Notes under the pieces: generated by a model | What the model was told of the DNA's origin: nothing | Database searches by the model: none | The model's input: only the letters and a program-made list of their open reading frames with translations | Translations under genes and position numbers: made by a program | Assembly: GCF_900156025.1 (NCBI RefSeq) | Contig: NZ_FTMO01000007.1 | Location: forward strand, 1-64,000 | DNA length: 64,000 nt | Direction of reading: 5' to 3' | Source: Allobosea sp. TND4EK4 | Lineage (GTDB): Bacteria; Pseudomonadota; Alphaproteobacteria; Rhizobiales; Beijerinckiaceae | Shown here: positions 1-64,000 of the stretch, piece after piece | Layout: each line of letters starts with the position of its first letter | Position numbering within the stretch: position 1 is the first letter of the stretch

Positions 1-283
1 TGGCTTGAAAATCGCCGGAAGCGGAGCGCCACGGGGCGTGCGGAGGGTGGCTCAATCCCTCCGCGCCGCATCCTGGCTCAATGGAAGCGGCCCGACACCC
101 CTGCGCCTCGCGGCGCTCCGCTGCCCCTCGTCATCACCGCCGCGCGGGAGCGCGGGCGGGCGCAGACGCATGCGCGGCAGCCGCTGGGAGGCGGCGCGAA
201 TGCGCGGATGCGCGCGACGCGCATGGACCGCTCTCCCGCCGCCCGCTACATCTGGAGGCGACAGCATCATCCGGGAGGCCGCC

Positions 284-1057
284 ATGGCTTATGAGACCAT
301 TCTCGTCGAGACGAAGGGCAAGGTCGGGCTGATCACGCTCAACCGTCCGCAAGCCCTGAACGCCCTGAACGGGCAGCTCATCGGCGAGATCAACCAGGCG
401 CTCGACGGCTTCACGCAGGACGCGGGCATCGGCTGCGTCGTCATCACCGGCTCGGAGAAGGCCTTCGCCGCCGGCGCCGACATCAAGGAGATGCAGAGCC
501 GGACCTTCCCCGGCACCTATCTCGACGACAAGTTCGAGGACTGGGACCGGATTGGCCGGCGCCGCAAGCCGATCATCGCCGCGGTGGCCGGCTTCGCGCT
601 CGGAGGCGGCTGCGAGCTCGCCATGATGTGCGACTTCATCATCGCCGCGGACAATGCGAAATTCGGCCAGCCGGAGATCAATCTCGGCGTCATTCCGGGC
701 GCCGGCGGCACGCAGCGCCTGACCCGGGCGGTCGGCAAGGCGAAGGCGATGGATCTGTGCCTGACCGGCCGGATGATGGATGCCCAGGAGGCCGAGCGCT
801 CCGGCCTCGTCGCGCGCGTCGTGCCGCTCGCCGAGCTGATGGCGGAGGCGCTGAAGGCGGCCGACGCGATCGCCGCCAAATCCCTGCCCGCCGCGATGAT
901 GGCGAAGGAAGCCGTCGACCGCGCCTTCGAGGTGACGTTGCAGGAGGGGCTGCGCTTCGAGCGGCGGGTGTTCTCCTCGCTGTTCGGCACGCAGGACCAG
1001 AAGGAGGGCATGGCGGCCTTCGTCGAGAAGCGGAAGCCGGACTTCAGGAACGGCTGA
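284..1057 (+). CDS. Enoyl-CoA hydratase (crotonase family)
   Basis: Predicted cytoplasmic enoyl-CoA hydratase, hydrating 2-trans-enoyl-CoA in fatty-acid or short-chain acyl-CoA oxidation. The 257-residue length is normal for the family. The oxyanion-hole segment AGADIKEM is at residues 63-70, and GGGCELAM and GQPEINLG follow. Glu111 and Glu131 occupy the places of the two catalytic glutamates of mitochondrial enoyl-CoA hydratase. The ATG at 284 is chosen because GGGAGG precedes it by about five bases and the crotonase fold begins there; the same frame stays open further upstream but has an arginine-rich, non-coding composition. The gene stands alone ahead of a palindromic repeat. Exact acyl chain preference cannot be read from sequence. 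Confidence 0.93.
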
Positions 1058-1081
1058 GCCTCGCCGTCACGGTTTTCCGTC

Positions 1082-1156
1082 ATTCTCGGGCTTGACCCGA
1101 GAATCTCATGACGAGAAGGCACTGGTTTACGAGATGGTCGGGCCAGGCCCGACCAT
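1082..1156. repeat. Paired palindromic intergenic element
   Basis: Two perfect hairpins stand side by side between the hydratase and dehydratase genes. The first has a 9-bp stem (1082-1090 with 1096-1104) and a 5-base loop. The second has a 10-bp stem (1134-1143 with 1147-1156) and a 3-base loop. The wording resembles REP-like elements scattered between genes in Hyphomicrobiales. There is no T-tract, so it is not a clear terminator. Confidence 0.7.
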
Positions 1157-1182
1157 GACGCCCCTTGAACAGGACCCGCATC

Positions 1183-2166
1183 ATGAACGCCCAGACCGGA
1201 CCGTCCCTCCCGACCTATGCCGATGTCGAGCGCGCGGCCGAGCGGCTGAAGGGCGTGGCGCATCACACCCCGGCGCTGAGCTCCGCGACGGCCAACCGGC
1301 GCACGCAAGCGAGCCTCGTCTTCAAGGCCGAGAACCTGCAGCGCATGGGCGCCTTCAAGTTCCGCGGCGGCTACAACGCCATCTCGGCCCTGTCGCCGGA
1401 GCAGAAGAAGGCCGGGGTGCTGACCTTCTCCTCCGGCAACCACGCCCAGGCGATCGCCTATGCCGGCAAGCTGCTCGGCGTGCCGACCACGATCATCATG
1501 CCCGAGGACGCGCCGAAGGCGAAGGTCGAGGCGACGCAGGGCTATGGCGGCGAGGTCGTCCGCTACGACCGCTACACCCAGGACCGCCTGGAAATCGGCG
1601 ACCGGATCGCCCGCGAGCGCGGCCTGACGCTGATCCCGCCCTACGACCACGCCGAGGTCATCGCCGGCCAGGGCACGGCGACCAAGGAGCTGATCGAGGA
1701 TGCCGGCCCCTTCGACATGCTCTTCGTCTGCCTCGGCGGCGGCGGGCTTCTGGCAGGCGCGGCGCTGGCCGCCAAGGCGCTGAACCCGGACTGCCGCGTC
1801 TTCGGCGTCGAGCCGGAGGCCGGCAATGACGGCCAGCAATCGCTGCGCAAGGGCGAGATCGTGAAGATCGGCGTGCCGAAGACGATCGCCGACGGCGCCC
1901 AGACCGCCTTCCTCGGCGACCTTACCTTCCCGATCATCCAGCGCCATGTCGAGGACATCCTCACCGTCAGCGACGCCGAACTCATCGAGACGATGCGCTT
2001 CTTCGCCGAGCGGATGAAGCTCGTCGTCGAGCCGACCGGGTGCCTCGCCTCGGCCGCGGCCCTCACGGGCAAGGTGGCGGTCGCCGGCAAGCGCGTCGGC
2101 GTCATCATCAGCGGCGGCAATGTCGATCTGGCGAGCTTCGCGCGCTTCATCGCGCCGTCCGCATGA
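1183..2166 (+). CDS. PLP-dependent threonine/serine dehydratase family protein
   Basis: Fold-type II pyridoxal-phosphate enzyme of the threonine dehydratase/serine racemase family, 327 residues. Lys59 in GAFKFRGG is the expected Schiff-base lysine. SSGNHAQ at 83-89 binds the substrate carboxylate, and the glycine-rich CLGGGGLLAG loop near 180-190 cradles the PLP phosphate. It lacks the C-terminal ACT regulatory domain of biosynthetic IlvA, so it is more likely a catabolic threonine/serine dehydratase or a hydroxyaspartate ammonia-lyase-like enzyme. The ATG at 1183 is preferred; a TTG lies 18 bases upstream. The substrate is not resolved by sequence alone. Confidence 0.85.
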   Translation: MNAQTGPSLPTYADVERAAERLKGVAHHTPALSSATANRRTQASLVFKAENLQRMGAFKFRGGYNAISALSPEQKKAGVLTFSSGNHAQAIAYAGKLLGVPTTIIMPEDAPKAKVEATQGYGGEVVRYDRYTQDRLEIGDRIARERGLTLIPPYDHAEVIAGQGTATKELIEDAGPFDMLFVCLGGGGLLAGAALAAKALNPDCRVFGVEPEAGNDGQQSLRKGEIVKIGVPKTIADGAQTAFLGDLTFPIIQRHVEDILTVSDAELIETMRFFAERMKLVVEPTGCLASAAALTGKVAVAGKRVGVIISGGNVDLASFARFIAPSA

Positions 2167-2193
2167 TCCGGCGCGATGCGGGCCATTCCGGCG

Positions 2194-2222
2194 TTGACGG
2201 CCGGGCCGCGAGCGACTATAGC
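2194..2222 (+). promoter_or_regulatory. Candidate sigma-70 promoter for rpsT
   Basis: TTGACG (2194-2199) and TATAGC (2217-2222) are separated by exactly 17 bp, 120 bases before the rpsT start. This is a good housekeeping promoter match and gives a leader of roughly 110 bases. Confidence 0.55.
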
Positions 2223-2342
2223 CCCTCCACTCGCGGCGGCCTGCGCAAGCTCGGCCGCCGCTCACGCTTTTCCATCAGGTAGCGTCCAGGCCGCCGGCAA
2301 TGATGCCAGGCACCGAGGCGCGATGACAACGAGGACGTTTCG

Positions 2343-2609
2343 ATGGCCAATACGACGTCGGCCAAGAAGGCTACGCGCAAGATCGCCCGCCGCACCGAGG
2401 TCAACAAGGCGCGCCGCTCGCGGATGCGTACCTTCCTGCGCAAGGTCGAGGAGGCGATCGCCTCCGGCGACAAGAGCGCCGCGGCCGAGGCCCTGAAGGC
2501 CGCCCAGCCGATCATCATGCGGGCCGCGCAGAACGGCGTGGTTCACAAGAACACGGCCTCGCGCAAGGTCTCCCGCCTCGCCCATCGCGTCGGCGCCCTG
2601 GCTTCCTGA
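2343..2609 (+). CDS. rpsT: 30S ribosomal protein S20
   Basis: Primary 16S rRNA-binding protein S20 of the small ribosomal subunit, 88 residues. It has the usual N-terminus MANTTSAKK, a lysine/arginine-rich first helix and the conserved [19 protein letters not shown] stretch. The ATG at 2343 follows GAGGAC. It sits just upstream of dnaA, as in many Hyphomicrobiales, with its own promoter and a strong terminator behind it, so it is probably monocistronic. Confidence 0.97.
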
Positions 2610-2641
2610 ACGCAGTCCATTCGCCGCTCGCGCGGCTCTGG

Positions 2642-2670
2642 AAAAACCCGGCCGCGAGGCCGGGTTTTTT
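2642..2670 (+). terminator. Intrinsic terminator of rpsT
   Basis: A 12-bp stem (2642-2653 with 2658-2669) with a GCGA loop ends in a run of six T. It lies 33 bases after the rpsT stop codon. Confidence 0.92.
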
Positions 2671-3395
2671 GTTGGCTTCAAGGCCCTTGTGGCGTCCGCG
2701 CAACAGCTTCCGAAGGACGATCGGAGGCGCGTTTTCAAGCCAATTCAGCAAGCTTTCCACACCGTTACGCACTTGACTCCACAGGCCGTTTCGGGGCGCC
2801 CGAACGACCCTTCGAGCGGGTTCTGCCGCTCAAGAAAAGACTTTGTTTTTCATTATCTTAGTGGGCAAACGATTTTGGCGCGCGGAATCGCGGCGACTCT
2901 GCGGCAGGGACGGGTCCCGGCGGAAAAAAAAGATTCGCATCCGAGCGGCGCCGAGAGACTGAAGAAAATCTTAAGTTCCCCAACCTTTTGCACGCTTCGC
3001 ACAGCCGCCGATGGAGGGAGCGGGAGGCCGGACTCTCCGAAGCCGGCTGAGCGGGCTGTTGCAGGCTCTCGGGCCGGCCTTGTAAGGTCCTTTCATCGCC
3101 GGGCGGACAGCAATGGCCGCGAACGGCGAACCCCAGAGATTATCAGCGTTTTGGCTCGCGACCATGGAGGTTGGAGGATGCGGTTCTTTGTCTTGATGTG
3201 TTGAGATGAAGTGCGGCGTCGCCCAAAAGCGAGCCTTCCAAAGCGTAATCGACAGGATCGGGATCACGACACCGGCGCCGGCGACAGGCGGCATCGGACG
3301 GGGTTCTTTTTTCACCGGACAACAGCGCCGGGACGGTGGCCGCCTTGCGGACCGCCTCTCCAAAGGCGCGCATTTTGAAGCGAATGGGGCGATTG
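2671..3395 (+). promoter_or_regulatory. dnaA upstream region with GANTC cluster and DnaA-box-like sites
   Basis: A 725-base stretch with no convincing gene. It has a local AT-rich run (about 2832-2875) unlike its GC-rich surroundings. Five GANTC sites, the CcrM methylation target, start at 2775, 2885, 2895, 2932 and 3031. DnaA-box-like nonamers near the relaxed consensus TTWTNCACA occur at 2753-2761 (one mismatch), 2986-2994 (one mismatch) and 2995-3003 (two mismatches). This fits the dnaA regulatory region and possibly an origin. In several Alphaproteobacteria oriC lies instead next to hemE, so I do not call it an origin. Confidence 0.5.
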
Positions 3396-4916
3396 ATGTT
3401 CGAGCGGCATGAATTCGGAGAGATCGTCGCGGCAGCGCCGGTGGTGGTGACGATGGCGGACGAGGCCGGCCCGGCCGGCGCCGACGAGACCTCCGTGAAG
3501 GAAGCCTGGGAGCGCGTCCGCCGCCGCCTGCGGGCCGAATTGGGCGAGGACGTCTTCTCCAGCTGGTTCGCACGGCTCGAGCTCGCCGGCATCCTGGAGG
3601 GCGTCGCCTATCTGACGGTGCCGACCCGCTTCCTCAAGAGCTGGCTCGAGGCGCATTACGCCGAGCGCCTGCGGCTCAACTGCGCCGCCGAGCTGCCCGC
3701 GCCGAATGGCATCATCCTGTCGGTGCGCCAGGTCGCCCGCGATGCCGCGGCGGCTCCGCTGGCCGAGAGCGCCCTGCGCAGCCGGGCCGCGCTCAGCCCC
3801 GCTCCCGTCAAGACGGAGGCCACGGCCGCTGCCGCCATACCCGGCGCGCAGCCCTGCGAGCGCGATTCCGTCGATGCCTGCGGCACCGCCCTCGACAGGC
3901 GCATGAGCTTCCAGAGCTTCGTCGTCGGCAAGTCGAACCAGCTCGCCTTCGCGGCGGCCGAGCGCATCGCGGCGGCCCCGGCCGGCCAGAGCCCTTACAA
4001 CCCGCTCTATCTCCATGCCGGCGTCGGGCTCGGCAAGACGCATCTCCTGCAGGCGATCGCCCAGGAGGCCCGCCGCCAGGGCAAGCGCGTCGCCTATTTC
4101 ACCGCGGACCGCTTCATGTACGGCTTCGTCGCGGCGCTGAAGTCGCAGACGGCGCTGGCCTTCAAGGAGAAGCTGCGCGGCATCGACCTGCTCGTGGTCG
4201 ACGACGTGCAGTTCATCCAGGGCAAGTCGATCCAGCAGGAATTCGGCCACACGATCAATGCGCTGCTCGATGCGGGCAAGCAGATTGTCGTCGCCGGCGA
4301 CCGGCTCGCCGGAGAGCTGGAGGCGCTCGACGAGCGCATCCGCTCGCGGCTCGGCGGCGGCCTCGTCGTCGAGGTCGGCGAGCTCGACGAGACGCTGCGC
4401 GCCACCATCCTGGGCAGCCGGCTCGAGGCGCTGCAGAACGCCCATCCGAGCTTCCAGGTCAGCCCCGACGTCGTCGCCTATGTCGCCCGCGTCGTGGCGA
4501 CCAACGGTCGCGACCTCGACGGCGCCGCCAACCGGCTGCTGGCCCATGCCACGCTCTCGGGCCAGCTCGTGACACTGGAGACGGCGGAGGCAGCGATCCG
4601 CGACCTCGTCCGCACCCGCGAGCCGCGTCGCGTCAAGATCGAGGACATTCAGAAGCTGGTCGCGACCCGCTACAATGTCAGCCGCGCCGACATCCTCTCC
4701 GAGCGCCGGACCGCGGCGGTGGTGAAGCCGCGCCAGATCGCGATGTATCTCGCCAAGTCGCTGACGCCGCGCTCGCTGCCCGAGATCGGCCGGCGCTTCG
4801 GCGGCCGCGACCACACCACGGTGCTGCATGCGGTGCGCAAGATCGAGAAGGCGATCGGCGAGGACCGCTCGCTGCATGACGAGGTGGACCTGCTGAAGCG
4901 CATGCTGCAGGAGTGA
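3396..4916 (+). CDS. dnaA: Chromosomal replication initiator protein DnaA
   Basis: AAA+ initiator that binds DnaA boxes and melts the origin, about 506 residues from this start. N-terminal domain I contains VKEAWERVRRRLRAELGEDV. A low-complexity linker follows. The ATPase has Walker A GVGLGKTH near residue 209 and Walker B LLVVDDVQF near 265. The C-terminal DNA-binding domain carries GGRDHTTVLHAV near 468, the family signature. The start is uncertain: in-frame ATGs lie at 3336, 3384, 3396 and 3453, none with a convincing Shine-Dalgarno. dnaN follows after 158 bases. Confidence 0.95.
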   Translation: MFERHEFGEIVAAAPVVVTMADEAGPAGADETSVKEAWERVRRRLRAELGEDVFSSWFARLELAGILEGVAYLTVPTRFLKSWLEAHYAERLRLNCAAELPAPNGIILSVRQVARDAAAAPLAESALRSRAALSPAPVKTEATAAAAIPGAQPCERDSVDACGTALDRRMSFQSFVVGKSNQLAFAAAERIAAAPAGQSPYNPLYLHAGVGLGKTHLLQAIAQEARRQGKRVAYFTADRFMYGFVAALKSQTALAFKEKLRGIDLLVVDDVQFIQGKSIQQEFGHTINALLDAGKQIVVAGDRLAGELEALDERIRSRLGGGLVVEVGELDETLRATILGSRLEALQNAHPSFQVSPDVVAYVARVVATNGRDLDGAANRLLAHATLSGQLVTLETAEAAIRDLVRTREPRRVKIEDIQKLVATRYNVSRADILSERRTAAVVKPRQIAMYLAKSLTPRSLPEIGRRFGGRDHTTVLHAVRKIEKAIGEDRSLHDEVDLLKRMLQE

Positions 4917-5074
4917 GCGGCCGCCGCCGGGGCCTTTGCGCCGGCAGCGCCGAATGCTGTGATCGCCGCGGCGCCCGCCCTTGCATGCGCCCTCGCGCTC
5001 CTGCAATGTCGCTGGCCATTCATCCGGCCCGGACGGTCCCGTCCGGGCGACCAGCGCCAGAAGACTAGCCCATC

Positions 5075-6190
5075 ATGAAGGTCACGGTCGAACGTTCCAC
5101 GCTGCTCAAGTCGCTCGGTCACGTCCACCGCGTGGTCGAACGCCGCAACACGATCCCGATCCTGTCCAATCTGCTGCTCAGCGCCTCCGAGAACGGGCTG
5201 AAACTGAAGGCGACCGATCTCGACATCGAGGTGGTGGAGACGATCCCCGCCGATGCGGCCGAGCCCGGCGCCACGACCGTTCCCGCGCACACCCTCTACG
5301 ATATCGTCCGCAAGCTGCCGGACGGGGCGCAGGTCTCTCTGGAGACCACGGGCGAGACCGGCCTCGTGCTGCGGTCGGGGCGCTCGCGCTTCCAGCTCCA
5401 GACCCTGCCGGAGAGCGATTTCCCCGACATCACGGCGGGCGAGATGGCGCATCGCTTCGTGCTGCCGGCCGGCGAGCTCAAGCGCCTGATCGACAAGACC
5501 CAGTTCGCGATCTCCACCGAGGAGACGCGCTACTACCTGAACGGCATCTATCTCCACACCATCGACGTCGATGGCCGCCCCGTGCTGCGCGCGGTTGCGA
5601 CCGACGGCCATCGGCTGGCCCGCGTCGACACCGCCGCTCCTCAGGGCTCGGTCGGGATGCCGGGCGTGATCGTGCCGCGCAAGGCCGTGGCCGAGATCCA
5701 GAAGCTGCTGGAGGATGGCGAGAGCGAGGTCGCGGTCGAGCTTTCCGCGACCAAGATCCGCGTCGCCACCGCCGCCGTCGTGCTGACCTCGAAGCTGATC
5801 GACGGCACCTTCCCGGACTATCAGCGCGTTATTCCGAGCGGCAACGACAAGCGCCTGACCGTCGACAAGGGCGATTTCGCCGCTTCCGTCGACCGTGTCT
5901 CGACCATCTCGTCCGAGCGCGGCCGGGCCGTGAAACTCTCCATGGCGGACGGGCGCATGACCCTCTCCGTCACCAATCCGGATTCCGGCTCGGCGACCGA
6001 GGAGATCGAGGTCGACTACGAGGCGAGCCCTCTCGATATCGGCTTCAACGCCCGCTACCTGATGGACATCGCGGCCCAGCTCGACGGCGACACCGCCTTG
6101 CTGAAGCTCGCCGATCCAGGCTCGCCGACCGTGATCCAGGATCGCGAGGGGGCCTCCGCGCTCTATGTCCTGATGCCGATGCGCGTTTGA
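5075..6190 (+). CDS. dnaN: DNA polymerase III sliding clamp, beta subunit
   Basis: Processivity clamp of DNA polymerase III, a ring-forming dimer of three repeated domains per chain. At 371 residues it matches the usual length. Recognisable segments are the N-terminal MKVTVERSTLLKSLGHVHRVV, the TDLDIEV motif near residue 48 and the C-terminal end ALYVLMPMRV that lines the hydrophobic partner pocket. recF begins 13 bases after the stop codon, so the two are probably co-transcribed. Confidence 0.97.
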   Translation: MKVTVERSTLLKSLGHVHRVVERRNTIPILSNLLLSASENGLKLKATDLDIEVVETIPADAAEPGATTVPAHTLYDIVRKLPDGAQVSLETTGETGLVLRSGRSRFQLQTLPESDFPDITAGEMAHRFVLPAGELKRLIDKTQFAISTEETRYYLNGIYLHTIDVDGRPVLRAVATDGHRLARVDTAAPQGSVGMPGVIVPRKAVAEIQKLLEDGESEVAVELSATKIRVATAAVVLTSKLIDGTFPDYQRVIPSGNDKRLTVDKGDFAASVDRVSTISSERGRAVKLSMADGRMTLSVTNPDSGSATEEIEVDYEASPLDIGFNARYLMDIAAQLDGDTALLKLADPGSPTVIQDREGASALYVLMPMRV

Positions 6191-6203
6191 GGGCGTTTCG
6201 ACC

Positions 6204-7328
6204 GTGACAGCCGTCTCACGGCTGATCCTGCAGGATTTCCGTTCCTACGAGGCCCTCGATCTCCCGGTCGAGGGCCAAATCGTTGCGCTGATCGGCGAGA
6301 ACGGGGCCGGCAAGACCAATATCCTCGAGGCGCTGTCGCTGTTCGCGCCGGGCCGCGGCCTGCGCCGGGCCGAGCTGCCGGCCATGGCCCGGCTGGGCGG
6401 CGACGGCTCGTTCGCGGCTTCGGTGACCCTTGCGGAGGAGGCAGGCCGGCTCGGCGTCGGGCTCGCGCCGCCCGATCCGGAGGGGCGGCGGGCGCGGCTC
6501 ACCCGCATCGACGGGCAACCGGCGGGCTCGGCCCTGGCATTCAGCGAGTATCTGCGCCTCGTCTGGCTGACGCCCGATCTCGACGGGCTGTTCCGCGGCG
6601 CGGCGGGCGACCGTCGACGCTTCCTCGACCGGCTGGTGCTGGCGATCGATCCCGGCCATGCCACCCGCTCCAATGCGCTTGAGCGGGCCCTGCGCTCGCG
6701 CAACCGTATCCTCGAGGAGAGCCCGGGCCAGAGCCAGTGGCTCGACGCGATCGAGCGCGAGATCGCCGAGCTCGGCGTCGCCGTTGCGGCGGCGCGCGCC
6801 GAGACGGTGGCGCGGCTCTCCGCGATCATCGCCGAAAGCCGCGACGAGGCCTCGCCCTTCCCGTTCGCCGATCTTGCGCTCGCGGGCGAGGTTGACGCGC
6901 TCGTCGCGCGGCTCCCGGCGCTCGACGCCGAGGACGCCTATCGCGACCTGCTGCGGCAGGGCCGCCATCGCGACCGGGCGGCGGGGCGCACCCTCGCCGG
7001 CCCGCAGGCCTCCGACCTCGAGGTCCGACACGGGCCGAAGGACATCCCCGCCGGACAGGGCTCGACCGGCGAGCAGAAGGCGCTGCTGATCGGGCTCGTG
7101 CTGGCCCATGCCCGGTTGGTCGCGGCGATGAGCGGGATCAAGCCGCTGGTGCTGCTGGACGAGATCGCCGCCCATCTCGACCCGCGCCGGCGCGCCGCGC
7201 TGTATGAGGGGCTCACGGGGCTGGGCTGCCAGATCTGGATGACCGGGGCCGATGCGGCGCTGTTCGGCGATCTGCCGGCCGGCTCGCAGCGCGTCCGCGT
7301 GGAAACGGGCAAGGTCGTCGTCGAATAG
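6204..7328 (+). CDS. recF: DNA replication and repair protein RecF
   Basis: SMC-like ATPase that loads RecA at single-strand gaps with RecO and RecR. Walker A GENGAGKT is at residues 31-38, the ABC-type signature STGEQKALLIG lies in the C-terminal third, and Walker B PLVLLDEIAAHLD follows. Length is 374. Translation starts at GTG 6204, 13 bases after dnaN, and the first residues lead directly into the family's LxLxDFRSY motif. The dnaA-dnaN-recF order is the ancestral one, but recQ is inserted before gyrB. Confidence 0.95.
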   Translation: MTAVSRLILQDFRSYEALDLPVEGQIVALIGENGAGKTNILEALSLFAPGRGLRRAELPAMARLGGDGSFAASVTLAEEAGRLGVGLAPPDPEGRRARLTRIDGQPAGSALAFSEYLRLVWLTPDLDGLFRGAAGDRRRFLDRLVLAIDPGHATRSNALERALRSRNRILEESPGQSQWLDAIEREIAELGVAVAAARAETVARLSAIIAESRDEASPFPFADLALAGEVDALVARLPALDAEDAYRDLLRQGRHRDRAAGRTLAGPQASDLEVRHGPKDIPAGQGSTGEQKALLIGLVLAHARLVAAMSGIKPLVLLDEIAAHLDPRRRAALYEGLTGLGCQIWMTGADAALFGDLPAGSQRVRVETGKVVVE

Positions 7329-7366
7329 GCTGGCCTCGGCCGCGTTCCTGCGGCACATCCAGTGCC

Positions 7367-9202
7367 ATGTCCTCGCCCCGCGAATCAGAGGCCCGCGCGG
7401 TCCTGAAATCCGTCTTCGGCTACGATGATTTCCGGGCCGGCCAGTGGGAGGTGATCGAGGCCGCCCTCGACGGCCGCGATGTGTTCGCGGTGATGCCGAC
7501 CGGCTCGGGCAAATCCATGTGCTACCAGCTGCCGGCGCTCGTTTCCGGCGGTTTGACGCTCGTCGTCTCGCCGCTGATCGCGCTGATGCGCGACCAGGTC
7601 GGGCAGCTCGTCAGGGCCGGCGTTCCGGCCGCCTCGCTCAATTCGATGAACAGCGAGCAGGAGGCGGCGCAGGCCTGGGACCAGCTCAATTCCGGGGAGC
7701 TGCGGCTGCTCTTCGTCTCGCCGGAGCGGCTGGCCGGCGACGGCCTCGTCGGGCGACTGAAGCGGCTGGGCGTCACGCGCCTCGCCATCGACGAGGCGCA
7801 TTGCGTCTCGCAATGGGGGCATGATTTCAGGCCGGAATACAGGCTGCTCGCCAAGGCCCGCGAGGCGCTGGGCGGCGTGCCGGTGACGGCGCTGACGGCC
7901 ACCGCGGACCGGCAGACGCGCGACGACATTGCCCAGCAGCTCTTCCCGGCTCCGCCGCGGATGGTGGTGCATTCCTTCGACCGGCCGAACCTGAAGCTCG
8001 CCTTTGCGCCCAAGGACCAGCCGCGTCGGCAGATCGACGATTTCCTGCGCCGCCATCGCGGCGGTTCGGGCATCGTCTACTGCGCCTCCCGGACGAAAAC
8101 CGAGCGCCTGGCCGAGGGCCTGCGCGAGAAGGGCTGGAATGCCCTGCCCTACCATGCCGGGCTGGAACAGGGCGAGCGCAACCGCAACCAGGACATCTTC
8201 CTGCAGGAGGACGGCGTCGTCGTCTGCGCGACGATCGCCTTCGGCATGGGAATCAACAAGCCCGATGTCCGCTTCGTCGTGCATCACGACATGCCGGCCT
8301 CGATCGAGGGCTACTACCAGGAGATCGGCCGCGCCGGCCGCGACGGCCTGCCGGCCGATACGCTGACGCTCTACGGCACGGAGGACATGGCGCTCAGGCG
8401 CCGGCAGATCGACGAGAAGCCGATCGACGACGAGCGCAGGCGCATCGAGCACAAGCGGCTCAACGCGATGATCGACCTGTGCGAAAACGCGCTCTGCCGG
8501 CGCTCCGCGCTGCTGGCCTATTTCGGCGAGGAGGTCGCGCCATGCCGCCACGGGCAGTCGCCGCTGCGCTGCGACCTCTGCGGGGACACCGCGCCCGCGC
8601 TTGCCGATGTGACGCTGGATGCGCGCAAACTGCTCTCCGCCGTGATCCGCACCGGCCAGCGCTTCGGCGCCGGCCATCTCGCCGACATCCTGACCGGCAC
8701 GGCGACGGAAGCCGTGCGCCGCCAGAACCATGACGGGCTGAAGACCTTCGGCGTCGGGCAGGACAAGCCCAAGGCGTCCTGGATGGCGCTGACGCGCAAG
8801 CTCTTCGCCGCCGATGCGCTGGCGGAGGCGAGCCACGAGCATGGCGGATTCCGGCTGACGCCCAAGGGCGAGGATATCCTGTTCGGGCGCGAGAGCATCG
8901 CGCTGCGGGCCGATCTCAACCTGCCGCGCGCCCGCCGCTCCGAGCGCGACGCGGCCCGCGCCGACGGGCTCGACGAGGGCACGGCCGCGCTGTTCGAGCA
9001 TCTGCGCAAGCTTCGGCTCCAGATCGCGCGCGACGAGGGCGTGGCGGCCTATATCATCTTCACCGACCGCACCCTGATCGCGATGGCCCGGGAACGGCCG
9101 GCGGCGCTCGACGAGATGCGTCGCATCGACGGCGTCGGCGAACGCAAGCTGACCCAGTATGGCGAGGCCTTCCTGGAGGCGATCGGGGAGTTCGCAGGAT
9201 AG
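7367..9202 (+). CDS. recQ: ATP-dependent DNA helicase RecQ
   Basis: 3'-5' superfamily 2 DNA helicase of the RecF repair pathway, 611 residues. Motif I is PTGSGKSMCYQLPAL near residue 45 and motif II is AIDEAHCVSQWGHDFRPEY, the RecQ form of DExH with the aromatic-rich loop. A four-cysteine zinc site around CENALCRRS and RCDLCGD and a winged-helix RQC region follow. The C-terminal HRDC domain ends in IDGVGERKLTQYGEAFL. It lies 38 bases after recF and may share its transcript. All expected domains are intact. Confidence 0.95.
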   Translation: MSSPRESEARAVLKSVFGYDDFRAGQWEVIEAALDGRDVFAVMPTGSGKSMCYQLPALVSGGLTLVVSPLIALMRDQVGQLVRAGVPAASLNSMNSEQEAAQAWDQLNSGELRLLFVSPERLAGDGLVGRLKRLGVTRLAIDEAHCVSQWGHDFRPEYRLLAKAREALGGVPVTALTATADRQTRDDIAQQLFPAPPRMVVHSFDRPNLKLAFAPKDQPRRQIDDFLRRHRGGSGIVYCASRTKTERLAEGLREKGWNALPYHAGLEQGERNRNQDIFLQEDGVVVCATIAFGMGINKPDVRFVVHHDMPASIEGYYQEIGRAGRDGLPADTLTLYGTEDMALRRRQIDEKPIDDERRRIEHKRLNAMIDLCENALCRRSALLAYFGEEVAPCRHGQSPLRCDLCGDTAPALADVTLDARKLLSAVIRTGQRFGAGHLADILTGTATEAVRRQNHDGLKTFGVGQDKPKASWMALTRKLFAADALAEASHEHGGFRLTPKGEDILFGRESIALRADLNLPRARRSERDAARADGLDEGTAALFEHLRKLRLQIARDEGVAAYIIFTDRTLIAMARERPAALDEMRRIDGVGERKLTQYGEAFLEAIGEFAG

Positions 9203-9248
9203 GCGGCTCATAGCGGAATTCCGGCATTCCACGCGCACGCACGCGTAG

Positions 9249-11777
<2,529 letters not shown>

Positions 11778-11863
11778 GAGAGAGCGGCTCCCGGCCGGGC
11801 GGATCGCCCCGGCCGGCCCATCGGCGGATGGCGCGGCAGGCGGAGATCGGCGCCGCGAAGCGG

Positions 11864-14485
11864 CTACGGCCGCCAGTCGACCATCGCGAGCGTGTTGCCT
11901 CCCAGCTTCTGGAAGGCGCGCTGCCGGCAGGAAAAGACGATGATCTGCTGGTCCCTGGACTGGCGGTGCAGCGCGTCGAACATGCGCTCGATGCGGTCGT
12001 CGTCCGAATAGACGAGCGCATCGTCGAGAATCACCGGCGCCGGCCGACCGCCACGGGCGAGCAGGCGGGCGAAGGCGAGCCGCGTCAGCACCGAAAGCTG
12101 CTCCCTCATGCCGCCACTGAGGCGTTCGACCTCCTCCTCCTGGCCGTTGCGGGAGATCGTCTGCGGCAGCAGCGTGCGCTCGTCGAAAGTGACCGAGGCA
12201 TCGTCGAACAGCAGGCCCAGCAGCGGGCTGAGTTCAGCCATGACCGGCTTGAGATAAAGCTCGCGCGCCTCTGAACGGGCTCGGTCAAGCGAAACGGCGA
12301 GGCGCTGCAGAACAGCGATCTCCTTGTCGAACGCGGCGACGCGCAGCTCTGCCGCCGACAGCGCCTCCGCGGTCTCGCGCCAGCTCTCCTCCACCGCCTC
12401 GTCCGATCGCGCCCGGATCCCGGCGTTGAGACCGGCGACGGCCTCCCGCAGCGCCACGATCTGCTGTTCGACGCTGCTCTGGACCGAGCGGGCGCGCTTC
12501 AGCGCCGCCTCGGCGGAGACCAGGTCGATGGCTGCCGCCCGAAGCTCCGCCGCGCGCGCATCCGCGTTTTCCGCCTCGCGCGACCGGTCGGCGAAGTCCT
12601 CGCACAGCGCGCGTTCACGCGCGGCGCGCTGCTCCTCCGGTCCGAGCTGGGCTTCGACATGCGCCTGTTCGGTGCGCAGCGTGGCAAGCGCCGTCTCAGC
12701 GGCGACGATGGCGTCCTCGGCCCTGCGGCGATCGGGTTCGGCCTCGCGCAAGGCCTGCCGTGCATCGAGGCGTTGCCGCTCCGCCGCGCTCAGCGCCGCG
12801 CGAAGCTGCGCGGCGTCGCCTTCCGGCTCGGAGAGCTCGGCCCCCGCAAGCGCCTGCGCCGCGACCTCCTCGCGCAGTCGCGCCAGCCCCGCTGGTGCAA
12901 GCGAGGACAGGCTGCCTCGCAGCTCGCGCATCTCGGCATCGATCTGCTGAGCGCGGACCTGGCGCGCACGCGCCGCGGCCAAGGTCTCGACACCCATCGC
13001 GTCCAGCAGGGCGCGACGCCGTTCCTCGGCCTGTTCGAGGCGCCTGTCGCCGGACGGTGTCTTGTTGGAGCGCAGCGAGATCACGCCGATCCCCATGACC
13101 ACCAGCTGCGCCTGCCCGTCATAGCTGCGCTCCTGACCGTCGGCGAGCGGAACGCCGTCCATCACGATCTCGCCGCCGGCTTCCACGGAATAGGCGACGG
13201 CCACGGACGGCCGTGCTGCCTCCGCGACGGCGCGCAGCCCGGAGAGTTCGATCTCCAGCGCCTGCAATTCCTCGATGGCGCCTGGCTGGATTCCGACCAG
13301 TGCCAGCTGCGCCTCGGCTTCCTCGAGCGCAGCGCGCTTGGCTTCCGCCTCGCTCAGCCGCTGCCGCGATTCGGCGAGACGCTCGGCCGCCTCGCGAGCC
13401 CGCAGCGCTGCATCGAGGCGGGCCAGCAGCTCGCGGGTTTCCAGCTCCTGCGCATCCGCGAGATCCGCAGCGGCCTGCGCCCTGGCGCTCGCTTCGGCTG
13501 CTTCGCCGCGCCGGCCGACGGCCTCGCCGCGCCGCCGTTCCGCCTCGCGCCGCCGCGCGGCGAGGTCGGCGTCTTTCTGCAAGGCCGTGCGAAACGCCTC
13601 GAGGGCACGCCCGGCGCCATCGCGTCGCTCGCGGGCCAGTTTGAATTCGGCCTCCGCGGTCTTCAGCCGCTCGCCCTGGGCCTGCGCGGCCTCGAACGCG
13701 ACCTGCGCCGACGCTACCGCGTCCTGGCGCTGCTGCCGCTCATCCGCGCCGTCGAGTTCGGCCAGCCGCTTCAGCGCGGTGGCGCGCTTGTCCAGCGCCT
13801 CCCGCAGGAGGCCGACGTCAGCGGAGATCTGCGCTTCCTCGGCCGCCAGCCTGTCGCGGACCTCGATCGCTGCGGCGTAACGCCCGCCCGCCTTCGGCCC
13901 GCGTTTGGTGACGAGCTTGTCGAGCTCTCCGGCCACCGTCTGCATGATCTCGGCCATGCGACGGCCGCCGGTCATGGCTTCGACCTCACCCTGCACCGAT
14001 TCGAGCAGGCTCGCGCGCACCTGCTTCTCGCCATCCTCCTCGGCATTGCTGCGTTTCTCGATGCCGGTGACGCCTTGGCGTACCCAGAGCAGCCCGGCCG
14101 GACCGGCCGGGCCGCCCTTGATCAGGGCGCTGATGAAGTTCTCCGCCTCGTCCGCCTGAGCGACGAGACGGCCGCTGGCAAGGTCGGTCACGCGCGCGAA
14201 GCCGCCGCCGTAATACTGCTTGGTGATGCGGAACCGTTCCTCGCCATGGGCAATGTCCGCCTCAACGAGCGGATTGCCACCGCTGTAAGGCCGCAGATTC
14301 CGGACCGGACCGGACTTGCCGGAATAGGGCTGGAAGAACAGCGCGTGCAGCGCCTCGAAGCTCGTCGACTTGCCGAACTCGTTGGCGGCGCAGAGCACGT
14401 TGACGCCGTCTCCGATGCCCTCGATGGCCACGCCCCGGCCGGCGAAGCGTTTGACGTTGAACAGGCGCAGGGCCGAGATTTTCAC
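11864..14485 (-). CDS. YhaN-like (SbcC/Rad50-type) ATPase
   Basis: Large coiled-coil ATPase of 873 residues resembling Bacillus YhaN and SbcC. The N-terminal half-site has NEFGKSTSFEALHALFF as Walker A, with Phe-Gly where NEAGKST is usual. The middle is a long Glu/Ala/Arg-rich coiled coil. The C-terminal half-site has the ABC signature LSGGMREQLSVL and Walker B PAPVILDDALVYSDDDR. It overlaps the upstream nuclease gene by four bases (ATGA), so the two are translationally coupled and likely form an SbcCD-like complex that processes DNA ends. It faces gyrB. Confidence 0.85.
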   Translation of the reverse strand: MKISALRLFNVKRFAGRGVAIEGIGDGVNVLCAANEFGKSTSFEALHALFFQPYSGKSGPVRNLRPYSGGNPLVEADIAHGEERFRITKQYYGGGFARVTDLASGRLVAQADEAENFISALIKGGPAGPAGLLWVRQGVTGIEKRSNAEEDGEKQVRASLLESVQGEVEAMTGGRRMAEIMQTVAGELDKLVTKRGPKAGGRYAAAIEVRDRLAAEEAQISADVGLLREALDKRATALKRLAELDGADERQQRQDAVASAQVAFEAAQAQGERLKTAEAEFKLARERRDGAGRALEAFRTALQKDADLAARRREAERRRGEAVGRRGEAAEASARAQAAADLADAQELETRELLARLDAALRAREAAERLAESRQRLSEAEAKRAALEEAEAQLALVGIQPGAIEELQALEIELSGLRAVAEAARPSVAVAYSVEAGGEIVMDGVPLADGQERSYDGQAQLVVMGIGVISLRSNKTPSGDRRLEQAEERRRALLDAMGVETLAAARARQVRAQQIDAEMRELRGSLSSLAPAGLARLREEVAAQALAGAELSEPEGDAAQLRAALSAAERQRLDARQALREAEPDRRRAEDAIVAAETALATLRTEQAHVEAQLGPEEQRAARERALCEDFADRSREAENADARAAELRAAAIDLVSAEAALKRARSVQSSVEQQIVALREAVAGLNAGIRARSDEAVEESWRETAEALSAAELRVAAFDKEIAVLQRLAVSLDRARSEARELYLKPVMAELSPLLGLLFDDASVTFDERTLLPQTISRNGQEEEVERLSGGMREQLSVLTRLAFARLLARGGRPAPVILDDALVYSDDDRIERMFDALHRQSRDQQIIVFSCRQRAFQKLGGNTLAMVDWRP

Positions 14486-15606
14486 GACGCCACCGCCTGC
14501 GCATAGGAGAACAGCCGTGCCAGCGCCGCGCGCGCGATCTCCCGCTCGCCGGCAGAGAGACCGTCGTCCCCTGCCTCTGCGAGCAAGGCTTCGGCAGCCT
14601 CGCGCAAGGCGCCGGCGCGATCGATCAGGTCGAGGTCGCCGGCCTCGCAGTCCATGGCGAGGCCGGCATCGTCGAGCTCGATGAAGGCGAAATCGGGCGC
14701 CGCGAGCGCGACCGCCTCCAGCATCGCCGTCCGCGACGGCAGGCGGCTGCGCCCGGTCACGACGAGCCGCAACAATGTCTGGCGCCGCTGCCTGCTTTCG
14801 GGGAGCAGCGCGTCGAGCGCCTGGAGCGGATCGTCACTGTCGAGCAGATGAAGCTCGCGCATCTGCCAATCGAAGCTCGCCGTTGCCAGAGAGGTCACCT
14901 CCGGCAAGGCCGAACGTCCGGCGATGCTGACCAGCAGGGCCTCTCCCGGTCGCTGATGCTTGAACCGATCGGGCTCGGGCGCCCCGCTGTAGCGTGTGCG
15001 TGGATCGACGGCGAGCGGCCCATGCCAGTCGCCCAAAGCGAGATAGTCGAGGCCGGCGCGCGCCGCCCTGTCGGGCGCGATCACGTCCGAGGAGGCCCCC
15101 TCCTCCGAGAAATCGCGGATCGCGCCATGGGCCAGCCCGATGCGCAGGGCGCCCTCCGGCGTGGCCGCGCCGTCCATCCACGCGCTCATGTCGCGGCCGG
15201 GGCGCCGCGTCGTGCAGGGCGCCGGCAGGAGCACGGCGCCGGCCGACAGGTGGATCGCGGCGGGCTCGCTCGCCAGCACCACATTCGCCGGCGCCTCGGC
15301 CTTCAGCGTCGACCAGAGCTGCGTCGCCTGCAGCGAGTCGTGGTTTCCCGGCAGGATCACCCATCGGATCGGGGCATGGTCGCGCATCGCGGCAAGCGCC
15401 TGCCGGCGGATATCGGGGGCTGGCGTCTCGGTATCGAACGTATCCCCGGCGAGCAGGATCGTATCGGCGCCATGGTCGCGGGCATGCTGCGCCAGCCGCC
15501 CGATCACACCGTGCCGCGCCTCCCGCAGGCGGCCGGGCAGATCGCCGCTGAAGCTGCCGAAGCGCTTGCCGAGATGAAGATCGCTGGAGTGGATGAAGCG
15601 GAACAT
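14482..15606 (-). CDS. YhaO/SbcD-like DNA repair metallophosphoesterase
   Basis: Calcineurin-like exonuclease of 374 residues, partner of the YhaN-like ATPase. The metal-binding motifs run in order: SSDLHLG at residues 7-13, LAGDTFDTE near 51, PGNHDS near 84, and later GLAHGAIRD and LALGDWHGP. This is the Mre11/SbcD pattern. It is first in a two-gene minus-strand operon. Predicted activity is manganese-dependent nuclease action on DNA ends or hairpins, inferred from the family. Confidence 0.85.
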   Translation of the reverse strand: MFRFIHSSDLHLGKRFGSFSGDLPGRLREARHGVIGRLAQHARDHGADTILLAGDTFDTETPAPDIRRQALAAMRDHAPIRWVILPGNHDSLQATQLWSTLKAEAPANVVLASEPAAIHLSAGAVLLPAPCTTRRPGRDMSAWMDGAATPEGALRIGLAHGAIRDFSEEGASSDVIAPDRAARAGLDYLALGDWHGPLAVDPRTRYSGAPEPDRFKHQRPGEALLVSIAGRSALPEVTSLATASFDWQMRELHLLDSDDPLQALDALLPESRQRRQTLLRLVVTGRSRLPSRTAMLEAVALAAPDFAFIELDDAGLAMDCEAGDLDLIDRAGALREAAEALLAEAGDDGLSAGEREIARAALARLFSYAQAVAS

Positions 15607-15946
15607 GGTCAGGCGGCGGGCTCGCTTGCTGTGGAAGGCCGGCGCGCTTGCGCGAGCGCCGCGTCGGGCTGGGCATCGAAGGCCACCGCCAGGCGCCCGA
15701 TACCGGCAGCGGCCCCTCGGCTCGCCCCGGCGGGGCCAGCGCGAACCGATTGCTTGGCTACACCGTTTGTCGCGAACGCACTACAGCCGCTGTCGGTCAT
15801 TCCGGGCGCTCGGCTCAGCGCGCGGCACCCGGGTCAGGCTCCCGGCGCAAGAACCACCGGCAGCGCCGCAATGATGCGAAGCCGCAGCGAAAGCTCGAGG
15901 TCGCGCGCGTTGCGGCGGCGCTGCCGGACGAAGCCGAAACGACCGC
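15607..15946. other. Intergenic, no gene seen
   Basis: A 340-base gap between two minus-strand genes. Around 15798-15836 there is a degraded palindromic stretch reminiscent of Hyphomicrobiales intergenic elements. I see no protein with coding-like composition and no clear promoter or terminator. Confidence 0.5.
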
Positions 15947-16990
15947 TCAGCCGGTCCTGCCGAGGAGCAGGGCTGCGCCGTTGACCGAGACGAAGACGGC
16001 GCTTCCCAGCTCGGGCAGATCCATGCTCGGCACATGCGCGGTAAACCGAGTTTCGGCGCCGTCACGCACCATCAGCAATGTAACGGCACATTGCCCGCCC
16101 CTGAAATCGATGTCCTCGATGACGGCCTGCGGGCCCGGCCCGGCCAGCGAGAGCCGGAACTGCTCGGGCCTCAGCATGATCCTGGCGCGACCGCTGCGGC
16201 CGCCGGTTTCGGCGGCGAGCCGGCCGAGGACGCAGGAGACGCCCACCGCCTCGATCGTCGCGTCGAGCACCACGGCATTGCCGAGCAGCAGCGCCGTCTC
16301 GATATCCACCGGCCGCCAGTAGACCTCGTAGGGGCGCCCCGCCTGAACCAGCCGCCCCCCGCGCATCACCGCGAGTTGATCGGCAAACGACAAGGCCTCG
16401 CCCTGGTCATGCGTGACCATGATCGTCGTGACACCGGCCTTGGCCAGCACGCGGGTGACGGACTCCCGCACGCTCTCGCGCAGGCCCGTATCCAGGGCGG
16501 AAAAGGGCTCGTCGAGCAGCATCAGGGCGGGCTTTCGGGCCAAAGCGCGGGCGAGAGCGACCCGCTGCTGCTGCCCGCCGGACAGTTCATGCGGCTTGCG
16601 GCTCAGCATGGCCGGATCGAGCTCGACCAGATCGATCAGCTCGCGCAGCCGCCGCGCCCGATCCGGTTCGTCCCGCTCCAGCCCGAAGCCGAGATTGCCG
16701 GCGACGTCCAGATGCGGGAACAACGCGCCGTCCTGAGCGACGAAGCCGATCCTGCGGCGATGGGCGGGTGCGATCGCGGGCCCGTCGGCCAGCACCTGTC
16801 CGTCCAGAACGACCGTTCCGGCATCGGGAGCCTCGAACCCGGCGACGACCCGCAGCAGCGTGGTCTTGCCCGAGCCGGACGGCCCGACGATGGCCACGCG
16901 GCTGCCCCGCTCGACAGCCAGTGACACCGCGTCCAGCGCTGCCGTGGCGCCATAGCGTTTCGAAAGACCGGAGAGTACGAGCCGGGTCAT
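15947..16990 (-). CDS. fbpC: Iron(III) ABC transporter ATP-binding protein (FbpC-like)
   Basis: ATPase subunit of an AfuABC/FbpABC-type ferric-iron importer, 347 residues. Walker A GPSGSGKT is at 36-43, followed by the Q-loop [14 protein letters not shown], signature [16 protein letters not shown], Walker [13 protein letters not shown] and switch histidine [12 protein letters not shown]-terminal TOBE-like regulatory region occupies roughly 240-345. It overlaps the permease gene by four bases. Substrate is inferred from the neighbouring permease and binding-protein genes. Confidence 0.88.
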
Positions 16991-18567
16991 GCGTTGAGGG
17001 TCTTCCGCGCCTGGGCGTGCAACAGCGCCGTCATCGGCAGCGAAAGCAGGATCATCAGCACGGCATAGGGCGCCGCCTTCGCATAGTCGAGCTCACTGGT
17101 CAGGGCCCAGAACTCGGTGGCCAGCGTGCGGGTGCCGTTGGGCGCGAGCAGCAGCGTCGCTGTCAGCTCCGTGGCCACGCCCATCGCGACCAGCGCCATC
17201 GCAGCCGCGATGCCGGGCGCCGCGAGAGGCAGCGTGACCGCGAGCAATGTCCGGGCCGGATTGCGCCCGAGCGAGGCCGCGGCCCGCTCGAGCTCGATCG
17301 GGACCTGCGCGATGCCGGCCCGCAGCCCGACCAAGGCGCGCGGCAGTAACATCAGAACGTAGGCCAGCACCACCGTCGCGACCGTCTGGTAGAGCGGCAG
17401 GGCGATCCTGACCGTCACGGTGACCAGCGCCAGCGCCACCACGACGCCCGGCAGGGCGCCGGGATAGCTATGACAGCTCTCCAGAAAACGCGTCGCGCGG
17501 CTGGGCGCGCGGACCGAAAGCCAGGCCATCGGCAGCGCCGCCGCGACCGCAGCCAAGGCGCCGGCCGCTGCGTAGCCGAGCGTCGTCGCCATGGCGGCAG
17601 CCAGCGCGCCCTGCTGCCAGGAGGCGTCGCCCCCGGCCATCAGCCAGCGCGACAGCGTCAGCGCGGGCACGCCGAGGCCGAGCGAGGCGAGGGCGAGCGG
17701 CAAGGCGAGGGCCGGCAGCCGCCAGCGGCCCAGTTTCCGGCGCGGTGCCGGACGCGGCGCCCCGGAGCCGATCCTGGCGTAGCGCGCATGGCCGCGCAGC
17801 AGCCATTCGAGGCCGATCAGGCCGGCGCAGCTCAAGACCAGCACGCCGGCCAGCATGTTTGCGGCCGGACCGTTATAGCTCGACTGGAACTGGTCGATGA
17901 TCGCGGTGGTGAACGTGTCGAAACGGATCATGGCGTAGAGCCCGTATTCCGCGAGCAGATGCAGGCCGACCAGCAGCCCGCCGCCGCAGACCGCGAGCCG
18001 CAATTGCGGCAACACGACCCGCAGCACGATCCGCGCCGGCGACTGCCCGAGGGACGCCGCCGCATGCTCAAGCTCCGGGTCCAGCCGCCGCATCTGCGCC
18101 GCGACCGGAAGGTAGAGAAACGGGAGATAGGCGAGCACCGAAACCAGGGCCGCCGCCGGCAGCCCGTGGAAACGCGGGAACAGGCTGACCCAAGCATAGG
18201 ACTGGACGAAGGCCGGCACGGCGAGCGGCGCGACGGTGAGCCAGGACAGGAACGACGCGCCGGGCATGTCGCTGCGCTCGGTCAGCCAGGCCAGCGCCAA
18301 CGCCAGCAGGATCGCCGGTGGCAGCGTACAGATTTCGAGCAGCAGCGTGTTGGCCAGCAATTCGCCGACGCGCGGCCGCCAGATCAGCGCCAGCGCCGTT
18401 TGCCAGCCGGTTTCGATCGCGATCCAGCCGATGAAGCCGAGCGGCAGCAGGGCGCAGAGCGCGGCACCCCCCGCCAGGAGGAGCATCGTGCGGCCGGCGA
18501 GGTTGCGTTGCCGCCGCAGGGGCAGGGCCGGCAAGGCTGGCGTGTCCAGGGACAATGAAGCGGTCAT
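16987..18567 (-). CDS. fbpB: Iron(III) ABC transporter permease (FbpB-like)
   Basis: Inner-membrane permease of the ferric-iron importer, 526 residues with two tandem copies of the binding-protein-dependent transport module, each of about six hydrophobic helices. Such an internally duplicated permease is typical of FbpB/AfuB. Conserved EAA-type loops appear as [22 protein letters not shown] in the first half and [21 protein letters not shown] in the second. It lies 70 bases downstream of the binding-protein gene and overlaps fbpC, so the three form one operon. Confidence 0.9.
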
Positions 18568-18620
18568 GGGAAAAGCTGCGTGCGAAGGCCTTTCGCGCGC
18601 AGCCCCGGCCGGAGCAACCG

Positions 18621-18650
18621 GTTCAGAGAAGGCCTGTTCAGAGAAGGCCT
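18621..18650. repeat. 15-bp tandem duplication at the 3' end of fbpA
   Basis: The 15-mer GTTCAGAGAAGGCCT occurs twice in direct tandem (18621-18635 and 18636-18650). The binding-protein stop codon at 18638-18640 lies inside the second copy on the minus strand. It is a small local duplication in the same gene that carries a frameshift. Confidence 0.8.
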
Positions 18651-19644
18651 GCCGCCGTCATCAGCTCGGTCACCTTCTTGCTGTCGAGCTGGGAGGGCTC
18701 GACCTTCGGCGCGTCGAGCTTGGAGATCGGCTCGAGCTTCGGGTTGGAAGCCTCGCCATTGCCGATGGCATATTCGAAGGAATCGCCCTCGCGCAGCACG
18801 GCCTGGCCTTTCCTGCCGCTCATCCACTTCACGAAGGCCTCGGCCTGCTTCTTGTGCTTGCTGGACTCCAGCACGCCCGCGCCGGAGGTGCTGAGGAAGG
18901 CGCCGGGATCCTGCCACGGAAGTAGTGCAGCCCGACATTGCCGCTGTTCTCGCCGGTCTTCGCCTGGTCGCCGAAGTAGTAGTAGTGGTAGATCACCGCG
19001 CCCTCGACCTCGCCGGCGTTCACCGCCTTCATGGCGACGCTGTTGCCGCGATAGGCGCTTGAATTCGCCTTCATCGCCTTGAGCCAGCCGGCCGTGGTCG
19101 GCTCACCCTTGAGCACCAGCAGCGCCCCGACGATCGCCTGGAAATCGGCGCCCGAAGGCGAGGCGGCCCAGCGCCCCTTCCATTTGGCATCGGCCAGATC
19201 GAGCATCGATCCGGGCAGGTCGGCTTCCTTCAGCTTGCGCTTATCATAGGCGAAGACCGTGCTGCGCGCGGCGACGCCCGTCCAGCGACCGCTGGCGGGG
19301 CGGAACCGGGCGGGCACCTGGTCGAGGATGTCCTTGGGCAGCTGCGCGAACAGCCCGGCCTTCTCGACCAGCACCATGGCCGGCGAATTCTCGGTGACGA
19401 AGACATCGGCGGGAGAGGCCGCGCCCTCCTGCACGATCTGGTTGGCGAGCTCGGTATCCGACCCCTTGCGGAGCGTGACCTTGATGCCGGTCTCCTTGGT
19501 GAAGCCATCGGCCCAGGCCTGGGTCAGGCTGGCATGCTGGGCGTTGTAGACCGTGATGCCGTCCTGGGCTCGCGCACCGCCGGCGACAGCGAACGTGGCT
19601 GCGAGCACGCAGATGCGGACAGCAAGTGACGCGTAAGGCTTCAT
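18638..19644 (-). pseudogene. fbpA: Iron(III) ABC transporter substrate-binding protein, frameshifted
   Basis: Periplasmic ferric-binding protein for FbpBC, broken into two frames. The first part starts at ATG 19644, nine bases after GGGAGAA, with signal peptide KPYASLAVRICVLAATFAVA ending near GARAQ. It continues through VYNAQHASLTQAW and the iron-site VIYHYYYFGDQ to GLHYFR. Around 18915-18921 the frame is lost. One base more would restore QDPGAFLSTSGAGVLESSKH and the normal C-terminus, which remains open from there to 18638. Both halves otherwise look healthy and the rest of the operon is intact, so this is a recent mutation or a sequencing error rather than an old pseudogene. Confidence 0.85.
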
Positions 19645-19980
19645 GGCGATTTTCTCCCGCCGGGGCAGTTCGTGAGACAAGGCGGGCTTTAGATGCCGGT
19701 GCGGCGAGGCTGTCAATTATTATCGCCTACTTTATAGTTATTTGAAACAATGACCCTTCGAGGCAGATCGAGCTGCGCCTTTGTCTCGAGGTGCGGCCGC
19801 GAACGGGTGATCGTTCCTGCGCCCGGCCACCCTAGCGGACGGCAGCCTCCTGCCTCCTGCGTGACGGGCCAGGCCCAGCCGGAGAACGTTCCCGGGCGCT
19901 CGCCTCTGATTGCTGCCGCACCGAGGAAACTCTTTTTCGCCGCCATGCGTTGAGCCGTCGCCCCTCGCACGGATCCTTGC
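19645..19980. other. Divergent intergenic region fbpA / treZY
   Basis: A 336-base divergent spacer. The side near fbpA carries the promoter described separately. On the plus strand I see no good promoter and no GGAAC-type stress promoter for the trehalose gene. No coding potential is visible. Confidence 0.5.
19688..19716 (-). promoter_or_regulatory. Candidate promoter of the iron importer operon
   Basis: On the minus strand TTGACA (19716-19711) and TCTAAA (19693-19688) are 17 bp apart, about 44 bases before the fbpA start. Just upstream, 19711-19752 is strikingly AT-rich for this genome and could hold an iron-regulator site. I could not assign it to Irr, RirA or Fur. Confidence 0.6.
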
Positions 19981-22900
19981 ATGCAACGCTTTCACGAAAT
20001 GCCCTTCGGTGCCCTTTTGCAGCCGAACGGCGTCGATTTTCGCCTCTGGGCTCCGTCGCTCGCCTCGGCGCGCCTCTGGACGCCGGAAGGTGAGTTCGAG
20101 ATGGAAGCCGATGGAGAATGGCACCGCCTTTTCCTGGAGGGGGCCAAGGCCGGGCAGCCCTATCGGTTCCGGGTGAGCGACGATCTCCTCGTGCCGGATC
20201 CGGCGTCGCGCTTCCAGGCGGACGACATCGACGGGCCCAGCCAGGTTCTCGATCCGCGCAGCTATGCCTGGAGCGACGGCGACTGGAAGGGACGGCCCTG
20301 GGAAGAAGCGGTCATCTACGAGGCGCATGTCGGCACCGCGACGCCCGAAGGGACCTTCACGGCACTGGCGGAGAAGCTCGATCAGCTTGCCGGTCTCGGC
20401 ATCACGGCGGTGGAGCTGATGCCCGTCGCCGATTTCCCGGGCTCGCGGAGCTGGGGCTATGACGGCGTTCTTCACTACGCGCCGGACCACGCCTATGGCT
20501 CGCCGGACGAGCTGAAGGCGCTGATCGACCGGGCCCATAGCCTCGGGATCATGATGCTGCTCGACGTGGTCTACAACCACTTCGGACCCTCTGGAAACTA
20601 CCTCCCCACCTATGCCGGGTCGTTCTTCACCGAGAGGCACCAGACGCCTTGGGGCGCGGGGATCAATTTCGACGGACGCGCGTCGTCGACCGTCAGGGAC
20701 TTCTACGTCCACAACGCGCTCTACTGGCTTGAGGAATACCATTTCGACGGCCTGCGCTTCGACGCGGTGCACGCCATCGCCGACGACAGCCGGCAGCACT
20801 TCATCGCCGAGATCGCCGCACGCATCCGGGAAAAGCTGCCGGCCAGGCAGGTCCATCTCGTGCTCGAAAACGCGGCGAACGAGGCCCGCTGGCTGGAGCG
20901 GAAGGATCGCATGCCGGTGATGCACACGGCCCAGTGGGCCGACGATATCCACCATGTCTGGCACCGCCTCGTCACCGGCGAGAGCGACGGATATTACAGC
21001 GACTACGACGATCCCGTCGCACGGCTCGGCCGCTGCCTGGCCGAGGGTTTCGTCTATCAGGGCGAGTTTTCCGAGCATGAGGGGGCGCCGCGCGGCGAGC
21101 CATCGGACCATCTCCCGCCTTCCGCCTTCGTCGCCTTTCTCCAGAACCACGACCAGGTGGGAAACCGCGCCTTCGGCGAGCGGCTGAACCATATCGCCGA
21201 GCCTGAGAAACTTGCTCTGGCCCGGGCCGGGCTGCTTCTCGCGCCGCAGATTCCGCTGATCTTCATGGGCGAGGAATGGGCCGCCTCGGCGCCCTTCCAG
21301 TATTTCGTCGATTTCACCGACGAGGAGCTGGCGAAGGCGGTGCGTGATGGGCGCCGGCGCGAATTCGGCGGCTTCGGCGCCTTCAAGGACGAGGCGGCAC
21401 AGGAACGGATCCCCGACCCCACTCTGCAGGCGACGGTGGATCGATCGACGCTGGACTGGAGCGAGGCGGAGAAGCCGCCGCACCGGGAGGTGCTGGCGCA
21501 GATCCGGGACCTGCTACGCATCCGGCACGCTTCGATCGTCCCCCTCACCGCGAGCGGGTTCGAAGGAGCCCGCTGGTCCGAGCCGGCCCCCGGCGTGCTC
21601 GATGTGCAATGGCGGTTCGCCGCCGGCACATTGCGTTTCGTCGCCAATTTCGGCGATGGCACGGTCGAGCTTCCGGCGGAGGATGGCCAGCGTCTCTGGG
21701 CCAGCGAGGGAGTCCTCGTTGCCGAGACGATCGCCTTGGGGCCATGGACCGGCGCCGTGCTGGCCCATGAGGGCCACTCCGGCCAGCGGCACGAGGACGG
21801 GGCGACGGCGCTCGCCGCGCCCGTCCCGCGCGGGACCTATCGCCTGCAATTCCACCAGGGCTTCACCTTCGAGGACGCCACCGCGATCGTGCCCTATCTC
21901 GCCCGGCTGGGCATCAGCCATGTCTATGCCTCGCCCATCCAGACGGCGCGGCCCGGCTCGACCCATGGCTACGACATCGTGGACCACCGGACGATCAACC
22001 CGGAACTGGGCGGAGAGGCCGGCTTCATCCGCCTCTCCGACACGCTGAAGGCGCATGGGCTCGGTCTGTTGATCGACATCGTGCCGAACCACATGGGCAT
22101 CGGCGGCGCCGACAACGCCTGGTGGCTATCGGTCATCGAATGGGGCCGGCTTTCGCCCCATGCCGCGGCCTTCGACATCGACTGGGAGCGTCTCGGCGCC
22201 AACGGCAAGCTCGTCCTGCCCTTCCTCGGCAAGCGCTATGGCGAGGCCCTGGAAGACGGCGAGCTGACGCTGACCTTCGAGCCGGAGGAAGGCGGCTTCA
22301 GCATCTGGCACTTCGAGCAGCGCTTCCCGATCAGCCCGCTGACGTATCCCATCGTTCTCGACCGCATCCTGATGCTGGCGGAGAGCACGGAGCCGGCCTT
22401 CCGCGAGGTTCTCGCGATCTCGGCGCGGCTGCGGATCCTGTCGGAAGCGCCGGCCGGCGCGCAGCAGGCCGGCCTCGTCCAGGACTGCGAGGCCCTGAAG
22501 CAGCGGCTGACGCAGGCCTTCGAGAGCTCCGCGGCGATTCGCAAGGCGACGGAGCGGGCCGTCGCGCTGATCAACGGCGCCGCCGGCCTGTCCGACAGCT
22601 TCGACACGCTCCACCGCATCCTGGAGATGCAGAGCTATCGCCTGGCCTACTGGCGGGTCGCGGCGAGCGACATCAACTACCGCCGCTTCTTCGACATCAA
22701 CACGCTGGCGGGGATCAGGGTCGAGGAGCCTGAGGTGTTCGAGCGCACGCATGCGCTCATCCTCGAGCTGGTGCGGGAGGGCCGCATCCAGGGCTTGCGG
22801 ATCGACCATATCGACGGGCTGGCCGATCCGGAGGCCTATCTCCGCGCGCTGCAGGCGCAGGCGGGACCCGGCTTCTACATCCTGGCCGAAAAGATCCTCG

Positions 22901-24561
22901 GCCGTGGCGAAACCCTGCGCGCCTGGCCGATGTCCGGCACCACCGGCTACGACGTCCTGAACGTCATCGACGGCGTGCTCGTCGACCGGTCGTCGAAGCG
23001 GCGCATCGAAGCGGATTATCGCAGGGTGACGGGCGAGCAGGCCTCCTACCAGGCCATGCTCCACCGGGCCAAGGGCGAGGTGCTGGATGGCAGCTTCGCC
23101 AGCGAGCTTGAGGTCGTCGTCTCCGATCTCGCCCGCATCGCCGCAGCCGACAGGCGCAGCCGCGATTACACCGCGCATGCGATGCGCCGCGCGCTGACCG
23201 AGATCATCACGCATTTCCCGGTCTACCGGACCTATATCGTCGAGCAACCGGCGCCCGAGGACCGGGCGCTGGTCGAGGAGACCGTGGCGACTGCGATCGC
23301 CTCCAGCCGCCTCCCCGACCATACCGTCCACGCCTTCATCGCGCGCGCACTGCTCGGCGAGATCTCCGGCGACGGCGAGGCGGCGGAGCCGCTGACGCGT
23401 TTCCGCCGCCGGTTCCAGCAGCTGACCGGGCCGGTCACAGCCAAGAGCGTCGAGGATACGCTGTTCTACCGTTATGGCGCGATGCTGGCGCTGAACGAGG
23501 TCGGCGGCGAGCCGGACGGTTTCGGCTTCTCGCTGGAGGAGTTCCATGCGGCGAATGCCGAGCGCGCCAGGTCCTGGCCGCATGGGATGATCGCAACCGC
23601 GACCCACGACACCAAGCGCGGCGAGGACGGCCGGGCCCGGCTGCTGGTCCTGAGCGAAATGCCGGATCGCTGGCAGGAGGCGGCCGAAGGCTGGCAGACG
23701 ATCAGCCCGGACATTGCGGCTTCGGACGCGATGCCCGATGCCAATGATCGGCACATCATCCTGCAGCAGCTGCTCGCCTCCTGGCCCCTGGCCCTGCTGG
23801 AGCAGGACGACCAGCGGGAGCTCGATGCCTTCCGCGAGCGGATGCAGCAATGGGCCGAGAAGGCGCTGCGCGAGGCCAAGCGCCGGACGAGCTGGGTCAA
23901 TCCGAAGGCAGACTACGAGGCGGCCACCAAGACGCTGATCGCCAACGCCCTGAAGCCGGGGAGCCCATTCCTGCAGCGCTTCCGGCCGCTGGCGGGCGAG
24001 CTCGCCCGCCGCGGCATGCTGAAGAGCGTGGCCCGGACCGTGCTGAAGCTGACTCTGCCGGGCGTTCCGGATTTCTATCAGGGCACGGAATTCTGGGACT
24101 TCTCCCTGGTCGATCCGGATAATCGCCGGCCGGTGGATTACGGGCGGGCGGAACGGGCTCTCGACCAGGGAGCCTCCCTCGACGAGCTGCTGGCGTCATG
24201 GCCGGATGGGCGGATCAAGCAGCGCATCGTCCACATCCTGCTGGAAGAGCGCGCGGCATCCCCACGGCTCTACGCCGACGGCGACTACCGGACGGTCGCC
24301 GTCGAGGGCGAGGGCAGCGCGGCGCTGCTCGCCTTCGAGCGGGTCTGGCGAGAGGAGGCGGTGCTCGTCATCGTCCGCCGATCGACGCAGGGCGGGGAGT
24401 CCGCGGAGGCGACCGCTGTTCGGGCACGGGATGGCCGATGGCAGGATCTGCTCACGGGCAGGGCCGTCATGGTCGAAGGCGGCCGCGCGGCCGTCGCCGG
24501 TCTCCTGGGCATCCTGCCGGTGGCCGTGCTGCGGCAGAGCCCGGGCGGAGCAGGCGCCTAG
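19981..24561 (+). CDS. Fused TreZ-TreY: malto-oligosyltrehalose trehalohydrolase + synthase
   Basis: A single 1526-residue polypeptide carrying both enzymes that turn alpha-glucan ends into trehalose. Residues 1 to about 600 are TreZ: GH13 motifs LLDVVYNHFGPSGNY, GLRFDAVHAI, HLVLENAANEARWLE and QNHDQVGNRAFGERL. From about residue 616 a second GH13 protein starts at VPRGTYRLQFHQGF, the typical TreY N-terminus. It continues with IDIVPNHMGIGG, LRIDHIDGLADPEAYL, YILAEKILGRGE and ATHDTKRGEDGRARL. There is no stop codon between the halves and no in-frame ATG at the junction. TreY isomerises the terminal linkage and TreZ releases trehalose. The gene converges with the glgE-treS-glgB operon. All catalytic carboxylates seem present in both halves. 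Confidence 0.93.
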   Translation: MQRFHEMPFGALLQPNGVDFRLWAPSLASARLWTPEGEFEMEADGEWHRLFLEGAKAGQPYRFRVSDDLLVPDPASRFQADDIDGPSQVLDPRSYAWSDGDWKGRPWEEAVIYEAHVGTATPEGTFTALAEKLDQLAGLGITAVELMPVADFPGSRSWGYDGVLHYAPDHAYGSPDELKALIDRAHSLGIMMLLDVVYNHFGPSGNYLPTYAGSFFTERHQTPWGAGINFDGRASSTVRDFYVHNALYWLEEYHFDGLRFDAVHAIADDSRQHFIAEIAARIREKLPARQVHLVLENAANEARWLERKDRMPVMHTAQWADDIHHVWHRLVTGESDGYYSDYDDPVARLGRCLAEGFVYQGEFSEHEGAPRGEPSDHLPPSAFVAFLQNHDQVGNRAFGERLNHIAEPEKLALARAGLLLAPQIPLIFMGEEWAASAPFQYFVDFTDEELAKAVRDGRRREFGGFGAFKDEAAQERIPDPTLQATVDRSTLDWSEAEKPPHREVLAQIRDLLRIRHASIVPLTASGFEGARWSEPAPGVLDVQWRFAAGTLRFVANFGDGTVELPAEDGQRLWASEGVLVAETIALGPWTGAVLAHEGHSGQRHEDGATALAAPVPRGTYRLQFHQGFTFEDATAIVPYLARLGISHVYASPIQTARPGSTHGYDIVDHRTINPELGGEAGFIRLSDTLKAHGLGLLIDIVPNHMGIGGADNAWWLSVIEWGRLSPHAAAFDIDWERLGANGKLVLPFLGKRYGEALEDGELTLTFEPEEGGFSIWHFEQRFPISPLTYPIVLDRILMLAESTEPAFREVLAISARLRILSEAPAGAQQAGLVQDCEALKQRLTQAFESSAAIRKATERAVALINGAAGLSDSFDTLHRILEMQSYRLAYWRVAASDINYRRFFDINTLAGIRVEEPEVFERTHALILELVREGRIQGLRIDHIDGLADPEAYLRALQAQAGPGFYILAEKILGRGETLRAWPMSGTTGYDVLNVIDGVLVDRSSKRRIEADYRRVTGEQASYQAMLHRAKGEVLDGSFASELEVVVSDLARIAAADRRSRDYTAHAMRRALTEIITHFPVYRTYIVEQPAPEDRALVEETVATAIASSRLPDHTVHAFIARALLGEISGDGEAAEPLTRFRRRFQQLTGPVTAKSVEDTLFYRYGAMLALNEVGGEPDGFGFSLEEFHAANAERARSWPHGMIATATHDTKRGEDGRARLLVLSEMPDRWQEAAEGWQTISPDIAASDAMPDANDRHIILQQLLASWPLALLEQDDQRELDAFRERMQQWAEKALREAKRRTSWVNPKADYEAATKTLIANALKPGSPFLQRFRPLAGELARRGMLKSVARTVLKLTLPGVPDFYQGTEFWDFSLVDPDNRRPVDYGRAERALDQGASLDELLASWPDGRIKQRIVHILLEERAASPRLYADGDYRTVAVEGEGSAALLAFERVWREEAVLVIVRRSTQGGESAEATAVRARDGRWQDLLTGRAVMVEGGRAAVAGLLGILPVAVLRQSPGGAGA

Positions 24562-24702
24562 ATCCGATTGTCCTGTCAGGGGCGGGCTTCCATCATCCGG
24601 GCGAGCCTCGAATCCGCGCTGATCCGGCTCTATCGTCGATTGTTGCGCGTGGCGGGACATCCCGACAAGCCCGGGAGCGGTCGCCGCGCGCCGGTCCATT
24701 GA

Positions 24703-26901
24703 TTAGCCGGCTTCTTCAGCCGTGAACATCAGCGCGGACAACGGCGGGACGATGATCTCGACGAAGGCCGGCTCGCCTGCGAACGCTTCGCCCTGCGCAT
24801 GCACGGCGCCGCCATTGCCGAGACCTGTGCCGCCATAGTCCGCCGCATCACTGTTGAGGAGCTCGCGCCATTGTCCGTGATGCGGCACACCGATGCGGTA
24901 ATTCCAGCGTGGCACCGGCGTCATGTTCACGACGACCAGCACCGGCTTTTCGCCTGGCAGGTGACGCAGGAAGGCGTAGACGCTGTTCTGCCAGTCGTCC
25001 TGGACGAGCCAGCGGAAGCCCTGCGGCAGCGAGTCCGTCGCATGCAGCGCCGGCACCTCGCGATAAAGGCGGTTCAGGTCCCTGACCAGCGACTGAACGC
25101 CGCGGTGACGGTCGTCTTCCAGCAGATCCCAATCGATCTCGCCGTCATGGTTCCATTCCCGCCGCTGCGCAATCTCCCCGCCCATGAAGAGCAGCTTCTT
25201 GCCCGGATGGGTCCACATAAAGGCGAGATAGGCGCGCAAACCTGCGAATTTCTGCCAGTCGTCGCCCGGCATCTTCGTCAGCAGCGAGCCTTTCCCGTGC
25301 ACGACCTCGTCATGGGACAGGGGCAGCACGAAATGCTCGGAGAAAGCGTAGACGAGCCCGAAGGTGATCTCCTGGTGATGGTGGCGGCGGTGGATCGGAT
25401 CGCGCTCCAGATAATGCAGCGTGTCGTGCATCCAGCCCATGTTCCACTTGTAGGAGAAGCCGAGCCCGCCGTCGTCGACGCTCCGGGTCACGCCCGGCCA
25501 GGCCGTCGATTCCTCGGCGATGACGATCGCGCCCGGCGCCCGCTCGGCGACGATTATATTGAGCCGGCGCAGAAACTCGACGGCCTCAAGGTTCTCGCGT
25601 CCGCCATGGATGTTGGGAACCCACTCGCCCGGCTGGCGGCTGTAGTCGCGATAGAGCATCGAGGCGACCGCGTCGACGCGCAGGCCGTCGACATGGAAAT
25701 GCTCCAGCCAGTACAACGCGCTCGCGATCAGGAAATTGGCGACCTCGCGACGGCCGAAATTATAGATCAGCGTGTTCCAGTCCTTGTGGAAGCCCTCGCG
25801 CGGATCCTCATGCTCGTAAAGGGCCGTGCCGTCGAAGCGGGCGAGGCCGTGGGCGTCCGACGGAAAATGCGCCGGGACCCAGTCGACGATCACGCCGATG
25901 CCCTCGGCATGGCAGGCATCGACGAAAAGGGCAAAATCCTCCGGCTCGCCGAAGCGCCGGGTCGGCGCGAACAGGCCGAGCGGCTGGTAGCCCCACGACC
26001 CGGTAAAGGGATGTTCGGCCACCGGCAGAAGCTCGATATGGGTGAAGCCCATCCCCTTGGCATAAGGGACCAGGCGTCGTGCCAGCCCGCGCCAGTCCGG
26101 TATCTCGCCATCAGGCTCGCGCACCCATGAGCCGGGATGCAGCTCGTAGATCGAGATCGGCGCGCCCTGGCTTTGGCGGCCTGCGCGCTCGGCCATCCAG
26201 CCTGCATCCATCCAGTCATGCGAGGCCCGGCGCGGCACGATCGAAGCCGTGCCTGGCGGCAGCTCCGCAGCGCGGGCCACCGGATCGGCCTTCTGGGGCA
26301 GGAGCTGACCATGAGCATCGACCAGCTCGTATTTGTAGAGCTCACCACTCGCGAGACGGGGAACGAACAGCTCCCAGATGCCGGTCTCGCCCCGGCGGCG
26401 CATCATGTGCCGGCGGCCGTCCCACGCATTGAAGATTCCGACGACCGAGACGCGCTGCGCGTTCGGCGCCCAGACGGCGAACCGAACACCGGGGATACCG
26501 TCGATGGTCACCGGATTGGCGCCGAGCGCATCGGCGAGCTGGTAGTGATGGCCCTCGCCGAGCAGATGGAGGTCGAAATCGCCCAGCAGCGGGCCGAAGG
26601 CATAGGCATCCTCGATGACCTGCTCGCCGCCCGGCCAGGCGATGACCAGCCGGTAGGAGCCGGGCCCCAGATCGCCCGCGAAGACGCCCTCGGGCTCCAT
26701 CGCGCGCAAGCCGACATCCTCGCGATCCGCCTGGCGGATGGCGACAGACAGGGCGCCCGGCACGAAGACCCTCAGATAACGCCCGCGCGGACCCTGATGG
26801 GGACCCAGCACGGCGAAGGGGTCGCCGAGTCGCCCTGCGGCGAGTGCAGCGCCCGTGGCCATGTCCAAGGGGGGAACACGGTCGATCGTGGCTTCCATCA
26901 T
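24703..26901 (-). CDS. glgB: 1,4-alpha-glucan branching enzyme
   Basis: GH13 enzyme introducing alpha-1,6 branches into glucan, 732 residues. An N-terminal carbohydrate-binding module ([10 protein letters not shown], then [20 protein letters not shown]) precedes the barrel. Catalytic motifs are [17 protein letters not shown] (nucleophile Asp), [12 protein letters not shown] (acid Glu) and [14 protein letters not shown]. The ATG at 26901 overlaps the treS stop as ATGA; a second ATG follows at once. It is the last gene of the glgE operon, where it branches the linear maltosyl chains made by GlgE. Confidence 0.95.
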
Positions 26902-29900
26902 GCGGTGTCCTTGCCGGGCAGCAGTCGATCCAGCAGCTGTGTCAATCCGAGCAGCGGCACGGCGAGCCAGTCGGGCCTGTTGCTCACCTCGTAGCCGATC
27001 TCATAGGCCGCCTTCTCGATCATGAAGAGATCAAGCAAGGCCGCCTCGTCTTCGCTGTGTGCGGCACCGACGGCCTCGCGATAGGCCTCGACCAGCGCTG
27101 CCGGCATCATCTCCCGGAAGCGGGCGGCCAAAGCGTCGTAACGCTCCTCGCGCCCGGCTGCCGCTCCGAGCCGCCGGCCGGAGGCGATGGCATAATCCAG
27201 CGAGCGCAGGATGCCGGCGACGTCGCGCCAGCCGCTGTCCTTGCCGCGGCGTTCGGCCAGAGGCTGGGCCGGCTCGCCCTCGAAATCGATGATCATGACG
27301 TCGCCGCTGGCGACGAGCACCTGGCCGAGATGGAAATCACCGTGGACGCGGTGAAGCAGGGCACCCTCGCCACCGCCGCACAGATCCGCGACAAGCGCGA
27401 GCAACGCCTCGCGACGGGTGAGCACGGCGTCGGCGAGCACCTGGTCGTCGGGGGCCAAGGTCTCGCGATGACGCTCCAGCCCCTCGCAGGCATTCTCGAT
27501 CCGGGCGGTGATGCGTTGCAGCCAGCGCTCCACCTGGTCGCTTCCGGCGCGAACGGGCGTGAAGGCCTCGTCCGCGCTGTCCTGCGCCAGGACGACATGC
27601 ATCTCGCCGAGCCGGCGTCCGAGCGTGCGCGAAAAGGTATCATAGGTCGCGAGCAGATCATGGAGCTCGTGATCTTCGCGGGCCATCTCGTCCCGCGACC
27701 GGCCGATATAGGACATCGTCCATTCCCAGGCATCGCCCTCGCCCGGAATGAAGGCCTGGACGACGGCCATCACCTCCTCGTCGCCCTCCGCAGGCGCATG
27801 GACGATCTCGCCGAGCAGAGCCGGTGCATTGGCGAAGCCACGCTCGGTCAGGACGCGCGTCATCTCGGCCTCGGGATGCTGCCCCGGCGCGAGCCGCCGG
27901 AACAGCTTCAGCATCACCTTGTGGTCGACGATGACGGAGGAATTCGACTGCTCGGCGGAGAGCCAGCGGACGGTATCCTCCGGAGCGACCGTGATCGCAT
28001 CGAAGGCAGGCGTGGGCCGGAAGGACACCTCGCCCGTCGAGCTCTTGAGCGAGCTGCCCTGCTTCAGCAACCCGAGCAGATCGTGGATGAAGCCGGGCAG
28101 GGTGAAAGCGTCGGTCAGATACCCCATGCGCCGCCCCCGCCGGACGCGGGCCAATGCGAGCTGCTGCGGCAGCGCAGCCGAGACCTGGTCGTCCCAGTCG
28201 ATGCCGAGCGGCAGCAGGTACCGGTCCGTTCCCTTGGGGTGATCGGCTTCGACGGCGACGAGCGCGGTCTCCTTGCCGGTGCCAAAACGGGCGGTGAAGG
28301 CGACGCGGGCGCTGGTGAGCTGCTGGTCCTTTGTCGCGAACCAGCGGCGCTTGACGAGGTAGGGCGGGAGGATGCTGGTCTCGAACTCGCGCCGGTATTG
28401 CGGCGTGATCATCTCGTCGGGACCGCCTCTCAGGACGAAGGTGACGAAGTCCGGCATCGGCTCGGGTGCCTGCGTATGCCAGGAGGGAACCTGTGCGTCC
28501 TTCGCCAGCACGAACCAGTAGAAGCCGTAGGGCGGCAATGTGAGCAGGTAGGTGAGCTGGCCGATGGCGGGGAAGATCGCGTTGCCGAGCATCTCGACGG
28601 GATGCTGCCCGGCGAATTCCGACAGGTCGAGCTCGAAGGCCTGCGCCGAGCGGGACAGGTTCGCGACGCAGAGGATCGTCTCGCCGTCATGCTCGCGCAG
28701 ATAGGCGAAGGCCTTGCGGTTCTTCGGGTAGAGGAAGCGCAAGGTGCCGCGGCCGAAAGCCTTGTGCTCCTTGCGGACGGCGAGGATGCGCCGCGTCCAG
28801 TTCAGCAGCGAATGCGAATCGCGCGTCTGCGCCTCGACATTGACCGCGTCGAAGCCATAGAGCGCGTCCATGATCGGGGGCAGGACGAGACTGGCGGGGT
28901 CGGCCTTCGAGAAGCCGCCATTGCGGTCCGGCGACCATTGCATCGGCGTGCGCACGCCGTCGCGGTCGCCCAGGAAGATGTTGTCGCCCATCCCGAGCTC
29001 GTCGCCGTAATAGATCACCGGCGTTCCCGGCATCGACAGCAGCAGGCTGTTCATCAGCTCGATCCGGCGGCGGTCGCGCTCCAGCAGCGGCGCGAGGCGG
29101 CGACGGATGCCGAGATTGATGCGGGCGCGCTTGTCGGTGGCGTAGAAGTTCCAGAGATAGTCCCGCTCCTTGTCGGTCACCATCTCCAGCGTCAGCTCGT
29201 CGTGGTTGCGCAGGAAGATCGCCCATTGGCAGTTCTCCGGGATGTCCGGGGTCTGCCGCATGATGTCGGTGATCGGGAACCGGTCCTCCTGCGCGATCGC
29301 CATGTACATGCGCGGCATCAGCGGGAAGTGGAACGCCATGTGGCATTCGTCGCCCTCGCCGAAATAGGCCTGCGTGTCCTCCGGCCACATATTGGCCTCG
29401 GCGAGCAGCATGCGGTCGGGATAGGCGGCGTCGAGCTCCGCCCTGATCTTCTTCAGGATGTCGTGGGTCTCGGCCAGGTTTTCGTTCGAGGTGCCGTCAC
29501 GCTCGATCAGATAGGGCACCGCGTCAAGGCGCAGGCCGTCCACGCCCATGTCGAGCCAGAACCGCATGACTCCGAGCACCGCCTTGAGGACGGCGGGATT
29601 GTCGAAATTCAGGTCGGGCTGGTGGGAATAGAAGCGATGCCAGAAATAGGCTCCGGCGGCCGCATCCCAGGTCCAGTTCGAGCGCTCGGTGTCGAGGAAG
29701 ATGATGCGTGTGCCGGAGTAGAGCTGGTCGTTGTCCGACCAGACGTAGAAATTGCGGTGCGCGGAGCCTGGCTTGGCGAGCCGTGCCCGCTGGAACCAGG
29801 GATGCTGGTCGGAGGTGTGGTTGATCACCAGCTCGGTGATCACACGCAGCCCGCGCTCGTGAGCGGCCTTGATGAAGCGCTTCACGTCCGCGATCGAGCC

Positions 29901-30191
29901 ATAGTCCGGGTGGACGGCCTTGTAAGCCGAGATGTCGTAGCCGTCGTCCAGGCGGGGAGACGGGTAGAACGGCAGCAGCCACAGCACATTGACGCCGAGG
30001 CTGACGATATAGTCGAGCTTCGACATGACTCCCGGAAAGTCGCCGATGCCGTCGCCGTTGGCATCGAAAAACGACTTCACATGCAGCTGATAGATGATCG
30101 CGTCCTTGTACCATTGGGGGTCGCGGCCATCGGGGTGCGGGCCCGTGGTCACGCCTTCGGTGGTCTCGGCAAGCTGCATCGGCGCGTTCAC
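26898..30191 (-). CDS. treS: Trehalose synthase / maltokinase fusion
   Basis: Two-domain enzyme of about 1097 residues. The N-terminal half (to about 560) is GH13 TreS, interconverting trehalose and maltose: [26 protein letters not shown] and [12 protein letters not shown]. The C-terminal part, from [15 protein letters not shown], is maltokinase, making maltose 1-phosphate with ATP; its kinase motifs are [13 protein letters not shown] and IIDFEGEP. This fusion is well known in bacteria. The start is GTG 30191, eight bases after GAGGGA; TTG at 30197 would overlap the glgE stop by four. It feeds maltose 1-phosphate to GlgE encoded just upstream. Confidence 0.95.
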
Positions 30192-30193
30192 AA

Positions 30194-33100
30194 TCAAAAT
30201 CCCTCAGGCGGAACGATGCGCCAGATCGCAAAGGGCAGGATCTGGGGGTCGAGGCGGATGGCCTGCATCTTGCCGTGCCAGTCGAAGCGATGACCGAGCA
30301 TCAGGTCCTCCACCGCGACCGATGCATGGTCAGGCAGGCCGAACTCCCAGAGCGGCACCTCGATCTGGGCTTCGTGCGCGGCATGCGGATCGAGGTTGAT
30401 CGCGACGAGGATCATCTCGCCACGCTGTCCTGCCCGCTTGCCAAAATAGAGGATGTTGTCGTCCCAGGCGTTGTAGAAGCTCAGGCCGAGATGGCTTTGC
30501 AGCGCCGGGTGGTTGCGCCTGATGCGGTTCAGGCTCGTGATCTCGGCGACGATATTGCCGGGGGCCTGCCAGTCGCGCGGCCTGATCTCGTATTTTTCGC
30601 TGTCGAGATACTCTTCCTTGCCGGGGATCGCCGCGCTCTCGCACAGTTCGAAGCCGGAATAGACGCCCCACAGCCCCGACAGCGTCGCCGCCAGCGCTGC
30701 CCGGATCAGGAAGCCGGGACGGCCCGAGTGCTGCAGGAAGACCGGATTGATGTCCGGCGTGTTGACGAAGAAGTGGGGCCGGAAGATCTCGCTGGCCGGC
30801 GCCGCGTTGAGCTCCGTCAGATATTCGGTGATCTCGGCCTTGGTGTTGCGCCAGGTGAAGTAGGTGTAGGACTGCGAGAATCCGACCTTGCCCAGCCGGT
30901 ACATCACCTTGGGCCGGGTGAAGGCCTCGGCCAGGAACAGGGCACCGGGATCGCGCGAGCGGATATCGGCGATCAGCCATTCCCAGAAGGGGAAGGGCTT
31001 GGTGTGCGGATTGTCGACGCGGAAGATCCGGACGCCGTGATCGACCCAGAACTGAACGGCGTCCCGCAGCGCCAGCCACAGATCGGGGATCGCGCCCGGC
31101 CCGTAGAAATCGACATTGACGATGTCCTGGTATTTCTTCGGCGGGTTCTCGGCGTAGCGCATCGAACCGTCGGGCCGCCAACTGAACCAGTCCGGATGCT
31201 GCTTCAGCCAGGGGTGATCGGGCGAACACTGGATCGCGAAATCGAGCGCGATCTCCAGCCCGTGACGCTCGGCCTCGGCAACCAGCATGCGGAAATCGTC
31301 CAGCGTCCCGAGTTCGGGATGGACGGCGTCATGTCCGCCATCGGGAGAGCCGATCGCGTAGGGACTGCCCGGATCGTCGGGGGCCGGCGTCAGCGTGTTG
31401 TTGCGTCCCTTCCGGTTGGTCTTTCCGATGGGATGGATCGGCGGGAAATAGAGGACGTCGAACCCCATCTCGCGGATGGCGGGCAGCCGGCCGGCCACGT
31501 CGCGGAAGGTGCCGTGGCGGTGCGGCGTGTCGGTGATCGAGCGCGGGAACAGCTCGTACCAGCTCGAGAATGCGGCAGCCTCCCGGTCGGCCTCCACATG
31601 ATAAACCGTCTCGGAGCCGGTGGCATGCTGCTTTGGATCCGACGCGGCCATCGCTGCGGCCAGTTCCTGCGAGAGCAGAAGCGCGGCGCTCTCCTCGGGA
31701 TTGCCGCCGAGCCGCGAGAGATGATCCTGAAGGACAGCGCGCGAGCCTCCCGCCGCGGTAGCCAGGAATTTGTCCAGGAGCAGCCTTCCCTCCGCGACCT
31801 CCAGGGTCAGGTCCAGGCCGGCGGCCTGCTTCTTGGCGAAATCCCGCCGGAAGGTGCCGAACTCGCTCCACCAGGCCTCGATCGCGAAGTCATGCCGTCC
31901 GATGTCCAGAAGCGGAAACTCCCCCTCCCAGCGGTCGTTGACGACATGGTGCATCGCGGCCCGGGTCCATTCGCCCGGACCGGCAGGCCGCCATAGCAGC
32001 GCGGCCTCGAGCACATCGTGCCCGTCGCTGAAGATATCGGCAGTGACCGCCACGCTGTCGCCCATCCGGCGCTTCACCGGAAAACGACCGCCATCGATCA
32101 TCGGACGCACATTCTCGATCGCGATGCGCGCTGCCGCAAGCTCCGGCCGGCCTGCAATCGGCACGGCGCCATCGGGCTCGCCCGGCCGCGCCGCGACGAG
32201 CGGCATCACCTGGCCGGAAGCGGGAGGTAGCGCGCCGCTGGACGTGCCATCGCCCGGCGCCGCGTCGACAGCGGCCGCGCGTTCGCGCCAAGCAGGTTCT
32301 GCAAGGTTGATCGGATCGCGATTGATCTGGACGAGATGCCCGGCGCCGGTGCCCGCCTTGCGCAGGACGACGCTCCTGTCCTTCGCGAGCAGGAGGGGGC
32401 GCTGTCTGGGATAGCGTGCCCGTTGGCTCTCGAATGAGGCAGCCTCCGCGTTCGTGGCCCGGATCGCAGGCCGCCGGTCGAGGCCGCCCTGCCGGGCAGC
32501 CCTGTCATCCTCCCGCCGCGCCGAGGCGAAGGGGGTGTCGAGGCCGAATTCGAACCCCATCGGCATCATCCAGCCATCGGCCAGCAGGGCGGCATCCGCG
32601 ACCAGAAGCTCGCGCTCCCGGCTGGCATCGAGGGGCGAGCGCGCCGGCGAGCGTGTCGCGAAGGGGTCGGACGGAAAGCCGATCAGCCGGCAGAGGGGAG
32701 CGAGCGCGTCGTACTCCTCCATGAGCCAGGTCTCGGACCCGCTCCACCACGCCACGGAGGAGGGAAGGAAGTCGAAGATCTCCGCAGCGGCCACCTTGGA
32801 ACCCCGCGGGACTTCCGGGAGCCAGCCGAACGCCTCGAAAGACCGTCCCGCGCCTCGCGCCGGCGCGAGGATGGCCTTCCAGACGTGCAGCGGGATGGCA
32901 TTTCCCTCGTGGCAGCGGACGCCGGAAACGCCTCGCGCCTGCCAATCCAAAAGGCGCCGCCCCCAGAAGGCCGCAAACTGCGGATGTTCGGCAGCGGCTT
33001 CGAGGGTATCGGTCGACGAGATGGTGCGGGGGTCCAGCGCGCGCGCCACGGCCGGTGCAAAAAACTCCCGGACCTGAGCAGCGAGCTCGCCTTTGGCGGA

Positions 33101-33418
33101 AACCCGGGCGACGGCGAGGTCGAGCCATAACTGCAGGCCGGCTTCGGCGCAGAGGCGCGCGAGCCTCTCCAGAGCCTCGCCCGCATCCTCGCCGGCGAAG
33201 GCATCGAGACTGTTCGTGGCGAGCAGATCCTCCGCGGACCCGAAAGGCCAGCCCAAGAGCAGATGAGTGAAACCGAGTTCTGCCGCCTCGGCAACCACCT
33301 CCGGCCAGTCACGCGGGTCGGCAAGCCACGGATGTGCATAATAAATCCGAGGATTCTTGCCATGATGGCGCGGCCGTTCGCGCTGAATTGTCTGCTGATC
33401 AGAGGCCGCTTCAGCCAT
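30194..33418 (-). CDS. glgE: Alpha-1,4-glucan:maltose-1-phosphate maltosyltransferase, long form
   Basis: GlgE extends alpha-1,4-glucan with maltose from maltose 1-phosphate. From this start it has 1074 residues against about 660-700 for the Mycobacterium and Streptomyces enzymes. The canonical enzyme starts near residue 430 ([19 protein letters not shown]) with nucleophile [10 protein letters not shown] near 799 and acid LAEAFTRPK near 828. The first 425 or so residues resemble a degenerate amylase barrel ([31 protein letters not shown]) without visible catalytic carboxylates. ATG 33418 is chosen because a stress-type promoter lies just upstream at 33447-33471; longer in-frame starts would precede it. 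First gene of the operon. Confidence 0.93.
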
Positions 33419-33446
33419 ATCGCCTATCCCATGAGTTCCCTGGGAC

Positions 33447-33471
33447 AACCGCGACCTTGCAGAGGGGTTCC
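33447..33471 (-). promoter_or_regulatory. EcfG-type promoter candidate for glgE operon
   Basis: On the minus strand GGAAC (33471-33467) and GTT (33449-33447) are 17 bp apart, the same geometry as the nepR promoter in this window. Consensus is GGAAC, 16-17 bp, CGTT; the C is a G here. The start of transcription would fall near 33440, about 20 bases before the glgE ATG. Confidence 0.55.
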
Positions 33472-33599
33472 TTCTTTTCAGCACGTCTCGCGAGCCACGG
33501 CTGCCGAAACCTTCGTGGCGAGGGCGGCCCATTGATCTTTCAGGAGACTCTGGGCAGGAAGCCGGCGCTGACTTTTCCCTGCACAGGCGACCCCGAACC

Positions 33600-34073
33600 A
33601 TGGCGCAGACGACCGCCGCCACCCTCGCGCTGAAGCGCCTCGGCATCCTCTTCACGCTTCACGACTACGCCTACGATCCCAGTGCCGCTCGCGTCGGGCT
33701 GCAGGCGGCCGAGGCGCTGGGCGAACCGCCACGCCGTGTGCTGAAGACGCTGATCGCGCAGGTCGACGGCAAACCCGTCTGTGTGGTTCTGGCCTCCGAC
33801 CGCGAGGCGAGCATGAAGAAGGTCGCATCCGCCTTCGGCGGCAAGTCGGCCGCGATGACACCGGTGCCGGATGCCGAGCGGCTGACGGGCTACAAGGTCG
33901 GCGGCGTCAGCCCCTTCGGCCAGAAGCGCAAGCTGCCCACGATCATCGACGAGGCCGCGCTTGCCGAAGACCTGGTCTACGTCAATGGTGGGCAGCGCGG
34001 CCTGCAGATCAGGCTCTCGCCGGCCGACCTGCTGCGTTGCGCCGATGCCCGCGGCGCGGCGATTTCGGCCTGA
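33600..34073 (+). CDS. ybaK: Cys-tRNA(Pro) deacylase, YbaK/EbsC family
   Basis: Trans-editing enzyme that hydrolyses mischarged Cys-tRNA(Pro), 157 residues. The YbaK fold is recognised from [19 protein letters not shown], then [16 protein letters not shown] with the conserved lysines, [21 protein letters not shown] and [18 protein letters not shown]. It is divergent from glgE across a 181-base spacer. Nothing in the context suggests another role. Confidence 0.92.
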
Positions 34074-34144
34074 TCGCGCCCGCGCGCCACCTTTCCGAAG
34101 CCTGCGTGATCGCGTAGAGCCCTCTCAACAGATCGGATGCCTTC

Positions 34145-34239
34145 CGTCATTGCGAGGAGCGCAGCGACGAAGCAATCCAGGGGACCGGGTCGACCCTTGA
34201 CCCGGTCCCCTGGATTGCTTCGCTTTGCTCGCAATGACG
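34145..34239. repeat. 95-bp palindromic intergenic element
   Basis: A long inverted repeat: outer arms 34145-34156 and 34228-34239 (12 bp perfect) and an inner perfect 22-bp stem, 34169-34190 with 34200-34221, around a 9-base loop. The sequence type (CGTCATTGCGAG ends) is a common dispersed element in Hyphomicrobiales genomes. It lies between ybaK and the ABC-F gene and might also stop transcription, though no T-tract follows. Confidence 0.88.
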
Positions 34240-34281
34240 GGATTGGCGGCCATCCCCTTCCTCCAAGGTTCCCCCATTTCC

Positions 34282-35904
34282 ATGATCCGCCTCGAAAACA
34301 TCAGCAAGCAGAACGGCAAGCAGATCATCTTCATCGAGGCGTCGGCCGGGCTGCTCAAGGGCGAGAAGGTCGGGCTGGTCGGCCCGAACGGCGCCGGAAA
34401 GACGACGCTGTTCCGCATGATCACCGGCGAGGAGGCGCCCGACGAGGGTGTGGTCTCGACCGATCGCGGCATCACGATCGGCTATTTCAGCCAGGATGTC
34501 GGCGAGATGGCCGGCCGCAGCGCGGTCGCCGAGGTGATGGACGGGGCCGGCCCGGTCAGCGCGGTCGCCGCCGAACTCGCCGAGCTCGAGGCGGCCATGG
34601 TCGATCCCGACCGGGCCGACGAGATGGAGGACATCATCGCCCGCTATGGCGAGGTGCAGGGGCGCTTCGAGGAACTCGACGGCTATGCGCTGGACGGGCG
34701 CGCCCGCGAGGTGCTCGCGGGTTTGGGCTTCAGCGAGGAGATGATGGAGGGCGATGTCGGCGGGTTGTCCGGCGGCTGGAAGATGCGCGTCGCACTCGCT
34801 CGCATCCTGCTGATGCGGCCCGATGCGATGCTGCTGGACGAGCCTTCGAACCATCTCGACCTCGAGAGCCTGATCTGGCTGGAATCCTTCCTCAAGAACT
34901 ATGACGGCGCGGTCCTGATGACCTCGCATGATCGCGAGTTCATGAACCGCATCGTCGGCAAGATCATCGAGATCGATGGCGGCGCGCTCACCACCTATTC
35001 CGGCGATTACGAGTTCTACCAGCAGCAGCGGGCGCTGGCCGAAAAGCAGATGCAGGCGCAGTTCGAGCGCCAGCAGGCGATGCTGGCCAAGGAGATCGCC
35101 TTCATCGAGCGCTTCAAGGCCCGCGCCTCCCATGCCGCGCAGGTCCAGAGCCGGGTGAAGAAGCTCGACAAGATCGAGCGCGTCGAGCCGCCGCGCCGGC
35201 GCCAGTCGGTCGCTTTCGAGTTCCAGCCGGCGCCGCGCTCGGGCGACGACGTCGTCAGCCTCAGGAATGTCGGCAAGGCCTATGGCAGCCGCAGCATCTA
35301 TGAAGGGCTGAATTTCCAGATCCAGCGCAAGGAGCGCTGGTGCGTGCTCGGCGTCAACGGCGCCGGCAAGTCGACATTGCTGAAGCTCGTCACCGGCACG
35401 ACCACACCGGACGCCGGGACGGTGAATATGGGGGCCAGCGTCAAGCTCGGCTATTTCGCCCAGCATGCGATGGAAGTGCTGGAGGGCGACCGCACCGTCT
35501 TCGAGACGCTGGAGGACCGGTTTCCGCAGGCCGGCCAGGGTTCGCTCAGGTCGCTGGCCGGCTGCTTCGGCTTCTCGGGCGACGATGTCGAGAAGCGCTG
35601 CCGCGTGCTGTCCGGCGGCGAGAAGGCACGTCTCGTCATGGCCATGATGCTCTACGATCCGCCGAATTTCCTGGTGCTGGACGAGCCGACGAACCATCTC
35701 GACATCGCGACCAAGGAAATGCTGATCACCGCGCTCTCGAACTACGAGGGCACGATGCTCTTCGTCAGCCACGACCGGCATTTTCTCGCGGCGCTGTCGA
35801 ACCGGCTGCTGGAGCTGACGCCGGAAGGCATCCATGCCTATGGCGGCGGCTATACCGAATATGTCGCGCGCACCGGCCAGGAAGCGCCGGGCCTGCGGAG
35901 TTGA
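34282..35904 (+). CDS. ABC-F family ATPase
   Basis: Soluble protein with two ABC ATPase domains and no membrane segments, 540 residues. Site 1: GPNGAGKTTLF, LSGGWKMRVALARILL, LLLDEPSNHLD. Site 2: GVNGAGKSTLLKL, LSGGEKARLVMAMML, LVLDEPTNHLD. The interdomain linker (about 240-300) is a charged helix pair rich in Gln/Lys/Arg (YQQQRALAEKQMQAQFERQQ), as in ribosome-binding ABC-F translation factors. The family acts at the ribosomal E site to rescue stalled translation or protect from antibiotics. The specific subfamily is not assigned. The ATG at 34282 begins the first ABC domain directly. Confidence 0.9.
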   Translation: MIRLENISKQNGKQIIFIEASAGLLKGEKVGLVGPNGAGKTTLFRMITGEEAPDEGVVSTDRGITIGYFSQDVGEMAGRSAVAEVMDGAGPVSAVAAELAELEAAMVDPDRADEMEDIIARYGEVQGRFEELDGYALDGRAREVLAGLGFSEEMMEGDVGGLSGGWKMRVALARILLMRPDAMLLDEPSNHLDLESLIWLESFLKNYDGAVLMTSHDREFMNRIVGKIIEIDGGALTTYSGDYEFYQQQRALAEKQMQAQFERQQAMLAKEIAFIERFKARASHAAQVQSRVKKLDKIERVEPPRRRQSVAFEFQPAPRSGDDVVSLRNVGKAYGSRSIYEGLNFQIQRKERWCVLGVNGAGKSTLLKLVTGTTTPDAGTVNMGASVKLGYFAQHAMEVLEGDRTVFETLEDRFPQAGQGSLRSLAGCFGFSGDDVEKRCRVLSGGEKARLVMAMMLYDPPNFLVLDEPTNHLDIATKEMLITALSNYEGTMLFVSHDRHFLAALSNRLLELTPEGIHAYGGGYTEYVARTGQEAPGLRS

Positions 35905-35938
35905 GGCGCCGGGCCGGCACACGCCGGCCGACGCGCCT

Positions 35939-37132
35939 TCAATGCAGCCGCTGCAGTCCGGGGCCCGCGCTCCCGCCCTCGATCAGCGCGTTCTGGCCCG
36001 CGATGACGCACAGCGCCTTGCCGCGGGACTTCGCCTCGTAAAGCGCCGCATCGGCCGCATTCATCAGGGCCGCGAGATCGGTGCCGTGATCCGGCGCGAG
36101 GGCGATGCCGACTGAGGCGCCGATCGCGATGTGGTGCCCGCTGTCGAGCTCATAGGGCTTGGAGATTTCGCGCACCAGGCGATCGCCCAGCTTCTGCAGC
36201 TGCGCGCGCTCGGTCTGCTCGGAGAGCACGACGAACTCGTCCCCGCCGATGCGGGCGGCCGTGTCGGCATTGCGAACGAGGGCGCGCAGGCGTTCGGCGA
36301 CGAGTTGCAGCAGCGCGTCGCCGGCCATGTGGCCGTAACTGTCGTTGACGATCTTGAAGCCGTCGAGGTCGAGATAGATCAGTGCCAGCCGGCGGCCTTC
36401 CGGCGCGGCCGCGAAGCGGGTGCTGAAGGCCCTGCTCAAACCGGCGCGGTTCGACAGGCCGGTCAGCATGTCGTGACGGGCGTGGAAGGCGTTCTCGCGC
36501 TCCGCCCGCATGGTCGAGATCAGCATCGCGTTCAGCTTGTAGGCGGCGACGGTCATGCTGAAGAGATAGAAGGGAATCTGCATGAAGGTGACCAGCATGA
36601 TCGGCTGGTCGACGAAGGGCGCCGCCAGGCAGCAGGGCCCGAGCGTCAGTGCGATCATCACCCCGACCATGCGCGGCGCCCCGAAATTGCGGAAGCAGAT
36701 GCCGCCCACCATTGCGGCCGCCGACAGGCAGGCCAGCGCCCCGACCACCCAGTCGCCGCTGGTCAGGCTGAGGAACGTGCCGGCGCCGATGCCCGAGGCC
36801 CAGGCAACGCCCAGCAGGAGATAGATGTCCGTGGGAGTGGACAGCCCCCGCTCGGCCCGGCTCCGCGCGCTCGACAGCACGAGCAACCGGACGACGCAGC
36901 AAAGAACCTCAAAGGCGCACCAGAGTTGGAACGGCAGCGTCGGAATGCGCCAGGCGATCAGGAACGACACAGCCACCGAGTTCAGCACGCCGCCGGCGAA
37001 GATCGGCAACGTGCCGAACAGGCTCCCGATCAGCGCAGTGCGAATCTCGCTGGGGACGTCCGGGCCGGCATCGACGAGCCAGCGCGTCACGCGCCAGCGC
37101 GGCAAGCTGAAACGCAGGGCTGCACCACTCAT
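35939..37132 (-). CDS. Membrane diguanylate cyclase (GGDEF)
   Basis: 397-residue protein with several hydrophobic helices in residues 35-210 and a C-terminal GGDEF domain. The active-site loop RIGGDEFVVL is canonical, preceded by LIYLDLDGFKIVNDSYGHMAGD, so cyclic-di-GMP synthesis is expected. I see no RxxD inhibitory site directly upstream of GGDEF and no EAL domain. The N-terminal part looks like a membrane sensor of unknown ligand. It converges with the ABC-F gene and lies alone. Confidence 0.92.
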   Translation of the reverse strand: MSGAALRFSLPRWRVTRWLVDAGPDVPSEIRTALIGSLFGTLPIFAGGVLNSVAVSFLIAWRIPTLPFQLWCAFEVLCCVVRLLVLSSARSRAERGLSTPTDIYLLLGVAWASGIGAGTFLSLTSGDWVVGALACLSAAAMVGGICFRNFGAPRMVGVMIALTLGPCCLAAPFVDQPIMLVTFMQIPFYLFSMTVAAYKLNAMLISTMRAERENAFHARHDMLTGLSNRAGLSRAFSTRFAAAPEGRRLALIYLDLDGFKIVNDSYGHMAGDALLQLVAERLRALVRNADTAARIGGDEFVVLSEQTERAQLQKLGDRLVREISKPYELDSGHHIAIGASVGIALAPDHGTDLAALMNAADAALYEAKSRGKALCVIAGQNALIEGGSAGPGLQRLH

Positions 37133-37269
37133 CGGCGGTTTGGACTCCGGCCGATGTCAAGGCAAGCCAGAAGGCTGATCGGCTAGGTGGTGGCTAGCCG
37201 AAGGGGGTTACGATTCTGTGTGGATCGGCTGCGGTATTCGCAAGACAGGCCGCGCCGCGCAAGGCTGCG

Positions 37270-38064
37270 TCAATTCGCCTGCCGGTAGACCCAGACGCGC
37301 GCCGGCGGGATGTTGCGCAGCACCCAATCCGAGACGAAGGCCTTGAGCCCGGAACCCTTGCGCGGGATCGGCGAGATCACCGAATAGGTGAACTGGATGA
37401 AGGGCGCGCCCTCGACCATCAGGGGAAAGGCCTCGCGCGCCAGCGCCGTACGCGTCGCCGGCGGCCGGTTGAACAGCGGCAGGCTGGACACCAGCGCGAT
37501 CGCCTTCTCCTCCAGATGGCCGGCGAGGGTCGTGGAGAGGGCGTAGGCATCGCCTTGCACCACCGTGGCGCGCGGAAAGCGCTTGCGCAGCAGATCGCAG
37601 AATTCCGGGCTGTACTCGACCAGGACGAGGCGCTCCTCGCCGATGCCGCGCTCGATCAGAGCCTCGGTGACCGGGCCGGTGCCGGGGCCGATCTCGATGA
37701 CCGGGCCGGGTTTCTGCGGATCGACGAAGGAGGCCATGCGGCGTGCGAGGGCCGGGCTCGACGGCGTGACGGAGCCGGTGCGCAGCGGATCGTCGATCCA
37801 GGATTTGATGAAGCGGGCCTCGTCGCCGAGCTTGGCCTTGGCCTCGCTGACGCGGCTCCTCAGCTTCTGCGTCTTGTTGCGGACCTCGCTCTCGACCTTG
37901 TAGCGGACCGCCGCCACCTTGAGCCTGGCCTCGGCGACGCTGTCGACCAGATCGGCGGCCGTGACGCGAACCTCGCCCTCGAGCCTGCTGCCCACGCGCG
38001 ACTGCCCGAGGCGAGCCGCGATCGAAACCGCGCGCGGCGGACGATGTCGTGTCGTCGAAGCCAT
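37270..38064 (-). CDS. PmtA-like phospholipid N-methyltransferase
   Basis: SAM-dependent methyltransferase of 264 residues. The SAM motif VIEIGPGTGPVTEALIERG, then VLVEYSPEFCDLLRKRFP and VVQGDAYAL match the PmtA-type phosphatidylethanolamine N-methyltransferases of rhizobia (also distantly rRNA adenine methylases). The family usually has about 200 residues; here an extra basic, helical N-terminus of about 80 residues (RVTAADLVDSVAEARLKV, then SEVRNKTQKLRSRVSEAKAK) precedes the catalytic domain. It would methylate membrane phospholipid toward phosphatidylcholine. Function is inferred from the family; the extension has no assigned role. Confidence 0.7.
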   Translation of the reverse strand: MASTTRHRPPRAVSIAARLGQSRVGSRLEGEVRVTAADLVDSVAEARLKVAAVRYKVESEVRNKTQKLRSRVSEAKAKLGDEARFIKSWIDDPLRTGSVTPSSPALARRMASFVDPQKPGPVIEIGPGTGPVTEALIERGIGEERLVLVEYSPEFCDLLRKRFPRATVVQGDAYALSTTLAGHLEEKAIALVSSLPLFNRPPATRTALAREAFPLMVEGAPFIQFTYSVISPIPRKGSGLKAFVSDWVLRNIPPARVWVYRQAN

Positions 38065-38254
38065 ATCATTCCTCGGCGCCGCGAGAGTCCCCCTCGGCGC
38101 AACGCAACGTTACCTTCGCGGCATATGGGGTCAAGTCGGCCCGCGCGCCAAGTGTTTTCGCAGGCATCAGGCGGTTTCGCAAAGCGGGCGGTGCTCGTCG
38201 AAGCGCCCCGCTCGGCGGGTCGCAAGACGTTCACGTGGGGGACGGGCTCTGCCG

Positions 38255-39010
38255 TCAGATCAGCGGGCGAACGCCGGCGGGGCGATTGTAGATCGCCGCC
38301 ATATGGGCAGTCAGCCGCGGGTTGAGCAGCGTCAGGCGCCCGCCCGACAGCGCAAAAAGCCCAGCCTTGCGCAGGCGCGACCATGTCTTGCTGGTGTGAA
38401 CGAGCGAAAGGCCGAGCGCGTCGGCGAGCTGCTGCTGCGAGAGCGGGAACTCGAAGCTGCCTTGGCTGACCAGTCCCAACGCATCCGCCCGATGGAAAAG
38501 GGTGATCACGAGCGCGGCGATCCGCTCGCCGGCATTGCGTTGGCCAACCGAGGTCAGATTATCGTCGACCATGCATTCCTCGCGCGAACCGAGCCAGGAC
38601 AGCTCATAGGCGAGGTTCGGCATCTTGACGAAGAGATCCCAGATCCGCTTGCGCGGGAAGGTGCAGACCTCGACCTCCGTCAAGGCCTCGATGCCATGCT
38701 CGGCAGCCGACAGCAGCGAGGCCTGCAGGCCGACGAGATCGCCAGGCAGCAGGAAGTTCAGGATCTGCCGGCGCCCGTCGGGCAGGGATTTGTAGCGGAA
38801 GGCCCAGCCGGAGAAGAGGGTGTAGAGCTCGGCATCATCCTGACCGGGATGGATGATGTCGCTGCCCGCCGGAAGGATGCGGTGATCCGTCTTCATCGCC
38901 TGGATGAAGCGGATTTCATCGTCCGTCTTGTCCTTGAAGGCAGGCTTCAGACGCAGGGGACAGGCGAGGCACGGTGTGCCGACACGTCCATGCCGCATCA
39001 TCTGGTTCAT
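38255..39010 (-). CDS. Crp/Fnr family transcriptional regulator
   Basis: Regulator of 251 residues with an N-terminal cyclic-nucleotide-binding-like barrel (PAGSDIIHPGQDDAELYTLF, then LPGDLVGLQASLL) and a C-terminal winged helix with recognition helix region LSQQQLADALGLSLVHTSKT. Two cysteines, in CLACPLR near residue 15, are the only clustered ones; a full FNR iron-sulfur set of four is not evident. Start ATG 39010 is preferred over GTG 39013. It is divergent from the small exported-protein gene. Effector and targets unknown. Confidence 0.88.
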   Translation of the reverse strand: MNQMMRHGRVGTPCLACPLRLKPAFKDKTDDEIRFIQAMKTDHRILPAGSDIIHPGQDDAELYTLFSGWAFRYKSLPDGRRQILNFLLPGDLVGLQASLLSAAEHGIEALTEVEVCTFPRKRIWDLFVKMPNLAYELSWLGSREECMVDDNLTSVGQRNAGERIAALVITLFHRADALGLVSQGSFEFPLSQQQLADALGLSLVHTSKTWSRLRKAGLFALSGGRLTLLNPRLTAHMAAIYNRPAGVRPLI

Positions 39011-39121
39011 CACGCAAGCCTATCCCCCGAGCCGCCACCCCGAAGGCGACGGCATCAACGACGCTTATTCCTATAGCATGGTCCCGCTGCCTCCACGAGC
39101 GCCCGGCAATGGCTGCCCAAG

Positions 39122-39147
39122 GGAACCTTTGGCGGTTTCGCGGCGTT
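39122..39147 (+). promoter_or_regulatory. EcfG-type promoter
   Basis: GGAAC (39122-39126), 17 bp, CGTT (39144-39147): a full match to the alphaproteobacterial general-stress consensus. It lies about 50 bases before the ATG at 39198, with a ribosome binding site between. Confidence 0.7.
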
Positions 39148-39197
39148 TTTCCGTCATGAAAGCCGGCCAGGAGGCCGGCGAGCCTTGGGAGACTGAC

Positions 39198-39479
39198 ATG
39201 CTGAACCACAGCTTCGCTCCGGCCAAGCGCGCCCTGATCTTCTTCGGATGCATGGGAGCGGTCGTGGGTGGCCTGACCCTCGGCTCCGCCTTCCAGATTC
39301 CGACCGACGAGAGCTCGACGACCGTCGCGCTGGCACGAGGCGCCGACGCGGTGCCGGCCGGAGCGCAGTTCGCCGCCGTCAATCGCTCCGACCAGACCGA
39401 GAGCGCCGCCAAGCGCGCGATTCCCAGCCCGTCCCAGCAGGCGATGGCCGAGCAGAGCCGCACGACAATTTTGCGCTGA
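39198..39479 (+). CDS. Small exported or membrane-anchored protein, unknown function
   Basis: 93-residue protein of no family I recognise. A short basic N-terminus (NHSFAPAKR) is followed by one hydrophobic segment, ALIFFGCMGAVVGGLTLGSA, and then a Ser/Ala/Gln-rich hydrophilic tail, so it is either secreted or held in the inner membrane with a periplasmic tail. ATG 39198 is chosen from GGGAGA ten bases upstream; an in-frame ATG at 39156 sits too near the predicted transcription start. It follows a full EcfG-type promoter and is followed by a terminator, so it is probably a monocistronic stress gene. Confidence 0.7.
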   Translation: MLNHSFAPAKRALIFFGCMGAVVGGLTLGSAFQIPTDESSTTVALARGADAVPAGAQFAAVNRSDQTESAAKRAIPSPSQQAMAEQSRTTILR

Positions 39480-39485
39480 CGGAGC

Positions 39486-39510
39486 GGAACACGAGCGTCC
39501 TTGCGGCGTT
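39486..39510 (+). promoter_or_regulatory. EcfG-type promoter
   Basis: GGAAC (39486-39490), 16 bp, CGTT (39507-39510): a full consensus match placed seven bases after the preceding stop codon. Transcription would start near 39517. A terminator hairpin lies between it and the transglutaminase-like gene. Confidence 0.65.
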
Positions 39511-39516
39511 ACCCTC

Positions 39517-39568
39517 CCGCGCATCCTCGCGCTCCACTTCAAAGCCGCCTCACGGCGGCTTGTTTTTT
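39517..39568 (+). ncRNA. Candidate stress-induced small RNA or attenuated leader
   Basis: The stretch from the predicted start of the EcfG-type promoter to the T-tract of the intrinsic terminator is about 50 bases with no open reading frame. It could be a short regulatory RNA of the general stress response, or a leader whose terminator limits expression of the gene at 39601. Promoter and hairpin are visible in the sequence; the RNA itself is an inference. Confidence 0.35.
39542..39568 (+). terminator. Intrinsic terminator
   Basis: An 8-bp stem (39542-39549 with 39554-39561), TCAC loop, then G and six T. It can end both the small exported-protein transcript and any RNA from the promoter at 39486. 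Confidence 0.88.
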
Positions 39569-39600
39569 GACCATTCGGACGGCTTCATCGCGGAACGACC

Positions 39601-40512
39601 ATGTATCTGCGCATCCGCCACGCGACGACCTATCGCTACACGCAGCCCGTCTCCTTCGGCCCGCACCGGCTGATGCTGCGGCCGCGGGACAGCTTCGACC
39701 TGCGCGTCGTCGATACCGCGCTCAGCATTTCGCCGGCCGCCGAACTGCGCTGGCTGCACGATGCCTATGGCAACCCCATCGCGGTCGCGGAGTTCTCCGA
39801 ATCTTCGGATACGCTCGACATCATCAGCGAACTGACGCTCGAGCGCTTCGGCCCGGCGCTGCCCCACACGCGGATGGCTCCCGAAGCCGTCCTGACCGGC
39901 TTGTCCTACAGCGACAGCGAGCAAGCCGTGCTCCAGCCTTATCTCGACCCCGCCGCGGCCGATGCCGATCGCGTGCTGGAGCGCTGGCTTTCGGACTTTC
40001 GGCAGCGCGCCGACCAGGGCTCGGGCCATCTGCTGCGCGACCTCGCGCATGAGATCAATGTCGGACTGGGCTATTCCGTGCGCTACGACGAGGGCACGCA
40101 GCATCCGGCCGATACCCTGCTTTCAGGTCGGGGATCCTGCCGGGACTATGCCTGGCTTTTCATCGAGATGGCCCGCCGCCTCGGCTTCGCAGCCCGGTTC
40201 GTGACCGGCTATATCCAGGACCTCACGCCTGATGCGGCCGGGCTGGTTTCGCCGATCGGCCTGACCCATGCCTGGGCGGACGTGTTCATCCCGGGTGACG
40301 GGTGGATCGAATTCGACCCGACGAACGATCTCGTCGCCGACCGGCAGCTGCTGCGTGTCGCCGTGGCGCGTGTTCCCGACGACGCTTCACCGGTCGCCGG
40401 CAGCTTCACCGGGCCGGCGGGATCCTTCATCGGCCTCAGCGTCGGGGTTTCGATCGAGCCCATCCCCGGCCCGGCCGAAGAGCCGCTGTTGCCGGCCTCG
40501 TCGGCCGCCTGA
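39601..40512 (+). CDS. Transglutaminase-like protease-fold protein
   Basis: 303-residue member of the bacterial transglutaminase-like family. The N-terminal beta region (MYLRIRHATTYRYTQPV) is the usual leading domain. The papain-like triad is present: Cys180 in GRGSCRDYAW, His223 in LTHAWADVF and Asp239 in FDPTND. No signal peptide is seen, so it is cytoplasmic as far as sequence shows. Family members act as amidases or proteases; substrate unknown. It is preceded by an EcfG-type promoter and a terminator, and converges with the sensor kinase gene. Confidence 0.85.
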   Translation: MYLRIRHATTYRYTQPVSFGPHRLMLRPRDSFDLRVVDTALSISPAAELRWLHDAYGNPIAVAEFSESSDTLDIISELTLERFGPALPHTRMAPEAVLTGLSYSDSEQAVLQPYLDPAAADADRVLERWLSDFRQRADQGSGHLLRDLAHEINVGLGYSVRYDEGTQHPADTLLSGRGSCRDYAWLFIEMARRLGFAARFVTGYIQDLTPDAAGLVSPIGLTHAWADVFIPGDGWIEFDPTNDLVADRQLLRVAVARVPDDASPVAGSFTGPAGSFIGLSVGVSIEPIPGPAEEPLLPASSAA

Positions 40513-40524
40513 GGCTCCGCCACC

Positions 40525-42180
40525 TCAGCCTTCGTGCTTCACGCGCCAACGCCCCAGAACGCGCCCCTCCGCCTCGGCGCTTTGAACCGCCTGGATCTGC
40601 GAGAGCAGCCCCGCGAACAGGCGCGGCGGCTCGCGGAAGGGAATGTCCCGGTCGGCCTCCAGCGCGATCTCGATCGTGTCGGCATCGATGTCGTGCACCA
40701 GCACGGTCACGGAAACGCCGGGCGTGCTGCGCAGCACGCGCGAGGCTACGTCGGCGACGACGAAGCCGAGCGGAATGATGCGATCCACCGACAGGACAGC
40801 CTCGGTCTCGATGCGGCTGACGACCGACTGGTCGCGGCTGCGGATCAGGTTCGAGATCATCGTGACGACGTCCTCGAGGAACAGGTCGACGCGGACCGGC
40901 TGCATCTCGCCATCCGCGAGGGTGAAACGATAGGCGGCCGACAGGACGTGGACCCTGCACTCGGCATCGGCCAGAGCCAGGCGTGCTTCGCTCTGATAGT
41001 CGCGCTTGCTCAGGCCGATATAGCTCTGCACGACCTGCAGGCTGTTCTTCACCCGGTGATGCAGCTCCCGCACCAGGAAGCGGTTGTCGTCGAGCGCGGT
41101 CTGGAGCCGGCGCTGACGCACCTCCTGCTCGTCGACCATGGTGTTGAAGGCTTCCGCGACGCTGCGCATGTCGCTTGGCATGTCGTCGGCAACCAAGGCG
41201 CGGGAGGTCGCACCGGCGGGCCGGGTCCGCGCCGCCGCCTCGATGCTCCGCAACCAGCGCAGGCAATGCTTCTCCAGCGCGCGCAGATAGACCGCACCCA
41301 ACAGGCCGAGCGTGATCAGCGGCGCCAGCAACAGCACGGCAAACTGAATCCGCGCGGCCCGCTCGCGCGCATCGTCGAAGCCAGCGATGACATAAAAGTC
41401 CGGATCGGCGACGGCACGCGCGACATAGGCCCGCGTCTCCCCGCTCCGACTACGGCCCTCCCAGCGCCCGCCGCGAGCAGGGATGTTGTTATTATCCTCC
41501 GGAAGCCAGCTTGTGTCGTCGCCGGCCCCCCGGCTGGCCACGACGCCGCTGGCGCGGGACACCAGCGCCACCTCCATGCCCTGGCTTCCGTTGCCCAAGT
41601 CGAAGACGTTATCAAGAACGCCGGGGTCCACCAGGAGCAGGCCGTCCCTCAGATTGCCCGGAGCCGGATCGGGATTTGAAGCGTGAACCACGAGGAAACG
41701 ACTGTTTCCCAGCGATATCTGGCCGTAACGGGCGTCTGCGAGCTCCTGGCCTCCCCATGCAGGGACCCGCGGCAGGCTGCCCATGCGGTCGGCGGCCTTT
41801 GCCAAGTCGCCCGCCTGGATCGCAGGATCACGCGACGCCGCGCAACTGCGCCCATCGGCCATGCGCAGCAGGATAGCCGAGAAGCCTTTCACTTCCACCA
41901 AAGTCGCCTGCCCCGCCTGCCCGCAGGCCTCGGCAGACAGTTTGCTCGCGCTCATCGCCGTACCGAAGGACAGAAGCGAGCGCAGCGCCCCGCGGTACCA
42001 GACCCGGGTCCGGACGGCGAAATCGTCAGCCGCCTGTAACTGGGAGGCTTCGATGGCGTTGGTGATGGAGCGATAGGCCGTCGCAACAGCCAGGGCCGTT
42101 ACGCAGGCGATCGGCAGGGCGATCGCGAACAGGAGCGCCAGAAGGCGTGCCCTAACGGTGCTGAAACGGGCAAGGCGCAT
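40525..42180 (-). CDS. HisKA_2 sensor protein of the stress locus, degenerate ATPase domain
   Basis: Membrane sensor of 551 residues directly downstream of ecfG (six-base gap). A transmembrane helix near 12-34, a periplasmic region to about 278, and a second helix near 280-302 precede a HAMP-like stretch. The phosphoacceptor helix has ELHHRVKNSLQVVQSYIGL (His near 374), the HisKA_2/HWE type. The catalytic domain is odd: where these kinases have an asparagine-rich N-box (VNELVTNAL) this has VADVASRVLRS, and no DxGxG box can be found before the C-terminus. It may be unable to bind ATP and act as a phosphatase or scaffold for PhyR, as PhyP of Sphingomonas is reported to do. Confidence 0.85.
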   Translation of the reverse strand: MRLARFSTVRARLLALLFAIALPIACVTALAVATAYRSITNAIEASQLQAADDFAVRTRVWYRGALRSLLSFGTAMSASKLSAEACGQAGQATLVEVKGFSAILLRMADGRSCAASRDPAIQAGDLAKAADRMGSLPRVPAWGGQELADARYGQISLGNSRFLVVHASNPDPAPGNLRDGLLLVDPGVLDNVFDLGNGSQGMEVALVSRASGVVASRGAGDDTSWLPEDNNNIPARGGRWEGRSRSGETRAYVARAVADPDFYVIAGFDDARERAARIQFAVLLLAPLITLGLLGAVYLRALEKHCLRWLRSIEAAARTRPAGATSRALVADDMPSDMRSVAEAFNTMVDEQEVRQRRLQTALDDNRFLVRELHHRVKNSLQVVQSYIGLSKRDYQSEARLALADAECRVHVLSAAYRFTLADGEMQPVRVDLFLEDVVTMISNLIRSRDQSVVSRIETEAVLSVDRIIPLGFVVADVASRVLRSTPGVSVTVLVHDIDADTIEIALEADRDIPFREPPRLFAGLLSQIQAVQSAEAEGRVLGRWRVKHEG

Positions 42181-42186
42181 CGGGGT

Positions 42187-42771
42187 TCAGACTGTTTCGG
42201 AACCGATCCTCTGCATGGCTGCCGCGCTCGTGCGGTCCGGACCCAGGTCATCGACGCTGCCGATGGACAAAAGCTCGGCCAGCTTGGTGCGGGCTCGGTT
42301 CACGCGGCTCTTGATCGTCCCGATGGCCACGCCGCAGATCTCGGCGGCTTCCTCATAGGACAGCCCTGTCGCCCCGACCATGATCAGCACTTCGCGCTGC
42401 TCCTCCGGGAGCTTGGCAAGGGCCTTGCGGAAATCGGCAAGGTCGAGATGGCTTTCCTGGTTGCCATGCGTCGCCATGCGCTCGGCATAGGTGCCTTCGC
42501 TGTCCTGAACCTCGCGGCCGCGCTTGCGGTACAGCGAGTAATAGGTATTGCGCAGGATGGTGAAGAGCCAGGCGCGCAGGCTCGTCCCCGGCTCGAACTT
42601 CTCCGAATTGCCCCAGGCCTTGAGAAGGGTGTCCTGCACCAGATCGTCGGCGAGTTGCATCGAGCCCGAGAGCGACGCCGCGAAGGCGCGCAGGTTCGGG
42701 ATTTCGCGGATCAGCCCGTCCTTGAATTCGGTTGCCTTGAACTCGGCCGCCTTGAGGTCAGTTGCGCTCAT
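42187..42771 (-). CDS. ecfG: General stress response sigma factor EcfG
   Basis: ECF sigma factor of 194 residues. Region 2 is LADDLVQDTLLKAWGNSEKF with SLRAWLFTILRNTYYSLYRK; region 4 is LPEEQREVLIMVGATGLSYEEAAEICGVAIGTIKSRVNRAR (written here in parts of one run: the helix-turn-helix follows the GLSYEEAAE helix). It directs RNA polymerase to GGAAC-CGTT promoters and is held inactive by NepR until phosphorylated PhyR removes NepR. Its start overlaps nepR by 14 bases, showing translational coupling. Confidence 0.95.
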   Translation of the reverse strand: MSATDLKAAEFKATEFKDGLIREIPNLRAFAASLSGSMQLADDLVQDTLLKAWGNSEKFEPGTSLRAWLFTILRNTYYSLYRKRGREVQDSEGTYAERMATHGNQESHLDLADFRKALAKLPEEQREVLIMVGATGLSYEEAAEICGVAIGTIKSRVNRARTKLAELLSIGSVDDLGPDRTSAAAMQRIGSETV

Positions 42772-42982
42772 CGGACGAGGCTCCGGCTGCGCGCTGTTCG
42801 GTCGCCTCGAGCTGCGCCAGCAGGACGAGGAACTTGTCTGGCACCGGGGCGCTGACGATGTCGTCGTAATGCGCTTTCAGCGAGCGGCCGATCGATTCCT
42901 GCACCTTCGGGTCTAGCACCATGTCGAGATCGTCATTGTCGCTCGCCCCGGGGTCGGACATCGCTGCATCCATATTCGTCAT
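42758..42982 (-). CDS. nepR: Anti-sigma factor NepR
   Basis: 74-residue anti-sigma factor that binds EcfG and, alternatively, phosphorylated PhyR. The conserved core IGRSLKAHYDDIVSAPVPDKF is characteristic (helix 1, then the PxPDKF turn and helix 2 LVLLAQLEATEQ). ATG 42982 sits five bases after GAGGG; a GTG directly precedes it. It is divergent from phyR and has an EcfG-type promoter, giving autoregulation of the nepR-ecfG pair. Confidence 0.93.
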   Translation of the reverse strand: MTNMDAAMSDPGASDNDDLDMVLDPKVQESIGRSLKAHYDDIVSAPVPDKFLVLLAQLEATEQRAAGASSDERN

Positions 42983-43087
42983 CACAGCCCTCGCGCCGCC
43001 GGGCCTGCTTTTCCAGCGGGTCCCGGATATTCAAACCAATCGGTTCGCCGCGGCCGGATGGCGATGGCAACACCAATGCGCCCTAAT

Positions 43088-43112
43088 AACAGGGGTTCTC
43101 GCGAAAAGTTCC
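43088..43112 (-). promoter_or_regulatory. EcfG-type promoter of nepR-ecfG
   Basis: On the minus strand GGAAC (43112-43108), 17 bp, GTT (43090-43088). Placement in front of nepR-ecfG agrees with the known autoregulation of EcfG in Alphaproteobacteria. The base before GTT is T rather than C. Confidence 0.7.
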
Positions 43113-43135
43113 GGCTTTCCGCAAAAATAAAAACC

Positions 43136-43164
43136 TTGTCAGGACCGCCGCCTAAGCCATTATT
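43136..43164 (+). promoter_or_regulatory. Possible sigma-70 promoter of phyR
   Basis: TTGTCA (43136-43141), 17 bp, ATTATT (43159-43164), ending 24 bases before the phyR ATG. I find no GGAAC-type site on this strand in the spacer, so basal phyR expression may come from here. Confidence 0.4.
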
Positions 43165-43188
43165 GCACAAGGATAATAAGGACGCATC

Positions 43189-43983
43189 ATGTCTATCGCC
43201 AAGGAAATCGCGCCTCATCTGCCCTATCTGCGCCGCTTCGCGCGCGCCCTCAGCGGCACGCAAGCCAGCGGCGACGCACATGTCGTTGCGATGCTGGAGG
43301 CGCTGGTCGCTGATCCTTCGGGCTTCCCGCGGGACGTCGACCCGCGCATCGGCCTCTACCGCACCTTCCTCAAGCTCTGGTCGTCGACCGGGGTCGACAT
43401 GAGCGAGCCGGTGATCGAACTCGGCCGGGCACCCGCCGAGCGCAACCTGGACGCGCTCACGCCGCGGCCACGCCAGGCCTTCCTGCTGCGGACGGTCGAG
43501 GGCTTCTCGATCGACGAGGTCGGGACGATCATGAACGTGCCGGCCGACGAGGCCGCCACGCTGATCCAGACGGCCGGGCAGGAGATTGCCGAACAGGTCG
43601 CGACCGACGTTCTCATCATCGAGGACGAGCCGATCATCGCGCTCGACATCGAGACGATGGTCGAGGAGCTCGGCCATACCGTCACCGGCGTGGCGCGCAC
43701 CCAGCGCGAGGCGATCGCCCTCGTGGCCAAGAAGCGTCCCGGCCTGGTTCTGGCGGATATCCAGCTCGCGGACGGCAGCTCCGGTCTCGATGCCGTGAAC
43801 GAGATCCTGTCCTCGATCGACGTGCCGGTGATCTTCATCACAGCCTATCCCGAAAGGCTTCTGACCGGCGACCGGCCCGAGCCGGCCTTCCTCATCACCA
43901 AGCCGTTCCAGCCCGAGGCGGTGAAGGCGGCGATCAGCCAGGCCCTGTTCTTCGATCGGCGCGCGGGCCGCAAGGCCGCCTGA
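43189..43983 (+). CDS. phyR: General stress response regulator PhyR
   Basis: Anti-anti-sigma factor of 264 residues. Residues 1 to about 130 mimic an ECF sigma factor (LPYLRRFARALSG, then ALTPRPRQAFLLRTVEGFS). Residues 140-260 form a receiver domain with Glu145/Asp146, phosphoacceptor Asp190, Thr218 and Lys238. Phosphorylation frees the sigma-like part to capture NepR and release EcfG. It is divergent from nepR-ecfG-sensor, the standard alphaproteobacterial arrangement, and ends at a strong terminator. Confidence 0.96.
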   Translation: MSIAKEIAPHLPYLRRFARALSGTQASGDAHVVAMLEALVADPSGFPRDVDPRIGLYRTFLKLWSSTGVDMSEPVIELGRAPAERNLDALTPRPRQAFLLRTVEGFSIDEVGTIMNVPADEAATLIQTAGQEIAEQVATDVLIIEDEPIIALDIETMVEELGHTVTGVARTQREAIALVAKKRPGLVLADIQLADGSSGLDAVNEILSSIDVPVIFITAYPERLLTGDRPEPAFLITKPFQPEAVKAAISQALFFDRRAGRKAA

Positions 43984-44009
43984 GGCTTCTATCAAATGTC
44001 GCGTTCAGA

Positions 44010-44036
44010 CCCCGCGGCGAGCCGCGGGGTTTTTTC
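44010..44036 (+). terminator. Intrinsic terminator of phyR
   Basis: An 8-bp all-GC stem (44010-44017 with 44022-44029), CGAG loop and seven T, beginning 26 bases after the phyR stop. Confidence 0.92.
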
Positions 44037-44046
44037 GTTCAAACCC

Positions 44047-44071
44047 GGAACAGGATCCCGAGACCGACGTT
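44047..44071 (+). promoter_or_regulatory. EcfG-type promoter
   Basis: GGAAC (44047-44051), 16 bp, CGTT (44068-44071): a full consensus match, just after the phyR terminator and about 39 bases before the small ORF at 44110. Confidence 0.72.
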
Positions 44072-44109
44072 CGCGAGTCGGCAGGGAGACAACCGGGAGG
44101 GCATGGACG

Positions 44110-44274
44110 ATGGCGATGACGTGCATGGCGGCGGTGATCGGGGCGACATCGGTCGCTACGGCTCTGTTTACGGGGATCATTCCACCCGATGCGATGGGGG
44201 CGGATATTCTGTCGCTCGCGCTGGCGGGGCTGACGGGAATCGCGGTGGCCAGCGCCGCCGCCCTCGACAGCTGA
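44110..44274 (+). CDS. Small membrane protein, unknown function (54 aa)
   Basis: A 54-residue, very hydrophobic product with two likely transmembrane segments, CMAAVIGATSVATALFTGII and ILSLALAGLTGIAVASAAA, joined by PPDAMGAD. A strong GGGAGG lies nine bases before ATG 44110, whereas the ATG at 44103 in another frame is only two bases from it, which decides the start. It follows a full EcfG-type promoter and precedes the extensin-like gene, so both may be one stress transcript. No homologous family recognised. Confidence 0.6.
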   Translation: MAMTCMAAVIGATSVATALFTGIIPPDAMGADILSLALAGLTGIAVASAAALDS

Positions 44275-44327
44275 AGCCTTCGCGACAAGGTCGATCCCGC
44301 AGCCTCGCAGCGGCCACACTGGCGGCC

Positions 44328-45077
44328 ATGGTCGGTCTTGCGGCGATCACGTCGCCGGCCGCCTCTCCGGTGATGCCTCCGCCTCGGCCCGCCGAGTTGG
44401 GCGCGCCGGAGAAGCCGCGCCACGAGCGGATCGACCCATCGCAGCCCGAGCCGCAACGGTCCCAGCCCGCGCAGGAGCTGGGCGCTGCCCCGCGCGAGCC
44501 CGGCGCAGCCGGCTGCATCGACGCCCTGATGGCGGTTCAAGGCAACAGGATCAGGCCTGCTCCACCAGAGCAACTGCCGCGGGATCAGGCCTGCCGGATC
44601 AAGGAAGCCGTCGTGGTCGAAGCCCTGGCGGTTCGCTCCAGTTCCGGAACGGTGGCGCTCGTGCCGCCCCCGACGCTCAGCTGCGCCATGGCAAAGGCGG
44701 TCTCAGGCTGGCTCGACATCGCGGTACAGCCCTTGGCACGAGGCCAGTTCGAAAAGGATCTCCTGGCACTGCAGGTCGGCGGAGGGCAGGAATGCCGCCG
44801 TCGCAACCGCGCATCGGCCGGGCCGTTCAGCGAGCATGCCACCGGAGAAGCACTCGACATCTTCGCGTTCCGCCTGGAGCCGGGTGCAGGCTCATCCGAG
44901 ATTCGGGTGGCGAAGCCTGACGGTGTTCCGCAAGAGCGTTTCCTCGCCGCGACCCGCCAATCCGCCTGCGGTGCGTTCATGACCGCACTGGGACCGGGTT
45001 CGGACGCCGCCCATGCCGATCATCTGCATGTCGATATCCAGGAGCGGCGCTCGCCCGCCTCCCGGTTCTGCCAATGA
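44328..45077 (+). CDS. Extensin-like C-terminal domain protein
   Basis: Secreted protein with a Pro-rich linker after the N-terminus and a C-terminal extensin-like domain of about 170 residues, recognised from GPFSEHATGEALDIFAF, an AC..F pair and LGPGSDAAHADHLHVDI; the His/Asp pattern resembles LAS-type peptidases acting on peptidoglycan. The only in-frame ATG is 44328, which leaves a short signal (MVGLAAITSPAASP). A basic-hydrophobic run fitting a full signal peptide starts at CTG 44271, overlapping the stop of the preceding small ORF, so coupled non-ATG initiation is possible. Probably transcribed with the small gene. Confidence 0.78.
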   Translation: MVGLAAITSPAASPVMPPPRPAELGAPEKPRHERIDPSQPEPQRSQPAQELGAAPREPGAAGCIDALMAVQGNRIRPAPPEQLPRDQACRIKEAVVVEALAVRSSSGTVALVPPPTLSCAMAKAVSGWLDIAVQPLARGQFEKDLLALQVGGGQECRRRNRASAGPFSEHATGEALDIFAFRLEPGAGSSEIRVAKPDGVPQERFLAATRQSACGAFMTALGPGSDAAHADHLHVDIQERRSPASRFCQ

Positions 45078-45087
45078 GACCAATTCT

Positions 45088-45330
45088 TCAGGCCGTCGGG
45101 GCCAAAGCGATCATGGCGGGCATCTGCGCCGGGTCGCAGGGCCTGTCCTTTGCAAGCATCGGCTTCGTCCGGCGAGCAGCCATCACGGCCAACGCACCAG
45201 CGCGCTCCAACCCGTGATCGATGAGTTCTTCCAGCTCCCAGAACGGCGGGACAGCCAGATGATCGAAGGAGCCATTCGCGCTGACAAGAATCTGCGCCTG
45301 TGGACGATTCACGGACATCGCCATTCCCAT
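45088..45330 (-). CDS. Hypothetical small protein, uncertain
   Basis: An open frame of about 80 residues (NRPQAQILVSANGSFDHLAV, then a helix-like WELEELIDHGLERAGALAVM) with no family I recognise. Third codon positions are about three quarters G or C, better than random but below the neighbours. The main support is a GGAAC-N17-GTT promoter on the same strand at 45347-45371, placed as in front of glgE. ATGs at 45330, 45324 and 45318 are all possible; no good ribosome binding site. The opposite strand also stays open here, so this may not be a gene. Confidence 0.4.
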   Translation of the reverse strand: MGMAMSVNRPQAQILVSANGSFDHLAVPPFWELEELIDHGLERAGALAVMAARRTKPMLAKDRPCDPAQMPAMIALAPTA

Positions 45331-45346
45331 GCCAAGATGCAGTGAG

Positions 45347-45371
45347 AACTCAACCTCCCGTCCGTGGTTCC
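45347..45371 (-). promoter_or_regulatory. EcfG-type promoter candidate, minus strand
   Basis: On the minus strand GGAAC (45371-45367), 17 bp, GTT (45349-45347). It stands back to back with a full match on the plus strand, the two -35 elements only 8 bases apart. Confidence 0.45.
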
Positions 45372-45379
45372 AATGAGCC

Positions 45380-45404
45380 GGAACTGTGGGCATCTTGGGG
45401 CGTT
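45380..45404 (+). promoter_or_regulatory. EcfG-type promoter
   Basis: GGAAC (45380-45384), 16 bp, CGTT (45401-45404): a full consensus match. AGGAG at 45421 and ATG at 45433 follow at fitting distances. Confidence 0.75.
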
Positions 45405-45432
45405 GCGTCCCGTCTGCGCCAGGAGCACTGCG

Positions 45433-45933
45433 ATGAGCATTCGGCATTCGAGCTTCAGCCTCGCGGGGGCCGCGCTCGGCTGCCTGTTGGCGTCGGGGAC
45501 CGGAGCTCTGGCCCAGTCCGGCCCGCCGGGCGGAAGGCTGTCCTGCACGATCGGTCCCAATGCGGCCGCGGTGGTCAAGTCGCAGAAGCCCATGCAATGC
45601 CGCTTTCACCCGCGGCGGGGGCCGAACCAGATCTATACCGCCGTCGTCAAGCAGTTCAGCGTCGATTTGAGCGCCATGCGCGGTACCCGCATGAGCTGGC
45701 GCGTCTATGGCCCTTATGCCCGCGCGCCGCTCGGCGCGCTCAGCGGCTCGTACAGTGCCGGGCCGGGCCTTGCGGCTGCCGATGGATCGTCTGGCCCGCC
45801 CATCCTTGTCGGGGGGCGGGGCAAGTCCGTGTCCCTGCGCCCGCTGGCGGTGCAGACGCTGCGGGGCATCAACATTGCCATCGGCGTGACCGGACTTGAT
45901 CTCACGCTCAACACGCCGCGCCGCCGACGCTGA
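45433..45933 (+). CDS. DUF992 domain exported protein
   Basis: 166-residue secreted protein. The signal peptide (SFSLAGAALGCLLASGTGALAQ) is followed by a DUF992 domain: LSCTIGPNAAAVV, MQCRFHPRRGPNQIYTAVV, FSVDLSAMRGTRMSWRVYG, GALSGSYSAGPGLAA, then PILVGGRGKSVSLRPLAVQ. The domain is common in Hyphomicrobiales envelopes and has no known function. ATG 45433 follows AGGAG by seven bases. A full EcfG-type promoter lies upstream, making it a probable member of the general stress regulon. Confidence 0.82.
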   Translation: MSIRHSSFSLAGAALGCLLASGTGALAQSGPPGGRLSCTIGPNAAAVVKSQKPMQCRFHPRRGPNQIYTAVVKQFSVDLSAMRGTRMSWRVYGPYARAPLGALSGSYSAGPGLAAADGSSGPPILVGGRGKSVSLRPLAVQTLRGINIAIGVTGLDLTLNTPRRRR

Positions 45934-46016
45934 ACCGCGCTTACGGATTGATAACTCCTATCGTCGCAAAATTCCGGTCAAATCCAAAGAAACCGCGCCT
46001 GACGCAAAGTCAGCCC

Positions 46017-46041
46017 GGAACATCGCCTCATCTCTCACGTT
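46017..46041 (+). promoter_or_regulatory. EcfG-type promoter
   Basis: GGAAC (46017-46021), 16 bp, CGTT (46038-46041): a full consensus match about 40 bases before the response-regulator ATG at 46081. Confidence 0.75.
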
Positions 46042-46080
46042 GAGGTGGTGTAGCAGAGTAAATGAGTAGAAAGCCGCCCG

Positions 46081-46458
46081 ATGGCTGACATCCGCGTCCT
46101 TATCGTCGAAGACGATCCGTTCATTGCCATGGACATCGAGTCGGCCGTGGCCGAACAGCTCGGCGGCGAGGCAGAACTGATCGTCGTCGAATCCGTTGCA
46201 GCCGCCCGTCGCGCCGCGGCGGACAAGTTGTCTTGTGCGTTGTTGGACATCGATGTCGTGGGCGGCAAGACCTTCGAAGTCGCCAGCACGCTGCTGCAGA
46301 TCGGCATCCCCTTCGCGTTCGTTTCCGGCTCCGCGCCGCAGGAGGTGCCGACGCCTCTGCGGGCAGCGCATTTCCTGCGCAAGCCATTCTCGACGCATGA
46401 GGTCGCCACATTCGTCGTCAATGCGATCGGCAAGCCCCCGGTCGAGGCCGCGGTCTGA
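46081..46458 (+). CDS. Single-domain response regulator
   Basis: Stand-alone receiver of 125 residues without output domain. Asp11/Asp12, phosphoacceptor Asp56 in LLDIDVVGG, Ser82 and Lys101 are all in place. The stretch PFAFVSG at 77-83 resembles the PFxFATGY motif of FAT GUY response regulators, a class tied to the general stress phosphorelay in Sphingomonas (SdrG). With a full EcfG-type promoter and the phyR locus 2 kb away, a role in phosphate flow to or from PhyR is plausible, but this is inference. Confidence 0.88.
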   Translation: MADIRVLIVEDDPFIAMDIESAVAEQLGGEAELIVVESVAAARRAAADKLSCALLDIDVVGGKTFEVASTLLQIGIPFAFVSGSAPQEVPTPLRAAHFLRKPFSTHEVATFVVNAIGKPPVEAAV

Positions 46459-46525
46459 CAGTCAGCCGGCGCCCGGACGCGGCTTCAACGAGGAAGCCGG
46501 CTGGCGCGCGCATCCGCTGGCGGGT

Positions 46526-47374
46526 TCACCTCCCTGAGACGAAATCCTCGAAGGCTGCCTTGTAATCCCGATGCCAGCGCGACAGCGGGGGTCGGTTGGC
46601 GATGATGTCACCCACCGCCCAGGCCATCCGCTTTTCGTCAGTCGCGCGCGACGTCTCTCCATCCGGACACAGGATGTAGAAATCGCCGGCGTGCAGTCCT
46701 TCGAGCATGAAATCGACGGTCTCTTCCGGCGTCCAGGCACCGCCCGGCTTTTCGACCCGCCCGCGCGCGGTCAAGGGCGTGAAGACGAAGCCGGGGATCA
46801 GCAGATGGGCGCTGACCCCGCAGCCCGGCATGTTGCGAAGCTCATGCTGCAAGGCCTCCGTGAAAACCTTCACGCCCGCCTTGGCGACATTGTAGGCCGG
46901 ATTTCCGGGTGGGGTGGTGATGCCCTGCTTGGAGCCGGTGTTGACGATCAAGGCCGGCTCGCCATGCGCGGCCATGCCGGGTCCGAAGACCTGGGTCCCG
47001 TTGACGACGCCCCCGAGATTGACGGCAAGCGTCTGCTGCCACACCTCATGGGGACCGAAGATGCCGCTTTCGGGCTGGATGCCGGCGTTGTTCATCAGCA
47101 CATGCACGCGGCCGAACCGGCCAGTCACCGCGTCCTGCAAGGCGACGACCTCTTCCCGGCGCGAGACGTCGACCGTCATCGCCAGCACGTTTTCCGCGCC
47201 GACGAGCGTCGCCAGCACCTGTCCAGCCGCCTTCAGCGCTTCTCCATCGTTATCGGCGATCGCGACCCGCATGCCGAGCCCGGCAAAGGCGCGCGCGGCA
47301 GCGAAGCCGATCCCCGAGGCGCCACCGGTGACGATGGCGACATTGGCGGCGATGAGGGCAGGATGAAGTGTCAT
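46526..47374 (-). CDS. SDR family oxidoreductase
   Basis: Classical short-chain dehydrogenase of 282 residues. The cofactor motif is TGGASGIG (residues 16-23), with NNAG near 95, catalytic Ser in VNTGSKQG and the YNVAK pair. An Asp after the second strand (AIADNDGE) suggests NAD rather than NADP. The C-terminal 40 residues extend past the core. The substrate is unknown. It is divergent from dsbD with a 177-base spacer. Confidence 0.88.
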   Translation of the reverse strand: MTLHPALIAANVAIVTGGASGIGFAAARAFAGLGMRVAIADNDGEALKAAGQVLATLVGAENVLAMTVDVSRREEVVALQDAVTGRFGRVHVLMNNAGIQPESGIFGPHEVWQQTLAVNLGGVVNGTQVFGPGMAAHGEPALIVNTGSKQGITTPPGNPAYNVAKAGVKVFTEALQHELRNMPGCGVSAHLLIPGFVFTPLTARGRVEKPGGAWTPEETVDFMLEGLHAGDFYILCPDGETSRATDEKRMAWAVGDIIANRPPLSRWHRDYKAAFEDFVSGR

Positions 47375-47551
47375 GAACGGCCTCGTGTTCGGCGGGAGAG
47401 GCGATTCTCCGCGGGCAGCGGAGATAAGGGGCGCCGCGCGGCGACATCATGGCGCGCTGCCGGCCGCCCGGCGGCGTGTGATAGGACGCCGCTCCCGGCG
47501 TTCACCGCCTTGTCATTGGCGGCCCGGAAGCGCTTGAGGCATGGAAAGCCG

Positions 47552-49789
47552 ATGCAGACGATCATTCGAGCCCTGACCGCGGCATGGCATGCCGGCGCCC
47601 AGCCGCAGCGCCCTGCCCTTCGCCGGCTCTTGCCGGCGGCGGCGCTGGCCGCGCTGTCCCTCTCCTGGCCCGTCCCGACAGCCACGGCCGCCGAAACCGC
47701 GCCTGTGACCTCTCCACGCGTCACCACGACACTGATCTCCAGCCGCGATGCCGTGGTGCCGGGAGAGCGGTTCCGCGTGGCGCTGGTCCAGAAGCTCGCG
47801 CCGCACTGGCACACCTATTGGCGCAACCCCGGCGATTCGGGCGAGCCGACGCAGATCCAATGGACACTCCCCGCCGGAGCGGGCGCAGGCGAGATCGCCT
47901 GGCCCGCGCCCCGCGCCATCCCGGTCGACCCGCTCGTCAATTTCGGCTTCGAAGGTACCGTCGTCCTGCCGGTCGAGATCAGCGTGCCGCAGGACGCCAA
48001 GCCCGGCGACAGCCTTCCGCTGACCGCCAAGGCGACCTGGCTCGTCTGCGAGAAGGTCTGCGTTCCCGAGGAAGGATCGTTCGCGCTGACGCTGCCGGTC
48101 GCAGCAGTGAGCCAGCCGGACGCCGCCGCCGAGCAAGCGATCGATGCCGCGCTCGCAGCGCTGCCAAAGCCCGCCGGTTTTCGCGGAACGCTGAAAGCCG
48201 AAGGCGACCGGCTCTCGCTGGCGTTGCCCGGCCTGCCCGCCGATTCGCGGGATCTGCGCTTCTTTCCGTTCTCCGACACGTTGATCGACCATGCCGGCGA
48301 GCAGACCTTCGCTCCCGGTCCTCCGCCTGCTCTCCTCCTGACACGCTCGGGCGCCTTCAAGCTCGACGGCGGCGAGATCTCGGGCGTGCTGACCTTTCAG
48401 CAGAACGGGGAGAAACGCGCCCTGACGCTGAGCGCGGACGCCGACCCGGCGCTGGCGACACAGGCTGCGGCGGGGGCATTGCCGGGGGCGGGCCCATCCA
48501 GCCCGGCCGTCGTCCGGATTCCGATGCCGATCGAAGGCTCCGACCTGACGCTGCTCGCCGCGCTGGCCTTCGCCTTCGCGGGGGGGCTGATTCTCAACCT
48601 GATGCCCTGCGTCCTGCCGGTGCTGTTCATCAAGGCGCTCGGCTTCGCGCAAACGGCGCATCGCAGCCGCGCCGAGACGCGCGAGCAGGGCCTGCTCTTC
48701 CTCGGCGGCGTGCTGCTGACCTTCATGGTGCTGGCCGGCGCCGTCATCGGCCTCGGTGCGCTGGGGGCCAGCGTCGGCTGGGGCTTCCAGCTTCAGTCGC
48801 CGCCGCTCGTCATCGGGCTGGCCGTGGTGATGGTGCTGATCGGCTTCAACCTGATCGGGGGCTTCGAATTCGGGAGCTCCGTCACGGGGCTCGGCGACGG
48901 GCTCGCCAGAAGCGGCGGGCGGCTCGGCGCCTTCATGACCGGCGTCCTGGCCGTCGTGGTGGCGACACCCTGCACGGCTCCGTTCATGGGCGCGGCCATG
49001 GGCTATGCGGTGACCCAGGCCCCGGCCGTGGCTCTCTGGGTGTTCATCGCGCTGGCGCTGGGCTTCGCGCTGCCGGTGGTGGCGCTGTCCTTCGCGCCGG
49101 GCCTGCTCAGGCTCCTGCCCAAGCCCGGCCGCTGGATGCTGGTGATGAAGCAGGCCTTCGCCTTCCCGATGTTCGCAACCGCAATCTGGCTGATCTGGGT
49201 GGCCGCGGTGCAGACCGGTCCGGACGGCATGCTCGCCGCGCTGGTGGCGGTGCTGACCGCGGGCTTCGTGGTCTGGCTCGTCGGCGTGACGCGCGGCTCG
49301 CGGCCGCGCCGCGTCTTCGGGGCGGCGCTCGCCGCGCTGGTCGTGCTCGGGGCCGGCTGGTTCACGGTCCGGAACGCGATTCCGAATGCGACAGGCGAGG
49401 CGCGCGCCAACGATGTCCAGGCCTGGACGCCCGAGCGGGTGGCCGCGCTTCAGGCGCAGGGCAAGCCGGTCTTCGTCAACTTCACCGCCGCCTGGTGCAT
49501 CACCTGCCTCGCCAATGAGCGCGTCGCGCTGTCGCGGCAGGAGGTCAAGGACAGCTTCGCCCGGCTCGGCGTGAGCTATCTCAAGGGCGACTGGACCAAC
49601 CGGGACTCGCGCATCGCCCAGGCTCTTGCCGAGCAGGGCCGGGCGGGCGTGCCGCTCTACCTGTTCTATCCGGGGCGCAGGGATGCGCAGCCCGAGATCC
49701 TGCCGCAACTCCTGACGCCCGACATGGTGATCGCGGCGGCGGAACGCGCCGCCGGCAAGGAGGCCAGGACTGCCGCGACCCTGCCTTAG
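47552..49789 (+). CDS. dsbD: Protein-disulfide reductase DsbD family
   Basis: Membrane protein of 745 residues that carries electrons from cytoplasmic thioredoxin to the periplasm. Signal peptide, then a periplasmic domain with WLVCEKVCVPEEG, a core of about eight helices with NLMPCVLPVLFIKALGF and VVVATPCTAPFMG, and a C-terminal thioredoxin-fold domain with AAWCITCLANE. All three cysteine pairs are present. The N-terminal domain, with HWHTYWRNPGDSGEPT, is the ScsB-like type found in Alphaproteobacteria rather than the E. coli type. The redoxin gene follows 23 bases later. Confidence 0.9.
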   Translation: MQTIIRALTAAWHAGAQPQRPALRRLLPAAALAALSLSWPVPTATAAETAPVTSPRVTTTLISSRDAVVPGERFRVALVQKLAPHWHTYWRNPGDSGEPTQIQWTLPAGAGAGEIAWPAPRAIPVDPLVNFGFEGTVVLPVEISVPQDAKPGDSLPLTAKATWLVCEKVCVPEEGSFALTLPVAAVSQPDAAAEQAIDAALAALPKPAGFRGTLKAEGDRLSLALPGLPADSRDLRFFPFSDTLIDHAGEQTFAPGPPPALLLTRSGAFKLDGGEISGVLTFQQNGEKRALTLSADADPALATQAAAGALPGAGPSSPAVVRIPMPIEGSDLTLLAALAFAFAGGLILNLMPCVLPVLFIKALGFAQTAHRSRAETREQGLLFLGGVLLTFMVLAGAVIGLGALGASVGWGFQLQSPPLVIGLAVVMVLIGFNLIGGFEFGSSVTGLGDGLARSGGRLGAFMTGVLAVVVATPCTAPFMGAAMGYAVTQAPAVALWVFIALALGFALPVVALSFAPGLLRLLPKPGRWMLVMKQAFAFPMFATAIWLIWVAAVQTGPDGMLAALVAVLTAGFVVWLVGVTRGSRPRRVFGAALAALVVLGAGWFTVRNAIPNATGEARANDVQAWTPERVAALQAQGKPVFVNFTAAWCITCLANERVALSRQEVKDSFARLGVSYLKGDWTNRDSRIAQALAEQGRAGVPLYLFYPGRRDAQPEILPQLLTPDMVIAAAERAAGKEARTAATLP

Positions 49790-49812
49790 ACCTCGACCGA
49801 AGGGAGACAGAC

Positions 49813-50451
49813 ATGACCGGCCTGAGCAGACAGTGTTTCATCATCGGAGCCGCCTTCGCCGGCCTCTCGCTCGCGACGGGCTCGGCCTCGGCGCAGGCGA
49901 CGGCCCGCATCGGCCAGCCGGCGCCGGCTTTCCAGGCCGTGGACGCCGAGGGCAGGACCCGCAGCCTCTCGGAATTCGCGGGCAAGACCGTCGTCCTGGA
50001 ATGGACCAACCATGACTGCCCCTATGTGCGGAAGCACTACAACAGCGCGACCATGCAGACCTTGCAGAAGGACATGGCGAAGGATGGCGTCGTCTGGCTT
50101 TCGGTCATCTCATCGCCCCCCGGCGAGCAGGGCCATGTCGAGGCCGCCAAGGCCCGCGAGCTAACGGCACAGCGTAACGCGGCTCCGACAGCCGTGCTGC
50201 TCGACCCCAGGAGCGCGATGGCCCGTGCCTATGGCGCGCAGACGACGCCGCATATGTATGTGATCGATGGCAAGGGCACGCTCGCCTATATGGGCGCCAT
50301 CGACGACAAGCCTTCTGCGGCCGCTTCCAGCCTCGACGGCGCCCGGAGCTATGTGCGGCAGGCGGTCGCGGAGTTGAAGGCGGGAAAGCCCGTGTCGCAG
50401 GCCAGCACGAAGGCCTATGGCTGTGCGGTCAAATACGCGCCGGCAAGCTGA
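49813..50451 (+). CDS. Exported redoxin (AhpC/TSA-type thioredoxin fold)
   Basis: 212-residue periplasmic protein: signal peptide CFIIGAAFAGLSLATGSASA, then a thioredoxin fold starting IGQPAPAFQAVDAEGRTR. The active site is HDCPYVRKHY, with one cysteine instead of CxxC, as in the family of redoxins ending in a conserved CxVKY (here YGCAVKYAP). It lies behind dsbD in the same transcript and probably receives electrons from it. The target is not known. Confidence 0.85.
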   Translation: MTGLSRQCFIIGAAFAGLSLATGSASAQATARIGQPAPAFQAVDAEGRTRSLSEFAGKTVVLEWTNHDCPYVRKHYNSATMQTLQKDMAKDGVVWLSVISSPPGEQGHVEAAKARELTAQRNAAPTAVLLDPRSAMARAYGAQTTPHMYVIDGKGTLAYMGAIDDKPSAAASSLDGARSYVRQAVAELKAGKPVSQASTKAYGCAVKYAPAS

Positions 50452-50507
50452 ACGAAGGCTCATCCGCGGGTTTGGCCCGAGAGGAGCGCCTGGCGCCTCC
50501 GGACCAC

Positions 50508-51710
50508 CTATTGCGAGCGCGGGCCGAGATCCCGCGGGGCAGCGTTGATGGTGACGATCTGGCCGTTGCGCATCTCCAGCACGGCGAGGCCGCGCTCGAC
50601 CTGCCCGTCCGGCCGGAAGCGGAAGACGCCGTCGGCACCGGCAAAGCCCGAGGCATTGGTCAGCACCGCTTCCGAAAAACGCTGCGACCCTTGCGTGCGG
50701 GCGAGCGCCGCCGCCAGCGAGACCGCATCATAGGCCAGCGTCGCGGTCCGGGTCGGCGAGGCGTTGAAGCGCTGCTGGTAGCGGGCGGCGAAGGCGTTGA
50801 ATCCGGCGGTGTCGGGTGAGGCGAACCAGCCGCCGTTCAGCGCGGGAATCTGCGCCATGGCGTTGTCGTTCCAGACGCCGGTGCCCAGCGGCTTGACCTT
50901 GCGCGGGTCGTAGCCCCCCTGCTGCAGCGCCTGGGCGAGCGCCGGCATGGTGTCGGCGCCGGCCGGGACGAACAGCGTATCGGCCTGCCCGAGCGAGGGC
51001 ATCAGCCGCTGCACCGAGGCCTGCATCGCCGCCGGGTCGGCACCGAAACGCTCGATCGCGGCGACGCGGGCGCCACGGGTCGCCACGGCCTGCTGGAAGG
51101 CGGCCTCCACGACCTTGCCATAGGCGGTGTCGGGCACCAGCGCGGCGAAGGATTTCCGGCCCTGCTGGGAAGCGTAGGCGATGATCCGATCGACATCGTT
51201 CTCGGGCGGAAAGGAGAGCAGGTAGACCCCGCGCGCCGCGACATTGGAGTCGCTGGAGAAGGCGATGACCGGGCGGTTCGCGGCACGCGCCACCTGCCCG
51301 ACGGCCTGTACGGAGGGAGCGAAGAGCGGGCCGACGATCAGCTCGGCGCCTTCGGAGATCGCCTGCTGGGCGGCGCTGCGGGCGCCGTCGGCGGTGCCGC
51401 GGTCGTCCTTGACGAGAAGGGTCAGGTCGGCGTTGGGGAATTCCGCCAGCGCCATCTCGGCCGCGTTCTTCAGCGAATGGCCGACCATGCCGCCCTGGCC
51501 TTCGGCGCCGAGCGGCAGGATGAGCCCGACCTTGACCTTGCCGGTGCCAATCGTCTGGCCGGCGGGCGCCGCGGGCCCTGTACCGCCGCTCTCGAAGCCG
51601 GGTACGCCCGAGGTGCCACCGCCGCAGGCGGCCAGCATCAGGCCGAGCGAGGCCGCCAGCAAATGCGCCTTGAAGCGCAGGGTCGGTCCGACATGCCGAT
51701 GGTGCAACAC
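50508..51710 (-). CDS. LpoA-like penicillin-binding protein activator lipoprotein
   Basis: Predicted outer-membrane lipoprotein of 400 residues with lipobox LMLAAC and a periplasmic-binding-protein type 1 fold (VKVGLILPLGAEGQG, GAELIVGPLFAPSV, VIAFSSDS). GTG 51710 is chosen: GGAGA lies six bases upstream and the signal peptide follows. It is divergent from rsmI and yraN, the same neighbourhood as E. coli lpoA (yraL-yraM-yraN), which supports a peptidoglycan-synthase activator. Sequence likeness to branched-chain amino-acid binding proteins leaves a transport alternative, but no transporter genes adjoin. Confidence 0.8.
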   Translation of the reverse strand: MLHHRHVGPTLRFKAHLLAASLGLMLAACGGGTSGVPGFESGGTGPAAPAGQTIGTGKVKVGLILPLGAEGQGGMVGHSLKNAAEMALAEFPNADLTLLVKDDRGTADGARSAAQQAISEGAELIVGPLFAPSVQAVGQVARAANRPVIAFSSDSNVAARGVYLLSFPPENDVDRIIAYASQQGRKSFAALVPDTAYGKVVEAAFQQAVATRGARVAAIERFGADPAAMQASVQRLMPSLGQADTLFVPAGADTMPALAQALQQGGYDPRKVKPLGTGVWNDNAMAQIPALNGGWFASPDTAGFNAFAARYQQRFNASPTRTATLAYDAVSLAAALARTQGSQRFSEAVLTNASGFAGADGVFRFRPDGQVERGLAVLEMRNGQIVTINAAPRDLGPRSQ

Positions 51711-51905
51711 GGGCGTTCTCCACTCGTGGCCGGGGAGCCGATCGGCCCCGCCCGGCATTCCCGGCTCCATCCGGAACCGTCTCCGTCCCCCGCGGGAACG
51801 TCGTGCCAGTGCCGCATGGTATTTTCAAGTTGTTAACTATGGGTTGCGGTCGCCCTGGCCTGCCGCCCCGTGGCGCCGGGCGCGCCGCTGTGGCAGCGTC
51901 GCGCC

Positions 51906-52814
51906 ATGACCGCCGCCACACCGCCCCGCTCGTCCAGCTACACCGCCTTCGGCCTCAAGGCCGAGGCAGAGCCGCTCGCGCCCGGCCTGCACATCGTCGC
52001 GACGCCGATCGGCAATCTGCGCGACATCTCCTTCCGGGCGCTGGCGACACTGGCCGCCGCCGACGCGATCCTGGCCGAGGATACCCGCACCTCGAAGACG
52101 CTGCTGGCGCATTACGGCATCGCGACGCCGCTCTACCCCTATCACGAGCACAATGCCGAGCAGATGCGGCCGAAGGTGCTGGCGAAGCTGCGCGAGGGCG
52201 GCAAGCTCGCCCTGATCTCCGACGCCGGCACGCCGCTCGTCTCGGACCCCGGCTACAAGCTTGTCGCCGAACTGGTGGCCGAAGGGCTGCCGGTGACCGG
52301 CATTCCCGGTCCCTCGGCCGTGCTCGCGGCGCTGGTGCTGGCAGGCCTCCCGACCGACCGTTTCTTCTTCGAGGGCTTCCTGCCGCCGAAATCGGCGGGG
52401 CGGAAGACCCGGCTGACGGAGCTTGCGGTGATTCCCGGCACGCTGGTGTTCTTCGAATCGCCGCGCCGGCTCGCCGAGATGCTGGCCGATGCCGCCGCCG
52501 TGCTCGGCCCCCGCCCTTCGGCGGTGGCGCGCGAGCTGACGAAATTCCATGAAACGGTGCAGCGCGGCACGTTGCCGGAGCTCGCCGCCCACTACGCGGA
52601 CGAGGAGAAGGCGCGCGGCGAGATCGTCGTGATCATCGGCCCGCCCGGCGCGGAGGGACTTCTGCCGGCCGGCGACCTCATCGACGCGCGCTTGCGCGAA
52701 GCGCTGGCGAAGGTCTCGCTCAAGGAAGCGGTGGCGCAGGTCGCGGCCGAGACCGGGCAGCCGCGCCGCAAGGTCTATGCGCGGGCGCTCGAACTGACCC
52801 GCGACGAGCCGTGA
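51906..52814 (+). CDS. rsmI: 16S rRNA (cytidine(1402)-2'-O)-methyltransferase
   Basis: SAM-dependent enzyme that 2'-O-methylates C1402 of 16S rRNA in the decoding centre, 302 residues. Tetrapyrrole-methylase fold motifs: IVATPIGNLRDISFRAL, EDTRTSKTLLAHY, LISDAGTPLVSDPGYKL and GIPGPSAVLAAL. ATG 51906 starts shortly before the fold; an upstream ATG at 51870 gives only an odd extension. Its stop overlaps yraN (GTGA). Confidence 0.95.
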   Translation: MTAATPPRSSSYTAFGLKAEAEPLAPGLHIVATPIGNLRDISFRALATLAAADAILAEDTRTSKTLLAHYGIATPLYPYHEHNAEQMRPKVLAKLREGGKLALISDAGTPLVSDPGYKLVAELVAEGLPVTGIPGPSAVLAALVLAGLPTDRFFFEGFLPPKSAGRKTRLTELAVIPGTLVFFESPRRLAEMLADAAAVLGPRPSAVARELTKFHETVQRGTLPELAAHYADEEKARGEIVVIIGPPGAEGLLPAGDLIDARLREALAKVSLKEAVAQVAAETGQPRRKVYARALELTRDEP

Positions 52815-53206
52815 GCGGGCCGGCGTCGGGCCCGGAGCTGCGCCGCCGCAGGGCCAGGCGCTCCGGCCTGACCGGGCGGCGCGCGGAATGGCTCGCGATC
52901 CTCTGGCTGTCCGCCAAGGGCTACCGGCTGCTGGAGCGCCGCTTCGGCGGCAAGGGCGGCGAGATCGATCTCGTGATGAAGCGCGGGCGCACCATCGTCT
53001 TCGTCGAGGTCAAGGCGCGCGGCCGGCTGGAGGACGCGCTCGGCGCGGTGACGGCCGAAAAGCGACGGCTGGTCGAGCGGCGCGTCCGGCAATGGCTGGC
53101 GCTCAACCCCTGGGCCGAGGGCTGCGACCTGCGCGCCGATGCGGTGTTCCTCGCGCCCTGGCGCCGGCCGCGCCATGTGCCCGCCGCCTTCGGCCTTGTC
53201 CTCTGA
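52811..53206 (+). CDS. YraN family (UPF0102) putative endonuclease
   Basis: 131-residue nuclease-fold protein of the UPF0102 family. The PD-(D/E)xK-like signature is GKGGEIDLVMKRG, then IVFVEVKARG. It starts at GTG 52811 overlapping the rsmI stop by four bases, the normal genomic partner. Biochemical role is not established for the family; a Holliday-junction-resolvase-like fold is known. Confidence 0.9.
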   Translation: MSGPASGPELRRRRARRSGLTGRRAEWLAILWLSAKGYRLLERRFGGKGGEIDLVMKRGRTIVFVEVKARGRLEDALGAVTAEKRRLVERRVRQWLALNPWAEGCDLRADAVFLAPWRRPRHVPAAFGLVL

Positions 53207-53277
53207 CGCAGGGCGACCCACTTGCGGTTTTCGCACCGCCGGGCCGATAAGAACCGGCCGCAACAGGAAGCCTGCCG

Positions 53278-54219
53278 ATGACCCTTTCCGTCGCCATTCA
53301 GATGGACCCGATCGAGCGCATCCGGATCGCCGGCGATACCGGCTTCGCGCTGATGCTGGAGGCGCAGGCGCGCGGGCACAGGCTCTTCACCTACACCCCC
53401 GAGAGGCTTTCCCTGCGGGACGGCACGGTGACGGCGCGGATGCGCCCGGTCACGGTGCGCGATGTCGAGGGCGACCATTTCACGTTTGGCGGCGAGGAGA
53501 AGGTCGATCTCTCGACGCTCGACGTCGTGCTGCTGCGGCAGGACCCGCCCTTCGACATGGCCTATGTCACGACCACCCACATGCTGGAGCGCATTCATCC
53601 GAAGACGCTGGTCGTCAACAATCCGGCCGAGGTGCGCAACGCGCCCGAGAAGATCTTCGTCACGCATTTCCCGGAGCTGATGCCGCCGACGCTGATCACG
53701 CGCGACCGGGCCGAGATCGAGGCCTTCCGTGACGAGTTCGGCGAGATCGTCATGAAGCCGCTCTACGGCCATGGCGGTGCGACCGTGTTCAAGACCGGCA
53801 AGGGCGACCCGAATTTCGGCTCGCTCTTCGACCTGTTCAGCAACCTCTTCCGCGAGCCCTGGGTGGTGCAGGGCTTCATCAAGGAAGTCTCCGAAGGCGA
53901 CAAGCGCATCATCCTGATCGACGGCAAGGCGGCCGGCGCGGTCAACCGCGTGCCGGCCGAGGGGGATTTGCGCGCCAACATGGTTCGCGGCGGCGCGGCC
54001 CGGCCGACCGACCTGTCGAAGAAAGAACTCGAAATCTGCGAGGCGATCGGCCCCGAGCTCAGCCGGCGCGGCCTGCTCCTGGTCGGCATCGACGTGATCC
54101 ATGGCAAGCTGACCGAGATCAACGTCACGGCGCCCACCGGCGTGCGTGCTATCAAGAAGCTCGGCGGCCCGGATCTCGCGGCGCAGCTCTTCGACGTGAT
54201 CGAGGCGAAGCGCAGCTAG
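53278..54219 (+). CDS. gshB: Glutathione synthase
   Basis: ATP-grasp ligase joining gamma-glutamylcysteine and glycine, 313 residues. Recognised from [17 protein letters not shown] at the N-terminus, [31 protein letters not shown] with the ATP-binding lysine, and the C-terminal [18 protein letters not shown]. Length and motifs are normal. It follows yraN after 71 bases and overlaps the end of the minus-strand phosphatase gene by four bases. Confidence 0.96.
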
Positions 54220-54803
54220 TCTGCGCTCGGCCAATCCTCGATATCCGTCCAGGGAGAGAGCGCGGCGAAAGGCGGCGCGCTCAGCAGCATGCAGCAGCCC
54301 CCGCGCGGGTTGCCGGGGCGGCTCTCCGCACCGATCGGGACGCCCTCCAGCCTGGCGCGCAGCAGCCGGCCGACACCACCATGCGAGACGACCAGCTGCA
54401 GCCCCGTGTCGGCACGCGCCGCGACGGCCTGGATCGCGGCGACGATCCGATCCTGCTCGGCAGCCGCCGTTGCCCAGCCACGCACGCTCTGCGTCGGATG
54501 GGCGAAGAAGGCCTCCGCGACTTGGCTGAATTCGGGCTCGGGGATGTAGCCGGTGGCCGTGCGGTCGTTCTCGCCCAGCGCGGCCAGGACATGGTGCGGA
54601 ATTGCCAGCCGGGCGGCGAGGATCTCGGCGCCGTCCATCGCCTTGCGCTCGTCGCTCGACCAGACGGCCGAGATCGCGGCCCCGACGAGCTTGCCCGCCA
54701 GCAGTTCCATGCGCTCGCGGCCGCGCGATGACAGCGGCCATTGCGGAACGGGGACGAGCGGATCAATCACCACTTCGGGATGCGTGACGAAGAGAGCGCG
54801 CAT
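54216..54803 (-). CDS. Histidine phosphatase superfamily protein with altered RHG motif
   Basis: 195-residue phosphoglycerate-mutase-like protein. The catalytic N-terminal RHGE is replaced by THPE (Thr7, His8, Pro9, Glu10): the phospho-accepting His remains but the phosphate-binding Arg and the Gly are lost. SSDERKA with Arg53, GENDR and a second His141 in VVSHGG are kept. A distinct branch rather than decay is likely because the rest is intact. Substrate unknown. It lies 13 bases downstream of the moeB-like gene and may share its transcript. Confidence 0.8.
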
Positions 54804-54816
54804 GCTTGGAAGCCTT

Positions 54817-55605
54817 TCAGGCGGGGCCGGTCGCAGCGTTGCCGTTCAACGGGTTTTCTTCATCCCAGCCGTAGCGCAGCGTCTCGAAGCGCATCGTCAG
54901 CGCATCGACCAGCAGCAGCCTGCCGACCAGCGGCTCGCCGAAGCCGGTCACCGCACGAACGACCTCCAGCGCCATCAGCGAGCCGATGACGCCCGGCAGC
55001 GCGCCGAGCACACCGGCCTCGGCGCAGGTGGGGATCGAGCCGGGTGGCGGCGCATCGGGAAAGAGACAGCGCCAGGTCGGGTTCGGGCGGCCATCCACCC
55101 CGCTTTCATGGGCGCGGATGGTGGTCAGCGAGCCGTCGAAACGGCCGAGCGCGCCCATCACCACCGGTTTCCGTTCATGGAAGCAGGCATCCGAGACGGC
55201 GTAGCGCGTGGCGAAATTGTCGGAGCCCTCGGCCACCACGTCGTAGAAGGCGATCATCGCCCGTGCATTGTGCGGGTCGATGCGGGTGACGTGCTCCTCG
55301 ACCACGACGTTCGGATTGAGCCGGCGGATGAAGCCGGCAGCGGCGACCGCCTTGTGGGCGCCGATATCGGCCGTGGTGAAGATCGTCTGCCGCTGGAGGT
55401 TGGAGAGCGAGACGCTGTCGTCGTCGACGATGCCGATCTTGCCGATGCCGGCCGCCGCCAGATACTGGATCAGAGGGGCGCCCAGCCCGCCTGCGCCGAC
55501 CACCAGCACGCGGGCGTTCTTCAGCCTCTGCTGCCCCGGCCCGCCGATCTCGGGCAGGACGATGTGGCGGGCATAGCGCTCGATCTCGTCGTCGTTCAGG
55601 CTCAT
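54817..55605 (-). CDS. moeB: MoeB/ThiF family sulfur-carrier adenylyltransferase
   Basis: E1-like enzyme of 262 residues that adenylates the C-terminus of a ubiquitin-like sulfur carrier (MoaD or ThiS) for molybdopterin or thiamine synthesis. N-terminal RYARHIVLPEIGGPGQQRL, the nucleotide loop VVGAGGLGAPLIQYLAAAG, then DDDSVSLSNLQRQ and EGSDNFATRY, are typical. The usual zinc CxxC pairs are not visible, as in some ThiF/HesA members. ATG 55605 is used; no other cofactor gene adjoins, so the exact pathway is open. Confidence 0.85.
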   Translation of the reverse strand: MSLNDDEIERYARHIVLPEIGGPGQQRLKNARVLVVGAGGLGAPLIQYLAAAGIGKIGIVDDDSVSLSNLQRQTIFTTADIGAHKAVAAAGFIRRLNPNVVVEEHVTRIDPHNARAMIAFYDVVAEGSDNFATRYAVSDACFHERKPVVMGALGRFDGSLTTIRAHESGVDGRPNPTWRCLFPDAPPPGSIPTCAEAGVLGALPGVIGSLMALEVVRAVTGFGEPLVGRLLLVDALTMRFETLRYGWDEENPLNGNAATGPA

Positions 55606-55739
55606 GCCTTGTTTTAGGCCCGCGACCGGGGACGGGCAATCGGCGCGCTTCGCCGGCTTGGCCACGCCGCGCGCCCGTGCCATCGTAAGGCATCGAGGGG
55701 CCGGGAAACGGCGCCCGCTTCAACAGGGGATTCCAACCG

Positions 55740-56741
55740 ATGCGTCTGGCTTCTTTCGCGGCGGCGCTCGCCGGCGTTGCACTCTCGGCGATGACGGCCC
55801 TGGCGCAGCAGGCGATCAAGCCGGCTGTCGTCTACGACAAGGGCGGAAAGTTCGACAAATCCTTCAACGAGGGCGTCTTCATCGGCGCCGAGAAGTTCAA
55901 GAAGGAAACCGGGGTCGATTTCCGCGACTTCGAGCCGACCAACGACGCCCAGATCGAGCAGGCGCTGCGGCGCTTCGCGCGCGACGGGCACTCGCCGATC
56001 ATCGCGGTCGGCTTCAGCCAGGCGACCCCGCTGCAGAAGGTCGCGGCCGAGTTCCCCGGCCTGAAATTCACGATCATCGACATGGTGGTCGATCTGCCGA
56101 ATGTGCAGTCCATCGTGTTCAAGGAGCAGGAGGGCTCCTATCTCGTCGGGCTGCTGGGGGCGATGGCCTCGAAGAGCAACAAGCTCGGCTTCGTCGGCGG
56201 CATGGACATCCCGCTCATCCGGAAATTCGCCTGCGGCTATGTGCAGGGCATCAAGGCCGCCAAGCCCGATGCCGAAATCTTCCAGAACATGACGGGCTCG
56301 ACCCCGGCGGCCTGGGCCGACCCGGTCAAGGGCGGCGAGCTCGCCAAGTCGCAGATCGACCGCGGCGCCGACGTCGTCTACCACGCGGCGGGCGCCACCG
56401 GCATCGGCGTGCTGCGCGCCGTGGCCGACGCGGGAAAGCTCGGCATCGGCGTCGACTCCAACCAGAATGCCCTGCATCCCGGCAAGATCCTCACCTCGAT
56501 GCTGAAGCGCGTCGATACCGCCGCCTACGCCTCCTTCATGGCCGCGCGCAATGGCTCCTGGAAGCCGGGCCTCTCCGTGCTCGGCCTGAAAGAAGGCGGC
56601 ATCGACTGGGCGCTCGATGACAACAACAAGGCGCTGATCACGCCCGAGATGAAGGCCGCAGCCGACAAGGCGAAGACCGACATCATCGCCGGCACCGTCC
56701 AGGTCCATGACTACATGTCCGACCAGAAATGCACGATGTGA
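55740..56741 (+). CDS. BMP-family nucleoside ABC transporter substrate-binding protein
   Basis: Periplasmic purine/nucleoside-binding protein of 333 residues. A signal peptide (RLASFAAALAGVALSAMTAL) precedes the Bmp fold: VVYDKGGKFDKSFNEG, IIAVGFSQATPLQKV, GSYLVGLLGAMAS, YHAAGATGIGVL. First gene of the nucleoside operon that also encodes the cognate ATPase, two permeases and four nucleoside-degrading enzymes, which makes nucleosides the likely ligand. Confidence 0.92.
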   Translation: MRLASFAAALAGVALSAMTALAQQAIKPAVVYDKGGKFDKSFNEGVFIGAEKFKKETGVDFRDFEPTNDAQIEQALRRFARDGHSPIIAVGFSQATPLQKVAAEFPGLKFTIIDMVVDLPNVQSIVFKEQEGSYLVGLLGAMASKSNKLGFVGGMDIPLIRKFACGYVQGIKAAKPDAEIFQNMTGSTPAAWADPVKGGELAKSQIDRGADVVYHAAGATGIGVLRAVADAGKLGIGVDSNQNALHPGKILTSMLKRVDTAAYASFMAARNGSWKPGLSVLGLKEGGIDWALDDNNKALITPEMKAAADKAKTDIIAGTVQVHDYMSDQKCTM

Positions 56742-56763
56742 GCGTCGAACGGGCCAAACTGAC

Positions 56764-57501
56764 GTGAAGATCACGGTTCTGGGTTCCGGCGACGCCTTCG
56801 GCTCGGGCGGGCGGTTCAACACATGCCTGCATGTCGAGGCGGGCGGGGCGGCGATCCTGCTGGATTGCGGCTCGTCCAGCATGACCGCGCTGAACCGTGC
56901 CGGCGTCGACCGCAACGGGCTGTCGGCCGTGCTCTTCACGCATTTCCACGCCGATCATTTCGGGGCGCTGCCGGCCTTCCTGCTCGACGCCCAATTGGTC
57001 TCGCGCCGGAAGGACCCGCTGACCATCGCCGGGCCGCGGGGCATCGCGCAGCGGACGGCCACCCTGCTGGAGGCGCATTTCCCCGGCGCTTCCTCGATGA
57101 GCTGGCGCTTCCCCCTCAGCTTCGTCGAGATAGCGCCGGACCGGCCGGGCAACGTCGCCGGCCTCGCGGTCGAAGCCTTCCCGATGGATCACGACGAGCG
57201 CGCCGGCCCATGCCAGGGCTATCGCCTCGCGCATGGCGGCAAGATCTTCGCCTATTCGGGCGATACCTGCTGGACGGAGGGCCTCGTGCCTTTGGCTGCC
57301 GGGGCCGATGTGCTGCTGCTCGAATGCTGCACCTTCGAGCAGAGGCTCCCCGGCCATCTCGACTACCGGACGGTCATCGAGAAGCGCCCGCAGCTTTCAG
57401 CCTCGCGCATCATCCTGACCCATATGGGCGATTCGATGCTGCAGGCGGCCGAACCGCTGGCGCTGGAGCGGGCGCATGACGGGCTGGTGATCCTGCCATG
57501 A
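56764..57501 (+). CDS. MBL-fold metal-dependent hydrolase
   Basis: 245-residue metallo-beta-lactamase-fold protein, RNase Z-like group. The metal site is THFHADH near residue 60 with later SGDTCW and ILTHMGD. GTG 56764 is chosen since the fold starts at once (KITVLGSGDAFGSGGRFNTC). It lies 22 bases after the binding-protein gene, and its stop overlaps the ATPase start (ATGA), so it belongs to the operon. A phosphodiesterase acting on a nucleotide-like or tRNA-like substrate is possible; unproven. Confidence 0.88.
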   Translation: MKITVLGSGDAFGSGGRFNTCLHVEAGGAAILLDCGSSSMTALNRAGVDRNGLSAVLFTHFHADHFGALPAFLLDAQLVSRRKDPLTIAGPRGIAQRTATLLEAHFPGASSMSWRFPLSFVEIAPDRPGNVAGLAVEAFPMDHDERAGPCQGYRLAHGGKIFAYSGDTCWTEGLVPLAAGADVLLLECCTFEQRLPGHLDYRTVIEKRPQLSASRIILTHMGDSMLQAAEPLALERAHDGLVILP

Positions 57502-59036
57502 CCGCGGCCGGCGGCGCGCCCGCGATCGAACTCGCCGGCATCTCGAAGCGCTTCGGCACCGTCGCCGCGAACAAGGACGTCTCGCTTGCGGCGGCGGCCG
57601 GCTCGATCCACGGCCTCGTCGGCGAGAACGGCGCCGGCAAGTCGACGCTGATGTCGATCCTCTACGGCTTCTACGAGGCCGATTCCGGCGACATCCGGAT
57701 CAAGGGATCGCCGGTCCGCATCCGCTCCTCATCCGACGCGATCGCGGCCGGGATCGGCATGGTCCACCAGCACTTCATGCTGGTGGAGACGCTGAGCGTG
57801 GTCGAGAACGTGGTGCTGGGCGCCGAAGACGGACCGTTCCTGAAGGCAGGCCTCGCCAAGGCGCGCGCGGAACTGGCGCAGCTCTCGACGGAATACGGGC
57901 TCTCGATCGATCCCGAAGCGCGCGTCGGCGATCTTTCCGTCGGCCTCCAGCAGCGCGTCGAGATCCTGAAGGCGCTGTATCGCGGGGCGCAGATCCTGAT
58001 CCTCGACGAGCCGACGGCCGTGCTCACGCCGCCGGAAGCCGACCAGCTTTTCGTGCTGCTGCGAGCCCTGCGCGACCAGGGCAAGACAGTGATCCTGATC
58101 ACCCACAAGCTGCGCGAGATCATGGACGTGACCGACAAGGTCTCGGTGATGCGACGCGGCGAGATGGTGGCGCATCTCGTCACCGCCGAAACCTCGCCCG
58201 CCGCCCTGGCGGAAGCCATGGTCGGAAGGCGCGTGCTGCTGCGCGTTGAGAAGGAACCACGCCAGCGCGGCGCGCCGGTGCTGGAGGCGGCCGGCCTCTC
58301 CTGCCGCGACGCCCGCGGCGCCGAAGTGCTGCGGGATGTCGGGCTGACGCTGCATGCAGGCGAAATCGTCGGCATCGCCGGCGTCGCCGGCAACGGCCAG
58401 AGCGAATTGCTGGAGGTGCTGGCCGGGCTGATCCAGCCCTCGCGCGGCGTCATCCGGCTCGGGGGCGAGATCCTGTCGGCGGCCGAGCGCCATCCCGCCG
58501 CCTTGCGCCGACGCGGGCTGATGCACATCCCGGAAGATCGGCATCGCAGCGGCCTCGTCACTGCCTTCAGCGCGGCGGAGAACGCGATCCTCGGCTATCA
58601 GGACGACCCCGCCTACGGCGCCGGCCCGCTGCTCTCGCCGCGCCGGATCGCGGCGCAGGCGCGGCAAGCCTTCACCGCCTATGACGTGCGCCCGCCCGAC
58701 CCTGCCCTCAAGACGGCGAAGTTCTCCGGCGGCAACCAGCAGAAGATCGTGCTCGCCCGCGAGATCGAGCGGCAGCCCAAGGTGCTGCTGGTCGGCCAGC
58801 CGACCCGCGGCGTCGATATCGGCGCGATCGAGTTCATCCACCGCCGGCTGATCGCGCTGCGCGATGCGGGCGTCGCGATCCTGCTCGTCTCGGTCGAGCT
58901 CGAGGAGGTGATGGCGCTCTCCGACCGCATCCTCGCCATGTGCGGCGGGCGGATCACCGGAGAACGGGCCGCACAGGCGACGGACGAGCGCGAGCTCGGC
59001 CTGCTGATGGCGGGCGTGACGGACGAGGCGGCGTGA
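57498..59036 (+). CDS. Nucleoside ABC transporter ATP-binding protein (two ABC domains)
   Basis: 512-residue double ABC ATPase of the sugar/nucleoside (CUT2-like, YufO/NupO) type. First site GENGAGKSTLMSILYGFY and ILDEPTAVLTPPE are complete. The second has GVAGNGQSELLEVLAG in place of a Walker A and FSGGNQQKIVLAREI, the usual degenerate second half in this family. It works with the two permeases and binding protein of the operon. Confidence 0.93.
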   Translation: MTAAGGAPAIELAGISKRFGTVAANKDVSLAAAAGSIHGLVGENGAGKSTLMSILYGFYEADSGDIRIKGSPVRIRSSSDAIAAGIGMVHQHFMLVETLSVVENVVLGAEDGPFLKAGLAKARAELAQLSTEYGLSIDPEARVGDLSVGLQQRVEILKALYRGAQILILDEPTAVLTPPEADQLFVLLRALRDQGKTVILITHKLREIMDVTDKVSVMRRGEMVAHLVTAETSPAALAEAMVGRRVLLRVEKEPRQRGAPVLEAAGLSCRDARGAEVLRDVGLTLHAGEIVGIAGVAGNGQSELLEVLAGLIQPSRGVIRLGGEILSAAERHPAALRRRGLMHIPEDRHRSGLVTAFSAAENAILGYQDDPAYGAGPLLSPRRIAAQARQAFTAYDVRPPDPALKTAKFSGGNQQKIVLAREIERQPKVLLVGQPTRGVDIGAIEFIHRRLIALRDAGVAILLVSVELEEVMALSDRILAMCGGRITGERAAQATDERELGLLMAGVTDEAA

Positions 59037-59461
59037 TGGAACAGAGGCTGACACTGGTGACGCTGGGCGTCGGCGACCTGGAGCGCTCGCGCCGCTTCTA
59101 TGCCGCGCTGGGCTGGCGCGAGATCGAACCGCGGCAGTCGACCGTGGCCTTCTTCCAGCTCAACGGCATCGGGCTGTCGCTGTTTCCGCGGGACCAGCTG
59201 GCGAAGGATGCGCAGGTAGCGGCCGGGCCGATTGGCTTTTCCGGAATCACCCTCGCGCACAACCTTCGCAGCGAAGACGCCGTCGATGACCTGTTCGCGG
59301 AGATGATCGCGGCCGGAGCGACCTCGGTGAAGGCACCGCAAAAAGTGTTCTGGGGTGGCTATTCCAGCTATGTCGCCGATCCGGACGGCCATCTGTGGGA
59401 GCTGGCGCACAACCCCTTCTTCCCGCTGGACCCTGCCGGAAACGTCACGCTGACCGGATGA
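59036..59461 (+). CDS. VOC family (glyoxalase-like) protein
   Basis: 141-residue vicinal-oxygen-chelate protein: VTLGVGDLERSRRFYAALGW at the start and YVADPDGHLWELAHNPFF at the end, with FGGYSSY-like WGGYSSY between. The ATG at 59036 shares one base with the ATPase stop (TGATG), and its own stop overlaps the next permease (ATGA), so it is firmly inside the transporter operon. Substrate unknown; His/Glu metal ligands appear only partly conserved. Confidence 0.88.
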   Translation: MEQRLTLVTLGVGDLERSRRFYAALGWREIEPRQSTVAFFQLNGIGLSLFPRDQLAKDAQVAAGPIGFSGITLAHNLRSEDAVDDLFAEMIAAGATSVKAPQKVFWGGYSSYVADPDGHLWELAHNPFFPLDPAGNVTLTG

Positions 59462-60561
59462 GTGCCGCCCCCGTCGACCTGCCGCGCTGGGCTGACACCG
59501 CGCTCGTTCCGCTGGTGTCGGTGGCGGCCGCGCTGCTCGTCGCCGGGCTCGTCGTCGTCGGCATCGGCGAAAGCCCGCTGGAGGCGACGGCGCTCCTGCT
59601 GCGCGGGTCGCTCGGCAGCGCCGAGGGCATCGGCTTCACGCTCTACTACACGACCAACTTCATCTTCACGGGACTTGCCGTCGCGGTCGCCTATCATGCC
59701 GGGCTGTTCAATATCGGCGGCGAGGGCCAGGCGACGATCGCCGGCCTGTGCGCGGCGCTCGCCTGCACCGTTCTGGGCGCCCTGCCCGGGTTTCTGGCGG
59801 CGCCGCTCGCGATCCTGGCGGCGGCTGCCGGCGGGGCGCTCTACGGCTTCATTCCGGGCTGGCTGCAGGCGCGGCGCGGCAGCCATGTCGTGATCACGAC
59901 GATCATGCTCAATTTCGTGGCGGCGACGCTGATCGTCTATCTGCTCCGCGAGGTGATGGGCAAGGCAGGGTCGATGCAGCCGGAGACGCCGGATTTCCCG
60001 GCCTCTGCCGTGCTCCTGCCGATGCACAAGCTGCTGGCGCCGCTCGGCCTCAAGCTGCCGGCGACCCCGCTGAACAGCGCCTTCCTGCTGGCGCTCGCAG
60101 CCTTGGCGGCGGTGTGGCTGCTGATCTGGCGCACGCGGCTCGGCTATGCGATCCGCACCGTGGGCGCCAACCCGCATGCGGCGGCCTATGCCGGCATCTC
60201 CCCGGCTCGCATCACCATGGTCGCGATGGCGATCTCCGGAGCGCTCGCCGGCGGGCTCGCGGTCAACGAGGCGCTCGGCGTGCAGCACCGGCTGGTGCTG
60301 GACTTCACAGCCGGATACGGCTTCGTCGGCATCGCGGTGGCGTTGATGGGGCGGGCCCATCCGGTCGGCGTTGGGCTGGCGGCGCTGCTCTTCGGCATTC
60401 TCTACCAGGGCGGGGCGGAGCTCTCCTTCGACAAGCCGGCGATCACCCGCGACATGGTGGTGGTGATCGGCGGCGTGCTGATCCTGTTCGCCGGCGCGCT
60501 GGACGGGCTGTTCCGCCGGGCGGTGGCGGTGCTGCTGCGGGTCGGGCGGAGGACAGGCTGA
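59458..60561 (+). CDS. Nucleoside ABC transporter permease 1
   Basis: Inner-membrane permease of 367 residues with about nine to ten hydrophobic helices, BPD_transp_2 type. Signature segments are AGLFNIGGEGQATIAGLCAA, VVITTIMLNFVA and RTVGANPHAAAYAGIS. It starts at ATG 59458 within the VOC stop and ends sharing one base with the second permease. The pair matches NupP/NupQ or YufP/YufQ-type nucleoside importers. Confidence 0.92.
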   Translation: MSAAPVDLPRWADTALVPLVSVAAALLVAGLVVVGIGESPLEATALLLRGSLGSAEGIGFTLYYTTNFIFTGLAVAVAYHAGLFNIGGEGQATIAGLCAALACTVLGALPGFLAAPLAILAAAAGGALYGFIPGWLQARRGSHVVITTIMLNFVAATLIVYLLREVMGKAGSMQPETPDFPASAVLLPMHKLLAPLGLKLPATPLNSAFLLALAALAAVWLLIWRTRLGYAIRTVGANPHAAAYAGISPARITMVAMAISGALAGGLAVNEALGVQHRLVLDFTAGYGFVGIAVALMGRAHPVGVGLAALLFGILYQGGAELSFDKPAITRDMVVVIGGVLILFAGALDGLFRRAVAVLLRVGRRTG

Positions 60562-61535
60562 TGGAGTGGCTCCAGACCATCGCCGTGGTGCTCGATTCGA
60601 CGGTCCGGCTCTCGGTGCCGCTGATCTGCGCCGCCATGGCCGGGCTCTGGTCGGAGCGGGCGGGCGTCGTCGATATCGGGCTGGAGGGCAAGATGCTGAT
60701 CGCGGCCTTCGCCGCCGCGGTCGCGGCCCTCGTCACGGGATCGGCCTGGGCCGGGCTCGGGGCCGGCATCGCCGCCTCGGTGCTGTTTTCGCTGCTGCAC
60801 GGCTTCGCTTCGATCACCTGGCGCGGCAACCAGATCGTCTCCGGCGTCGCCATCAACATGCTGGCGGTCGGATTGACCGCAATCCTGGGCAATGCCTGGT
60901 ACGGGCAGGGCGGCCGCACCCCGGCGCTGGAGGGCGCGGCGCGCTTCGGCGACGTGAGGCTGCCCTTTGGCCCCTGGGCGCGCGAGCATGTGCCGGTCCT
61001 CGGCTTGCTCTATGACGAAGTCGTGTCCGGCCATGGCGCGCCGGCCTATCTCGCGCTCGCCGCCGTCATCGCGACCGCCTGGGTTCTGAAGCGCACGCGC
61101 TTCGGCCTGCGCATCCGGGCCGTCGGCGAGAACCCGGCGGCGGTCGATACGGCCGGCATCTCCGTCGCCGGCCTGCGCTATGCCGCAGTGGCGATCGGCG
61201 GCCTGCTCTGCGGCCTCGGCGGCACCTATCTCGCGGTGGCGCAATCGGCCGGCTTCATCCCGCAGATGACAGCCGGGCGCGGCTTCATCGCGCTCGCCGC
61301 CGTGATCTTCGCCAATTGGCGGGCATGGCCCGCCTTCGGCGCCTGCCTGCTCTTCGGCGTGCTCGATGCCCTTGCGATCAGGCTTCAGGGCGTCACCCTG
61401 CCCGGCATCGGGCTGGTGCCGGTGGAGGCGATCCAGGCACTGCCCTATGTCATGACCATCGTGCTGCTCGCCGGCTTCATCGGCAAGGCGACGCCGCCCA
61501 AGGCCTCCGGCCTGCCCTATGTGAAGGAACGCTGA
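60561..61535 (+). CDS. Nucleoside ABC transporter permease 2
   Basis: Second permease, 324 residues, about eight to nine helices. Family segments AGVVDIGLEGKMLIAAF, QIVSGVAINMLAVG, IRAVGENPAAVDTAGIS and AVIFANWRAWPA are present. One-base overlap with the first permease and one base before cdd indicate a heterodimeric channel made from a single transcript. Confidence 0.92.
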   Translation: MEWLQTIAVVLDSTVRLSVPLICAAMAGLWSERAGVVDIGLEGKMLIAAFAAAVAALVTGSAWAGLGAGIAASVLFSLLHGFASITWRGNQIVSGVAINMLAVGLTAILGNAWYGQGGRTPALEGAARFGDVRLPFGPWAREHVPVLGLLYDEVVSGHGAPAYLALAAVIATAWVLKRTRFGLRIRAVGENPAAVDTAGISVAGLRYAAVAIGGLLCGLGGTYLAVAQSAGFIPQMTAGRGFIALAAVIFANWRAWPAFGACLLFGVLDALAIRLQGVTLPGIGLVPVEAIQALPYVMTIVLLAGFIGKATPPKASGLPYVKER

Positions 61536-61536
61536 G

Positions 61537-61947
61537 ATGGCCGCCGCGCCCGATTTCGACGCGATGTTCACTGCCGCCGCCCGCATCCAGGCTCGCGCCT
61601 ATGCGCCCTATTCGCGCTTCAAGGTCGGCGCGGCAGTGCTGGCCGAGGACGGCACGATCCATGCCGGCTGCAATGTCGAGAACGCCGCTTATCCGGTCGG
61701 AAGCTGCGCCGAAGCCGGCGCGATCGCGGCGATGATCGCGTCGGGCGCCCGCGCGATCCGGGCGGTGCTGGTCTATGGCGAGGGCGCGGAGCTGGTGACG
61801 CCCTGCGGGGCCTGCCGCCAGCGCATCCGCGAATTCGCGGCGCCCGAGACGCCGGTCGCGATCGCCGGGCCGGAGGGCATCCGCGCGCGCTTCACCCTCG
61901 CGGAGCTGTTGCCAGCCTCGTTCGGACCCGCCAATTTGCCGCGCTGA
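61537..61947 (+). CDS. cdd: Cytidine deaminase
   Basis: Deaminates cytidine and deoxycytidine to uridines; 136 residues, the small tetrameric type. The zinc site is complete: HAGCNVENAAYPVGSCAEAGA with the catalytic Glu in CAEA, and PCGACRQRI. It follows the permease by one base and begins the enzyme part of the nucleoside operon. Confidence 0.95.
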   Translation: MAAAPDFDAMFTAAARIQARAYAPYSRFKVGAAVLAEDGTIHAGCNVENAAYPVGSCAEAGAIAAMIASGARAIRAVLVYGEGAELVTPCGACRQRIREFAAPETPVAIAGPEGIRARFTLAELLPASFGPANLPR

Positions 61948-61986
61948 TTTGGAGGCGGCCCGGCCCGCCGGTTCGAAAGGGAAACG

Positions 61987-62802
61987 ATGACGGTCGATCC
62001 GGCCTTCGAAGCGGCGCTCTCCGCCCTGCGCGACCATGGCATCGCCGGGCCGATCGACTGTGCGCTCGTCCTGGGAACAGGGCTCGGCAGCGTCGTCGAG
62101 GATGTCGAGAACCCGGTCGTCGTTGCCTATTCCGCACTGCCGGGCTTCCCGCAGGGCGAGGTTTCGGGCCATGCCCGCCAGCTCTGCTGCGGCACGCTGT
62201 TCGGGCGCAAGGTACTGATCTATCAGGGGCGCGCGCATTATTACGAAGGCGGTGACCCGGCCGTGATGCGGCTGCCGCTCGGCATCCTGACCGCCCTGGG
62301 CTCTCCGCCCCTGATCCTGACCAACGCAGCCGGCTCGCTGCGGCCCGAGATGGGCCCGGGCAGCCTCGCTTTGATCACCGACCACATCAATCTCAACGGG
62401 CCGAACCCGTTGATCGGCGACACCGGCGACGGGCGCTTCGTGCCGATGGTCGATGCCTATGACCCGCTGCTGCGCGACGGCCTCATGCGCGCCGCGGCCG
62501 GCGAGGGCGTGCCGCTCGGCGAGGGGGTCTATCTGTGGTTCACAGGCCCGAGCTTCGAGACGCCGGCGGAGATCCGCATGGCGAAGGTCCTGGGCGCCGA
62601 TCTCGTCGGCATGTCGACGGTGCCCGAGGTCATTCTGGCGCGGCGGCACGGCCTGCGCGTCGCGGCAATCTCGGTCGTCACCAACATGGGCGCGGGCCTT
62701 CATGGCGGGGCGCCGCATCACAGCGAGACGCGCGATGTTGCCGGAACCGCGTCGCACGCGCTGCGCAGGCTGCTGCGCGGCTTCCTGCCGGAGCTGACAT
62801 GA
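61987..62802 (+). CDS. punA: Purine-nucleoside phosphorylase
   Basis: Trimeric-type PNP of 271 residues that splits purine nucleosides to base and (deoxy)ribose 1-phosphate. Motifs: VLGTGLGSVVEDV, GHARQLCCGTLFGR, YQGRAHYYEG, LTNAAGSLRPEMGPGS, and GPSFETPAEIRM with SVVTNMGAG. The gene symbol follows the trimeric family; deoD is used for the hexameric form. It overlaps deoC by four bases (ATGA). Confidence 0.93.
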   Translation: MTVDPAFEAALSALRDHGIAGPIDCALVLGTGLGSVVEDVENPVVVAYSALPGFPQGEVSGHARQLCCGTLFGRKVLIYQGRAHYYEGGDPAVMRLPLGILTALGSPPLILTNAAGSLRPEMGPGSLALITDHINLNGPNPLIGDTGDGRFVPMVDAYDPLLRDGLMRAAAGEGVPLGEGVYLWFTGPSFETPAEIRMAKVLGADLVGMSTVPEVILARRHGLRVAAISVVTNMGAGLHGGAPHHSETRDVAGTASHALRRLLRGFLPELT

Positions 62803-63575
62803 CCGACTCAGCCACATCCGATGCGGGCCTGGCCCGACGCGCGCTCGCCATGCTCGACCTGACCGATCTCGGCGACGACGCGACGGAGGCCGGTGCTCGC
62901 GAATTGTGCGCGCGGGCGCTGTCAGGCCCGGTCCCGGTCGCGGCGGTCTGCCTGTGGCCGCGCTTCGTCGCGGCGGCGCGCGCGGCACTGGGTGGGGACA
63001 GCCCCGTCCGCATCGCCACCGTCGTCAACTTTCCCGACGGCGGGACCGCCATCGCGCCGGTCATCCGCGACACAGACGAAGCGCTCGCGGCCGGGGCCGA
63101 TGAGATCGACCTCGTCCTGCCCTGGCGCGCAGTGCTGGCCGGCGGCACCGCGGAAGCCGAGGCCATGATCCGCAACGTCAAGCGGCGCTGCGGCGGCAGG
63201 CTGCTGAAGGTCATCCTGGAAACGGGAGAGTATCCGGATCTCGACAGCATCAGGACGGCGTCCGAACTCGCCATCGCGGCGGGCGCCGACTTCATCAAGA
63301 CCTCGACCGGCAAGACCGCCCGTTCCGCCAGCCTGCCTGCTGCCCGGACGATGCTGGGCGTCATCGCGTCCTGTGCCCGGCCCATCGGGCTGAAGCCGTC
63401 GGGCGGCATCAGGACGCTCTCCGACGCGAAAGCCTATCTCGATCTCGCCGACGAGATCATGGGGCCGAGCTGGGCGACGCCTCGGACGTTCCGCTTCGGC
63501 GCGAGCGGCCTGTACGGTGCCCTGGTGGCGGCGATCGAGGGCGGCGCGGCCAGGCCCGGCACGGAGAGCTATTGA
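62799..63575 (+). CDS. deoC: Deoxyribose-phosphate aldolase
   Basis: Class I aldolase cleaving 2-deoxyribose 5-phosphate to glyceraldehyde 3-phosphate and acetaldehyde, 258 residues. The Schiff-base lysine lies in [32 protein letters not shown] and [11 protein letters not shown] with the second lysine are conserved. It handles the sugar released by PNP and thymidine phosphorylase after a phosphopentomutase step; that mutase is not in this window. Confidence 0.95.
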
Positions 63576-64000
63576 TGCGGCTGACGCAGGAGATCATCGC
63601 CGCCAAGCGCGACGGCGGCGAATTGCCCGACGGCGACATCCGCCAGCTCATCGCCGGGCTGACCGACGGCTCCGTCAGCGAGGGCCAGGCGGCCGCCTTC
63701 GCCATGGCGGTCTATTTCAACGGCATGACCGAGAAGGAGCGCGTGGCTCTGACGCTTTCCATGCGCGATTCCGGCACCGTGCTGCGCTGGGACGACCTGC
63801 CTGGCCCGGCGCTCGACAAGCATTCGACGGGAGGCGTCGGCGACACGGTCAGCCTGCCGCTGGCTGCCGCCGTCGCCGCCTGCGGCGGCTATGTCCCGAT
63901 GATCTCGGGTCGCGGGCTCGGCCATACCGGCGGAACGCTCGACAAGCTCGATGCGGTGCCGGGCTACGTCACCCAGCCCGGCATCGGGCTTTTTCGGCAG
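63575..64000 (+). CDS. deoA: Thymidine phosphorylase, 5' part
   Basis: First 142 residues of a pyrimidine phosphorylase, cut by the window end. The N-terminal helical domain ([20 protein letters not shown], then [15 protein letters not shown]) and the phosphate-binding [17 protein letters not shown] and [20 protein letters not shown] are typical. ATG 63575 shares its A with the deoC stop. It completes pyrimidine deoxynucleoside breakdown in the operon. Confidence 0.93.

Follow-up and report, generated by a model that had tools for sequence, protein, structure and literature searches.

A conserved cluster of predicted EcfG promoters and a candidate short RNA at the general stress response locus of Bosea

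Five copies of the pattern GGAAC-N16/17-CGTT lie around phyR, nepR and ecfG in the window (the whole stretch of DNA analysed, 64,000 nucleotides), which raises the question of whether they form a cluster of EcfG promoters and what the one at 39486, with no gene directly behind it, would serve. The core genes encode a PhyR with a sigma-like and a receiver domain, a NepR, and an ECF sigma factor with regions 2 and 4, and an HWE/HisKA_2 kinase was found at the locus in 58/58 loci of the comparison set (the window plus 57 syntenic Bosea loci); on this gene content, the locus is a general stress response (GSR) locus of Bosea species. The ecfG products of the 57 syntenic loci are 87-98% identical to that of the window; in one locus (G065), a TGA lies inside the match. 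The window's own kinase matched the PhyK model weakly (97 bits, cut-off 750) and is probably the sensor kinase of the locus. A kinase operon adjoins the island in 45 of the 58 loci, is absent from that position in 11 and could not be placed in 2 with too little sequence; in the source genome it lies 112 kb from the island.

All five sites reported in the first-pass annotation are present on the plus strand, with N17 at 39122 and N16 at the other four. No further full match occurs in the 64 kb, for which 100 dinucleotide shuffles gave a mean of 0.51 and a maximum of 3. The two reported GGAAC-N17-GTT variants on the minus strand are also there, and a further match to this variant occurs outside the island (33447-33471); the shorter pattern has 8 matches in the window (shuffles: mean 2.13, largest 7). 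Match density elsewhere was judged by reversed-pattern and near/far controls. The reversed pattern occurs 79 times in the 4.72-Mb genome (1.07 per 64 kb), so the earlier estimate of about one full chance match per 64 kb is sound, while the pattern itself occurs 94 times. Only about 0.12 to 0.14 full sites are thus expected in a 6.9-kb stretch, and five in 6.92 kb have a Poisson probability of 1.6e-7 (rate from 79) or 3.7e-7 (rate from 94), or 1.1e-4 and 2.5e-4 when multiplied by the count of stretches of this size in the genome. All five are intergenic and face either a gene or the small-RNA unit.

Conservation in related genomes, which had been proposed as a check, supports the claim that the cluster is unlikely to be accidental: GGAAC-N17/18-GTT recurs before the same genes in Bosea loci with diverged spacers, and six slots are kept in 46/57 to 56/56 loci, with the site at 39486 as a less conserved seventh. 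Before sep93, the distance from site end to gene start is 48-58 nt. The sole miss of the response-regulator slot comes from L161, where PhyR was wrongly matched as the gene on a contig ending early. In 447 slot instances, the reversed full pattern was found in 2 and the reversed short pattern in 4, and the islands of the 58 loci contain 23 reversed-pattern matches versus 352 for the pattern. Given the motif, its promoter-like distance and its conservation, we read the recurring sites as EcfG promoters; GGAAC-N16-CGTT is the Rhizobium etli EcfG1 motif (PMC3892343), and in Sphingomonas melonis, genes whose numbers place them beside phyR and ecfG depend on EcfG and carry motifs of this kind, one of them having a CATT -10 (PMC6599016). 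Because six sites recur before the same genes across 57 further loci while their spacers diverge, and with near-zero controls and the identities of the core genes, the earlier proposal of a compact regulon for stress, centred on its own sigma factor and including orphan genes, is supported, "regulon" being a term read from sequence.

Table 1. Positions of the genes, EcfG-type sites and RNA features of the island, with occurrence in the compared Bosea loci.
Feature	Position	Strand	Family or description	Occurrence
EcfG-type site (N17) before sep93	39122..39147	+		slot 56/56, full in 43
sep93	39198..39479	+	93-aa protein; one N-terminal hydrophobic segment (read by eye)	56/58
EcfG-type site (N16) of candidate small RNA	39486..39510	+	GGAAC-N17/18-GTT	22/56, full in 21; CATT variant in five more
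Candidate EcfG-driven small RNA	39517..39568	+	~52 nt; hairpin with UCCUC loop, ACUUC linker, terminator	
Intrinsic terminator	39542..39567	+	between site 39486 and transglutaminase gene	
Transglutaminase-like protein	39601..40512	+	PF08379, PF01841	45/58
HWE/HisKA_2 histidine kinase	40525..42180	-	PF07568, PF07536	
ecfG	42187..42771	-	ECF sigma factor; family-model matches	
nepR	42758..42985 (listed frame)	-	anti-sigma factor; PF18557	
EcfG-type site (TGTT) before nepR-ecfG	43088..43112	-		slot 57/58, full in 25
phyR	43189..43983	+	anti-anti-sigma response regulator; PF22029, PF22233, PF00072	
Terminator after phyR	44007..44036	+		
EcfG-type site before mem54/extensin-like gene	44047..44071	+	within 600 bases after phyR	57/58, full in 54
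Extensin-like C-terminal domain protein	44103..45077 (listed frame)	+	PF06904	51/58
mem54	44110..44274	+	54-aa hydrophobic protein	32/58
orfU	45088..45330 (from first Met of frame)	-	small protein with conserved PPFWELE motif	52/58
EcfG-type site (AGTT) before orfU	45347..45371	-	back to back with DUF992 site	56/57, full in 54
EcfG-type site before DUF992 gene	45380..45404	+		46/57, full in 41
DUF992 protein	45433..45933	+	PF06186	57/58
EcfG-type site before response regulator	46017..46041	+		57/58, full in 55
Single-domain response regulator	46081..46458	+	PF00072 below cut-off (19.3 vs 30.2 bits)	

The first-pass annotation had placed four of the full sites, those at 39122, 44047, 45380 and 46017, before fitting genes, which stands; the fifth directly precedes a candidate RNA and not a gene. 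A search of 71 non-Bosea loci found none of three genes of the island, sep93, mem54 and orfU; sep93 has no Pfam or NCBIfam family and mem54 no Pfam family. Divergence of sep93 is highest at third codon positions (0.459 vs 0.354 and 0.294), and the codon-position values are 0.262, 0.212 and 0.523 for mem54 and 0.308, 0.258 and 0.543 for orfU. Only 16 nt separate the site from the first Met of orfU, so translation may begin at an in-frame Met further on; among 249 genomes of the order, a clear orfU match was obtained only in the own genome, with three others at about 21 bits. The extensin-like gene likely starts near 44328, and the DUF992 protein is probably exported. The response regulator resembles SdrG/MrrA (FATGUY) proteins in being a single receiver domain in a GSR context with the conserved phosphoacceptor Asp and Lys (D56 and K101 in 58/58 rows, the L161 row being a PhyR receiver), but it carries PFAFVSGS where PMC5964349 gives PFXFATG(G/Y), with F80 in 58/58 rows and V81, S82 and G83 in 57/58. 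A PFIFATGY receiver occurs elsewhere in the own genome, inside a larger open frame.

The island has in common with the alphaproteobacterial PhyR-NepR-EcfG locus the core genes, the type of kinase, the promoter motif and the grouping of EcfG sites around it. In 61 non-Bosea loci, the 732 kb lying no more than 6 kb from ecfG hold 290 full sites, compared with 23 in the 520 kb further out. Since such clustering is the rule among the non-Bosea loci examined, the island represents a known kind of layout. The phyR side differs: an EcfG site toward phyR was found in 0/58 Bosea loci, compared with 23/34 divergent loci of other genera. Since the closest non-Bosea loci (L040-L042) lack it as well, its absence may predate Bosea. 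In R. etli, phyR expression is severely reduced without ecfG1 (PMC3892343), and a phyR without an EcfG site predicts a feedback structure unlike that of R. etli.

Behind the site at 39486, the candidate small RNA, whose 5' end would lie 6-7 nt after the -10, folds at -21.9 kcal/mol (z -4.3) and matches model R1 at 68.4 bits, the window sequence being among the 17 that built R1; its terminator is read as common to sep93 and the small RNA. Site, hairpin and terminator occur together in 27/45 loci. Alignment A2 comprises 17 of the 27 sequences; a first alignment (A1) misplaced the hairpin in some rows, and L153, L167, L176 and L178 (hairpin shifted in A1), L170, L172 and L173 (near-identical to L167), and L171, L177 and L179 (L177 without firm reason) were left out. 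Because A2 omits these ten sequences, the pair count was repeated with all 27 fitted to the model. In the 17 rows, three pairs of the first stem have changed on both sides and still pair, and the covariation score is 0.255 versus 0.185 in shuffles; with all 27 rows it is 0.221 versus 0.156, and 0/500 shuffles reach the observed score in either case, although the sequences are related to one another and the alignment of all 27 was fitted to the structure. The number of both-side-changed pairs is unexceptional on 17 rows (reached by 181/500 shuffles; 13/500 on 27 rows), as are further pair types (374/500 and 153/500). Four inner pairs of the stem never break in 27 rows, and the outer two fail in 10 and 7. 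An exposed C-rich loop (UCCUC or UCCCUC) lies near the 5' end, and CCTCG is invariant in the 17 sequences, an invariance weakened by two of those left out: L171, where the CCUC loop is only partly preserved, and L179, which has CCUG.

The GTT-type site of the small RNA is absent from 34/56 loci. Eleven of these also lack the transglutaminase gene and have no RNA there, and five have the RNA with a CATT -10; of the 18 that are left, four retain an RNA match but no recognisable site (L160, 49.5 bits; L182, 40; L183, 30.5; L184, 38.9), and no first hairpin was seen in the remainder. The block of sep93, RNA and transglutaminase gene also occurs apart from ecfG, about 200 kb away with the full site kept in G014, and on another contig with a GGTT variant kept in G033.

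These distributions bear on what the sites, and the one at 39486 in particular, would do. Because the genome holds 94 full-pattern matches against 79 for the reversed pattern, most matches elsewhere are chance, and the five in the island might likewise be a chance cluster without function; this is contradicted by the conservation of the six slots and the near-zero reversed-pattern controls, and we consider its probability negligible. A transglutaminase promoter at 39486, with the hairpins as an attenuator in the leader, would fit the position of that gene 90 nt downstream in the same direction and its joint loss with the RNA in 11 loci, but 22/22 loci with the GTT-type site also have a terminator with a T run (the search pattern requires a terminator), and both conservation and covariation fall on a short hairpin whose C-rich loop is exposed, which makes such a leader improbable. 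As a sep93 transcript would run through the RNA, the latter could also be the processed 3' end of the sep93 mRNA, with the site weak or accessory; the unit follows the stop codon of sep93 at a distance of 6 nt, in the same orientation and with a common terminator, and L160 and L182-L184 keep the RNA without a recognisable site of its own. Nevertheless, 21 loci retain the full site while its spacer has diverged, five retain the CATT variant, and processing as the main origin appears unlikely, if somewhat less so than the leader.

A small RNA with its own EcfG-type site directly upstream, close to the GSR locus and on the side of the kinase, with a C-rich-loop hairpin near the 5' end and its own terminator, resembles ReC64 and GsrN as described in PMC3892343 and PMC5869019. 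ReC64 of R. etli is an EcfG1-dependent RNA with a start mapped by 5' RACE downstream of the locus kinase, but it has 88 nt versus about 50 nt for the Bosea RNA (PMC3892343); GsrN of Caulobacter, compared by its published description, has six C in the loop versus UCCUC or UCCCUC. No R1 match was found in six tested of nine ReC64-like loci. A search of 33 of the 71 non-Bosea loci gave just two matches at E 0.01 or better, one in L040 (25.4 bits), which carries GGAAC-N16-TGTT, and one in L059 (23.3 bits), which lacks an EcfG site. L245 has a C-rich hairpin resembling that of L040, with no site. Wider-family relatives were rejected, as the 17 best family-level non-Bosea loci are in our own reading mostly BjrC1505-like or terminator only, and 0/17 have an EcfG site. 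Likewise, RF00519 (suhB/MmgR) scored 26.2 bits in the window against a gathering cut-off of 41, with only L217 (21.0 bits) listed among 13 other Bosea copies, and a 29-bit match in the own genome, considered as a second copy, is BjrC1505 (RF02356) at a separate locus; the likeness to both families lies in a C-rich stretch and a GCCGCC-type terminator. The Bosea RNA is a candidate that resembles GsrN and ReC64 in sequence features, homology having been detected only within Bosea and in one relative.

On the directly observed sites, their conservation, the gene identities and the co-varying hairpin, we consider it very probable that this is a GSR locus with an EcfG promoter cluster of seven units, including a small RNA of about 50 nt, and with phyR outside the loop; the EcfG dependence, the transcript and its targets we infer. 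Following the known PhyR-NepR-EcfG system, stress would lead to phosphorylation of PhyR, probably via the adjacent HWE/HisKA_2 kinase, and PhyR~P would draw NepR off EcfG. EcfG RNA polymerase would then act at the seven sites, serving nepR-ecfG, sep93, mem54/extensin-like gene, orfU, the DUF992 gene, the single-domain response regulator and the small RNA. The RNA started from 39486 would end at the terminator it has in common with sep93, and its UCCUC/UCCCUC loop would most likely base-pair with target mRNAs at G-rich or Shine-Dalgarno stretches, in the way that the C-rich loop of GsrN does. phyR would depend on another promoter outside the EcfG loop.

A search combining Bosea and EcfG found no paper on the Bosea EcfG system in the portion of the literature covered. 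The layout is already known in kind, and several of its members are new: conservation defines a core set of EcfG-sited Bosea genes, to which are added a candidate small-RNA family with no match over cut-off in Rfam 15 and a conserved PPFWELE microprotein family (orfU). Collectively, we tentatively suggest that the Bosea lineage may have replaced or independently evolved its GSR small RNA as a minimal EcfG-driven anti-Shine-Dalgarno hairpin of about 50 nt and kept phyR out of EcfG autoregulation, with amplification possibly running via EcfG/NepR and an RNA arm rather than via PhyR.

The first-pass annotation had interpreted a group of GGAAC-N16/17-CGTT sites around the phyR-nepR-ecfG locus as the promoters of a stress regulon. 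Pattern scanning of the window recovered the five full sites at exactly the claimed coordinates, together with two minus-strand GGAAC-N17-GTT variants. In the whole genome (4.72 Mb, 60 contigs), the full pattern gave 94 matches versus 79 for its reversed form, indicating that most matches elsewhere arise by chance, while the probability of five full sites within 6.92 kb was ~2e-7 to 4e-7 (1e-4 to 3e-4 allowing for all windows of this size). To follow the sites across Bosea, whose genomes are the closest named relatives of the locus, we took ecfG loci from 60 genus genomes and compared the 57 syntenic ones (L141-L197) plus the window, leaving out L198-L200; two of the 57, L168 and L188, lack the block around sep93 (a 93-aa protein gene) there. 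The stress-regulon reading was supported, as the sites were kept in the same slots over these 58 loci with controls near zero.

Features of the locus and related loci, with the number of Bosea loci keeping each site
Feature	Location	Strand	Loci with GGAAC-N17/18-GTT	Loci with full site
Site, sep93 slot	39122	+	56/56	43
Site before candidate small RNA	39486	+		
Candidate small RNA	39517-39568	+		
Terminator	39542-39567	+		
Variant, nepR slot	43088-43112	-	57/58	25
Site, slot after phyR	44047	+	57/58	54
Variant, orfU slot	45347-45371	-	56/57	54
Site, DUF992 slot	45380	+	46/57	41
Site, single-domain regulator slot	46017	+	57/58	55
Single-domain regulator	46081-46458	+		
1072-aa open frame	46571-49789	+		
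Upstream of Crp/FNR-like gene	~39013-39100	-		
623-aa open frame	L155:992-2972			
Kinase block, own genome (L267)	C48:158467-162035			
FATGUY receiver, own genome (L262)	C10:76093-76440			
BjrC1505 copy, own genome (L231)	C30:229430-229488			

The slot after phyR spans 600 bases, which makes its count less stringent than the others; the sole miss at the regulator slot was L161, whose contig ends early. In the same slots, the reversed full pattern occurred in 2/447 slot instances, the reversed short pattern in 4/447, and spacers of 14-15 or 18-19 in 1/447. Across the islands of the 58 loci, whose genomes are relatives and not independent, 352 full matches were found versus 23 reversed ones, and the hexamers were unchanged while the spacers diverged. 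Upstream of the Crp/FNR-like gene, a full site was present in 17/52 loci and none in the window; the gap from this gene to sep93 exceeds 1.5 kb in 34/52 loci, and in L155, the one locus inspected for it, the gap holds a 623-aa open frame with its own EcfG-type site. In eight named Bosea loci, the 96 kb closest to ecfG (up to 6 kb away) held 53 full sites and the 68 kb further out held 9; the corresponding counts for the 61 of 71 non-Bosea loci over 20 kb long were 290 (732 kb) and 23 (520 kb), with 17 and 3 reversed matches, respectively. In Sphingomonas melonis, genes adjoining phyR and ecfG (by gene numbers) are described as EcfG-dependent with such motifs (PMC6599016). The island around the general stress response (GSR) locus is thus an already known kind of layout, not unique to this genome.

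Pfam identified the core genes (HisKA_2/HWE kinase, EcfG, NepR, PhyR) and transglutaminase-like, extensin-like and DUF992 neighbours; the single-domain regulator matched a receiver domain only weakly. A family search matched none of sep93, mem54 (54-aa hydrophobic protein) and orfU (small protein with a PPFWELE motif); their conservation and codon-position divergence suggest that they are real genes. Among 249 genomes sampled order-wide, orfU was clear in its own genome only, with weak matches (~21 bits) in three others. The 1072-aa frame matches DsbD from residue 388 on only and its first third is overlapped by an opposite-strand short-chain dehydrogenase gene, placing the DsbD start further inside. 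A histidine kinase gene follows the single-domain regulator within 1.5 kb in 45/58 loci, 44 of which have a full site beyond the regulator on the kinase strand; it was absent there in 11 loci, the window included, and two offered too little sequence to judge. In our genome, the same kinase is found ~112 kb away from the response regulator in the window, accompanied by two small proteins and one 377-aa protein as well as by two full sites. Asp56 and Lys101 of this regulator are kept in 58/58 rows (the L161 row being the PhyR receiver), but the PFXFATG(G/Y) motif described for SdrG/MrrA (PMC5964349) is absent from the Bosea protein, which may be a relative whose switch has changed, or else a receiver that acts as a competitor. 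Elsewhere in the genome, a larger open frame encloses a receiver domain that matches the FATGUY motif exactly (PFIFATGY).

No EcfG-type site points toward phyR in the 58 Bosea loci, whereas other genera have one in 23/34 divergent loci; the three closest non-Bosea loci (L040-L042) are outside these 23. TTGTC occurs within 85 nt upstream of phyR in 44/58 loci, adjoined by an A/T-rich stretch in the loci whose sequence was inspected, which suggests another promoter for phyR; L181 and L197 are without this block.

The full site at 39486 starts six nt past the sep93 stop codon and is followed by ~31 nt and a terminator stem. Among 45 loci keeping both sep93 and the transglutaminase gene, site, hairpin and terminator were present in 27 (21 CGTT, 1 GGTT and 5 CATT sites) and absent as a set in 18. 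In 17 aligned sequences, stem 1 stayed paired at three consecutive positions where both partners had changed, and CCTCG, within the loop and its closing pair, was invariant. Fitting all 27 sequences to the model left the four inner pairs of stem 1 intact in every row, with the outer two broken in 10 and 7 of them. Folding of the window RNA gave -21.9 kcal/mol (z -4.3), and R1, a model built from 17 small-RNA sequences including the window's, scored at least 49 bits in 30/67 genus genomes. The sep93-RNA-transglutaminase block lies ~200 kb from ecfG in genome G014, with the full site kept, and on another contig in G033, with a GGTT variant. Outside Bosea, a similar hairpin was found in L040 only (33/71 named loci searched), behind GGAAC-N16-TGTT. 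Of the weaker R1 matches across the genus, the four checked against Rfam (L231, L232, L234, L236) were the known small RNA BjrC1505; the own-genome one (RF02356, 66.9 bits), rejected as a second copy of the candidate, contains the stretch GCCUCCCUG.

Among 356 sites in the 71 non-Bosea loci, 21 had a terminator-like structure within 130 nt downstream; nine of these (L055, L064, L068, L078, L080, L089, L094, L100, L101) were judged by reading to be C-rich non-coding RNAs resembling ReC64 in a kinase-side position, and several others were coding. ReC64 is reported as EcfG-dependent by 5' RACE and fusions (PMC3892343), and GsrN is described as working via a C-rich loop, with relatives usually close to the GSR locus (PMC5869019). 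On these analogies, we propose a GsrN/ReC64-like function for the Bosea candidate, without claiming homology. Three parts of the island merit experiments: this candidate small RNA, the absence of an EcfG-type site before phyR, and the protein with the PPFWELE motif.
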